Part shown: positions 1 to 34,794 of the stretch, piece after piece | Position numbering within the stretch: the first letter of the stretch is position 1 | Layout: each line of letters begins with the position of its first letter | DNA from: a virus | IMG/VR virus record: IMGVR_UViG_3300042339_000674 | Location: 1 to 34,794 of that record | Direction: 5' to 3' (one strand) | DNA: 34,794 bases | Translations under genes and position numbers: made by a program | Notes under the pieces: model-generated | The model's input: only the letters and a program-made list of their open reading frames with translations | The model's database searches: none | What the model was told of the DNA's origin: nothing

Positions 1-2
1 CT

Positions 3-1154
3 GAGTTTGAAATGTCGGCGTTGTATATGTTTAATAAATCTCACGCTGTTGCTTACTCTATGTTGTCATATCAAACAATGTGGTTGAAGGTGAATTACCC
101 ATTGGAGTTCATTTGGTCATTACTATATAATGAATCAGCGTCAGACAAGATCACTGCATACCTTATGGAAGCCCAGCGTTTGGGGTTAACCATATATGGT
201 CCCGACATTAACAAGTCTGTTGAGTTCTTTTCCATGTCACTCCCAGGCGAAGAAGATGGTATTCGCTTTGGTCTTTCCAATGTCACTGGCTGTGGTAGCA
301 GTGCTATCAAGGAAATTTTCCAAAAGAGACCGTTTAATTCATTTGAGGAGTTTACTAATAAGTGTTCCAAATCATCTATTAAAGCTCCGCTAAGGGAAAG
401 CTTTGATAAGGTTGGTGTATTCAAGTCTATTGGTCATGTATCGCAATTTGATCACGAGAAATATTACTTACCTATACTCGGGTTCCCTATTGCTGCTAGT
501 TCTCATAAAACAGAGATTGATGAGTTCGTAGAGGATGCTAATGAATTCCACGAAACAATGTCAAACATTACACTTATTAAGGCAGTGGTGCGTTCTACAA
601 AGAAAGCTACAGGATACCTGAGAGTTGAATTTGAAGATCACTCGGGGTCTTGCACCGTGTTTGGCGAGCGTAATACCGAGCTGGCGCAGAGAGATTATGT
701 TTACGCTTTGATCGGTGATAGGACACTACATGCTTACTGTGATGTCTATGAAGCCGAAGATTCCAACCTGTTCAATATTATGATGCTTAAGAAGCACGGC
801 ATTGATCATAAATATGCTTGGCTTTACGATCACGGCATTGGTTATGTAAGCGATGAAAAAACTCTTGCATATATTTTTAATATTAGAAATTTCATTACAT
901 CATCTGGAAAAGAAATGGCAAGCGTGTACTGCTGGGATGGAAAGCAATTCTTTAAGATTGTAGTATTCGCAGCAGTTTACAAGAAGGTAAAACAAATGCT
1001 GAAAGAGCATATGTGGTATGCCATTCGTCTTACAGCTGTTGAGGATAAGAATAGTTTAAACAGGCTTGACTCGTTCAAACTTGAGTCAGCGGATAAGATT
1101 ATCCCCATTGATGATTATATAAAGAGGAAGAATCTAGTGGAGGTAGCAGTCTAG
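3..1154 (+). CDS. dnaE: DNA polymerase III alpha subunit (DnaE type), C-terminal part, 5' end outside window
   Basis: The reading frame is open from the first base of the window, so the gene starts upstream and only about 383 residues are seen. The stretch FNKSHAVAYSMLSYQTMWLK close to the left edge is the conserved signature at the end of the DnaE polymerase fingers region. After it come a helix-hairpin-helix-like segment (SSIKAPLRESFDKVGVF) and an OB-fold-like segment (from TLIKAVVRSTKKATGYLRVE), in the order usual for C-family polymerases. The protein would be the replicative DNA polymerase of the phage. The catalytic palm and PHP domains cannot be seen. It ends at TAG, which overlaps the GTG start of the next gene by one base, so the two are probably translated together. 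Confidence 0.9.
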   Translation, partial: EFEMSALYMFNKSHAVAYSMLSYQTMWLKVNYPLEFIWSLLYNESASDKITAYLMEAQRLGLTIYGPDINKSVEFFSMSLPGEEDGIRFGLSNVTGCGSSAIKEIFQKRPFNSFEEFTNKCSKSSIKAPLRESFDKVGVFKSIGHVSQFDHEKYYLPILGFPIAASSHKTEIDEFVEDANEFHETMSNITLIKAVVRSTKKATGYLRVEFEDHSGSCTVFGERNTELAQRDYVYALIGDRTLHAYCDVYEAEDSNLFNIMMLKKHGIDHKYAWLYDHGIGYVSDEKTLAYIFNIRNFITSSGKEMASVYCWDGKQFFKIVVFAAVYKKVKQMLKEHMWYAIRLTAVEDKNSLNRLDSFKLESADKIIPIDDYIKRKNLVEVAV

Positions 1155-1876
1155 TGTTACTTACAATCTACATCCCGACATATAGGAGGGATTCCTTAGA
1201 TGACTGTTTAAACAGTATAATACATCAAACTAATTCTGATATTGAAATTATTGTATCTGATAATGACCAAGACGGGTATGCAAGAGATATAGCTTACAAA
1301 TATAAGAATTATGTATCTGACTACTCCATCAGGAAACAAAACATTGGTTGCGATGGTAATTGTTTACATGGCATTACCGCTGGCTCTGGTGACTATGTTT
1401 GGGTTATTGGTGATGATGATGTGTTGATTCCTGGAGCGATTGACACTATAATGCCCATGCTCAATGGAGTTGATCGTGTAATGCAATTTTCTCCGTATTC
1501 TGGAGAAGTATTACCTGGTTTTTCTGGTACAATGATTGAGTTGATAAATAATCTTAACGATAAATCATATGTAATTGCTGCAACATTGGCGAGCATGAAT
1601 GTATGGAAAAGAGAAGTCATGGATTTCAGAACTGGGGTAAAGCATCTTGATTCTAGAAATGTTTTAGCTTGGGCTGGTATTGGTTGCAAAACAGTAAGCG
1701 TTCCAGAGGTTCCTACTGTCATTGTTAATGATACAAATCACTTTCAGTTTAAAGAATTTGATAGTGTAATGTTTGAGTACTGTGATGCTCTATCCAGTAT
1801 TGATGGTGTTGAGAAGTTTACATTTCATAATGCTAATAAATGGAATTTTGTTAATGCATCAGTGGAGGCAAAATGA
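1154..1876 (+). CDS. Glycosyltransferase family 2 (GT-A fold)
   Basis: A 240-residue protein that opens with LLTIYIPTYRRDSLDDCLNS, the standard GT2 N-terminus, followed by EIIVSDND at residues 31-38 and the metal-binding DxD-type motif GDDD at 86-89. It probably moves a sugar from a nucleotide sugar to an acceptor not visible from sequence: modified DNA bases, a virion protein or a host surface glycan. No membrane segment is seen, so it should be cytoplasmic. The start is GTG at 1154, inside the TAG of dnaE (TAGTG), with GGAGG about 10 bases upstream. It overlaps the cytidylyltransferase by ATGA, which suggests a shared pathway. Confidence 0.85.
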   Translation: MLLTIYIPTYRRDSLDDCLNSIIHQTNSDIEIIVSDNDQDGYARDIAYKYKNYVSDYSIRKQNIGCDGNCLHGITAGSGDYVWVIGDDDVLIPGAIDTIMPMLNGVDRVMQFSPYSGEVLPGFSGTMIELINNLNDKSYVIAATLASMNVWKREVMDFRTGVKHLDSRNVLAWAGIGCKTVSVPEVPTVIVNDTNHFQFKEFDSVMFEYCDALSSIDGVEKFTFHNANKWNFVNASVEAK

Positions 1877-2307
1877 TTGTATATACAGGTGGGACATTTG
1901 ATTTATTTCACTCTGGTCATGCTAGATTGTTGGAGAGATGTAAGAAGGCGGCTGGTGACGATGGCTACTTGGTCGTGTCCGTCAACCCCGATGAGTTCTG
2001 CTCTCAATACAAAGAGCCTCCAATCTGCAGTTTAGCTGAAAGAATGGAAGTTGTTTCTTCGTGCAAATGGGTGGACAAAGTAATTGTAAACTCGGGCGGT
2101 GCTGATTCTAAACCTGCTATCATGGAGGCAAAAGCTGATCTTGTAATTGTTGGTTCCGACTGGCAAAGCAAAGATTACTATAAGCAAATGGGATTCACAC
2201 AAGGATGGCTTGATGAGAATAATATCGGAGTGATGTTTGTTCCGTATACAGAAGAGATTTCAACAACAATTATTAAATCAAGAATACTAGACAGGATGTT
2301 TCAATGA
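1873..2307 (+). CDS. Cytidylyltransferase-like nucleotidyltransferase (TagD/RfaE-C family)
   Basis: A 144-residue protein with the two family signatures: GTFDLFHSGH at residues 7-16 (the HxGH nucleotide-binding motif) and ISTTIIKSRI near 129-138 (the ISTTxIxxRI motif). Length matches glycerol-3-phosphate cytidylyltransferases and the C-terminal domain of HldE. Such enzymes join CTP or ATP to a phosphorylated polyol or sugar and make an activated donor such as CDP-glycerol. Here it starts within the stop of a GT2 gene and has further glycosyltransferases nearby, so I infer that it makes an activated donor for them. Which substrate it uses cannot be told from the sequence. Confidence 0.85.
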   Translation: MIVYTGGTFDLFHSGHARLLERCKKAAGDDGYLVVSVNPDEFCSQYKEPPICSLAERMEVVSSCKWVDKVIVNSGGADSKPAIMEAKADLVIVGSDWQSKDYYKQMGFTQGWLDENNIGVMFVPYTEEISTTIIKSRILDRMFQ

Positions 2308-2316
2308 AGGAGAAAT

Positions 2317-3231
2317 ATGTTACTTGTAGATAAAAGAAAAGGCGATACAATGCCGATCCATGATGTTATCCCGACCCCTAGCGTTGGGCTTAATCGTGCA
2401 TTAGGTGGTGGATTAAATACTGGTGCGACTCATCTATTTTGGGGTACACCTTCTGTGGGCAAAACAACTATGTGCTTTAGAATTATGGCTGAGGCGCAGA
2501 AGATGGGGTATCGCCCAGTCATTGTTGATTCTGAGTCTTCGTACAGTGATGTGTATGCAGAGAAGTGTGGTCTAGATATTTCCGATGTGGTGGTGATTCA
2601 GTCTACTATTGTTGAAGATATTATGAAAAGTTTGATCGGGTATTTGACTGATGATAAAGAAAAACATATTTTTTTGTTTGATTCGTTGTCTAATATCGTG
2701 AAGGAAGAGTTTTATGATAAGCCCGAAGGTGGTAAGGCGATGGGCTTGTCTGCTCGCTCGCAGGGTTACTTCTTACAGAAACTTGTAAATTATCTTCATA
2801 AGGAGCGTAATATCATGCTGTTTGTTGCTCATCAAACGGTTGACTTGAGTGGTATGTTCGCAATCACTAAGGCTAAGATGGGTAATGTTGTGCATCACAA
2901 CATGCATAATGTCATCAAGCTTTTTCTTTCTATGTCTAAAGGAGAGATGGAGCGTGAGGCGAATAATATGATTACTTCGCAACGGGCTGTGTGGACTATT
3001 GAAAAAACTAAGCAGTTACCTACTATTGGCTCTACTGGTTATTATTATGTCCTCCCCCAATTAGGGCAGATTGATAGTCGGCGTGAGTTGATTGATATTG
3101 CGATTGAGATGAATGTTATTGTTCGTAAGGGCGCTTGGTATACTTATGAGGATAGTAAGTGGAACGGCATGGGAGCTATTGAATTGACTGAGAAGCAAGT
3201 CAAGGAGATTCAAAAGCTTATCAAGGAATGA
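2317..3231 (+). CDS. RecA/UvsX-like recombinase
   Basis: A 304-residue RecA-fold ATPase. Walker A is GTPSVGKTT at residues 43-51, an acidic DSESS follows strand 2 (71-75), Walker B is HIFLFDS at 117-123, and AHQT at 171-174 sits where RecA proteins have the Gln/His sensor. It is shorter than bacterial RecA (about 350 residues) and fits phage RecA/UvsX/RadA-type proteins. Its role would be strand pairing in recombination-dependent replication and repair. An AAGGAG site lies 5 bases before ATG 2317; a second in-frame ATG at 2350 is possible. The stop overlaps the next gene by ATGA. Confidence 0.85.
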   Translation: MLLVDKRKGDTMPIHDVIPTPSVGLNRALGGGLNTGATHLFWGTPSVGKTTMCFRIMAEAQKMGYRPVIVDSESSYSDVYAEKCGLDISDVVVIQSTIVEDIMKSLIGYLTDDKEKHIFLFDSLSNIVKEEFYDKPEGGKAMGLSARSQGYFLQKLVNYLHKERNIMLFVAHQTVDLSGMFAITKAKMGNVVHHNMHNVIKLFLSMSKGEMEREANNMITSQRAVWTIEKTKQLPTIGSTGYYYVLPQLGQIDSRRELIDIAIEMNVIVRKGAWYTYEDSKWNGMGAIELTEKQVKEIQKLIKE

Positions 3232-4463
3232 TCTTTTCGGTTCATACCGATCAGCATATTAAAGACGCTGTAAATATTTTTGGCTATGCCTATGGCTATA
3301 CCAATATTGTAAAACATTTTAATCAGTTCACTTATCGTGGTAAGCAGTTAGAGGTCGTTGAGAATGATCCTGCTGCTCAGATACAAATGTTTTACATGGA
3401 ACCTGAATGGCATCATCCTGTAACTGGTCAAGATTTTCGCCAGCCTGGTTTTAAAAAACATTATGACCATCAATATAAGATTAATGGTACATACCTAGAG
3501 GCTACTCGGGCTTGGGATTGGTGGATTCCTACCATGAAGTCATTTGACGAAATCTGGGTAGGCAATCAATTCTCTGCAGATGCAGTTGCTAACTCTGGTG
3601 TTGATACACCTACATATATTTTTGAATTAGGTATTGATGATATGTGGACACCTTTTAAAAGAGGTAATCGGGGAAAGATTCGGTTTCTTCATGTTGATTC
3701 AGGTAGCCCCCGTAAGAGGGCTGATTTGGTTGAGAAAGCATTTACCACTCTGTTTAAAGACAGAGATGATATTACGCTTACGCTTAAGTATCATGGCAAC
3801 AATGAGATGAGCGTTATGGACTTGTTTAAGATAGAAGAGTCCTCCAGTAAAAATATTATAAGGATTCATAAAACATTGAGTCAACCTGACATGGTTAAAC
3901 TTTACCATAACCACGATATTTTAATTTACCCTACAGAGGGTGAAGGGTTTGGGCTAATACCTCTGCAAGCTTTAGCTACGGGTATGCCAACAATATCAAC
4001 AAGTCGGTGGTGTTCGTATGAAAAATATCTTGGTAACAATATCATTGAATCAACACTAGGCAGGACACAGCACACTGGTTATCACACTGGGGATGTTATT
4101 CTCCCAGATTTTGATTCAACTGTTGAACTTATGAGGAATGCAGTAGAGAATTTTGATGCTCAGTGTGATTACTACTATAAGCAGGCTCCTGCGGTTATTA
4201 AGGAATATAATTGGCAAAAACAGTGTGATAAGATGCTTAACTCTTTAATTAAGCGTGTGGGCATATCTATGTTTAAGCCAGTTGAGGCGATTAATAGGGA
4301 CAAATATATATATTTCCAAAATGGCACTGGTTACATTACTGGATCTGGTATTGTCTTCTCAAGGGAGAACCCTGTACAGAGAGTATCTAATGATGAGTAT
4401 AATTTATTAATTAGGAATTCTAATTTCAGAAGTCCAACAGATCAAGAAATAAGGAGCAAGTAG
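3228..4463 (+). CDS. GT4-like glycosyltransferase (GT-B fold) with an extra C-terminal tail
   Basis: A 411-residue protein. The donor-binding region carries PTEGEGFGLIPLQALATGMP at residues 235-254, the hallmark of GT4-type enzymes, and IRFLHVDSGSPRKRADL (151-167) matches the start of the second Rossmann domain. The usual EX7E motif is EX7Q here (E239, Q247). After the enzyme fold ends near residue 345, a tail of about 60 residues (from FKPVEAINRDKYIYFQ) has a short beta-rich look and is absent from the related protein at 8607. It may bind a partner or the virion. The gene overlaps the recombinase gene by ATGA and the next gene by TAGTG. Confidence 0.82.
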   Translation: MIFSVHTDQHIKDAVNIFGYAYGYTNIVKHFNQFTYRGKQLEVVENDPAAQIQMFYMEPEWHHPVTGQDFRQPGFKKHYDHQYKINGTYLEATRAWDWWIPTMKSFDEIWVGNQFSADAVANSGVDTPTYIFELGIDDMWTPFKRGNRGKIRFLHVDSGSPRKRADLVEKAFTTLFKDRDDITLTLKYHGNNEMSVMDLFKIEESSSKNIIRIHKTLSQPDMVKLYHNHDILIYPTEGEGFGLIPLQALATGMPTISTSRWCSYEKYLGNNIIESTLGRTQHTGYHTGDVILPDFDSTVELMRNAVENFDAQCDYYYKQAPAVIKEYNWQKQCDKMLNSLIKRVGISMFKPVEAINRDKYIYFQNGTGYITGSGIVFSRENPVQRVSNDEYNLLIRNSNFRSPTDQEIRSK

Positions 4464-4828
4464 TGAGTTACCTAGAAGATGAAATTGAAGAAGTTCGGTC
4501 ATATATTTCCGAGCCGTTCTTCCAGAGCATTGATTGTAATCAGGGCTGGCATCAACTGATTGTTGATTGCCATAGAGAGCTGTCTGCTATTGATCCTGAT
4601 TATAAGCTTTACCAAGTCAAAGAGAAGTTTGGTGGGTTAAGGTATTATATAGATTCAAATTCAAAAGATTATTATGCGATGCGTGATGTAATTAACAAGT
4701 TTGAAAGTCTTTCTTTGCAAACATGTGAATACACTGGAGAACCTGGAGTCTTGGCTAAAGGGAAAGGCGGGTGGATGAAAACCTTGTCTACGAAAGTGAT
4801 GTCGGAGTATGGCTATGAAAAAGCATAA
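4463..4828 (+). CDS. Conserved phage protein of unknown function (GW...VKEKFGGLRYY family)
   Basis: A 121-residue protein. I recognise the pattern GWHQLIVDCHRELSAIDPDY followed by QVKEKFGGLRYY (residues 52-63) from many phage genomes, where the family has no assigned function. A C-terminal CEYTGEPG segment replaces what is often a CxxC zinc knuckle in relatives; only one cysteine is left there, so metal binding is doubtful. The start is GTG at 4463, sharing one base with the TAG of the glycosyltransferase, with AAGGAGC just upstream. Confidence 0.75.
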   Translation: MSYLEDEIEEVRSYISEPFFQSIDCNQGWHQLIVDCHRELSAIDPDYKLYQVKEKFGGLRYYIDSNSKDYYAMRDVINKFESLSLQTCEYTGEPGVLAKGKGGWMKTLSTKVMSEYGYEKA

Positions 4829-4889
4829 TATTGTTGTTGTTGTTGGAGCTATTGTTTATTTATTTTTTCTTATTAAGATGTTTCTATGA
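4815..4889 (+). CDS. 24-residue single-span membrane peptide (putative)
   Basis: A 24-codon frame reading MKKHNIVVVVGAIVYLFFLI then KMFL. It has a positive N-terminus and one hydrophobic stretch of about 18 residues, which would span the membrane once. It starts inside the end of the previous gene, with GGAG 7 bases before its ATG, and its TGA overlaps the next ATG (ATGA), as is normal for genes here. It also fills what would otherwise be an unusual gap. Nothing more is known; coding is likely but not certain. Confidence 0.5.
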   Translation: MKKHNIVVVVGAIVYLFFLIKMFL

Positions 4890-5185
4890 AAAGAACTGAA
4901 CAGGAAGAGATCAAGAGAGACAAAGCGAAGGCTGTAAAGAACTCTGGTCGTGGTCTAAGAAAGGGCGATGCTTCGTTGAATAAATTCTTACTTGATTACA
5001 AACATAACGAAAGAACTTTTACTCTTACATTAAAAGCTTGGAACAAAATGCGCAAAGATGCATGGAATGCTAATTATAAATATCCATGCATTTCTGTTGT
5101 ATTTGGTGAGAACTCCGAGACAAAGGTTGCTATAATAGACTGGGAAGTGTTCCAAGAGCTGGTGAAAGGAAGCGAGTATGAGTGA
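4886..5185 (+). CDS. Holliday-junction-resolvase-like PD-(D/E)XK nuclease (putative)
   Basis: A 99-residue protein. The layout KNSGRGLRKGDA (residues 18-29) followed by FLLDYK (34-39) places an acidic D28 and a D37-x-K39 pair as in small PD-(D/E)XK nucleases of the archaeal Hjc and phage resolvase type. The back half (WNKMRKDAW, then KYPCISVVFG and VAIIDWEVF) resembles small phage resolvases that I recall. It would cleave branched DNA during recombination or before packaging. The other recombination genes around it support this, but a RuvC-like enzyme is also encoded at 7013, so the two may act on different substrates. Confidence 0.55.
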   Translation: MKRTEQEEIKRDKAKAVKNSGRGLRKGDASLNKFLLDYKHNERTFTLTLKAWNKMRKDAWNANYKYPCISVVFGENSETKVAIIDWEVFQELVKGSEYE

Positions 5186-5327
5186 AAAATATAAATATAG
5201 TTTATTTTGTGACAAGTTGTCTGGTTATAAATCAATTGGTTTTGGCATTGGGCATGATGATGGATATATCGGATTGTATATATTGTTCTGGATGGTCGGA
5301 ATTCAAAGAAAGAAGGTAGAAGCATGA
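5178..5327 (+). CDS. Small hypothetical protein, 49 residues
   Basis: A 49-codon frame (MSEKYKYSLFCDKL... ending GIQRKKVEA) that fills the space between two supported genes. It overlaps the end of the resolvase-like gene by 8 bases, has AAGGA 7 bases before its ATG, and ends in an ATGA overlap with the next start. The middle is aromatic and glycine-rich (YIGLYILFWMVGI) and could touch a membrane, but it is too short and mixed for a firm call. I do not recognise a family. Confidence 0.6.
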   Translation: MSEKYKYSLFCDKLSGYKSIGFGIGHDDGYIGLYILFWMVGIQRKKVEA

Positions 5328-5665
5328 ATCAGTACGGGAACCCAATGTTCTTTCAGATATTAGAGGAGCTACGAGCGCTCCACACAAAGAAAGGGCAGGA
5401 CTATGGCACTGCGAGTGATCCTCTTGCCAATGTTCGTGCGTCAGTTGACTGGGGCGTTCCAGGCTGGGTTGGTACATTAATCCGAGCAAATGATAAAGTA
5501 ATTCGCCTGCAAAGTGCCGCTAAGGGGAGTAAATTAGTTAATGAAGGCGTTGAGGATTCCCTTATAGACCTTGCATCATACGCAATTATTGCTCTTGCAC
5601 TTTACCGTGAAGAGAATGAAATGAAACAGGCTATGGTTGTTACTGAAGATTTAAGGAAGAAATAA
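5324..5665 (+). CDS. DUF1599/Nmad1-like protein (nucleotide-modification associated)
   Basis: A 113-residue protein with the pattern KKGQDYGTASDPLANVRAS (residues 22-40), then GVPGWVGTLIRANDKVIRL and an acidic helix EGVEDSLIDLASYAIIALAL. This matches my recollection of the DUF1599 family, an all-alpha group related to MazG-like pyrophosphohydrolases and found in phages with modified nucleotides. A role in cleaning or tailoring the dNTP pool would suit the neighbouring transferases, but this is inference from family and context. The start overlaps the previous stop (ATGA). Confidence 0.65.
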   Translation: MNQYGNPMFFQILEELRALHTKKGQDYGTASDPLANVRASVDWGVPGWVGTLIRANDKVIRLQSAAKGSKLVNEGVEDSLIDLASYAIIALALYREENEMKQAMVVTEDLRKK

Positions 5666-5666
5666 T

Positions 5667-5984
5667 ATGGCTGATATCATAATTAATAAAGAGATGCTAT
5701 TGGAGCAAATGGGTGATAAAGCAGAAGAATTCATGGAATGTCTTCGTATAGTTGAAGATATAATTGAAAATCCTGATCACTATTTAGGAATGCAGGCTGT
5801 CAAGTATGCTAATATATTAGCAGCGTATAGAACACTAATGATTGTAAAATCGCAAGCTTTTAAAAGAAAGTCTGCTGTTATGAATGATCAAGACAAATTT
5901 GTTAATGACATATGGAAAACAATGTATGAAGCATTAGCGGAAAACATAAATGCTCTAAAACTCGCTGGGAAAGGCGGATATTAA
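5667..5984 (+). CDS. Hypothetical protein, 105 residues, mainly helical
   Basis: A 105-residue protein without a recognised motif. It looks largely helical (EMLLEQMGDKAEEFMECLRI, then a long segment around YANILAAYRTLMIVKSQAFK). AGGAAGAAATA precedes its ATG. It lies between a DUF1599-like gene and the Cas4-like nuclease gene, with a TAATG overlap to the latter, so it may assist one of them; nothing in the sequence proves it. Confidence 0.7.
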   Translation: MADIIINKEMLLEQMGDKAEEFMECLRIVEDIIENPDHYLGMQAVKYANILAAYRTLMIVKSQAFKRKSAVMNDQDKFVNDIWKTMYEALAENINALKLAGKGGY

Positions 5985-6712
5985 TGAAATCATTGAAGGT
6001 ACTTAAACAACCAAAGAAGATTGCAGTTGTTGCTGAGGAATTTTCAGACGCAGATTTAGTAGATAGTCTATCCAAAGCAATTGATGATTCATTGGCAGAG
6101 CGTAATCAGCCTGAATTTAAAAAAGTGAATGGGTTTCACCCAAGCTATACGAATCAATGCCCGAGATACTGGAATTACTTGTTTACTGGCGTGAGCGTTA
6201 CGCCAGACTTCAGACCGCAGACTTATCGTATCTTTGATAATGGTCATGCAGTTCACGACAGGATTTATAAATACTTTAGAGACATGGGCATCCTTGTTCA
6301 AGAGGAAATCCCAGTATCGTATTCATCACCACCAATTGAAGGCACAGCTGACGGTATTATCAATTGGTACGGGGAAAAATTGATTGAATTAAAATCAATT
6401 AGCTCCGAGGGCTTTCATTACAGGAAGCTTCATAACAAACCAAAGGATGAGCACTATAGGCAAGCGCAAATCTATATGGAATGTTTGAATCTTGATAGCG
6501 GTTTTGTTATTTATGAATGTAAGAATAATCAAGAAATTCTGCCTATTTTTATAAAAAAAGATCAAGACTATATTGATAAATTATTTAAGAAATATAGAAC
6601 TATTTATGGGAGTTACACAAGCGGTGACATCCCCGACAGACCATACAAGAGAACATCTAAGCATTGTTCTGATTGTAATGTTGCTGCTTTATGCTGGGGA
6701 GAAAGTGGTTAA
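5984..6712 (+). CDS. Cas4-like PD-(D/E)XK exonuclease with Fe-S cysteines
   Basis: A 242-residue protein. The nuclease core has GTADGII (residues 120-126, D123), then EKLIELKS (E135 and K137) and the RQAQIYM helix (QxxxY at 161-164 region), the typical RecB/Cas4 order. Four cysteines stand where Cas4 and AddB hold a 4Fe-4S cluster: C59 (NQCPR) and C228, C231, C237 (CSDCNVAALC). It would resect or trim DNA ends for recombination-dependent replication together with the RecA-like protein. No CRISPR array or other cas gene is in the window, so the Cas4 name marks the fold and not an adaptation role. Confidence 0.82.
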   Translation: MKSLKVLKQPKKIAVVAEEFSDADLVDSLSKAIDDSLAERNQPEFKKVNGFHPSYTNQCPRYWNYLFTGVSVTPDFRPQTYRIFDNGHAVHDRIYKYFRDMGILVQEEIPVSYSSPPIEGTADGIINWYGEKLIELKSISSEGFHYRKLHNKPKDEHYRQAQIYMECLNLDSGFVIYECKNNQEILPIFIKKDQDYIDKLFKKYRTIYGSYTSGDIPDRPYKRTSKHCSDCNVAALCWGESG

Positions 6713-7013
6713 TGAAGAAAAAAGAATTTGTAGCAATCCAGATTGCGCAAAACAATTTATAGCAAAAGTTTATAATAGTATTTATTGCTCTGCTGAGTGC
6801 AGAAAGATTATTACTAACAAAAAGTTATTAGCAAATTATTACGAAAAAAAAGCTAATAAAAACAAAAAAAGAATTTGTAAGACAAAAACATGCACTGTGG
6901 TTCTTTCTGTATACAATAAAGAATTGATTTGTGAAAAATGCAAACGAGAAAGGTTTGTTCAACGATTAGTCGGCTGGGGTTGGGATGAGACCAAAGTGCG
7001 AGATGGTATGTAA
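6705..7013 (+). CDS. Double zinc-finger protein next to RuvC
   Basis: A 102-residue basic protein with two cysteine sets: CSNPDC then YCSAEC near the N-terminus, and CKTKTC then CEKC near residue 65-85. Each can bind one zinc. The end carries GWGWDETKVRDGM. The ATG at 6712 is in another frame and stops after 16 codons, so I use GTG 6705, which has GGGGAG just upstream (short spacing) and overlaps the nuclease stop by 8 bases; the start is therefore the least certain part. Its place between two nuclease genes suggests a DNA-binding accessory role. Confidence 0.7.
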   Translation: MVNEEKRICSNPDCAKQFIAKVYNSIYCSAECRKIITNKKLLANYYEKKANKNKKRICKTKTCTVVLSVYNKELICEKCKRERFVQRLVGWGWDETKVRDGM

Positions 7014-7576
7014 TGAACCTTAAGAATATTGTACACAAGAACGATAGCAAGGTGTTATCAATAGACCCGTCATCTCACTCTTTAGGGTGGGCAGTTATTG
7101 ATTTTAGTAGCGGTCTTAAATTAGTAGATTGCGGTAAAATAAAGTTTACAAAAACTAATGATATTTCAATTAAATTTAATGAGATTAATTCTGGCATTAA
7201 AGAAATATGCAAGGAACATAACCCATCTGTTTGTGTAATTGAACAATCAGTTTACATTCAAAACTTCCAAACAAGCCGTGTTATATCTTACATAATCGGT
7301 TACACCTGGGGAATTGTTCAGACTTACTGTTTCAAAGTAATTGATATTAACCCAATTTTGTGGAAACGGGGCATTGGGTATAAGAATATATCCAAGAATG
7401 ATAAGATAGAATTGAATACGGAAGCAAAGAAAAAGAAAGAAAGAAAAGATCGTGTTCGGCAAATTGTGATAGAATACTTCCATATGTCAAATGAAGATTT
7501 AGCAGATGATGATATTGTTGATGCAGTAGGCATTGGTCTTTGGTATTATCTCATGGCGGTTTCTCATGGCTCTTGA
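7013..7576 (+). CDS. RuvC-like Holliday junction resolvase
   Basis: A 187-residue RNase H-fold protein. The acidic residues of RuvC are in order: D18 in VLSIDPSSHSLGWAV, E77 in CVIEQS, and the final pair in ADDDIVDAVGIG (D167 and D170). An insert rich in lysine (EAKKKKERKDR, 137-147) could grip DNA. It would cut four-way junctions made during recombination or replication so that concatemers can be packaged. The start is a TAATG overlap with the zinc-finger gene, and the stop overlaps the next gene by 11 bases. Confidence 0.82.
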   Translation: MNLKNIVHKNDSKVLSIDPSSHSLGWAVIDFSSGLKLVDCGKIKFTKTNDISIKFNEINSGIKEICKEHNPSVCVIEQSVYIQNFQTSRVISYIIGYTWGIVQTYCFKVIDINPILWKRGIGYKNISKNDKIELNTEAKKKKERKDRVRQIVIEYFHMSNEDLADDDIVDAVGIGLWYYLMAVSHGS

Positions 7577-7859
7577 GCCGTACAAGGATAAGTCTTGGCT
7601 GTACGAGCACTATGTCAAGAAGAGAATGAATTTAACTGATGTTGTTAAGTTACTAAAACAAACTTACAACATTGAAATAACACCACAAGGTTTGTATAAC
7701 TGGTGTAAGAAATATGATTTATTAAAATTTAGAGGTAAGGGAAGAAACCTTGCTGTAACTTCTAAGAAACCAAAGTCTCCTATGCAACAAGCGGCTGAGC
7801 GTAGGAAGCGTGAATTGAGAAAACAACGAGATATGAAAAAGAAAGGTATGGGTAGATAA
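7566..7859 (+). CDS. Helix-turn-helix DNA-binding protein
   Basis: A 97-residue basic protein starting MALEPYKDKSWLYEHYV. Residues 15-50 (KRMNLTDVVKLLKQTYNIEI then TPQGLYNWCKKYDLLKFRG) have the shape of a homeodomain-like HTH such as those in transposase N-termini and phage regulators. The C-terminal third is strongly basic (RKRELRKQRDMKKKG). There is no catalytic domain, so I take it as a small regulator or DNA-binding accessory. The start at 7566 lies inside the RuvC gene. Confidence 0.68.
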   Translation: MALEPYKDKSWLYEHYVKKRMNLTDVVKLLKQTYNIEITPQGLYNWCKKYDLLKFRGKGRNLAVTSKKPKSPMQQAAERRKRELRKQRDMKKKGMGR

Positions 7860-8614
7860 TGCAAAGAAGTATTACGGCAGGAGATTTAGGTTTATTTGCT
7901 GAGTTGAATATTGTATATAATCAAGCTCGGGTAATTGAGGCGAATCAGAATAAGACTAAGTATAAGTGTTTGGGCTCGGGTCATTGTTGCACTATTGGAT
8001 TAACAATTCCAATGGCAGAATGTGCGAACATTGCTTTCAATTTAACTCAACAATTTTATTTGTACTTAGAAGATAAAGGTCAGGAGCATGCGGATGAATG
8101 GCTTAAGTCTGTTATTGATTCCTTAAAAGATGCAATGCATGATAAAGATCTTAAATTCGGGGGTGAAACAACTCGTAAGTGTGCTTTCTATAAAGGCGGT
8201 TGTACTATTTATGGCTTTAGACCGCTAGTTTGCAGAAGCTACGGAGCATTCGTTGGAGTTGATGATGTATGCCCTCGGGAGAGAAATATTTACGGTAATG
8301 TTGATTTCTTTACTGGTACGCCAGTTGAAGGAATGGTTCGGCACTATCAGGAGATATTGGAAAAGTATTCAAAAGATAAAGGCGAGAATTATGATGTTGT
8401 TGTGTATATGCCTTTGGGTGTTCTCAGCTTCCTTCTGACAACAGAGGATCTTCAGGAGTTAGCAGATACTACCGATGCAAGCATTTGGCGAGCAGTTGAA
8501 GGTTGGTATAATTACAGAGTTGAGTATACAAAAGTTCACGGACTACCATTGCCTAAATTAAGATCAGCTGCTGAAAGTGCAGGAAAGAAAATTGCTTTTT
8601 CTGTAGATGAGTAA
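7859..8614 (+). CDS. YkgJ-type cysteine-cluster protein (zinc or iron chelating)
   Basis: A 251-residue protein with the CxxCxxCC-type signature: CLGSGHCC (C37, C43, C44), then CAFYKGGCTIYGFRPLVCRS (C108, C115, C125) and C138. The pattern C...C.IY..RP..CR is diagnostic of the YkgJ family, which binds a metal cluster and whose reaction is mostly unknown. Some members sit near glycan or methylation genes. Here it lies directly before a glycosyltransferase gene (8-base overlap), so a link to the sugar-transfer system is possible. About 110 residues after the cluster have no motif I know. Confidence 0.75.
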   Translation: MQRSITAGDLGLFAELNIVYNQARVIEANQNKTKYKCLGSGHCCTIGLTIPMAECANIAFNLTQQFYLYLEDKGQEHADEWLKSVIDSLKDAMHDKDLKFGGETTRKCAFYKGGCTIYGFRPLVCRSYGAFVGVDDVCPRERNIYGNVDFFTGTPVEGMVRHYQEILEKYSKDKGENYDVVVYMPLGVLSFLLTTEDLQELADTTDASIWRAVEGWYNYRVEYTKVHGLPLPKLRSAAESAGKKIAFSVDE

Positions 8615-9665
8615 AGTAGAGTGGAATGATGCAGGCTCCCATGTGGCGGGCACTGGGTATGCTGATGCTGCCTATCCTATATATGAAGCGTTATTCAAAA
8701 ATGGATTGGTTTCCAAGACATATGTTGAGCATCTTGCTCCAGAGATTCCTGGCGTTGGGTATTCATTAAGGAATACTAAATTTACTAATCCCGTTGTGAT
8801 TAACAATACACTCCCTGAATATTATGTTATTGGTTCTGAGTATTCAATTGGCTTTACATATTGGGAAACCAATCGTATAAGCGATGACAGCGTTGATGGA
8901 ATGAACAAGATGGATGAGATTTGGACTACATCTGAATTTATGAAAAATGTATTTATAAACTCTGGTGTGACCAAGCCAGTGTATGCCTTTAATTTGGGTG
9001 TTAATCCAGATCTTTACTACCCTCATAAAAGGAAGCCTCATAAGCCGTTTACATTCTTAAGCATGGGGTCTCCTTCAACGAGGAAGAATTCTCAAATGTC
9101 TGTTGATGCGTTCATGCATCTTTTTGGTCGTGATGAAAATTATAAACTAATTTACAAATCTAACGGGGCTCCAGACGCTCGCTTTCATAAAGGTACGAGC
9201 AATCAGTCATCTATTCACGGGCATCCTCGTATTGAAGTTATAGATTGGAAATTAAGTGAAAGCCTTCTTTCTGCGCTATACGATGAATCAGACTGCTTAC
9301 TATACCCAACAAGTGGCGAAGGATGGGGGCTGATACCATTTCAGGCAATAGCAAAAGGTATTCCAACGATCTGCACTAACGCTACTGCCTGCGAGGAGTA
9401 TGCAGAAATGTCTGTACCTTTAGATTACAAATGGTCTAGCAAGAACATGGATGGTGTATATAAAGATACTGGGGAGTGGGCAGAGCCAAGTTTTGATGAT
9501 TTGTGTGATAAAATGTTATATGTAGTTAAAAACTATGATGCTGTCTCAAATAAGACATTAGAAGGTGCTAAGTACATAAATGAGAATATGACTTGGGACA
9601 AAGTAACAAAGGACTATGTAGATAGATTATGTCAAATATTGAACATGTTAAACAAAAAAGTTTAG
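8607..9665 (+). CDS. GT4-like glycosyltransferase (GT-B fold)
   Basis: A 352-residue protein related to the one at 3228. Shared points are DEIWTTSEFMKNVFINSGV (an acceptor-domain helix), FTFLSMGSPSTRKNSQM at the start of the donor domain, and PTSGEGWGLIPFQAIAKGIP at residues 234-253. As in the other, EX7E is EX7Q (E238, Q246). It ends just after the enzyme fold and lacks the C-terminal tail. No good ribosome binding site precedes ATG 8607, which overlaps the previous stop by 8 bases, so translation may depend on coupling. Confidence 0.82.
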   Translation: MSKVEWNDAGSHVAGTGYADAAYPIYEALFKNGLVSKTYVEHLAPEIPGVGYSLRNTKFTNPVVINNTLPEYYVIGSEYSIGFTYWETNRISDDSVDGMNKMDEIWTTSEFMKNVFINSGVTKPVYAFNLGVNPDLYYPHKRKPHKPFTFLSMGSPSTRKNSQMSVDAFMHLFGRDENYKLIYKSNGAPDARFHKGTSNQSSIHGHPRIEVIDWKLSESLLSALYDESDCLLYPTSGEGWGLIPFQAIAKGIPTICTNATACEEYAEMSVPLDYKWSSKNMDGVYKDTGEWAEPSFDDLCDKMLYVVKNYDAVSNKTLEGAKYINENMTWDKVTKDYVDRLCQILNMLNKKV

Positions 9666-10234
9666 TAGAGAAAATTAGAGATGTTGAACAAGTTGGTCTT
9701 TTGCATGTAAAAGGTTATTCAATGAGGGAAATATCTTCACTCATGACATTGCCGATTAATGATGTTAAAGAGTACATTGATGAATATAAGTTAATATTAA
9801 ATCAAACTATTGAGGAAGACCCGTTTTTTCTTGAAAAAGTACAATTTAATACAATTAAAGCTCTTACTGAATTTGATGAATTAAGTAAGGAAGCTTGGGA
9901 AACAATTAATATAGCAACAGATAACGGCATGGTTGCTGCCAGAATTCAGGCAATCAAGCTGGCTGGGGATCTTGCTACTAAGAAAGCTCAACTCCATAAG
10001 CTTATGGGTGGGAATCAAACAGATGGTGAATATATTGCCAGAATGCAGAAGGCTGAGAATGTTAATCAAATTTTATCAAAAATATTAAGAGATGTTATCT
10101 CAAAGCATCCATCTATTGCCGAGGAAGTTCGCAAGGAGCTTGAAATTGCTTTTGAGATTATGACAGGAAAACACACTGACATTGTAACCAACACTGCATT
10201 CACGGTAGAAGAAGATGAAGAACAGGGCTCATAA
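9629..10234 (+). CDS. Probable terminase small subunit (HTH protein upstream of terL)
   Basis: A 201-residue protein. An HTH-like segment lies near the N-terminus (LLHVKGYSMREISSLMTLPI then NDVKEYIDEYK), followed by long helices and an acidic tail. Size, N-terminal DNA-binding segment and position directly before terL fit a small terminase, which recognises packaging DNA and loads the large subunit; I found no family signature that proves it. ATG 9629 overlaps the glycosyltransferase by 37 bases and has no clear ribosome binding site. The last codons and the stop lie inside the first of three 36-bp repeats that could be its binding site. Confidence 0.6.
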   Translation: MSNIEHVKQKSLVEKIRDVEQVGLLHVKGYSMREISSLMTLPINDVKEYIDEYKLILNQTIEEDPFFLEKVQFNTIKALTEFDELSKEAWETINIATDNGMVAARIQAIKLAGDLATKKAQLHKLMGGNQTDGEYIARMQKAENVNQILSKILRDVISKHPSIAEEVRKELEIAFEIMTGKHTDIVTNTAFTVEEDEEQGS

Positions 10235-10332
10235 TTTGAGATCTTTTGAAAACGCCTATAGAGATCATAATTTGAGATCTTTTAAAAAAGCCTATAGGGC
10301 TCATAATTTGAGATCTTTTCAAAACGCCTATA
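10225..10332 (+). repeat. Three 36-bp tandem repeats between terS and terL
   Basis: Three head-to-tail units at 10225-10260, 10261-10296 and 10297-10332 with exact 36-base period and few differences. Each contains AATTTGAGATCT (with the palindrome AGATCT), then TTTTNAAAA whose centre base differs in every unit (G 10248, A 10284, C 10320), then GCCTATA. The variable base falls exactly at the centre of a dyad, so the symmetric arms are kept. The first unit contains the stop of the upstream gene and the third lies just before the terL promoter. Likely roles are a terminase-binding (pac/cos-like) site or operators for terL. Confidence 0.9.
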
Positions 10333-10335
10333 GGG

Positions 10336-10347
10336 TAGTATAGAAAC
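10336..10347 (+). promoter_or_regulatory. Putative leaderless promoter of terL
   Basis: TAGTAT at 10336-10341 fits the actinobacterial -10 pattern TANNNT and stands 6 bases before the ATG of terL. There is no ribosome binding site before that ATG. Transcription starting about 7 bases after the -10 would begin at the A of the start codon and give a leaderless mRNA, which is common in Actinobacteria. No good -35 box is seen; the third tandem repeat occupies that place. Confidence 0.55.
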
Positions 10348-12081
10348 ATGTCTGATTTCTTAGGTATCAATCTTGAATTTAATGATTTTGATAGATTATT
10401 GCGCCAAGATGAATTTATGGAAGAACCTGTTTCTATTGAAACTTTTGTTCAAGATAAACACTATCTCGGTCTCCCCCCTCTATCTGAGATTCAGTTGGAG
10501 ATTGTAAAGCATAGCACACAGATATTCAAAGAACACACTTTAATAAAATTATATGGCGAAGAAAAGGGAAAAGAGATTTACAAGAAATACACAGACAATG
10601 AAGTGATTTGTATGCTCGGCAAAGGATCTGGAAAAGACCATTGTGCCAGAATATCTATGGCGTATACCGTATATCTATTACATTGCTTAAGAGATCCTCT
10701 TGGCTATTATGGTAAAGCTCACGGTGTTTATATTGACCTTCTAAACCTTGCTGTAAACGCTCAGCAAGCTCAGAGAGTGTTCTTTGAACCATTAAAGAAC
10801 TTATTGCTATCATCTCCTTATTTTAATAATGTGGGGTTTGAACCTAGAGTATCAGAAATATTTTTCTTTTCCAGACCTGTAAGATTATTCTCTGGTCACT
10901 CTGAATCTGAAGGTTGGGAAGGTTATGAAGTAATGACAGTTATTCTTGATGAGATATCTGCATTTAAAACAGATAGCGAATTGAAAGGTGAAGTGAGATC
11001 AAAGGGATCAGCATCTGCAATTTATAACATGAGTAAGCTATCCGTAATGTCACGGTTTCCAGAAATTGGTAAGGTTATTCTATTGTCATTCCCACGCTAT
11101 AAAGGTGACTTTATTCAGCAGAGATATTTCAGCTCTAGAGAAAAGAATGAACCTAAAACTTGGTCAATTAAAGCAGCAACATGGGAAGTTAATCCAACAA
11201 TTAAAAGAGAGCAATTAGAATCTGAGTATATTAGAAATCCAATTGAAGCAGCATCTCGTTTTGAATGTGAACCTCCAACAATGGAAGATGCTTACTTTAG
11301 AGATGAAGAATTAGTAAGAAAAGCTTTTATATATTCAGATGACCCTATGGATGAAGAAGGTAGATATAAGCCGTGGTTTAATAATACTGATGGTCATCAA
11401 AGATTTATTCATATAGACTTAGGTTTTAAAAGAGATAGAACAGCATTATGTATGACGCATTGTTCTGGATTTAAAGAAATAGTTACATCAATGGGTGTTG
11501 AAAGGCTGCCAGTTATTAATGTTGATTTAATACATTCCTGGAAGGCTGAACCTGGTAAAGAAATTAACTTTGCTTCTGTGAGACAGCTTATTGTTGATCT
11601 CTGTAGAAGGTTTGATGTTGCTAAAGTTACTTTTGATAGATGGCAATCTATTGAAATGATTCAAAGCTTGAAAGCTCAAGGTATTAATGCAGACTTTCAC
11701 AGCGTTAAGAAAACTGATTATGATACATTGATGACATCTATTTATGACACAAGGCTTCGTGGGTATTGGAATCATGTTCTTGTTGAAGAAGAATTGTTGA
11801 AGTTAAGATTATTTAGTAACAATAAAATAGATCACCCTAATTCTGGATCTAAAGACTTAGCTGATGCTCTTGCTGGGTCGGTATTTAATTCTGTGCAAAA
11901 TATGGGTGTTGAACAAGAAGTTGAAATAGAAATACTAGGTATTGATGCCCCAGATGGTGAAGATTTTGAGGATTATGGTACAGTGACAGTATATAATCGT
12001 GATATGAATGCATATGTGCCAGGTTTTAATAAAACACAAATTCCAGTAGAGGAGGTGGGTGTATGGATGGAGAACATTTAA
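10348..12081 (+). CDS. terL: Terminase large subunit
   Basis: A 577-residue packaging motor with both domains. In the ATPase part, Walker A is GKGSGKD at residues 91-97 and Walker B is MTVILDE with D201-E202. In the RNase H-fold nuclease part, the acidic residues are D357 (HIDLGFKRDRTAL), D430 (KVTFDRWQS) and D503/D506 (SKDLADALAG). It would pump DNA into proheads and cut the concatemer. The gene has its own apparent leaderless promoter and is separated from the putative small subunit by the tandem repeats. Length is usual for phage terminases. Confidence 0.92.
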   Translation: MSDFLGINLEFNDFDRLLRQDEFMEEPVSIETFVQDKHYLGLPPLSEIQLEIVKHSTQIFKEHTLIKLYGEEKGKEIYKKYTDNEVICMLGKGSGKDHCARISMAYTVYLLHCLRDPLGYYGKAHGVYIDLLNLAVNAQQAQRVFFEPLKNLLLSSPYFNNVGFEPRVSEIFFFSRPVRLFSGHSESEGWEGYEVMTVILDEISAFKTDSELKGEVRSKGSASAIYNMSKLSVMSRFPEIGKVILLSFPRYKGDFIQQRYFSSREKNEPKTWSIKAATWEVNPTIKREQLESEYIRNPIEAASRFECEPPTMEDAYFRDEELVRKAFIYSDDPMDEEGRYKPWFNNTDGHQRFIHIDLGFKRDRTALCMTHCSGFKEIVTSMGVERLPVINVDLIHSWKAEPGKEINFASVRQLIVDLCRRFDVAKVTFDRWQSIEMIQSLKAQGINADFHSVKKTDYDTLMTSIYDTRLRGYWNHVLVEEELLKLRLFSNNKIDHPNSGSKDLADALAGSVFNSVQNMGVEQEVEIEILGIDAPDGEDFEDYGTVTVYNRDMNAYVPGFNKTQIPVEEVGVWMENI

Positions 12082-12215
12082 TGGATAAGGATACGGTAGA
12101 TATACAGTTAGTTCTTAAAATTATGAGTGATAAAGTGTCTGAATTGACATTGCAAAATGCTGTTTTAATTGCGCAATTAGATTCAATCAGAAGATCCTCT
12201 CTGAAAAATATTTAA
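12063..12215 (+). CDS. Small hypothetical protein, 50 residues
   Basis: A 50-codon frame (MDGEHLMDKDTVDIQLVLKI...) that starts inside the end of terL. GAGGAGGT, one of the best ribosome binding sites in the window, lies 7 bases before its ATG and inside the terL coding sequence, which is strong evidence that it is translated. The middle (VLKIMSDKVSELTLQNAVLI) has a heptad-like pattern and could form a coiled coil. I know no family. Confidence 0.7.
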   Translation: MDGEHLMDKDTVDIQLVLKIMSDKVSELTLQNAVLIAQLDSIRRSSLKNI

Positions 12216-12276
12216 TAAAATATTTATAGACGAAGGTTGTTTCTAGTAAAGTTACTGATAAGTTGTATGTCAAGCC

Positions 12277-12307
12277 GATAGGCGTTATTCAAAACCAATA
12301 TAGAAAC
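12277..12307 (+). promoter_or_regulatory. Putative control site upstream of gene 12316
   Basis: ATAGGCGTTATTCAAAAC at 12278-12295 is nearly the reverse complement of the 3' half of the terL-side tandem repeat (ATAGGCGTTTTCAAAA), with one added base. It is followed by TATAGAAAC at 12299-12307, identical to the nine bases before the terL start codon. The copied motif plus promoter-like bases suggest shared control of terL and of this gene. Confidence 0.4.
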
Positions 12308-12315
12308 GAGAGAAA

Positions 12316-12660
12316 ATGCAAATTAAAGAAGCAAGTTCATTCCCAGTAATCTCAAGAAGTGGTCGTACATCTGCTGAATTGCAAATGATTATTGATACCT
12401 TGAACCTATCTAGTCAAAGTGGAAAGCCTTATTCAATTGAGGGAGTTCAAGCTGGTAAGAAATACAATTCAATGCAACAGAGAATTCGTGCCCAAGCTCG
12501 TAAGATTAATGTAAGCGTTGAGATTCATTACAATAAAGAAACTGAAACTCTCTATTTTAGAGTGCCAGTATCGTCAGGAATAGAGACCTCTTTGGTCCCC
12601 GATAAGGTTGTAAAATCAAAAGATATTAAGAGTGTCAAGACTTTTGTAAAAAATAAGTAA
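12316..12660 (+). CDS. Hypothetical protein, 114 residues, basic
   Basis: A 114-residue basic protein with no family that I can name. The centre (SIEGVQAGKKYNSMQQRIRA then QARKINVSVEIHYN) is rich in Arg, Lys and Gln and may bind nucleic acid; the tail is Lys-rich. A weak GAGAGAA site precedes ATG 12316. The transcript ends at a strong terminator 10 bases after the stop, so this gene closes the terL unit. Confidence 0.75.
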   Translation: MQIKEASSFPVISRSGRTSAELQMIIDTLNLSSQSGKPYSIEGVQAGKKYNSMQQRIRAQARKINVSVEIHYNKETETLYFRVPVSSGIETSLVPDKVVKSKDIKSVKTFVKNK

Positions 12661-12669
12661 TATTAAAAT

Positions 12670-12706
12670 AAAAAAAGGGCTGGGAGCGATCTCAGCCCTT
12701 TTTTTT
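12670..12706 (+). terminator. Rho-independent terminator after gene 12316
   Basis: A stem with GGGCT (12677-12681) pairing with AGCCC (12694-12698), extended inward by GAG/CTC around a CGAT loop and outward by an A run (12671-12676) against a run of eight T (12699-12706). The A and T runs on both sides could let it work in either direction. It closes the terL unit just before the next promoter. Confidence 0.85.
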
Positions 12707-12709
12707 ATG

Positions 12710-12721
12710 TATACTATAGGC
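12710..12721 (+). promoter_or_regulatory. Putative leaderless promoter of the glycosyltransferase at 12722
   Basis: TATACT at 12710-12715 is followed by six bases and then ATG 12722, the same spacing as before terL. It lies directly after a terminator, where a new transcript must begin, and there is no ribosome binding site. The in-frame ATG at 12707 overlaps the -10 box and cannot be in such an mRNA. Confidence 0.6.
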
Positions 12722-13540
12722 ATGGGACTTTTTGAAACACAATCAATAGAAATTAATCAAGATCAATTGGCAAAATGGAATGTTCTTTTTGCTATTCCTT
12801 GCTACGATCAGCAAATATCAGAACCAACAATGATGAGTCTAATTAAGACTCTAATGTATTTTAGAGATCATAGCATGAAGTTTGCAGTAGCAACTATCAC
12901 TGATTCATTGATCAATCGTGCTAGGAACAATATGTCGGCTAAATTTATGGGTAATGAACAATTTACTCACATGATGTTTATTGATGCTGATATCTCCTGG
13001 GAACCTGAAGACATTATAAAATTGCTATGGCATGATAAAGAAGTAATGACTGCTGCTTATCCTATTAAATCAATTGATTGGGAAAAAGTTGCTAAGAATG
13101 TAAAAGACGGAGTTGCTGTTGAAGAACTTGCGGCTAAGAGTGTTAGATTTGTTGTTAACCCAGTTAAGGATCAAACTACTTTAAATGTTGAAAACGGGGC
13201 AATTGAAATATTTGATGCTGGCACTGGTTTTATGCTTATAAAAAGAGAAACATTTTTAAAGCTTATAGAAGCCCACCCTGAATTAAAGTATGATGATGAT
13301 ACTGGCTCTCTTGCTAAAAATGAAAAACCGTGGACATACGCATTTTTTAATTCTTATATTGATGCCCATAAAAATAGATTCTTATCTGAAGACTATGGCT
13401 TTTGTAGATATTGGCAGAATATTGGTGGAAAAGTTTGGGTAGATCCTGCTATTACTTTAGGTCATCTTGGTCGTATGAAATATACTGGAACAATGATGTC
13501 CTTTATTGAAGAGAATGCCAAGATCGTTGATAAATCGTAA
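12722..13540 (+). CDS. Glycosyltransferase-like protein (GT-A fold, DxD)
   Basis: A 272-residue protein. It opens the fold with NVLFAIPCYDQQISEPTMMS, then has SLINRARN, the metal-binding DAD motif in MMFIDADISW (D88, D90), and TAAYPIKSIDW after it. Near the end come FLSEDYGFCRYWQNIGGKVW and LGHLGRMKYTG. This layout matches a family of phage glycosyltransferases. It stands apart from the transferases in the first 9.7 kb and has its own transcript, so its acceptor may differ. The start is ATG 12722; the in-frame ATG 12707 lies inside the promoter. Confidence 0.78.
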   Translation: MGLFETQSIEINQDQLAKWNVLFAIPCYDQQISEPTMMSLIKTLMYFRDHSMKFAVATITDSLINRARNNMSAKFMGNEQFTHMMFIDADISWEPEDIIKLLWHDKEVMTAAYPIKSIDWEKVAKNVKDGVAVEELAAKSVRFVVNPVKDQTTLNVENGAIEIFDAGTGFMLIKRETFLKLIEAHPELKYDDDTGSLAKNEKPWTYAFFNSYIDAHKNRFLSEDYGFCRYWQNIGGKVWVDPAITLGHLGRMKYTGTMMSFIEENAKIVDKS

Positions 13541-13918
13541 ATCGGTTGGAAATTTGGAATTATACTCTACCTTGTGTATTGAGAAAAAATATATACTAAA
13601 TTTCGTAGAATAATAGTAAAAAAAGCGTGGAGTTCATAAACATTTTAATAATGTTTAGCCTTTGTTGAATCATTTGACGATCTATGAACTCACTAATTAC
13701 GCACATAGATCTCCTTTTTTTTTAACGGATAGATCTCAAATTTAATACGATCTCGCTTATGATCTTATTTAACAGTTTTCTGCGACCTTAATATCAGTTT
13801 AATGAATTTTCAAATAACTTTCAATTATCTATTTCCCCCCTGATAAACTGATCTCGTCGGATAATTCTATGACGAAATAAGTAATTATTTAATTAATTAA
13901 TTAACAAAGGAGATAGCA
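13541..13918 (+). other. 378-bp non-coding control region before the small-gene island
   Basis: No convincing frame exists here. It holds two TATACT boxes (13561-13566, 13592-13597), a nested stem-loop (13625-13702), a run of nine T (13715-13723), and GATCTC four times (13708, 13732, 13749, 13850). AGATCTCAAATT at 13731-13742 is the exact reverse complement of the core of the terL-side repeats. The right end is a run of TTAA repeats and then AAAGGAG before gene 13919. It probably starts transcription of the island and may bind the same regulator as the repeats. Confidence 0.6.
13625..13723 (+). ncRNA. Candidate structured RNA with downstream T run
   Basis: GAGTTCATA (13630-13638) pairs with TATGAACTC (13683-13691). 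Inside, AAACATT (13638-13644) pairs with AATGTTT (13650-13656) around a TTAAT loop, and GCGT (13625-13628) can pair with ACGC (13699-13702) across a bulge. A TATACT box ends 27 bases upstream and nine T follow at 13715. This could be a small RNA or a leader with attenuation; the 12 bases between stem and T run make a simple terminator less likely. Confidence 0.35.
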
Positions 13919-14275
13919 ATGAGTAATTTTAATGTTGATAATAATGTTGATAATAATGATGACGCTATTCGTGCTAAATTGTTGGGCTTAGAAATAGAAA
14001 ATGGTTCAATTAATTATGGGACAGTAAGTAATTTTAAGTATGAGTTTACTGGTTACGAAACTATAATGATTGCTTTGACTGATAAGGGTAATGAAATTGA
14101 TTGTCATCAGTTATTGCGATTTATGTATTTGATTGATATGAAAAATAATGGTAAACAAATAGTTTATCCAGATGGCACAGATTATTCAAATCGTGTATTT
14201 GGTCCTCAACGAAAACGAAATGCCAAAGTGTTGAATAATTCAAGTTATATTAGCCCACATAATCTTATTTCATAG
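13919..14275 (+). CDS. Hypothetical protein, 118 residues; first gene of the island
   Basis: A 118-residue protein with an Asn/Asp-rich N-terminus (MSNFNVDNNVDNNDDAIRAK), where the DNA has a short coding repeat of AATGTTGATAAT. The rest (TGYETIMIALTDKGNEIDCH then QLLRFMYLIDMKNNGKQI) has no family I recognise. AAAGGAG lies 8 bases before the ATG. It is the first gene after the large non-coding region and so probably the most highly expressed of the series. Confidence 0.75.
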   Translation: MSNFNVDNNVDNNDDAIRAKLLGLEIENGSINYGTVSNFKYEFTGYETIMIALTDKGNEIDCHQLLRFMYLIDMKNNGKQIVYPDGTDYSNRVFGPQRKRNAKVLNNSSYISPHNLIS

Positions 14276-14288
14276 AAAGGTGATAACA

Positions 14289-14798
14289 ATGACAAATACA
14301 GCATTATTTACAAAAGTTAATCTTAATGACATTACTAATATTGATTACAGTGTCAATAACCATATTCCTCAACCAAAAGTTGAAAGAAGTGGTTTTGTTA
14401 AAGTAAATCTTAGTGATGTTAAAAATCTATCAAGAAGAAAATCTCAAGAAGTAATTAAATTGTCATTTGATACTATTTGTACAAATTATGATACTAATGA
14501 AGAATTAGAATTGATCACTTCTTTAGTTAAGATTACTGCTATTAGAAAGAATTCCCAAGGTATTGACTATGATCTTTCTCAGGATAGAAGGTTTATCCGA
14601 ATGAATAAGATTCATCAAATTAAAGTTGTAATATCTATATTAGATATGGGTATTGATGTATTAGTTGATGGTTGTAAAGAAGTAGCAACTATTGATAACA
14701 TCAATAGTTTAAATAAAGTACTTGTTAAGTTGGAATTGAATAAGTTGGAAAAAGATAAAGTAGTGCGATCAAATATGGAAATATTCACTAGAAGATAA
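14289..14798 (+). CDS. Hypothetical protein, 169 residues, with a short internal repeat
   Basis: A 169-residue protein. The segment FTKVNLNDITNI near residue 7 recurs as FVKVNLSDVKNL near residue 35, a small internal duplication. The remainder is rich in Lys, Ile and Asn with no known motif. I choose ATG 14289 with AAAGGTGA upstream over the in-frame GTG at 14280, which lies within that ribosome binding site. Confidence 0.75.
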   Translation: MTNTALFTKVNLNDITNIDYSVNNHIPQPKVERSGFVKVNLSDVKNLSRRKSQEVIKLSFDTICTNYDTNEELELITSLVKITAIRKNSQGIDYDLSQDRRFIRMNKIHQIKVVISILDMGIDVLVDGCKEVATIDNINSLNKVLVKLELNKLEKDKVVRSNMEIFTRR

Positions 14799-14810
14799 TG
14801 AAAGGGACAA

Positions 14811-15224
14811 ATGAAAACTCATTCTGAAATTACAAAAGTTGACTTTAATCGTTATGTTACCCCAGTTTCTAATTTAGAAGTTGGTGATATCATTAACTGG
14901 ATCGGTATTTATGATGCTGGTAAAGAAGTCTATTTTGATACAATTACTTTATTAAAGTATGATCGTCCTATTGCTTTTAAGATTGTTGATATTGATTACA
15001 ATCCAAATAAGCCAGACGATATCATATTTGAATTTGATAAAGTATTAGTTCCAACTAATTCAAAAGTTATTACAATAAATAAAGATAGGTTCGCTGGAAC
15101 TAATATTAAAAACACAAAATCAAATGGCAAGTCATTGTTTGATATTGAGCAAGAAATGTACCGTATTCAGTGGTTAATGAATGCTGAAAAATTTGATCTA
15201 CAAGAAAACAACGAAGGAGAATAA
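14811..15224 (+). CDS. Hypothetical protein, 137 residues
   Basis: A 137-residue protein with GAAAGGGA 6 bases before its ATG. The first half looks beta-rich (NLEVGDIINWIGIYDAGKEV, then PIAFKIVDIDYNP), the end helical and acidic (FDIEQEMYRIQWLMNAEK). Its N-terminal ITKVDFNRYVTPVSNLEVGD echoes the VNL/VDF segments in the protein before it, so the two could be distant relatives. No function can be assigned. Confidence 0.72.
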   Translation: MKTHSEITKVDFNRYVTPVSNLEVGDIINWIGIYDAGKEVYFDTITLLKYDRPIAFKIVDIDYNPNKPDDIIFEFDKVLVPTNSKVITINKDRFAGTNIKNTKSNGKSLFDIEQEMYRIQWLMNAEKFDLQENNEGE

Positions 15225-15225
15225 A

Positions 15226-15429
15226 ATGAAAATTGAATCTGGAGCGGTAATTGATACAAAAGAACACGGCTGTATTCCTATGAATAAGATTAGTCTACTG
15301 GAATTGGCAATTGAAATGAATCACAGAACAAATAGCATTATGGATGTTCTTGAGTTTAATCAAACAATGATCGTTAAAATGCAATCTAAAATTATTGAAT
15401 TAGAAACAGCATTACTGGAGTTTTTATAA
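15226..15429 (+). CDS. Small hypothetical protein, 67 residues, possible coiled coil
   Basis: A 67-residue protein. From about residue 20 (ISLLELAIEMNHRTNSIMDV, then MIVKMQSKIIELETALLEFL) it forms one long amphipathic helix likely to make a coiled coil. GAAGGAGA lies 6 bases before ATG 15226; an in-frame ATG at 15181 lies inside the previous gene and lacks such a site. The stop shares a base with the next start. Confidence 0.72.
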   Translation: MKIESGAVIDTKEHGCIPMNKISLLELAIEMNHRTNSIMDVLEFNQTMIVKMQSKIIELETALLEFL

Positions 15430-15659
15430 TGGCTGAGTGTATATATTGTAAATCAATATTTATTGACGAAAGATTTGAAGCAGGATATGAATACTGTTTA
15501 GATGAAGATTGTCAAAAAATTGGTTTGGATATATCAGAAAGAGCATTTAGGAGAATATATACTCCTGCTCTATTACATAAAAGTAATTATTTCTGGGTTA
15601 AAAAAACTGAGTTAAAGTCATTAAATGTCAGAGCAGATCTATTAGAACAATCAGATTGA
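15429..15659 (+). CDS. Small zinc-ribbon-like protein, 76 residues
   Basis: A 76-residue protein with CIYC at residues 4-7 and C23 and C28 in YCLDEDCQKIGLD, enough for one zinc site. The rest (RRIYTPALLHKSNYFWVKKT) has a pattern I recall from small actinophage proteins of unknown role. It overlaps the previous stop by TAATG. DNA or protein binding is possible. Confidence 0.72.
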   Translation: MAECIYCKSIFIDERFEAGYEYCLDEDCQKIGLDISERAFRRIYTPALLHKSNYFWVKKTELKSLNVRADLLEQSD

Positions 15660-15670
15660 AAGGGGTAGAA

Positions 15671-15856
15671 GTGGAAAACAGAAATCAAGTATTAAATGAA
15701 CTAGAAAAGTTAACTAGTCAAATGGATATTCCATTCTCTAGGTTAAAGGATTACAATTGGCTTTTGCGTAACGCAGCAATTAATAATCCAGATAGTCTTA
15801 AGTTAAAAAAAGTAATAATGATATGTCAACTACTAGTGAAAGGTGATACACAATGA
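15671..15856 (+). CDS. Small hypothetical protein, 61 residues
   Basis: A 61-residue helical protein (ENRNQVLNELEKLTSQMDIP...). I choose GTG 15671 because AAAGGGG lies 5 bases before it; the in-frame TTG at 15656 lies upstream of that site and has none of its own. Its ribosome binding site (TTGAAAGGGG) is complementary over 10 bases to a loop of the RNA at 27432. No family is recognised. Confidence 0.65.
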   Translation: MENRNQVLNELEKLTSQMDIPFSRLKDYNWLLRNAAINNPDSLKLKKVIMICQLLVKGDTQ

Positions 15857-16002
15857 ATGATAATCATGAAAAAGAAGAAGTTTATGATTGGGCTTTGGAT
15901 ACAGATATGAATCCTGATTGGAATACTTGGGAAGAAGAATTAAATATGATTGAACGAGAGTTTCCACAATCAAAAAAGTTCTTTGGTAAAAAGAAAAAAT
16001 AA
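15853..16002 (+). CDS. Small acidic protein, 49 residues
   Basis: A 49-codon frame, Trp- and acid-rich in the middle (YDWALDTDMNPDWNTWEEEL) with a basic end (KKFFGKKKK). AAAGGTGA precedes the ATG, and the start overlaps the previous stop (ATGA). Charge is split between an acidic body and a basic tail. I know no relatives; translation is well supported by its place in the gene chain. Confidence 0.65.
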   Translation: MNDNHEKEEVYDWALDTDMNPDWNTWEEELNMIEREFPQSKKFFGKKKK

Positions 16003-16024
16003 ATACCTTTTGAAAGGGGTAAAT

Positions 16025-16396
16025 ATGGACATTTTAAAATTATTTAAATCAACAGATGATGGGCAATATATTTTATTGCTTGAGAAACTTTGGCTAAAGC
16101 AAAATCATGAAGATAATGATGGCTATACTCCAAGACCAATTCCAGAGAATAGATTCAAATTTGTATTTATCGGTAAAATGCAAGAGTATCTATCAACTGA
16201 TTACAATATCACAAGTTATGTTGGTCAGAATCTAAAAGTTGATACTTTTAAAAATAAATACAAGTATGCTATTCAAATGTCATATCCATATCTTGGAACT
16301 GATGACAATAAATTGGGTAAAAGCGTTATATCACTTTATCTTGTAAGGAATAATGATGAAGTATTTCACTATCAAAGGATATGGGAGGAACTATAA
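16025..16396 (+). CDS. Hypothetical protein, 123 residues; possible small-RNA target
   Basis: A 123-residue protein with an apparent alpha-beta mix (GQYILLLEKLWLKQ, FKFVFIGKMQEYL, SVISLYLVRNNDEVFHYQRI) and no recognised family. The start ATG 16025 has GAAAGGGG 5 bases upstream. The 12 bases TTTTGAAAGGGG (16008-16019) across this site are the perfect complement of 27456-27467 in the structured RNA after the tRNA gene, so translation could be blocked by that RNA. Confidence 0.75.
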   Translation: MDILKLFKSTDDGQYILLLEKLWLKQNHEDNDGYTPRPIPENRFKFVFIGKMQEYLSTDYNITSYVGQNLKVDTFKNKYKYAIQMSYPYLGTDDNKLGKSVISLYLVRNNDEVFHYQRIWEEL

Positions 16397-16848
16397 TGAG
16401 TAAATATTATGGATCAACAATAACGGTATACAAGAAAGATTGGAATATGTGTGATGGTTGTAATATACCATTAAAACCAGTTTTTTGGGAAACAATAGAT
16501 GGTATTCCAGTTGATGAACAAATAGTTATAGTCAATGATTTTTCTAAAGGAATATTAAATAATATTGACAGTGGACTTACTATTTCACTTATGGGTGGAT
16601 ATGCTGAATTTGTAGATCAAATGTTTATTGATGAAGATGAACAAATAGAATTGTATCTTTGTCACGATTGTGTAGTAAAAATGTTTTCTATGTATAACAA
16701 AACAAAAAAATTAAAACAATGTCATCCAACAACACACGAAGCAAAAAGCAAAGATAATTTGTTTTGTTGTGATTGGTCTTGGAATTTGATTAACAATAAA
16801 GTTGTTCACCCTGAAGAAGATATTGATGATTACAGGAAAGGAGAGTAG
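16396..16848 (+). CDS. Cysteine-rich hypothetical protein, 150 residues (likely zinc binding)
   Basis: A 150-residue protein with CDGC near residue 19, CHDC near 94, and then C109, and a CC pair before DWSW. Two CxxC knuckles can hold one zinc. The centre (FVDQMFIDEDEQIELYLCHD) leads into the second knuckle. I recall similar phage proteins without known role. ATG 16396 has GGGAGGA 8 bases upstream; an earlier in-frame ATG at 16381 lies before that site. Confidence 0.75.
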   Translation: MSKYYGSTITVYKKDWNMCDGCNIPLKPVFWETIDGIPVDEQIVIVNDFSKGILNNIDSGLTISLMGGYAEFVDQMFIDEDEQIELYLCHDCVVKMFSMYNKTKKLKQCHPTTHEAKSKDNLFCCDWSWNLINNKVVHPEEDIDDYRKGE

Positions 16849-16850
16849 TT

Positions 16851-17009
16851 ATGAATAATTTTGAATTATTGGAATTAAGTGATCTTGATGAAAAATCAAA
16901 ACAAATGATCATTAGCACATTGAAGCAATTAAACGAATCAATCATTAAAGCAGAAATTGAATTGTTTAAACTTGATATTGAATTGTTTGAAGCAGAAAGG
17001 CTTGGGTAA
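16851..17009 (+). CDS. Small helical protein, 52 residues
   Basis: A 52-codon frame (MNNFELLELSDLDEKSKQMI... ending ELFEAERLG) with a repeated IELFKLD / IELFEAE pattern typical of a coiled coil. AAAGGAGA lies 6 bases before the ATG, one of the better sites here. It is acidic and has no known relatives. Confidence 0.68.
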   Translation: MNNFELLELSDLDEKSKQMIISTLKQLNESIIKAEIELFKLDIELFEAERLG

Positions 17010-17012
17010 TTA

Positions 17013-17147
17013 ATGAAAGTATACCAATGGATAAAACAAGAACCCGAGTTTCAGTATTACTGGACTAAGGATAAAGGTTGGGTTCAAAAAGATATAGAAG
17101 AAGTATGGAAAGCCATAGAGATAGGGGAAACACAAAATGGGTATTGA
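17013..17147 (+). CDS. Small hypothetical protein, 44 residues
   Basis: A 44-codon frame (MKVYQWIKQEPEFQYYWTKD...) rich in Trp and Tyr. It starts three bases after the previous stop and overlaps the next gene by 11 bases, in line with the dense packing. The ribosome binding site is weak (AAAGG 12 bases away). Function unknown. Confidence 0.55.
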   Translation: MKVYQWIKQEPEFQYYWTKDKGWVQKDIEEVWKAIEIGETQNGY

Positions 17148-17484
17148 TTATATGGAAATAGGATCATCTCCAAGTGATGAAGATTGTGCTCAATTAGGTT
17201 CTGATAATTATGATAAGTTATCCAGAATTCAATTGAATGCATATGTTCATCAATTGGAAAGGATGTTCCCTTATGTAAAGAATTCAGATTCATTAAAATT
17301 TGCTGCTAAAAGATTTAATCACGACTTCGGTACTTATGCCGAAGTTGTTATTTATTTTGATACAGCTAATGAATTTGAATATAATTGTGCAATTGATATT
17401 GAACACAATCTCCCAATGTATTGGGATGAAGAAGCTAAGGAAGAAATTAAAAACAAACTACAAACAGAAAAGGATAAATCATGA
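17137..17484 (+). CDS. Conserved phage protein of unknown function, 115 residues
   Basis: A 115-residue protein starting MGIDYMEIGSSPSDEDCAQL. I recognise this opening, and FNHDFGTYAEVVIYFD further on, from actinophage genomes where the family has no assigned role. AGGGGAAA lies 8 bases before the ATG. It ends in an ATGA overlap. Confidence 0.75.
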   Translation: MGIDYMEIGSSPSDEDCAQLGSDNYDKLSRIQLNAYVHQLERMFPYVKNSDSLKFAAKRFNHDFGTYAEVVIYFDTANEFEYNCAIDIEHNLPMYWDEEAKEEIKNKLQTEKDKS

Positions 17485-17648
17485 ACAACATAGTGTTTCA
17501 ACATTATAGAAATGCAAAGAACTGGGGTGACAGTTGGCTATTTAGTACAAAAATGCTATTACAAGGTCATCTGCTAACAGATAAGAAATACGAAAAAGCA
17601 ATCAAAAACATACTTAACAACCAAAATGAAAATGGAGAAACAAAATGA
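17481..17648 (+). CDS. Small hypothetical protein, 55 residues
   Basis: A 55-codon frame (MNNIVFQHYRNAKNWGDSWL...) with ATGA overlaps at both ends and AAAAGGA 6 bases before its ATG. The C-terminal half is basic and Asn-rich (KKYEKAIKNILNNQNENGET). No family is recognised, but coupling on both sides supports translation. Confidence 0.65.
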   Translation: MNNIVFQHYRNAKNWGDSWLFSTKMLLQGHLLTDKKYEKAIKNILNNQNENGETK

Positions 17649-18121
17649 AAAAACTATCAGAGAAGCAATTTGTAACAGTAGTAGAAAATATTCATAATAA
17701 AATTAATTACTCATTTGATTCAAAGCATTGTGAAGCATTTGGCGTTCTCATTGACAAGGAATTAAATGTTCAAATTGAAAAGATTGATAGCAGTTCTGAT
17801 ATTTACGATATGCTTGATACCGATAATGATGATCTACTAAATCAAATTAATGACTACGATATGATATCTTTTGCAACTAACGGTTGGGCTGCCCCTACTG
17901 GTAAAGATGATGAATATAGTGATTTAGCACCATCTCAACACCCTGAAAAAAGAAGAGTTCGTCTTCTTAGTTCAGCAAATATTCATAATCAAGTTGGTAG
18001 TTCAATTTTGTTTAGTGACGATATTGATTCACCTGTATATGATTATGGTGATGCTCGTGGAACTATGGCTACAGCAATCATTGAACTTATGGACAAAGCA
18101 AAAGATTTGCAGGTCAAATGA
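17645..18121 (+). CDS. Conserved phage protein of unknown function, 158 residues
   Basis: A 158-residue acidic protein. The section SFATNGWAAPT, then APSQHPEKRRVRLL and YGDARGTMATAI, is a pattern that I recall from a family in actinophages with no known function. The N-terminal half is more variable. It starts in an ATGA overlap and ends in another with gene 18118. Confidence 0.75.
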   Translation: MKKLSEKQFVTVVENIHNKINYSFDSKHCEAFGVLIDKELNVQIEKIDSSSDIYDMLDTDNDDLLNQINDYDMISFATNGWAAPTGKDDEYSDLAPSQHPEKRRVRLLSSANIHNQVGSSILFSDDIDSPVYDYGDARGTMATAIIELMDKAKDLQVK

Positions 18122-18825
18122 GTAAATTTGGCGAAAGCGGATATGTCAAAAACATAGAAAAATATGCCAAACAAGCAACTACAAGACCTGATGATTTTGG
18201 TTATTGGGGTTCTGATGATATGTTTAAAACTTGGGGCTTTACTAATATTGATCAGAACAGAGACTCTGATGTATTAGCAAAGTCAAATTTTAAATATATT
18301 ACTGAAGAGTTGATGGATATCTTCCCTGATGATTATAGAATTGAAAATTATGCTCATTGGGCTGTTGGTAATGTTGATAGATTGGTTTGTCGTGTTTATG
18401 ATGATGATGATAAAAAGATTATTTCATCTTCATTCTATTTAGCAATGGAATGGTTAGACAAATTAGATGACTATCCAGTTGCTGATGAAGATTCATATCA
18501 AACAATGTTGGGTCTTGATAATATTGAAAGTCTTGACTTTTGGGCTGATATTTGTCCTGATTATGTTGATATTGAAAAGTATCCCGATTGGGCTGGCGAT
18601 GTTCTTTATGAATTAGAAGTCAATATGAATATAGAGTTCCATCTAGATTCAGGTTCACCTAAAGATGAAGATATTATCCAGGCTATTTATAATCTTCAAT
18701 ATTGGAATGCAGCAGGTTATGTAAAGTGGTTTGAATTCTGTGATCGTAATAATTTAGAAAGACCACAGTTTTTAGTAAATGATATATCAAAAAATAATCC
18801 TAATCAATTAGAAATGGAGTTTTAA
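18118..18825 (+). CDS. Conserved phage protein of unknown function, 235 residues, acidic
   Basis: A 235-residue very acidic protein. TWGFTNIDQNRDSDVLAKSN near residue 40, HWAVGNVDRLVCRV near 85 and AMEWLDKLDDYPVADEDSY near 110 match a family I recall in actinophages (W...TRDSD...SN...L, then HWA.G..., then ...LDDYPV.DE). Role is unknown. The tail (NPNQLEMEF) is variable. It overlaps the previous gene by ATGA. Confidence 0.75.
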   Translation: MSKFGESGYVKNIEKYAKQATTRPDDFGYWGSDDMFKTWGFTNIDQNRDSDVLAKSNFKYITEELMDIFPDDYRIENYAHWAVGNVDRLVCRVYDDDDKKIISSSFYLAMEWLDKLDDYPVADEDSYQTMLGLDNIESLDFWADICPDYVDIEKYPDWAGDVLYELEVNMNIEFHLDSGSPKDEDIIQAIYNLQYWNAAGYVKWFEFCDRNNLERPQFLVNDISKNNPNQLEMEF

Positions 18826-18826
18826 A

Positions 18827-19417
18827 ATGCCAAATCATTGTAATAACACTTTAGGTGTCTTAGGTAAGACATCTGATGTAGAGAAGTTTGTAGAATTTGT
18901 AACAAATAAGGGTGAAGATAAAGAACAAAATAAGTATGAGTTATTTAAAAGTTTAATTCCAATGCCAAAAGAATTGGAAGGAACTACTTCACCATCTAAA
19001 TTAAGCAATGAAGAGTTGATTAAGAAATATGGAACTGATAATTGGTATGATTGGTGCAATAGTAATTGGGGAACTAAATGGGGTGATTATGATATCACTA
19101 AAAGTGACCTTGCCAATTTAATTCAATATTCTTATCCATTTAAAGAAGATGGTATTAAGGATTATGATAATGCTATTGAAGATACGAGTAATTCATATGT
19201 ACATTTTTATTATGATACTGCTTGGGCTCCAGGTAGTGATGAAATTTCTGCTGCTCTTTGTAATCAATTCCCAGAATTAAATTTTAATTTGTATTTTGAA
19301 GAACCTGGAATGGGTTTTGCTGGTCAAGTTAAAATTCAAAAAGGTGAAGTAATTTATAATGATAGTTGGGACTTTCATCAAGATTGTGACGATATATCCG
19401 AAATAGACTTTAGTTAA
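18827..19417 (+). CDS. Api92/DUF1281-like ferredoxin-fold protein, 196 residues
   Basis: A 196-residue protein with MPNHCNNTLGVLGKTSDVEK at the start, LIPMPKEL near residue 45 and DWCNSNWGTKWG near 82, then a FYYDTAWAPG segment. These are the marks of the Api92/YubB (DUF1281) family with a ferredoxin-like fold, carried by phages and plasmids and without a proven function. Only one base separates it from the gene before. Confidence 0.78.
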   Translation: MPNHCNNTLGVLGKTSDVEKFVEFVTNKGEDKEQNKYELFKSLIPMPKELEGTTSPSKLSNEELIKKYGTDNWYDWCNSNWGTKWGDYDITKSDLANLIQYSYPFKEDGIKDYDNAIEDTSNSYVHFYYDTAWAPGSDEISAALCNQFPELNFNLYFEEPGMGFAGQVKIQKGEVIYNDSWDFHQDCDDISEIDFS

Positions 19418-19432
19418 CAAAGGGGAAATGAT

Positions 19433-19918
19433 ATGGGATTAGATAATATGCCTATGGTTTATCCATGTGAAGGTATAGCAGTTAAAGATAGTGATGGTAG
19501 AACTGATTGTGTTGCTACAGCGCAGTGTGGTAATTGTGGTTGGAAAAATGCAATTGAATCAGATCCATTAGTAAAAGACTTGAAACCAGTATTAGGTATT
19601 TTTGGTGCTGATTGCTGGTATAGAGGAAAGTATGGAAATTATCTTTTAAGTGTATTAGAAGATAAAGAAGATACTTATTTTGATGATGCTACTTGGACTT
19701 TCTATGGTAGTGGTCATGTAAATGGAGATGAAGGTATTGATTCAGATGATTGTATTTCAATGTCTGAATTCATGAAAGACAATGCAGAATTATTTGCATA
19801 TAAAGCAGGTACAAAATATCCAGATCAATCAAAAGAATTAATTAGCGATTGGATTTATGCCAGTTGGTGGTTAAATTTTGTTGGTGAGAAATGCAAAGGT
19901 TCAGCAATATGGTACTAA
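19433..19918 (+). CDS. Conserved phage protein with CxxC motif, 161 residues
   Basis: A 161-residue protein starting MGLDNMPMVYPCEGIAVKDS. CGNC at residues 32-35 with earlier cysteines (C12, C26) may form a zinc site. I recall the MGLDN...YPC...D..GR.DC...T...C opening from other phages, unassigned. It ends with a Trp-rich segment (DWIYASWWLNFVGE). AAAGGGGA lies 8 bases before the ATG. Confidence 0.75.
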   Translation: MGLDNMPMVYPCEGIAVKDSDGRTDCVATAQCGNCGWKNAIESDPLVKDLKPVLGIFGADCWYRGKYGNYLLSVLEDKEDTYFDDATWTFYGSGHVNGDEGIDSDDCISMSEFMKDNAELFAYKAGTKYPDQSKELISDWIYASWWLNFVGEKCKGSAIWY

Positions 19919-19930
19919 TAAAGGAGCAAT

Positions 19931-20296
19931 ATGTTTAATATGGATGATTTCAATAATGACAATAGTTTAAGAATTCCAAGTGGTTTTAGTAATGATATTG
20001 AATTTGTTTACATAATGCAATCAGTAGCGAATGTTGTTTGCAGAACTAATCATAGTGATCCTAAGGATAGAGAAAGGTTATCTATGAGTTTGATAAATAT
20101 AGCATGCGGAGATAAAGAAGATGTAGTTGCTGATAGAGCAGTAAGCATTATTTTGTCATTGGTGCATCATTTGTCAACAATTATTGAGGCAACAGAAGTT
20201 GATCTTGATGAATATCATAAAGCTTACAATGATGAAACATTAAGCAATTTGTATGATAACCCAAATATACCTTATTACGAGGATGACAATGATTGA
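19931..20296 (+). CDS. Hypothetical protein, 121 residues, acidic
   Basis: A 121-residue protein, mainly helical in the centre (IEFVYIMQSVANVVCRTNHS, then DRAVSIILSLVHHLSTIIEA), with an acidic tail that overlaps the WhiB start by 8 bases. AAGGAGC lies 5 bases before the ATG. Immediate neighbourhood of WhiB may mean that the two work together; the sequence does not tell. Confidence 0.7.
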   Translation: MFNMDDFNNDNSLRIPSGFSNDIEFVYIMQSVANVVCRTNHSDPKDRERLSMSLINIACGDKEDVVADRAVSIILSLVHHLSTIIEATEVDLDEYHKAYNDETLSNLYDNPNIPYYEDDND

Positions 20297-20612
20297 TGAA
20301 AATAAGGAATCATGGAGAGATGAAGCAAATTGTATAAAAGCTCCTTTAAATATATTTTTCCCTGAAGATGAAACTGGTAGCACCAGTAAGAGAAAAATTG
20401 ATAGAGCGAAAATAATATGTGAAAATTGTTCAGTCCAACATAAATGCTTAATATATTCTTTAAATGAAAATATTGATCATGGAGTTTGGGGTGGACTTTC
20501 ATCCAGGGAAAGAAAAGCATTGAAGAAAAATGTTGATGCAATGGATTATACAAGCACAGTTTATTTATTGTTAAATAAAACAATCCCAATCATAAGTAAG
20601 AGAAAGAAATAG
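20289..20612 (+). CDS. whiB: WhiB-family Fe-S transcription factor
   Basis: A 107-residue protein with the four cluster cysteines of WhiB, C15, C44, C47 and C53 (spacing C-x28-C-x2-C-x5-C, in IICENCSVQHKC), followed by the G(V/I)WGG turn as GVWGG (65-69) and a basic ERKALKK segment that binds DNA. WhiB proteins hold a 4Fe-4S cluster and bind the primary sigma factor of Actinobacteria. Phage copies can act on host promoters. I choose ATG 20289, with GAGG 7 bases upstream, because it fits the family length. The C-terminal extension (after residue 80) is not typical. Confidence 0.9.
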   Translation: MIDENKESWRDEANCIKAPLNIFFPEDETGSTSKRKIDRAKIICENCSVQHKCLIYSLNENIDHGVWGGLSSRERKALKKNVDAMDYTSTVYLLLNKTIPIISKRKK

Positions 20613-20621
20613 GAGAAAGCC

Positions 20622-21560
20622 ATGAACAATCAAACGAGAGTGGAAGAGATAGTAGAGGAAGTTTTAACCAGCAAAGATGTTAAATCTATGCATATCCCCA
20701 TTAAAACCAATAGCCAGCAAGAAATGTTTGGAGCATCATTTAACAGTGGTCATGTTTCAAAGATATCTTCTTTGGTTAAAGTATCTGATCTGGTAATTGA
20801 TTACACATACCAGCGTCAGCCGCTTATTAAGAAAGTAAATAAGATTGCAAAGAACTTTGACTCAGATATTCTTGGAGTCATTATTTGCTCAATGCGTGAA
20901 GATGGATCATTGGCTGTAATTGATGGTAGCCATAGAGTTCATGCTATGCGTGAAAAAGGAATGAATGATTACTCAGTAAATGCTCTTATCTACTTTGATT
21001 TAGATATCAAAGACGAAGCAAGAATATTTGCGATGCTTAATCAGGAACACACAAAGCCAAATACAACAGATATCTTTAAAGCTGGAATTGTTTCTGGTGA
21101 TGAAGAAACGATTGCAATTAATAAAATCCTTAACGGTTTGGGTTTGATTATTGGAGTTGGACCTGGTGATAATAAGGTTCGTGCTATTTCTACAATTAGG
21201 CGTGTTTATCGTAATGCTGGAGATAAAGTATTGCGTGACACATTGTATACGATTAAATCAGCTTATGGTGACTCATCTAGCACAATGCGTGATGTTTTGA
21301 TTTCTGCTGTTGCAATTATCTATAATCGTTATGGTGCAAAAGTTGAAGTATCTCGTATGGTTACTACATTGCAAAAGTTTGGTAATCCAAATACGCTTAT
21401 TGCAAATGCAAAATCAATTGGTGTAAATGCAAGTTCTGTTACAGCATCTGCTTTACCATTTGTTATTGTAAATGCTTATAATCAAAGATTAACAACAAAT
21501 CGCCTTAGCGATTACCCAATGAATTTACTTGCTCAGCAAGTATGGGTTTCAATTAAATAA
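20622..21560 (+). CDS. ParB/sulfiredoxin-fold protein (DUF6551-like)
   Basis: A 312-residue protein. VKVSDLVIDYTYQRQPLIKK (53-72 region) followed by GSLAVIDGSHRVHAMREKG (residues 96-114) is the ParB-like nucleotide-binding signature, here with DGSHR at 101-105. A helical C-terminal part (from about 150) has no partition-type HTH I can name. Relatives in phages are annotated as DUF6551 or ParB-like. It may bind CTP or ATP; partition, transcription control or an enzyme role are all open. AGGAG precedes the ATG, and a hairpin follows the stop. Confidence 0.75.
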   Translation: MNNQTRVEEIVEEVLTSKDVKSMHIPIKTNSQQEMFGASFNSGHVSKISSLVKVSDLVIDYTYQRQPLIKKVNKIAKNFDSDILGVIICSMREDGSLAVIDGSHRVHAMREKGMNDYSVNALIYFDLDIKDEARIFAMLNQEHTKPNTTDIFKAGIVSGDEETIAINKILNGLGLIIGVGPGDNKVRAISTIRRVYRNAGDKVLRDTLYTIKSAYGDSSSTMRDVLISAVAIIYNRYGAKVEVSRMVTTLQKFGNPNTLIANAKSIGVNASSVTASALPFVIVNAYNQRLTTNRLSDYPMNLLAQQVWVSIK

Positions 21561-21567
21561 TAGATTT

Positions 21568-21601
21568 GGGGTTGGGTTAGACTGATCGCTAACTCAACCC
21601 C
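21568..21601 (+). terminator. Stem-loop after the ParB-like gene, probable terminator
   Basis: A 13-base arm at 21568-21580 pairs fully with 21589-21601 (one G-U pair) around the 8-base loop ACTGATCG. It starts 7 bases after the stop of the ParB-like gene. The T tract is short (ATTT), so it may end transcription weakly or protect the 3' end of the mRNA. Confidence 0.7.
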
Positions 21602-21633
21602 ATTTAAGTCCCTCTAAACAAAAGGAGAATGAT

Positions 21634-22005
21634 ATGAATAATTATCCACCTGGGGTAACTGGTAATGAATATGAAATTGCTGGTGGTGAAGAAACAGAAG
21701 AGTATTGGCAATGTGAAGGTATGGTATCAGCAATTACTGTAAGTATACCAACTATTCAAGATATGAGTGAACAAATCTTTAATGTATTTACTAAATTAAA
21801 AGAGCATAGTTATACTTCATATCAAGAGTGGATTAATCAAAATGTAAGAAGTATAAAAAGAACATTAGAGGATCTAATTCATTCTGACGAAGTGGTTGAA
21901 GTTGATTGCGGTTTTAATGGAACTGTTTTAATGGAACGATACAAGAATAAAAAATGGTGGTCTTGCCCAAATTGTAGGGCAGAGCATGAAGTTGAACTTG
22001 ATTAA
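21634..22005 (+). CDS. Zinc-ribbon phage protein, 123 residues
   Basis: A 123-residue protein opening MNNYPPGVTGNEYEIAGGEE, which I recall from many small actinophage proteins. The C-terminus holds DCGFNGTVLMERYKNKKWWS followed by CPNC, forming one zinc ribbon with the earlier cysteine in WQCEG possibly taking part. A nucleic-acid or protein-binding role is likely but unproven. AAAGGAG lies 8 bases before the ATG. Confidence 0.75.
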   Translation: MNNYPPGVTGNEYEIAGGEETEEYWQCEGMVSAITVSIPTIQDMSEQIFNVFTKLKEHSYTSYQEWINQNVRSIKRTLEDLIHSDEVVEVDCGFNGTVLMERYKNKKWWSCPNCRAEHEVELD

Positions 22006-22101
22006 TATTGTGATCAGAAAGCACACTCAAGTTTGTAGTTTTAAGAATATAAAAATGGCGGGAGTTCAATGTATATACCAAACAAAATAGATGGAGGAAT
22101 C

Positions 22102-22620
22102 ATGGAAGATATTAAACTACATAGCGTTAAGAATTTAAGGGGTGGGTATTTTGTTCCTGAGTTTATAGATAAGAAATTCATAACTCAAGATGGAAACCTT
22201 GGTGTTAATGTGAAAGATTACCATACCCGTATGAGTCCTTCATTAGATGATCAAATGTATTTCAACTATGAATTGAAAGATTATGTTTACAGCGGTGTTC
22301 AATCTATGTTTTGGAATAAATGTCAATCAATAGGTCGTAGTTGGGGTTATGATCATGTTGAAAATAGTGGTAGAAGTGGTGGTTGGGCTTGTCCTATGAA
22401 TATACATTCTTATAATTCAACAACTACTTTTAATTATATCAAATGCCCAGAGAATAATTTACTGAGTGACATATCAATTGCAGATGCAATAAAGATTCAA
22501 AGATTCAATGGGTTTGCTAGATATGTACAAACATTATTCTTTTTAGTAAAATCAGAAATCGGACACATAACAAACATAGATGAGTTCTTTGAACTCAAGA
22601 AAGAAGTTGAAGCATTATGA
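22102..22620 (+). CDS. Conserved phage protein of unknown function, 172 residues
   Basis: A 172-residue protein. The pair SRSW / GRSGGWACP (ENSGRSGGWACPMNI) matches a pattern of phage proteins that carry ...EGRSGGW... after a helical segment; their function is unknown. I place the start at ATG 22102, with GGAGG 4 bases upstream; the in-frame ATG 22069, with GGGAG 4 bases upstream, would add 11 residues and is possible. The end overlaps the next start by ATGA. Confidence 0.7.
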   Translation: MEDIKLHSVKNLRGGYFVPEFIDKKFITQDGNLGVNVKDYHTRMSPSLDDQMYFNYELKDYVYSGVQSMFWNKCQSIGRSWGYDHVENSGRSGGWACPMNIHSYNSTTTFNYIKCPENNLLSDISIADAIKIQRFNGFARYVQTLFFLVKSEIGHITNIDEFFELKKEVEAL

Positions 22621-23015
22621 GTACAAAAACTGATAGTTGCGAATCAAGAATCCAAGAAAGTAAAAACAATTGCGAAGAACATCTTGAGCTTATGTTTAAA
22701 TTACTTGATAGCGAAAGACTAGACGAGAATGATGAAGATGATGCAAAGATACTTCAACTTATTGAAGATGAAGGATTGAATGAAGATAGCATTTATGAGT
22801 ACGCATTAGGTATTTCAACTCAAAAAGTTATGAAAATTGAATTGAGTACTGGTGGTCCTGCTTCTTTTATTGAAGCTTATCTTGATAATGAAAACAATGT
22901 TGATGAAGTATTTTATCATTTTCAAGATTGGTTTGATGGTGCTAAAAGAAAAGTATCAAGCGATTCAGCAATATATAGATATGCCGAATTTATGGCGGAA
23001 GGGTATGCAGTATAA
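22617..23015 (+). CDS. Conserved phage protein of unknown function, 132 residues, acidic
   Basis: A 132-residue acidic protein. The second half has IELSTGGPASFIEAYLDNEN, then VFYHFQDWFDGAKRKV and AEFMAEGY. I recall this STGGP...YHF.DWFD layout from actinophages, always unassigned. Its partner just before (GRSGGW protein) is often its neighbour in my memory of such genomes. ATGA overlap at the start, TAATG at the end. Confidence 0.75.
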   Translation: MSTKTDSCESRIQESKNNCEEHLELMFKLLDSERLDENDEDDAKILQLIEDEGLNEDSIYEYALGISTQKVMKIELSTGGPASFIEAYLDNENNVDEVFYHFQDWFDGAKRKVSSDSAIYRYAEFMAEGYAV

Positions 23016-23713
23016 TGAAAGAATTTTTAGAAAGAACAGATTCAGCAGGAAACCAAATATACACAACTAAAACAGGAGAAATAACCATGCAAAATGAAAC
23101 ATTAACAACCGAAGCAGTATTTCCACAAATTGAAACTATTCCATCACCAGTAAGTAATCTTATTGTTGCGGAAATGTGTTTCCCTAAAGATCAACTTATG
23201 ATGATGCTGAATGAAGCATGTGTAACTAAAGATCAAGTTGAAGAAATGATTGAAGAGCACGATATGACCGATTGTGTTGAATCACTTATTGGTGATATTG
23301 ATTGGACTGATAAAGTAACAGATGTCCTTAATGATATTGATGTAGAAGATTATCTTGAAATGTCTACTTTTGTTGATAGCGTTATGGAAAATCTTGATTA
23401 CAGAGATATCGCTAGCAATGTAAAAGAATATATTGAAGAACCTGATGCTGAATCAATGGCTAGTTCTTTGCTAACATCTTTTAATTATGAAGCACCTTGC
23501 TATACTGGTCAATTGTATATTAAATCAGTAGAAAGCATTATTGAGGGCTATATGAAGAAACAAACAGAAGGTGTAGTTCAACCAACTGTTATTGTTGATG
23601 ATGCAGTTCGCCTTCGTGCATTTACTATTCAAGAAATTAATGAAGTTCTAGATGCTTTGCAATATACTGAATACAATAAGAGTCGTATCCTTACATCACT
23701 ATCACTAAAATAG
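23015..23713 (+). CDS. Hypothetical protein, 232 residues (or 208 from an inner start)
   Basis: A very acidic protein of alternating helices (TKDQVEEMIEEHDMTDCVES, DVLNDIDVEDYLEMSTFVDS, ...DIASNVKEYIEEPDAESMAS). The end, RLRAFTIQEINEVLDALQYT then EYNKSRILTSL, resembles a C-terminal pattern shared by acidic phage proteins. ATG 23015 overlaps the previous stop but has no good ribosome site; ATG 23087, in frame, has AGGAG 8 bases upstream and may be the real start. A scaffold or inhibitor role is possible from the charge alone; nothing proves it. Confidence 0.7.
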   Translation: MKEFLERTDSAGNQIYTTKTGEITMQNETLTTEAVFPQIETIPSPVSNLIVAEMCFPKDQLMMMLNEACVTKDQVEEMIEEHDMTDCVESLIGDIDWTDKVTDVLNDIDVEDYLEMSTFVDSVMENLDYRDIASNVKEYIEEPDAESMASSLLTSFNYEAPCYTGQLYIKSVESIIEGYMKKQTEGVVQPTVIVDDAVRLRAFTIQEINEVLDALQYTEYNKSRILTSLSLK

Positions 23714-23723
23714 AGGGGAACTA

Positions 23724-25382
23724 ATGAAAAAATACATTAAGATTGCAAATAAATCAGGTAATGTTAGTCGGATAGCCTTAGAAAAACTAGGGCTATCTAC
23801 TAAAAGAGATGATCCAAATACAATTGGACAATTTGGTTCTGGTATTAAATATGCTCCGATTGCCGCATTAAGAATGGGATTGGAATGGATATTTACTGGT
23901 ACAGACGATAAGGGTTCCTATGTGCTTAAGTATAAGGTTGAGGAAGAAGATGGAGTTGATTGTATCGTATATGATTACGGTGACTATCAGAAATCATCTT
24001 CTTTTACAATTGATGCTGGAGTATTAAGTTGGGAAGATTGTTTTCAAATCTATAGAGAAGCTATTGCTAATGCTATGGATGAATCTAATGAAAATGATAC
24101 AGAATGGTATCGTGAAATTGTTGAAGCATCTGAAGTAAAACAGAATTATGGTGAGTTTGCTGTTTACATTAGTGCATCTCCAAATATGATGGAAATCTAT
24201 GATGAGCACGATAAGTATTTCCTTGAGAATCGTGAGCCTATTTACAAAAGTAAAGATGGTTACGCTAAGGTAAAATTCTTTGATCCTTATTCATCTAGCG
24301 AAGGTCATGTGTATCATAAATCAGTTATGGTTTATGAGAATACAGAACATGATTGTCTCTTTGATTATGAAGTTAAATCACTTCGTTTGAATGAGATGAG
24401 AACAGTATCTGATGAATGGCAAATGAATTATTTGATTTCTCACGGTATTGCTGAATGTACAGATAATAAAATCATTGAACGAATTCTGGACAATTTGGGA
24501 AGTAAGAAGTGGGAATATAAGTTGAGTGAGACCATTATTGGAACCGCAGATATTAGTAATGAGTGGTGTAAAGTGTGGGGAAAAAAGTATGGCGAAGCAA
24601 CTATTATGCTCAATTCAATTGAGGATGCAAATAATTCCATTCATATGTATTTGAAAGAAAAAGGACAGAAGTATAAAACTGTTGATTCTTCATTTATGTA
24701 TACTATATTGGCAAAATCTGGTGTCAATACTTTAGAAACTATTGCTGGAGAGTCAATCAATTATGACATTGACTATGACACTGATAAGTATCCAAAGCTA
24801 TTGAAAGCAATTGAAATTGCTGCTAGGTATGAGCCAGGTATTTTAACAATGGAAAAGCCAATTGTTTGCTTCACCCCTAAACAGAGTGATACATTTCTTG
24901 GTTTGCTTATAAATAAAGAAAACGAAGATAAGCAAATTCTAATTGAAAAGAACCATGCTCGTGACGGTGAGATATATGAAATAGTTGCTACTGTTATTCA
25001 TGAATATGATCACTATACAAGTGGTTATGCTGATGGAGATCATGCTGGTAGAAAGTTTAGGGATTTAGCTGATCGTAGAATTGGTAGATTAATGTGTGAG
25101 AATTATAAACTAGATCTACTGTCTATTTGTGCTGATGGAATTAGCGTTCCACTCACTAGTATTCCTGATCTTGGTGGTTTGAATTATAACATTTTATTCT
25201 TCATGGATTCATACATCTTGTCCATTGGGAAATGCAAATTTATTATTTCTCAAAAACGAGAACTCAATTCAAAAATCCAGTATAATGATGCTGGGGTTAT
25301 CAAGCCATCTAATGATGGACAAAGTATGCTTATCCCAATTGAAAATTGGGATCATAGTAATTTCTATATCAATCAAATCTAA
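23724..25382 (+). CDS. Putative GHKL-like ATPase fused to an HExxH zincin, 552 residues
   Basis: The largest protein of the island. Near the N-terminus, IKIANKSGNVSRIAL (5-19) is followed by TIGQFGSGIKYAPIAALRMG (33-52), similar to the lid glycines of GHKL ATPases (as in MORC or Hsp90), and then YREAIANAMDE (110-120), like the N box ExxxNxxDx. This order is the reverse of the normal one and suggests circular permutation. Near the C-terminus, VIHEYDHYTSGYADGD carries HEYDH at 426-430 and then DHAGRKF (439-445), typical of a zinc metallopeptidase. It may be an ATP-controlled protease or sensor. Both domain calls rest on motifs. Confidence 0.6.
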   Translation: MKKYIKIANKSGNVSRIALEKLGLSTKRDDPNTIGQFGSGIKYAPIAALRMGLEWIFTGTDDKGSYVLKYKVEEEDGVDCIVYDYGDYQKSSSFTIDAGVLSWEDCFQIYREAIANAMDESNENDTEWYREIVEASEVKQNYGEFAVYISASPNMMEIYDEHDKYFLENREPIYKSKDGYAKVKFFDPYSSSEGHVYHKSVMVYENTEHDCLFDYEVKSLRLNEMRTVSDEWQMNYLISHGIAECTDNKIIERILDNLGSKKWEYKLSETIIGTADISNEWCKVWGKKYGEATIMLNSIEDANNSIHMYLKEKGQKYKTVDSSFMYTILAKSGVNTLETIAGESINYDIDYDTDKYPKLLKAIEIAARYEPGILTMEKPIVCFTPKQSDTFLGLLINKENEDKQILIEKNHARDGEIYEIVATVIHEYDHYTSGYADGDHAGRKFRDLADRRIGRLMCENYKLDLLSICADGISVPLTSIPDLGGLNYNILFFMDSYILSIGKCKFIISQKRELNSKIQYNDAGVIKPSNDGQSMLIPIENWDHSNFYINQI

Positions 25383-25390
25383 GGAGCGTT

Positions 25391-25504
25391 ATGAAGGTAT
25401 ATATGTATGGTGCTGGTATATTGATATTTGGAATAGCATTTCCTGCTCTTGCATTTATTATGTTCTCAGCTATTTTGTTAGCAATATGTTCAAAGGTTAA
25501 GTGA
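25391..25504 (+). CDS. 37-residue single-span membrane protein
   Basis: A 37-codon frame (MKVYMYGAGILIFGIAFPAL...) that is almost wholly hydrophobic from residue 6 to 33, then ends CSKVK. It would span the membrane once. AAGGAG lies 4 bases before the ATG, and the stop overlaps the next gene (TGATG). Its position after the ATPase-zincin gene may matter. Too short to place in a family. Confidence 0.65.
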   Translation: MKVYMYGAGILIFGIAFPALAFIMFSAILLAICSKVK

Positions 25505-25839
25505 TGCCGAAGTTTGATAAATACTTTATTGTAGAATTCAGAATTCCTATTAGGGTTGACGATGTTGATTCAGTAATGGAAGCAGTATCTATGGCTAATA
25601 GGATATGTGAAAGACAACATAATTTTAAACCAATTAATTGGTTTGCAAGAATATTTGAGTATGTGGTTGGTGAGAAAAAAGTTGGTCATGTTCGTGAATA
25701 TTTTTATAATCCAAATTCGGCAACATCAAGAGAGATTGAGAAGAATATTGGATACCATAATGATTTAGTGAAAGAAGGAAAAGCTCCTTCCGATATCATT
25801 ATGCTTAATGAAGAGTTAATGGAGGACATTGACGAATGA
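25504..25839 (+). CDS. Hypothetical protein, 111 residues
   Basis: A 111-residue protein with a beta strand then helix at the start (KYFIVEFRIPIRVDDVDSVM) and an acidic end. I do not recognise a family. The start at 25504 overlaps the TGA of the membrane peptide. Its last 11 bases hold the -35 box of a promoter directed at the following gene. Confidence 0.7.
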   Translation: MPKFDKYFIVEFRIPIRVDDVDSVMEAVSMANRICERQHNFKPINWFARIFEYVVGEKKVGHVREYFYNPNSATSREIEKNIGYHNDLVKEGKAPSDIIMLNEELMEDIDE

Positions 25840-25858
25840 TGTATTTTTGTGGTACAAT
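25829..25858 (+). promoter_or_regulatory. Sigma-70-type promoter before gene 25891
   Basis: TTGACG (25829-25834), 18 bases, and TACAAT (25853-25858) preceded by TGTGG. This is close to consensus at both boxes and the best such promoter that I found. It lies over the end of gene 25504 and would start transcription about 26 bases before ATG 25891. Confidence 0.6.
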
Positions 25859-25890
25859 TGATGAATGTAATTTAAACAAGGGTGTAGTAA

Positions 25891-26226
25891 ATGAATGATC
25901 AAGAAGAGTACCTATATACTGACTATGCTATACAGATTTTTTCTGCATTTAGCAATAGAGATATCAGTGCAATCATAAAAATGTTTGATACCGAGGATGG
26001 TGAAAAGAGAGATGAGTCTTTTGCCCCAGGTATCTTGTTTGGATTTATGGTTCATCTTGAAATATTGTTTGCAGCAATTGCTGAGAGTAATGATGGAACT
26101 CCTTTAGAAGCGTTTCAGGAATATGCTTTACATTATAATTCAGTCAGGGATGATCTAAAGAAAATGGCACTTTTAAACCCTACGGCTGTAACAGAAATAA
26201 TAAAAAATCATGGAGGTTCTTTATAG
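25891..26226 (+). CDS. Hypothetical protein, 111 residues
   Basis: A 111-residue acidic, mainly helical protein (YAIQIFSAFSNRDISAIIKM, then ILFGFMVHLEILFAAIAESN). It could be part of a four-helix fold. It has its own strong promoter and a weak AAGGG ribosome site. Function unknown. Confidence 0.7.
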   Translation: MNDQEEYLYTDYAIQIFSAFSNRDISAIIKMFDTEDGEKRDESFAPGILFGFMVHLEILFAAIAESNDGTPLEAFQEYALHYNSVRDDLKKMALLNPTAVTEIIKNHGGSL

Positions 26227-26333
26227 AATAAAAACTCTGTAAAGCGAGCGAGCAAACTTGTAGATTGCCCTCGTTTTGCATCTAAAGATATGCTAATGCG
26301 AACTAATCGCAAAACCTAACCTATGGAGGCAAA
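26227..26333 (+). promoter_or_regulatory. 107-bp leader region of the lysozyme gene with inverted repeats
   Basis: No gene is here. GTTTTGC (26273-26279) can pair with GCAAAAC (26309-26315), while TGCGA (26297-26301) pairs with TCGCA (26307-26311); both cannot form together. TTGCCC (26265-26270) and TATGCT (26289-26294), 18 bases apart, may be a promoter. A separate control of the lysozyme gene is plausible. Confidence 0.4.
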
Positions 26334-26861
26334 ATGAAGACAAAGACTTCAATAATAAGTTTAATAGTAAGTATATATATAGGAATAGTAGCTACAATTG
26401 GATATGCTGCAAATACTAATGAGGTTGAATATAAAAGACCAGTATTTGTACAGAAATCATTGTTAATCATTAATACAGAACCAGTTGTTATTCAGAAAGT
26501 AATGGATAGCAGAGTTCCTAAAGATAAAAGTAAGAGATGCCCTCAATGGGAATCTAAGTTTAAAGAGTATGGATTGCCAGTAGATGTGTTTTCATATATT
26601 GCTTGGAGAGAAAGTGGATGTAACCCCGAAGCAATAAATGCAAAATTTAATTCTAATGGCAAGGTCATATGGACTTTAAATAAAAATGGTTCTATTGATA
26701 GAGGCTTGGTTCAGATTAATAGTTGCTGGAGATCAGTAACTAAAAAAGTCTGTGGTACTAATCTAAATGGATTGCTCGGTGTAGATTGTAATCTTAAAGT
26801 TGCAAAATATATTATGGACAATTCCGAAGGTAAGTTATTAAACTGGAACATTCAAAACTAA
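26334..26861 (+). CDS. Secreted lysozyme/lytic transglycosylase-like protein
   Basis: A 175-residue protein with a signal-like N-terminus (MKTKTSIISLIVSIYIGIVA, then TIGYAANTN, cleavage likely after residue 25). The catalytic part is of SLT type: YIAWRESGCNPEAIN with E93 as the likely acid, then GSIDRGLVQINSCW (119-132). Cysteines at 69, 96, 131, 140 and 152 may form disulfides outside the cell. It would cut peptidoglycan, either for release or as a secreted wall remodeller. The start has GGAGG 7 bases upstream. It stands alone among small unknown genes, without a visible holin, although the peptide at 25391 is a candidate. Confidence 0.8.
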   Translation: MKTKTSIISLIVSIYIGIVATIGYAANTNEVEYKRPVFVQKSLLIINTEPVVIQKVMDSRVPKDKSKRCPQWESKFKEYGLPVDVFSYIAWRESGCNPEAINAKFNSNGKVIWTLNKNGSIDRGLVQINSCWRSVTKKVCGTNLNGLLGVDCNLKVAKYIMDNSEGKLLNWNIQN

Positions 26862-26877
26862 AAGAAAGGGGTATCCA

Positions 26878-27348
26878 ATGGGATACTATGTAGACACAAC
26901 GGAAGCAGATATCTTTATTTCTAAAGATAAGTTTGAGGATTGCTATAAAGCAATGTGCAAGCTTAACGAAAGAGATGATCTAAAAAGTGGTGGTAGTTGG
27001 GGTGCAGGAATATCTGCAGATCAACCGAAACCTGAAGGAATGAGTTATCATCCAGGTAAATGGTTTAGTTGGATGGATGCTAATTATCCAGAAACATGTA
27101 AAAGTATGGAAGATATTTTGCATGCACTTGGTTTTGAAAATATTGATTATGATGAAGAAGGCAATCTGATAGATCTATGCTATAGCAGTAAGATTGGTTC
27201 AGAGGATCACTTCTTTCAATCAATTGCACCTTTTGTTAAAGAAGGTAGTTATATCAATTGGTCAGGTGAAGATAATTCTATATGGCAATGGTATTTTAAT
27301 GGTAAGGAAATGGTAACTAAATCAGCTCATATAACTTGGGTTGAATAA
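26878..27348 (+). CDS. Conserved phage protein of unknown function, 156 residues
   Basis: A 156-residue protein. KWFSWMDANYPETCKSMEDI near residue 62, ALGFE, then SKIGSEDHFFQSIAPFVKEG and INWSGEDNSIWQWYF are a pattern I recall from many phages and some plasmids, without known function. GAAAGGGG is its ribosome binding site. A tRNA gene follows 6 bases after the stop. Confidence 0.78.
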   Translation: MGYYVDTTEADIFISKDKFEDCYKAMCKLNERDDLKSGGSWGAGISADQPKPEGMSYHPGKWFSWMDANYPETCKSMEDILHALGFENIDYDEEGNLIDLCYSSKIGSEDHFFQSIAPFVKEGSYINWSGEDNSIWQWYFNGKEMVTKSAHITWVE

Positions 27349-27354
27349 GTTAAT

Positions 27355-27428
27355 GTATCCGTAGCTCAATTGGATAGAGCAAAACACTTCTAATGTTTAG
27401 GTTGTAGGTTCAAGTCCTATCGGATACG
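27355..27428 (+). tRNA. tRNA-Arg (anticodon UCU)
   Basis: A full cloverleaf: acceptor GTATCCG/CGGATAC, D stem GCTC/GAGC, anticodon stem AAACA/TGTTT with loop CTTCTAA (anticodon TCT at its centre), and T arm with GTAGG-TTCAAGT-CCTAT. The discriminator is G 27428 and CCA is not encoded. It reads AGA (and AGG), the Arg codons preferred in the AT-rich island. It lies 3 bases before the structured RNA. Confidence 0.95.
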
Positions 27429-27431
27429 CTA

Positions 27432-27516
27432 AGTGTTAGACTAAGGCATTGTTATCCCCTTTCAAAATGCTTATGTAAGTAATTGATATCCCCGTATCTT
27501 ATTTATGTCTAACACT
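27432..27516 (+). ncRNA. Candidate small RNA: three-way junction with two C-rich loops
   Basis: P1 is a perfect 10-base pair stem (27432-27441 with 27507-27516). Inside, P2 pairs 27444-27450 with 27466-27472 (one G-U) and shows a 15-base loop with ATCCCCTTTC; P3 pairs 27476-27482 with 27499-27505, then GATA/TATC after a 2-base bulge, closing on the loop TCCCCG. So 85 bases fold into one compact form, and both loops show ATCCCC or TCCCC. Exposed C-rich loops are typical of small RNAs that pair with ribosome binding sites. It may be cut from the tRNA transcript. No promoter of its own is seen. Confidence 0.5.
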
Positions 27517-27521
27517 ATTTT

Positions 27522-27677
27522 AAATATGGTATAAAAAAGAATCAGGCTAAAGCTAATCCTTTCTGCTTAAGAGAAATATGCGTCTGTCTATTACATGGGA
27601 GTAGAAGATGTCAAAATGTCGTAGTTGTAGTTATCCGACATAATATTTTTTGCCTGGTTCTTTTTTATACCATATTT
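27522..27677 (+). repeat. 156-bp element with 26-bp inverted arms
   Basis: Arms at 27522-27547 and 27652-27677 are complementary at 26 of 26 positions if the single T-G pair (27542/27657) is allowed as in RNA. Inside are smaller stems: ATGTCG/CGACAT (27616-27621 with 27636-27641) and TTTCT/AGAAA (27560-27564 with 27572-27576). No frame is present. It is either a large folded RNA, perhaps continuing the unit of the tRNA and the small RNA, or a MITE-like mobile element with terminal inverted repeats; no clear target duplication is visible. Confidence 0.75.
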
Positions 27678-27705
27678 TTATATACAAACAAGCAAAGGAG
27701 AAACA

Positions 27706-28029
27706 GTGAAATCAGTATTAATAAAGTCAAACAATTCAATCAACATTGTTGAAATGGACAAAAAATATTCACTTGAACAACTTCAAAAAGAAGTTGGTGG
27801 TTGGATTGAAGTAGTTAAGTTGAATGGCAAAATGTCAATGTATGTAAATGAAGAAGGGCTAATGAGGCAATTTAAAATTAATCCAATAGCAACTTCTTTG
27901 TATTTTCAATATACGGGAATTAATACCCCAATTGTTGGAGATGTAATTATAACTGGAAGGAGTAGTAACGGAAGTCAAATAAATCTTAAAGATGAATGTG
28001 TTGAAGAAATCATGAGTGCGCTTAAATAA
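27706..28029 (+). CDS. DUF3846 family protein, 107 residues
   Basis: A 107-residue protein. YSLEQLQKEVGGWIEVVKLN near residue 20, then MYVNEEGLMRQFKINPIATS and TPIVGDVIITGR, match the DUF3846 pattern (LQ..VGG.IE.V, NEEG...NP.A, IVGDV). These small phage proteins have no known role. The start codon is GTG, with AAGGAG 7 bases upstream. Confidence 0.78.
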   Translation: MKSVLIKSNNSINIVEMDKKYSLEQLQKEVGGWIEVVKLNGKMSMYVNEEGLMRQFKINPIATSLYFQYTGINTPIVGDVIITGRSSNGSQINLKDECVEEIMSALK

Positions 28030-28051
28030 TCACTAACAGGAAACGAGATAT

Positions 28052-28231
28052 ATGAACAATAATAAATCAACCTTTGCACTTCTTCTGATGAAGGAAGAAA
28101 ACATTATACAAATAAGAACATTACAAGGCACTCAAGAGTATGCAATAGAACAAGCAAAAATAGTTAGAGATTATGGTAAAGATAAATTTGACAATGTTAT
28201 GGTATATAAAACAACACCACATAGTAAATAA
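28052..28231 (+). CDS. Small hypothetical protein, 59 residues
   Basis: A 59-codon frame (MNNNKSTFALLLMKEENIIQ...) in a gap between two clear genes. An AGGAAACGAG site precedes ATG 28052. One strand, helix, strand composition (FALLLMKEEN, IEQAKIVRDYGKDKFDNVMV) looks like a small folded domain. No family known. Confidence 0.6.
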   Translation: MNNNKSTFALLLMKEENIIQIRTLQGTQEYAIEQAKIVRDYGKDKFDNVMVYKTTPHSK

Positions 28232-28248
28232 TTCCAAGGAGGAATGAC

Positions 28249-28698
28249 ATGCCATTAAGTTACGATATTACAAAAATTGCAATGTACAAAGATAATTACG
28301 ATGAAGCATACCAAGAGTATAATCAATTGGGTAGTACATATACAGATGTAAAGCCTTTCCTAAAAGGTTTGATTTTCTCTGGTGGTATGGTTGCCCTTAG
28401 TTCAATTACATTTAAAAATGTAGGTGAATGGTATGCCAGATTGAAATTGTGTGAAGAAATGTATCATACATATCTTACTTCCAAGTTTGATGAAGAAAAG
28501 AATGAATGGGTGAATGTACCTTTGGAAGCAAAAGAAATAGTTAAATACATTGGTTTGGCAACAAACAATTCAACTGTTGTAAGAAACAAATGGGTTCAGA
28601 ATGTAAAGCGTAATCAAACTGTTGATCTTACAACAACACAAATGCTTGCTCGTTTAAAGAAACTAGAAGAAAAATTTGAGAGAGAGGTATTCCAATGA
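28249..28698 (+). CDS. Hypothetical protein, 149 residues, with C-terminal coiled coil
   Basis: A 149-residue protein. The N-terminal part (VKPFLKGLIFSGGMVALSSI) is glycine-rich and hydrophobic, and the end (TQMLARLKKLEEKFEREVFQ) is a likely coiled coil. AAGGAGGA precedes the ATG and is one of the best sites here. No family recognised. ATGA overlap with the next gene. Confidence 0.72.
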   Translation: MPLSYDITKIAMYKDNYDEAYQEYNQLGSTYTDVKPFLKGLIFSGGMVALSSITFKNVGEWYARLKLCEEMYHTYLTSKFDEEKNEWVNVPLEAKEIVKYIGLATNNSTVVRNKWVQNVKRNQTVDLTTTQMLARLKKLEEKFEREVFQ

Positions 28699-29012
28699 TT
28701 AAACCAGGACAAGCAAATATGTATCCAAGAGTATCAGATTGGTATGAAACTAATGTTATTGAATACCGAGAGAATAGTGCTTTTGATAAATGGTATATTG
28801 AAGTTGTTTATTTTGAAGCAGATGCAGAATATTCTTATGGAGCAGGTAAAACTAAAGCCCTTAGTGGTGGGTATCAAAGAGTTGAAATTACTGACAAACT
28901 AAGTGGTAATTTTTGGGAAGATGCATTTCTTGGTGAGACTGCTCATCAAGATATTGAAAGATGGGCTAATGATATTGTTAACAAAATTAAGCATGGAAGG
29001 GTTAAGGTATGA
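28695..29012 (+). CDS. Hypothetical protein, 105 residues
   Basis: A 105-residue protein with a beta-rich centre (FDKWYIEVVYFEADAEYSYG) and a helical end (HQDIERWANDIVNKIKHGRV). I do not recognise it. It starts and ends in ATGA overlaps, so it belongs to one translated chain from 28249 to 29652. Confidence 0.7.
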   Translation: MIKPGQANMYPRVSDWYETNVIEYRENSAFDKWYIEVVYFEADAEYSYGAGKTKALSGGYQRVEITDKLSGNFWEDAFLGETAHQDIERWANDIVNKIKHGRVKV

Positions 29013-29254
29013 CTTTGATATATAACTATATTCTAGGTTACGATAATTCAGACGGAACTTGGTTTCATAATGTTGATGCTGAGGCTGATCTTTTGAATTG
29101 TAATACAGTTTACAACGAAAAATATGAAGAGTATATAAATGAATATAATGATGGAATCTATTTGCACGATGCAGAGCAGTTGATAGTTAAATTTAATAAA
29201 GCTATTGACGAACTAAATAAAAATGAGCGTAAAAGAAAGAAGGTAAGGAAATGA
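29009..29254 (+). CDS. Hypothetical protein, 81 residues
   Basis: An 81-residue acidic protein with a basic tail (ELNKNERKRKKVRK). The N-terminus (TLIYNYILGYDNSDGTWFHN) and the helix after it suggest one small domain. No family known. ATGA overlaps on both sides support translation. Confidence 0.68.
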   Translation: MTLIYNYILGYDNSDGTWFHNVDAEADLLNCNTVYNEKYEEYINEYNDGIYLHDAEQLIVKFNKAIDELNKNERKRKKVRK

Positions 29255-29652
29255 CAAAACTAGACGAACTAAAAACTGATCGTGATGTATTTGAATTCAT
29301 TAAGAATCATCTACTTACGCAAGGAGAACGATCATTAATGGAAGATGAAATGACTTGCGCATATCTAGGTGCTGAAGGTAAAAAATGCGCAGTTGGTGCA
29401 TTAATTAGAGAAGATATATACCATTCTTCAATAGAAGAAAAGCCTGTAAATCATAGTCTTGTCCGTAGTGCTGTAACAAAATCAGTTCCTAATTGGATAA
29501 TTAATACCGATATGTTGGGTGAATTACAATGTATTCATGATGGTAGATCTACCTATGATTGGGAAATGGTTGAATGGCAACTAGATGAATTTGAATCAGA
29601 TAAACTTGTAGGAGATAATTATGTTCCAACAAAGGATGATGAAGATGTCTGA
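29251..29652 (+). CDS. Phage family protein with CAY..G..KCA.G motif (copy A1)
   Basis: A 133-residue protein with CAYLGAEGKKCAVGALIRED (residues 31-50) after an N-terminal helix, and SVPNWIINTDMLGELQCIHD later. The gene at 32475 encodes a longer relative with the same motif spacing. The two cysteines may bind metal or be redox active. I recall similar CA.G(A/W)LI proteins in phages with no known function. It overlaps the next gene by 8 bases. Confidence 0.72.
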   Translation: MTKLDELKTDRDVFEFIKNHLLTQGERSLMEDEMTCAYLGAEGKKCAVGALIREDIYHSSIEEKPVNHSLVRSAVTKSVPNWIINTDMLGELQCIHDGRSTYDWEMVEWQLDEFESDKLVGDNYVPTKDDEDV

Positions 29653-30061
29653 GATTATAGCAATTGAGTTATTAAATGGACATAACTTAGATGAAAAACA
29701 AACATCTCCAGAATTCTTTTGTCTAGGTCTGTCTAATGCAGTATGTCATGTAAGTATAAATGGTGGTGATCATGTAACTATTTATTGTGATGGGGATATG
29801 CGTCTTATTTATAATGAAGACACAATAACTGATTGCTATGAATTAGTAGATAATGGTATCACTACTGATAGTGAATTAGCAGATATTTTTGATGAAACTG
29901 AAGATGGATCAAGAGTTATTATGAACCCTTGGTTTGATATTTACGATAGTGAAGGTGAACACCTAGATATTGTTAGTTATGATATCTATCAAGCAATTGA
30001 AGATGCAAAAATCCATATAAGAGAAAGAGAGTTAGCTAATGACAAAAAGATTAAGGTTTAG
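29645..30061 (+). CDS. Hypothetical protein, 138 residues, acidic
   Basis: A 138-residue acidic protein (FFCLGLSNAVCHVSINGGDH, then EDGSRVIMNPWFDIYDSEGE). It looks mainly beta in the first half. I use ATG 29645, with AAGGA 8 bases upstream; in-frame ATGs at 29621, 29636 and 29639 lie at or before that site. The family is unknown to me. Confidence 0.68.
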   Translation: MSEIIAIELLNGHNLDEKQTSPEFFCLGLSNAVCHVSINGGDHVTIYCDGDMRLIYNEDTITDCYELVDNGITTDSELADIFDETEDGSRVIMNPWFDIYDSEGEHLDIVSYDIYQAIEDAKIHIRERELANDKKIKV

Positions 30062-30287
30062 TTATAATGATGTGAATCTTTCTTGGGAAAGAAAGCTGGA
30101 GTTAGATTATGAATATAAAGATCTATCAACTATTCATGCCAATCACGCAAAAGAATTGATGGCTAGTGTAGAATTTGATCCTAGATGTATTCCAACAATT
30201 ACTGATCCAGCATTAACTGAAGCATTAATTCATGCTCAATTAAGTACAACATATGCAATACTGAATGACACTCACAATGGTAAGTGA
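30039..30287 (+). CDS. Hypothetical protein, 82 residues
   Basis: An 82-residue protein (MTKRLRFSYNDVNLSWERKL...) with a helical end (LTEALIHAQLSTTYAILNDT). It overlaps the end of the previous gene by 23 bases and has a weak GAGAAAGAGAG site. No family recognised. Confidence 0.62.
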   Translation: MTKRLRFSYNDVNLSWERKLELDYEYKDLSTIHANHAKELMASVEFDPRCIPTITDPALTEALIHAQLSTTYAILNDTHNGK

Positions 30288-30420
30288 TAATACAGAACAT
30301 AAACATGAATGGGAATGCTCAGATGTTCCTGGTATATTTAATTGTTTATCGTGTGATGATATAAGATTGTATAACTATATTGATAAACAATACAGGATAT
30401 ATCCTAAAGAAAGGGTTTAA
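30277..30420 (+). CDS. Small zinc-finger-like protein, 47 residues
   Basis: A 47-codon frame (MVSDNTEHKHEWECSDVPGI...) with H9, H10 or C14 and then C23 and C26 in FNCLSC, enough for one zinc site. It overlaps the previous gene by 11 bases and lacks a clear ribosome site, so it is less sure than its neighbours, but the metal-binding pattern supports it. Confidence 0.5.
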   Translation: MVSDNTEHKHEWECSDVPGIFNCLSCDDIRLYNYIDKQYRIYPKERV

Positions 30421-30422
30421 CA

Positions 30423-30626
30423 ATGGCAATGTATTCAGCACATATAGTATTTGATAGATATACGGTTTATATAAACCCGTGGGTATCAAGTGCAATGGAT
30501 GAGGATGAATTAGAAGATGAAGCAATTGAAATGCTTCTTGAACTTTATCCAGAGTTAACAAGACAACAAGAAGAACAGTTAGTAAAGAGTATTCAAGATA
30601 TAGAAGTAGAATTACAAACCGACTAG
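30423..30626 (+). CDS. Small acidic protein, 67 residues
   Basis: A 67-residue protein starting MAMYSAHIVFDRYTVYINPW and then a very acidic helix (SAMDEDELEDEAIEMLLELY). Such a strand-plus-acidic-helix make-up is common in phage proteins that mimic DNA or bind host proteins, but no function can be given. AAAGGG precedes the ATG. Confidence 0.65.
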   Translation: MAMYSAHIVFDRYTVYINPWVSSAMDEDELEDEAIEMLLELYPELTRQQEEQLVKSIQDIEVELQTD

Positions 30627-30639
30627 AGGAGAAATAGAT

Positions 30640-30981
30640 ATGGCAACTCGTAAAGTACCTAAGAAATTTGAAGCTAAGAAAGATGCTAAGACAGAAGCAC
30701 AACTTTTGATTCAAGCAACAGTTAATAGTACATATAGTTTATTAATTCCGTGTAAGAATGAACAATTCGTCTATGTAAGAAATCCAATTACAGGTAAAAT
30801 TTCTCATTTTGAAACCAACAAATCTGAGTTCTTTGAATTCATTAAAGAACTTACAACACTAGGACTAGGAGAGAAAATTGAAAAAGACTTTGAAGATCTT
30901 GTACGCAATAACAATAGTAATTGGGTTAAAGTTCTTGATCAATTGCGTGAAAGCAATGCGTTCAAACTGGAACAAGTATGA
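30640..30981 (+). CDS. Hypothetical protein, 113 residues
   Basis: A 113-residue protein with a basic start (MATRKVPKKFEAKKDAKTEA) and a helical rest (FFEFIKELTTLGLGEKIEKD). Contains VRNPITGKISHFETNKSEF, which looks like a beta hairpin. GAGGAGAAA precedes the ATG. No family recognised; ATGA overlap with the next gene. Confidence 0.7.
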   Translation: MATRKVPKKFEAKKDAKTEAQLLIQATVNSTYSLLIPCKNEQFVYVRNPITGKISHFETNKSEFFEFIKELTTLGLGEKIEKDFEDLVRNNNSNWVKVLDQLRESNAFKLEQV

Positions 30982-31226
30982 CAACAGTAAAAGAAGCAAT
31001 TAAAATGCTTAAAGATTACTCAGACCAAGATGAAGAAATTTGTATTGCTTGGTGGAGTAAAGAGTTATTTGAAAACCAAACTAATTCTGATGAAGATAGC
31101 GGAATAAAAGAAGAAGCCTGGAATAAAGTTGTGATGGAATTTGATGATATGACTCAGCATTATCAGGGATTAATATACGACATAATTGTAGAAACTATAA
31201 GTGAATATGATGGATGGATTATATGA
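30978..31226 (+). CDS. Conserved small phage protein, 82 residues
   Basis: An 82-residue acidic protein. TTVKEAIKMLKDYSDQDEEI then CIAWWSKELFE matches a recurrent pattern of small phage proteins (EAI..L..Y..D..I.I.WW....F) whose role is not known. It is coupled on both sides by ATGA. Confidence 0.7.
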   Translation: MTTVKEAIKMLKDYSDQDEEICIAWWSKELFENQTNSDEDSGIKEEAWNKVVMEFDDMTQHYQGLIYDIIVETISEYDGWII

Positions 31227-31369
31227 ATAAAATAGATGGAGATCAGTTACGCAATAATCTAGAAAAACTTTTGCCTAATTGTTCTTTTGATGAAGATAAT
31301 GAAGGTCAAGTTATTATTTATACCAACCTAAAAGAAACAACAAACGGAAACTATAAGGAGCTGAAATGA
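31223..31369 (+). CDS. Small conserved phage protein, 48 residues
   Basis: A 48-codon frame (MNKIDGDQLRNNLEKLLPNC, then FDEDNEGQVIIYTNL). I recall this L...LP...F.ED..GQ.VIYT.L pattern in short actinophage proteins, with no known function. ATGA at both ends supports translation. Confidence 0.68.
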   Translation: MNKIDGDQLRNNLEKLLPNCSFDEDNEGQVIIYTNLKETTNGNYKELK

Positions 31370-31995
31370 ACAAAGATAATATGCAAAAAGTAATTAATGC
31401 CATTAAATTTGATGGCGCAAAGAAATTCAATATGAGTGTATTTGTCGGAAAGCTTGAATATGAAGATGATCATATAAGCGTATTTGAAAATGATGAATTA
31501 GCTCATACATTCCCTGTAAGTAGAGTTAGAGTTATACATGAAGGTACTGATTTGTTTAATTGTACCTCAATGGGTTGTATTGCTGGTTTTGCTACAGCAT
31601 TGGCTAATGATTGGAAAACTCCTGACTGGATGAGAAAAGATGATCCTTCAGGTCATCTATATCAATTTGAAAATGAAGCTGCTAATTACTTAGGATTAAG
31701 TACTGCTGAGGCTAAGAATCTTTTCTTCGGAGATGATAATAGTATTTGGAAATGGCTAATGCATCATGAAGCAGAAAGATATCCAAATCTAGAATTGGAA
31801 GATTATGAAACAATGCAAGACGCAAATGATTGCGAGATTGAATGGGATGATAGAGATCTATACGCAAACTTTCATACCATTGATTATCTAACTGCAGTGG
31901 ATGTATTGACCAGAATTAATAATGAAGAAATTGGTTTGGCTTGTGATGAAATGCAACAACCTTATTATATCAAGAAAGAAGCGGTAGTGTCATGA
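31366..31995 (+). CDS. Paralogous phage protein, copy B1, 209 residues
   Basis: A 209-residue protein. Its near twin is at 33049: both start MNK(D/E)N(M/L)Q(K/R)VI(N/D)AIK, both have GTD.FNCTSMGCIAGFATA (around residue 62), both have D..IWKWLM and a common end I.NEEIGL...PYYIKKEA. By eye about half of the residues agree, which shows a fairly old duplication. The CTSMGCIAGFA motif resembles the CA.G motif of the A-type family, so all four may be one superfamily. AAGGAGCTGAA precedes ATG. Confidence 0.75.
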   Translation: MNKDNMQKVINAIKFDGAKKFNMSVFVGKLEYEDDHISVFENDELAHTFPVSRVRVIHEGTDLFNCTSMGCIAGFATALANDWKTPDWMRKDDPSGHLYQFENEAANYLGLSTAEAKNLFFGDDNSIWKWLMHHEAERYPNLELEDYETMQDANDCEIEWDDRDLYANFHTIDYLTAVDVLTRINNEEIGLACDEMQQPYYIKKEAVVS

Positions 31996-32186
31996 GTAAT
32001 CCATATTGGAGGGGAATGGTTAAAGATGCACTTGGTTGTGATGATGATTACGCCGATATTCTTTTAAATTTCCAATATAAAGTATCTAATGGTCCAGATT
32101 TTTCTGAAGCTAGCGAAGGAGAATTGGATAAGTATTGGAGATGGATACATCTAGAATATCAAGACCACCTAAAGGAGAATAAATAA
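31992..32186 (+). CDS. Small hypothetical protein, 64 residues
   Basis: A 64-residue protein (MSNPYWRGMVKDALGCDDDY, then ILLNFQYKVSNGPDFSEASE). The GM..ALGCD.DYADILL pattern is one I recall from phages, where it is not assigned. Coupled by ATGA to copy B1 and by TAATG to the next gene. Confidence 0.7.
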   Translation: MSNPYWRGMVKDALGCDDDYADILLNFQYKVSNGPDFSEASEGELDKYWRWIHLEYQDHLKENK

Positions 32187-32407
32187 TGGAACTAATTGGA
32201 AGAAAGATTGTTGATGTAAGATCACTTAATAAGAAAGTAATTGAGAAAGAGGGTTGGGATAATAGTCCTTATAACTCTGTTTGTTTGGTATTAGATGATG
32301 GTTCAATTATCTACCCCTCACAAGATGAAGAAGGTAATGGTCCAGGTTGTTTCTTTGCGATGGATAAAGAAATGGACACTGCCTTTTATATTTTCCCAAA
32401 TGAGTGA
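32186..32407 (+). CDS. Conserved small phage protein, 73 residues (LIGRKIVDVR family)
   Basis: A 73-residue protein with MELIGRKIVDVRSLNKK, then KEGWDNSPYNSVCLVLDDGS and YPSQDEEGNGPG. I recall this LIG..I..VR....E..GW......V.LDDG...YPS.D.EGNGPG layout in many phages; it looks like a small beta-rich fold. Function not known. Confidence 0.75.
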   Translation: MELIGRKIVDVRSLNKKVIEKEGWDNSPYNSVCLVLDDGSIIYPSQDEEGNGPGCFFAMDKEMDTAFYIFPNE

Positions 32408-32430
32408 GCTATCTAACATTTAACTTAAAA

Positions 32431-32450
32431 AAACGATTACAAACGATTAC
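32431..32450 (+). repeat. Two tandem AAACGATTAC decamers
   Basis: AAACGATTAC occurs twice in direct succession in the 67-bp gap between genes 32186 and 32475. Its place just before the second A-type gene would suit an operator, but two copies are little evidence. Confidence 0.6.
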
Positions 32451-32474
32451 AGACCCAAATGGAGGGCTTTTAAT

Positions 32475-33047
32475 ATGGAAACACTAGAACAATTAGAGAG
32501 AGATTTATCTGCAATAACTAATGACGGACAGGCTTTGCGTCATATTGCAAAAAACCTTATAAAACAGAATATGAAATCAAAGTTACTTGCATATGAGTTT
32601 GATGAGGAAACAGGTGATGATATTGTCATAAATGATGATGATTGTGCTTATCGTGGTATGGATGTAAAAACTCAGACAGACACAAAATGCGCCATTGGTT
32701 GGCTTATTATGGATAATCTTTATGATCCAGATATAGAAGGCAAAACAGCAATTGATGATGATGTATTAGATGCTGTTAATGATTCAACTCCCAATTGGAA
32801 TAAAACAGATAAGAGTATGGCTATGCTTTCTTTTGCACAAAGAATTCATGATGGTTATGAACCTAAAGATTGGCAAAAGGTATTTGCTGTAACTGATTAT
32901 AAATTAATCTCTCCCGTAGACGGTTCTTTTAGATTAGATAAAGACAGTATTGATATTGTTGTTGAAGATCTAATTAAAGCATATAAGATTTCAAGTTCGT
33001 ATAATATAGACTATCCAAACAATAAACAAGAAAAGGCAGGGAAATAA
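32475..33047 (+). CDS. Phage family protein with CAY..G..KCA.G motif (copy A2)
   Basis: A 190-residue relative of the protein at 29251: CAYRGMDVKTQTDTKCAIGW then LI, and STPNW with QRIHDGY later, like SVPNW and QCIHDGR in copy A1. It is longer by an N-terminal segment and a C-terminal tail. GGAGG lies 11 bases before the ATG. The B-type gene follows one base after the stop, so A2 and B2 form a pair. Confidence 0.72.
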   Translation: METLEQLERDLSAITNDGQALRHIAKNLIKQNMKSKLLAYEFDEETGDDIVINDDDCAYRGMDVKTQTDTKCAIGWLIMDNLYDPDIEGKTAIDDDVLDAVNDSTPNWNKTDKSMAMLSFAQRIHDGYEPKDWQKVFAVTDYKLISPVDGSFRLDKDSIDIVVEDLIKAYKISSSYNIDYPNNKQEKAGK

Positions 33048-33048
33048 C

Positions 33049-33675
33049 ATGAATAAGGAAAACTTACAAAGAGTAATTGATGCCATTAAGATTGATGGTG
33101 CGACAAAATTTAACATGAGCACATTCATTGGTAAATTTGACGAAGAATATAAAGTTGAAAATGTATTTGAGCATGGTGAATTAGCAAGTACATATAGGGC
33201 AGATCAAGTAAAAAATCTTATTGCAGGTACTGATATTTTCAATTGTACATCTATGGGTTGTATTGCTGGGTTTGCTACAGCAATAGTTAATAACTGGAAA
33301 GCTCCTGAATGGTTAGCAGGTGACGATACTATTGACTTTGTTCGTCAGTTTGAAACAGAGTCAAATGATTTCTTAGGCTTTTCTTATGACGAAGGAAGAA
33401 ACATTTATTACAATGCTGATTCATGTATTTGGAAATGGTTGATGGTTAATGAACCAGATAGGTATGAATTTAAACTTGAAGGTGATTATGAAACAATGGA
33501 TGAAGCAACTGAATACGGAGAAGAGTGGGATAGTGGTGATTTGTGTGTTGATTTCACTTCTATTGATTATCTTTCTGCAGTAAATGTATTAACTAGAATC
33601 TTAAATGAAGAAATTGGTTTGTGCGATCACAATAAAGAGCCCTTCTATATCAAGAAAGAAGCCTTAGTAGACTAA
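33049..33675 (+). CDS. Paralogous phage protein, copy B2, 208 residues
   Basis: A 208-residue twin of the protein at 31366 with the same length and motif order: GTDIFNCTSMGCIAGFATA, then SCIWKWLM and a closing PFYIKKEALVD. The most variable section is between residues 30 and 60. Two cysteines in CTSMGC are kept in both copies and are candidates for metal or redox function. Confidence 0.75.
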   Translation: MNKENLQRVIDAIKIDGATKFNMSTFIGKFDEEYKVENVFEHGELASTYRADQVKNLIAGTDIFNCTSMGCIAGFATAIVNNWKAPEWLAGDDTIDFVRQFETESNDFLGFSYDEGRNIYYNADSCIWKWLMVNEPDRYEFKLEGDYETMDEATEYGEEWDSGDLCVDFTSIDYLSAVNVLTRILNEEIGLCDHNKEPFYIKKEALVD

Positions 33676-33703
33676 TAAATAACCTATTTGAAAGGATTGG
33701 GGT

Positions 33704-34027
33704 ATGTCAACTTATACGGATAGACATAAGAGAGCGCATCAAAGAAAACAGGAAATGAAGAAATTAGACCCAGATTATAAAGGCAGGGTTAAAGGAGAAA
33801 GAACTCAAGCTAGAAATAGGAGAACGGAGAAATACCTACTTGAAATAGGTTTTGATCATACCAAAATTCATACAGGGATTTGTTGTTTTATTGGCTGCAA
33901 TACGGTTAAGAGTCAGTATAACAAGGATCATTGCTGTGTGTTGCATCAAAAGCTAATTGTTTCAAGAGGGTTCTTCTTTATTATTGAAAGAGAAAACTAT
34001 TCAAAAGCAGAAGGGAGGGATATATGA
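33704..34027 (+). CDS. Basic cysteine-rich protein, 107 residues (putative zinc binding)
   Basis: A 107-residue basic protein. The first half is rich in Lys and Arg (HKRAHQRKQEMKKLDPDYKG, then ERTQARNRRTEKYLL). The second half has CCFIGC, then HCCVLHQ, that is, a possible C-x3/4-C...H/C-C-x2-H zinc site. It may bind DNA or RNA. TTGGGG is the nearest ribosome site. HNH nucleases have a similar basic-plus-zinc look, but no HNH residues are present. Confidence 0.65.
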   Translation: MSTYTDRHKRAHQRKQEMKKLDPDYKGRVKGERTQARNRRTEKYLLEIGFDHTKIHTGICCFIGCNTVKSQYNKDHCCVLHQKLIVSRGFFFIIERENYSKAEGRDI

Positions 34028-34155
34028 GAATGGTATTAGCATTGTTCCTAGGGCTATATATTGGACTTCATTGGCATGCCAAGAGAAGTGTAGATCAATA
34101 TAGTGGTTATGGAGAAAATAGAAGACATATACATCGGCATTGGGATAAGGATTAG
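34024..34155 (+). CDS. 43-residue protein with N-terminal membrane or signal segment
   Basis: A 43-codon frame (MRMVLALFLGLYIGLHWHAK, then His/Arg-rich tail ENRRHIHRHWDKD). Residues 3-17 would anchor it in the membrane with the charged tail on one side. GGGAGGG lies 4 bases before its ATG and the start overlaps the previous stop by ATGA. No family can be named. Confidence 0.62.
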   Translation: MRMVLALFLGLYIGLHWHAKRSVDQYSGYGENRRHIHRHWDKD

Positions 34156-34163
34156 GAGTAGTT

Positions 34164-34433
34164 ATGGCTATTGATAAGTATGGAGAATATATGGATCTTA
34201 CCCTAGAAGAAATGGAAAGTGGTATTGTTTTAATTAAGGGGTTTATTGAGGATTTACAGCATTCCGTTATGGGATATATGGTTACTTCTCACCCTGATTA
34301 TGACAGTATCAATGGCATTTTAGATAACATCAGGCTATTGATTGCGGAGTATAAAAGGGATTTATATGAAGATGATGAAGATACTACAGATGGAAAAACA
34401 CACAATACAAATGATTGGAGACCATCATTATGA
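34164..34433 (+). CDS. Hypothetical protein, 89 residues, helical and acidic
   Basis: An 89-residue protein that looks all-helical (LTLEEMESGIVLIKGFIEDL, then INGILDNIRLLIAEYKRDLY) with an acidic, flexible tail. TAGGAG lies 7 bases before the ATG. No family recognised. It ends in an ATGA overlap. Confidence 0.68.
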   Translation: MAIDKYGEYMDLTLEEMESGIVLIKGFIEDLQHSVMGYMVTSHPDYDSINGILDNIRLLIAEYKRDLYEDDEDTTDGKTHNTNDWRPSL

Positions 34434-34594
34434 AATACGAAGAAGCTAAGAGTAGGTTAGTTGCAAAGAAATTGGATGCCGTACAGGTAATGCAAGACCC
34501 AGAGACTGGGGAATTCTTTTACGATATCTGTTATGAATGTGACAAAATGTTAAATGAACAAGAGGCTGCTTATGGACATGACTGCGAAGGATGA
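34430..34594 (+). CDS. Small zinc-binding-like protein, 54 residues
   Basis: A 54-codon frame (MKYEEAKSRLVAKKLDAVQV...) with C34 and C37 (ICYEC) and then H50 and C52 (GHDC), enough for one zinc site. The start overlaps the previous stop by ATGA, and the end overlaps the last gene by 23 bases. Confidence 0.65.
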   Translation: MKYEEAKSRLVAKKLDAVQVMQDPETGEFFYDICYECDKMLNEQEAAYGHDCEG

Positions 34595-34794
34595 AATTGA
34601 ACAAGAAATGTATTTTCTTAATTTAGAGATTCAATCCATTGAGGAAAGAATAAAAGAACTATCAAAGGATTATGAAAAGAACCAGGGTTTCTTGACTGTT
34701 TTAGATTGGCAAGCGACTAAAAGAACCTTGGCTTATTTGGATTTGAAAATGCAATTGGATAAAATAATTGACCCAATACAACCCCATATTAATG
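34572..34794 (+). CDS. Helical protein, 3' end outside window
   Basis: A frame open to the right edge, 74 residues seen (MDMTAKDEIEQEMYFLNLEI...). The seen part is a long helix with heptad spacing (EERIKELSKDYEKNQGFLTV). AGAGG lies 6 bases before ATG 34572; ATG 34578 is also in frame. The protein's end and function are not visible. Confidence 0.62.
   Translation, partial: MDMTAKDEIEQEMYFLNLEIQSIEERIKELSKDYEKNQGFLTVLDWQATKRTLAYLDLKMQLDKIIDPIQPHIN

Follow-up and report, generated by a model that had tools for sequence, protein, structure and literature searches.

A tRNA-linked phage family of three-way-junction RNAs with a conserved loop that looks like the 16S anti-Shine-Dalgarno tail

The window analysed here, a phage sequence of 34,794 nucleotides (IMG/VR record IMGVR_UViG_3300042339_000674), carries a compact structured segment directly after a tRNA gene, raising the question of whether this DNA specifies a small RNA with a role of its own and what its C-rich loops might recognise. 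No open reading frame of at least 60 aa was found between 27348 and 27706. The features of this interval and its neighbours are as follows.

26878-27348, plus strand: gene X (phrog_38862, function unassigned), a conserved gene adjoining the RNA island on its upstream side
27355-27428, plus strand: tRNA-Arg gene (anticodon UCU), without an encoded CCA (ARAGORN; Rfam RF00005, 70.3 bits)
27432-27516, plus strand: RNA1, a compact three-way-junction RNA of 85 nt, supported by fold z-score, homologues and compensatory changes
27432-27441/27507-27516: closing stem of RNA1, a perfect 10 bp
27444-27450/27466-27472: hairpin P2 of RNA1, 7 bp
27456-27463, plus strand: core of the RNA1 P2 loop, CCCCUUUC, conserved and anti-Shine-Dalgarno-like
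27475-27506, plus strand: hairpin P3 of RNA1, with the second C-rich loop at 27490-27493
27522-27677, plus strand: RNA2, a larger branched RNA of 156 nt immediately downstream of RNA1, closed by a 26-bp stem
27558-27563, plus strand: core of the RNA2 P2 loop, CCUUUC, conserved (invariant in 12 of 12 aligned RNA2 sequences)
27706-28029, plus strand: DUF3846 gene (PF12957, Pfam E 2.3e-17) with a GTG start, on the downstream side of RNA2

The closing stem and two internal hairpins of RNA1, already recognised in a preliminary description of this DNA, were borne out by the predicted fold (minimum free energy -22.4 kcal/mol, z -4.64), with none of 200 shuffles being as stable. The 3' end of tRNA-Arg(UCU) falls at 27428 according to Rfam or at 27429 according to ARAGORN, which puts the first base of the RNA1 stem 3 or 2 bases further on; the former agrees with the 3-base spacing first reported. 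Model R2 identified RNA1 homologues in four IMG/VR records (L235, L243, L244 and L245), all of which belong to its training set. L235 is 97% identical over the region, and in the relatives, too, the RNA directly adjoins the 3' side of tRNA-Arg(UCU), present either as a gene or as its decayed relic. The tRNA preceding the homologue in L245 (4462-4532) is degenerate or suppressor-like, with a TTA (stop) anticodon called by ARAGORN. Compensatory changes, the test on which the preliminary description had staked the RNA, are present: L243-L245 carry several of them with pairing retained, and the stems stay paired despite changed sequence (AGUGUUAGAC/GUCUAACACU versus AAGCAUCAGG/CCUGAUGCUU). A further tRNA-Arg(UCU) gene, in L248, is followed by the same three-way-junction shape with different stems and the loop UUCCCCCUUUC; context and loop place this RNA with RNA1, and model R2 has no match there.

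The two loops of RNA1 differ in their conservation. TCCCC does occur in both loops of the window, as first described, but conservation is confined to the P2 loop: CCCUUUC is invariant there among the homologues, whereas P3 retains its hairpin and carries an unrelated loop sequence in L243, L244 and L245. On the plus strand of the window, CCCCTTTC occurs solely in the RNA1 P2 loop. Without conservation of the second C-rich loop, an analogy to RsaE, with its pair of UCCCC seeds, fails; the conserved P2 core, CCUUUC, looks more like the 16S anti-Shine-Dalgarno tail than like a UCCCC seed.

The preliminary description was right but understated, since a second and stronger RNA, absent from it, lies directly downstream. 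RNA2 has a far more stable predicted fold than RNA1 (-53.8 kcal/mol, z -8.28), again unmatched by any of 200 shuffles. In an alignment of 12 sequences (A5), from which covariance model R1 was built, 94% of cells are paired and 23 of 45 pairs show changes on both sides, whereas shuffles averaged 11.6 such pairs and slid controls never exceeded 6; the covariation score was 0.426 against 0.173. Outside its training set R1 matched L246 (E 2e-9), L247 (E 1e-7) and G024 (E 9e-10), and on the whole records of 18 phages it gave a strong match once per phage. CCUUUC stays invariant while the flanking P2 stem covaries, and it is also present in the distant members L246, L247 and G024, with the loop core of L247 and G024 taking the variant form CUCCUUUC, likewise part of the 16S tail. 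Conservation extends beyond the loop to the sequence AAG-NRAAAUAUGC.

Searching viral contigs by gene X, the tRNA end and the RNA2 core recovered related islands in about 20 contigs. The usual order is an SLT-domain gene, gene X, RNAs, tRNA-Arg(UCU), RNA1 and/or RNA2, and the DUF3846 gene. Two further three-way-junction RNAs, both upstream of tRNA-Arg in L236-type phages, belong to such islands.

L236, 4573-4658: alpha
L236, 4665-4742: beta

Both are also found in L016 and L049, and beta alone in L239, L241 and L242; neither carries CCUUUC. After alpha and beta there is a conserved element of ~73 nt (AACAGGTTTGGTTAAAGCCTGG...) with no clear fold.

As judged by their covariance models, RNA1 and RNA2 are homologous, with the model of each class detecting members of the other: R1 matches RNA1 of G008 (E 0.0115), and RNA2 elements from other phages are picked up by R2 (E 4e-4 to 1e-3). 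Common to both are a closing stem, a two-base junction and a P2 hairpin with the loop (A/U)NCCUUUC. Across 171 kb of loci, R2 gave 23 matches at E<=0.2, every one of them inside an island and alpha and beta among them; on whole records it gave a few weak matches off the islands (E 0.03-0.7). When RNA1, RNA2, alpha and beta were aligned jointly, in an alignment fitted to the model, 92.5% of cells were paired and 21 of 23 pairs showed changes on both sides. The stem pairs therefore survive compensatory change, which is the general mark of a structured non-coding RNA. Taken together, the computed structure, covariation, relatedness, island linkage and loop invariance identify RNA1 and RNA2 as related members of a previously uncatalogued actinophage RNA family.

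Searches for known relatives agree with this. An Rfam 15 scan of the window returned only tRNA at the gathering threshold; at a lax threshold (E<=10) all non-tRNA matches lay far under their own thresholds and revealed no relative, and the GOLLD and ROOL models had no match in the Rfam scans of the window. Against annotated phages, blastn of the tRNA/RNA region matched tRNA genes alone, and no match was obtained with the RNA2 regions of L241 and L246. In the Arthrobacter phages Rizwana and MellowYellow, gene X is present and RNA2 was not found. Matches to the pattern GCTAAG-N-TAAG-N-CCCTTTC in viral contigs, and to the RNA2 pattern in genome contigs (judged as a set), were mostly due to chance, while a pattern aimed at relatives of L246 and L247, set one base out of register, matched coding DNA only. 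A TATATA-AACA motif after the RNAs was considered as a phage promoter and rejected, there being no enrichment elsewhere. A pseudoknot between CCUUUC and the GAAA of P3 was rejected by eye, being inconsistent among members and requiring bases that form P3.

The likely host bears on what the loop could resemble. A WhiB-family gene is a marker of actinophages (PMC10202952), and one was found in the window and in 22 of the 25 records tested.

20313-20522: WhiB-family gene

We therefore read these phages as actinophages; the marker points to actinobacterial hosts and is the single basis for that assignment. The window has a GC content of 34% despite this actinophage marker, and the RNA region is AT-rich. 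The window also encodes a DUF6551/ParB-like protein with a weak DndB match (20622-21560) and a Cas4-like exonuclease (5984-6712). The invariant loop core CCUUUC is part of the actinobacterial 16S tail, that is, of the anti-Shine-Dalgarno tail, and an exact copy of the tail sequence GGATCACCTCCTTTCT was present in 32 of the 60 genomes sampled from the actinobacterial phylum.

We tentatively favour, at somewhat less than an even chance, a mechanism in which the CCUUUC loop imitates the 16S anti-Shine-Dalgarno tail. RNA1 and RNA2 would be expressed together with tRNA-Arg(UCU) as one island, flanked by gene X on one side and the DUF3846 gene on the other. They would be excised from a transcript that spans gene X and the tRNA, and processing at the 3' end of the tRNA would release the 5' end of RNA1. 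Release in this way is plausible given the adjacency, although no tRNA adjoins the RNA2 relatives of L247 and G024. Each RNA is predicted to form a three-way junction whose long closing stem would protect its ends and whose second hairpin would display the CCUUUC core. The loop, by mimicking the tail of the host 16S rRNA (CCUCCUUUCU), would pair with the Shine-Dalgarno sequences of phage and/or host mRNAs and so block initiation. The nearest candidate target is the Shine-Dalgarno sequence of gene X (AGAAAGGGG).

26864-26871, plus strand: gene X Shine-Dalgarno sequence GAAAGGGG, candidate target, with 8-nt complementarity to the P2 loop of RNA1

The 8 complementary nucleotides are contiguous. 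Predicted duplexes of the RNA1 P2 loop are stronger with start regions (mean -6.9 kcal/mol over 56 of them) than with random windows (mean -3.6 kcal/mol). Because a purine-rich Shine-Dalgarno sequence pairs with any anti-Shine-Dalgarno-like loop, such complementarity is weak evidence. Of the 13 records that carry a CCUUUC RNA, 11 have GAAAGG ahead of gene X, as against none of the 8 that lack such an RNA, a comparison confounded by kinship, and RNA loop and gene X Shine-Dalgarno sequence show no clear covariation. Since pairing at start regions is general and the gene X contrast is confounded, we place Shine-Dalgarno pairing no higher than a tentative preference and retain protein-binding and cis-acting roles beside it.

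Some bacterial small RNAs offer a precedent: RsaE and IsrR expose C-rich single-stranded loops against Shine-Dalgarno regions (PMC9217828, PMC9410917), and the phage RNAs may act likewise. The likeness to these C-rich-seed RNAs of Firmicutes (RsaE/RoxS, IsrR), in line with the comparison to Gram-positive small RNAs in the preliminary description, holds for one conserved C-rich loop complementary to ribosome-binding sites; the second C-rich loop is not kept, and the conserved core is CCUUUC rather than a duplicated UCCCC. Unlike RsaE/RoxS and IsrR, the RNAs described here are phage-borne, tRNA-linked and closed into a three-way junction; they belong to another host phylum, have no Rfam match and have a candidate target only.

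There are also precedents among phages. The stable RNAs C and D of T4 are small RNAs cut from the transcript of a phage tRNA cluster, the origin that we propose here, in a different phage group and compared by description. The pRNA of phi29 is a phage RNA built on a three-way junction; in contrast to it, the present RNAs show no linkage to packaging genes and no match in the Rfam scans.

The invariant loop could equally well be a protein-binding site. Loop and junction might bind a phage or host protein, or the RNAs might oligomerise in the manner of GOLLD and ROOL, structured phage RNAs with no known function that likewise lie near tRNA genes (PMC12286853). The conservation of RNA2 outside its loop is in keeping with such protein-binding or scaffold roles, as are islands holding several three-way-junction RNAs of one topology, some lacking CCUUUC. 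GOLLD, however, often exceeds 800 nt and adopts elaborate folds, whereas the RNAs here, at 85-170 nt, are much smaller than GOLLD or ROOL and lack a large ornate fold, and what they have in common in best-conserved form is not a junction motif but a loop complementary to Shine-Dalgarno sequences. We regard this reading as unlikely, though it survives best among the alternatives.

A cis-acting role, in which RNA2 or a lone RNA1 controls the DUF3846 gene as a leader or ends the tRNA transcript as a terminator, seems to us less probable still. The last RNA does lie directly before the DUF3846 gene in most members, often with a U run after its closing stem. However, another gene follows in L246, L247 and G024, and in L045 and L046 the RNAs are directly preceded by the SLT gene instead of gene X; this variable order, together with the missing tRNA in L247 and G024, argues for a role of the RNAs themselves and against a leader of a single gene. 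In addition, RNA1 of the window precedes another RNA and not a gene, a terminator would need nothing like so large or so conserved a fold, and a terminator scan listed none at this site.

It is also conceivable, though in our view distinctly improbable, that the RNAs serve only the processing or stability of the tRNA-Arg transcript and have no independent role. Their direct adjacency to tRNA-Arg fits this idea, as does a CUAAG trailer kept after the tRNA even where a different hairpin comes next (L015, L022 and L026), but the loop core is kept while the stems change, and RNA2-type elements stand without an adjoining tRNA in two records. Other structures also occur behind tRNA genes. In L251, tRNA-Arg(UCU) (5977-6049) precedes another long hairpin (-28 kcal/mol) with a U run behind it, and CCUUUC is absent; in L021, a 260-kb viral contig, the structure behind a tRNA (1527 onward) is unrelated and has AAGCGATACCGCT...AGCGGTATCGTTT as its closing sequences. 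Finally, chance folding of AT-rich intergenic DNA, for which the low GC content might speak, is refuted by the strong covariation and the shuffles and can be given practically no weight.

In summary, this locus adds an RNA family supported by covariation and missing from Rfam 15, whose loop predicts pairing with Shine-Dalgarno sequences; its carriers are actinophages known here from metagenomes alone. The broader picture, a tRNA-linked actinophage island of paralogous three-way-junction RNAs in which one branch serves as a 16S anti-Shine-Dalgarno decoy regulating phage or host translation initiation during infection, is a possible but doubtful one. If true, it would add a mechanism directed at translation to the tRNA islands of phages.
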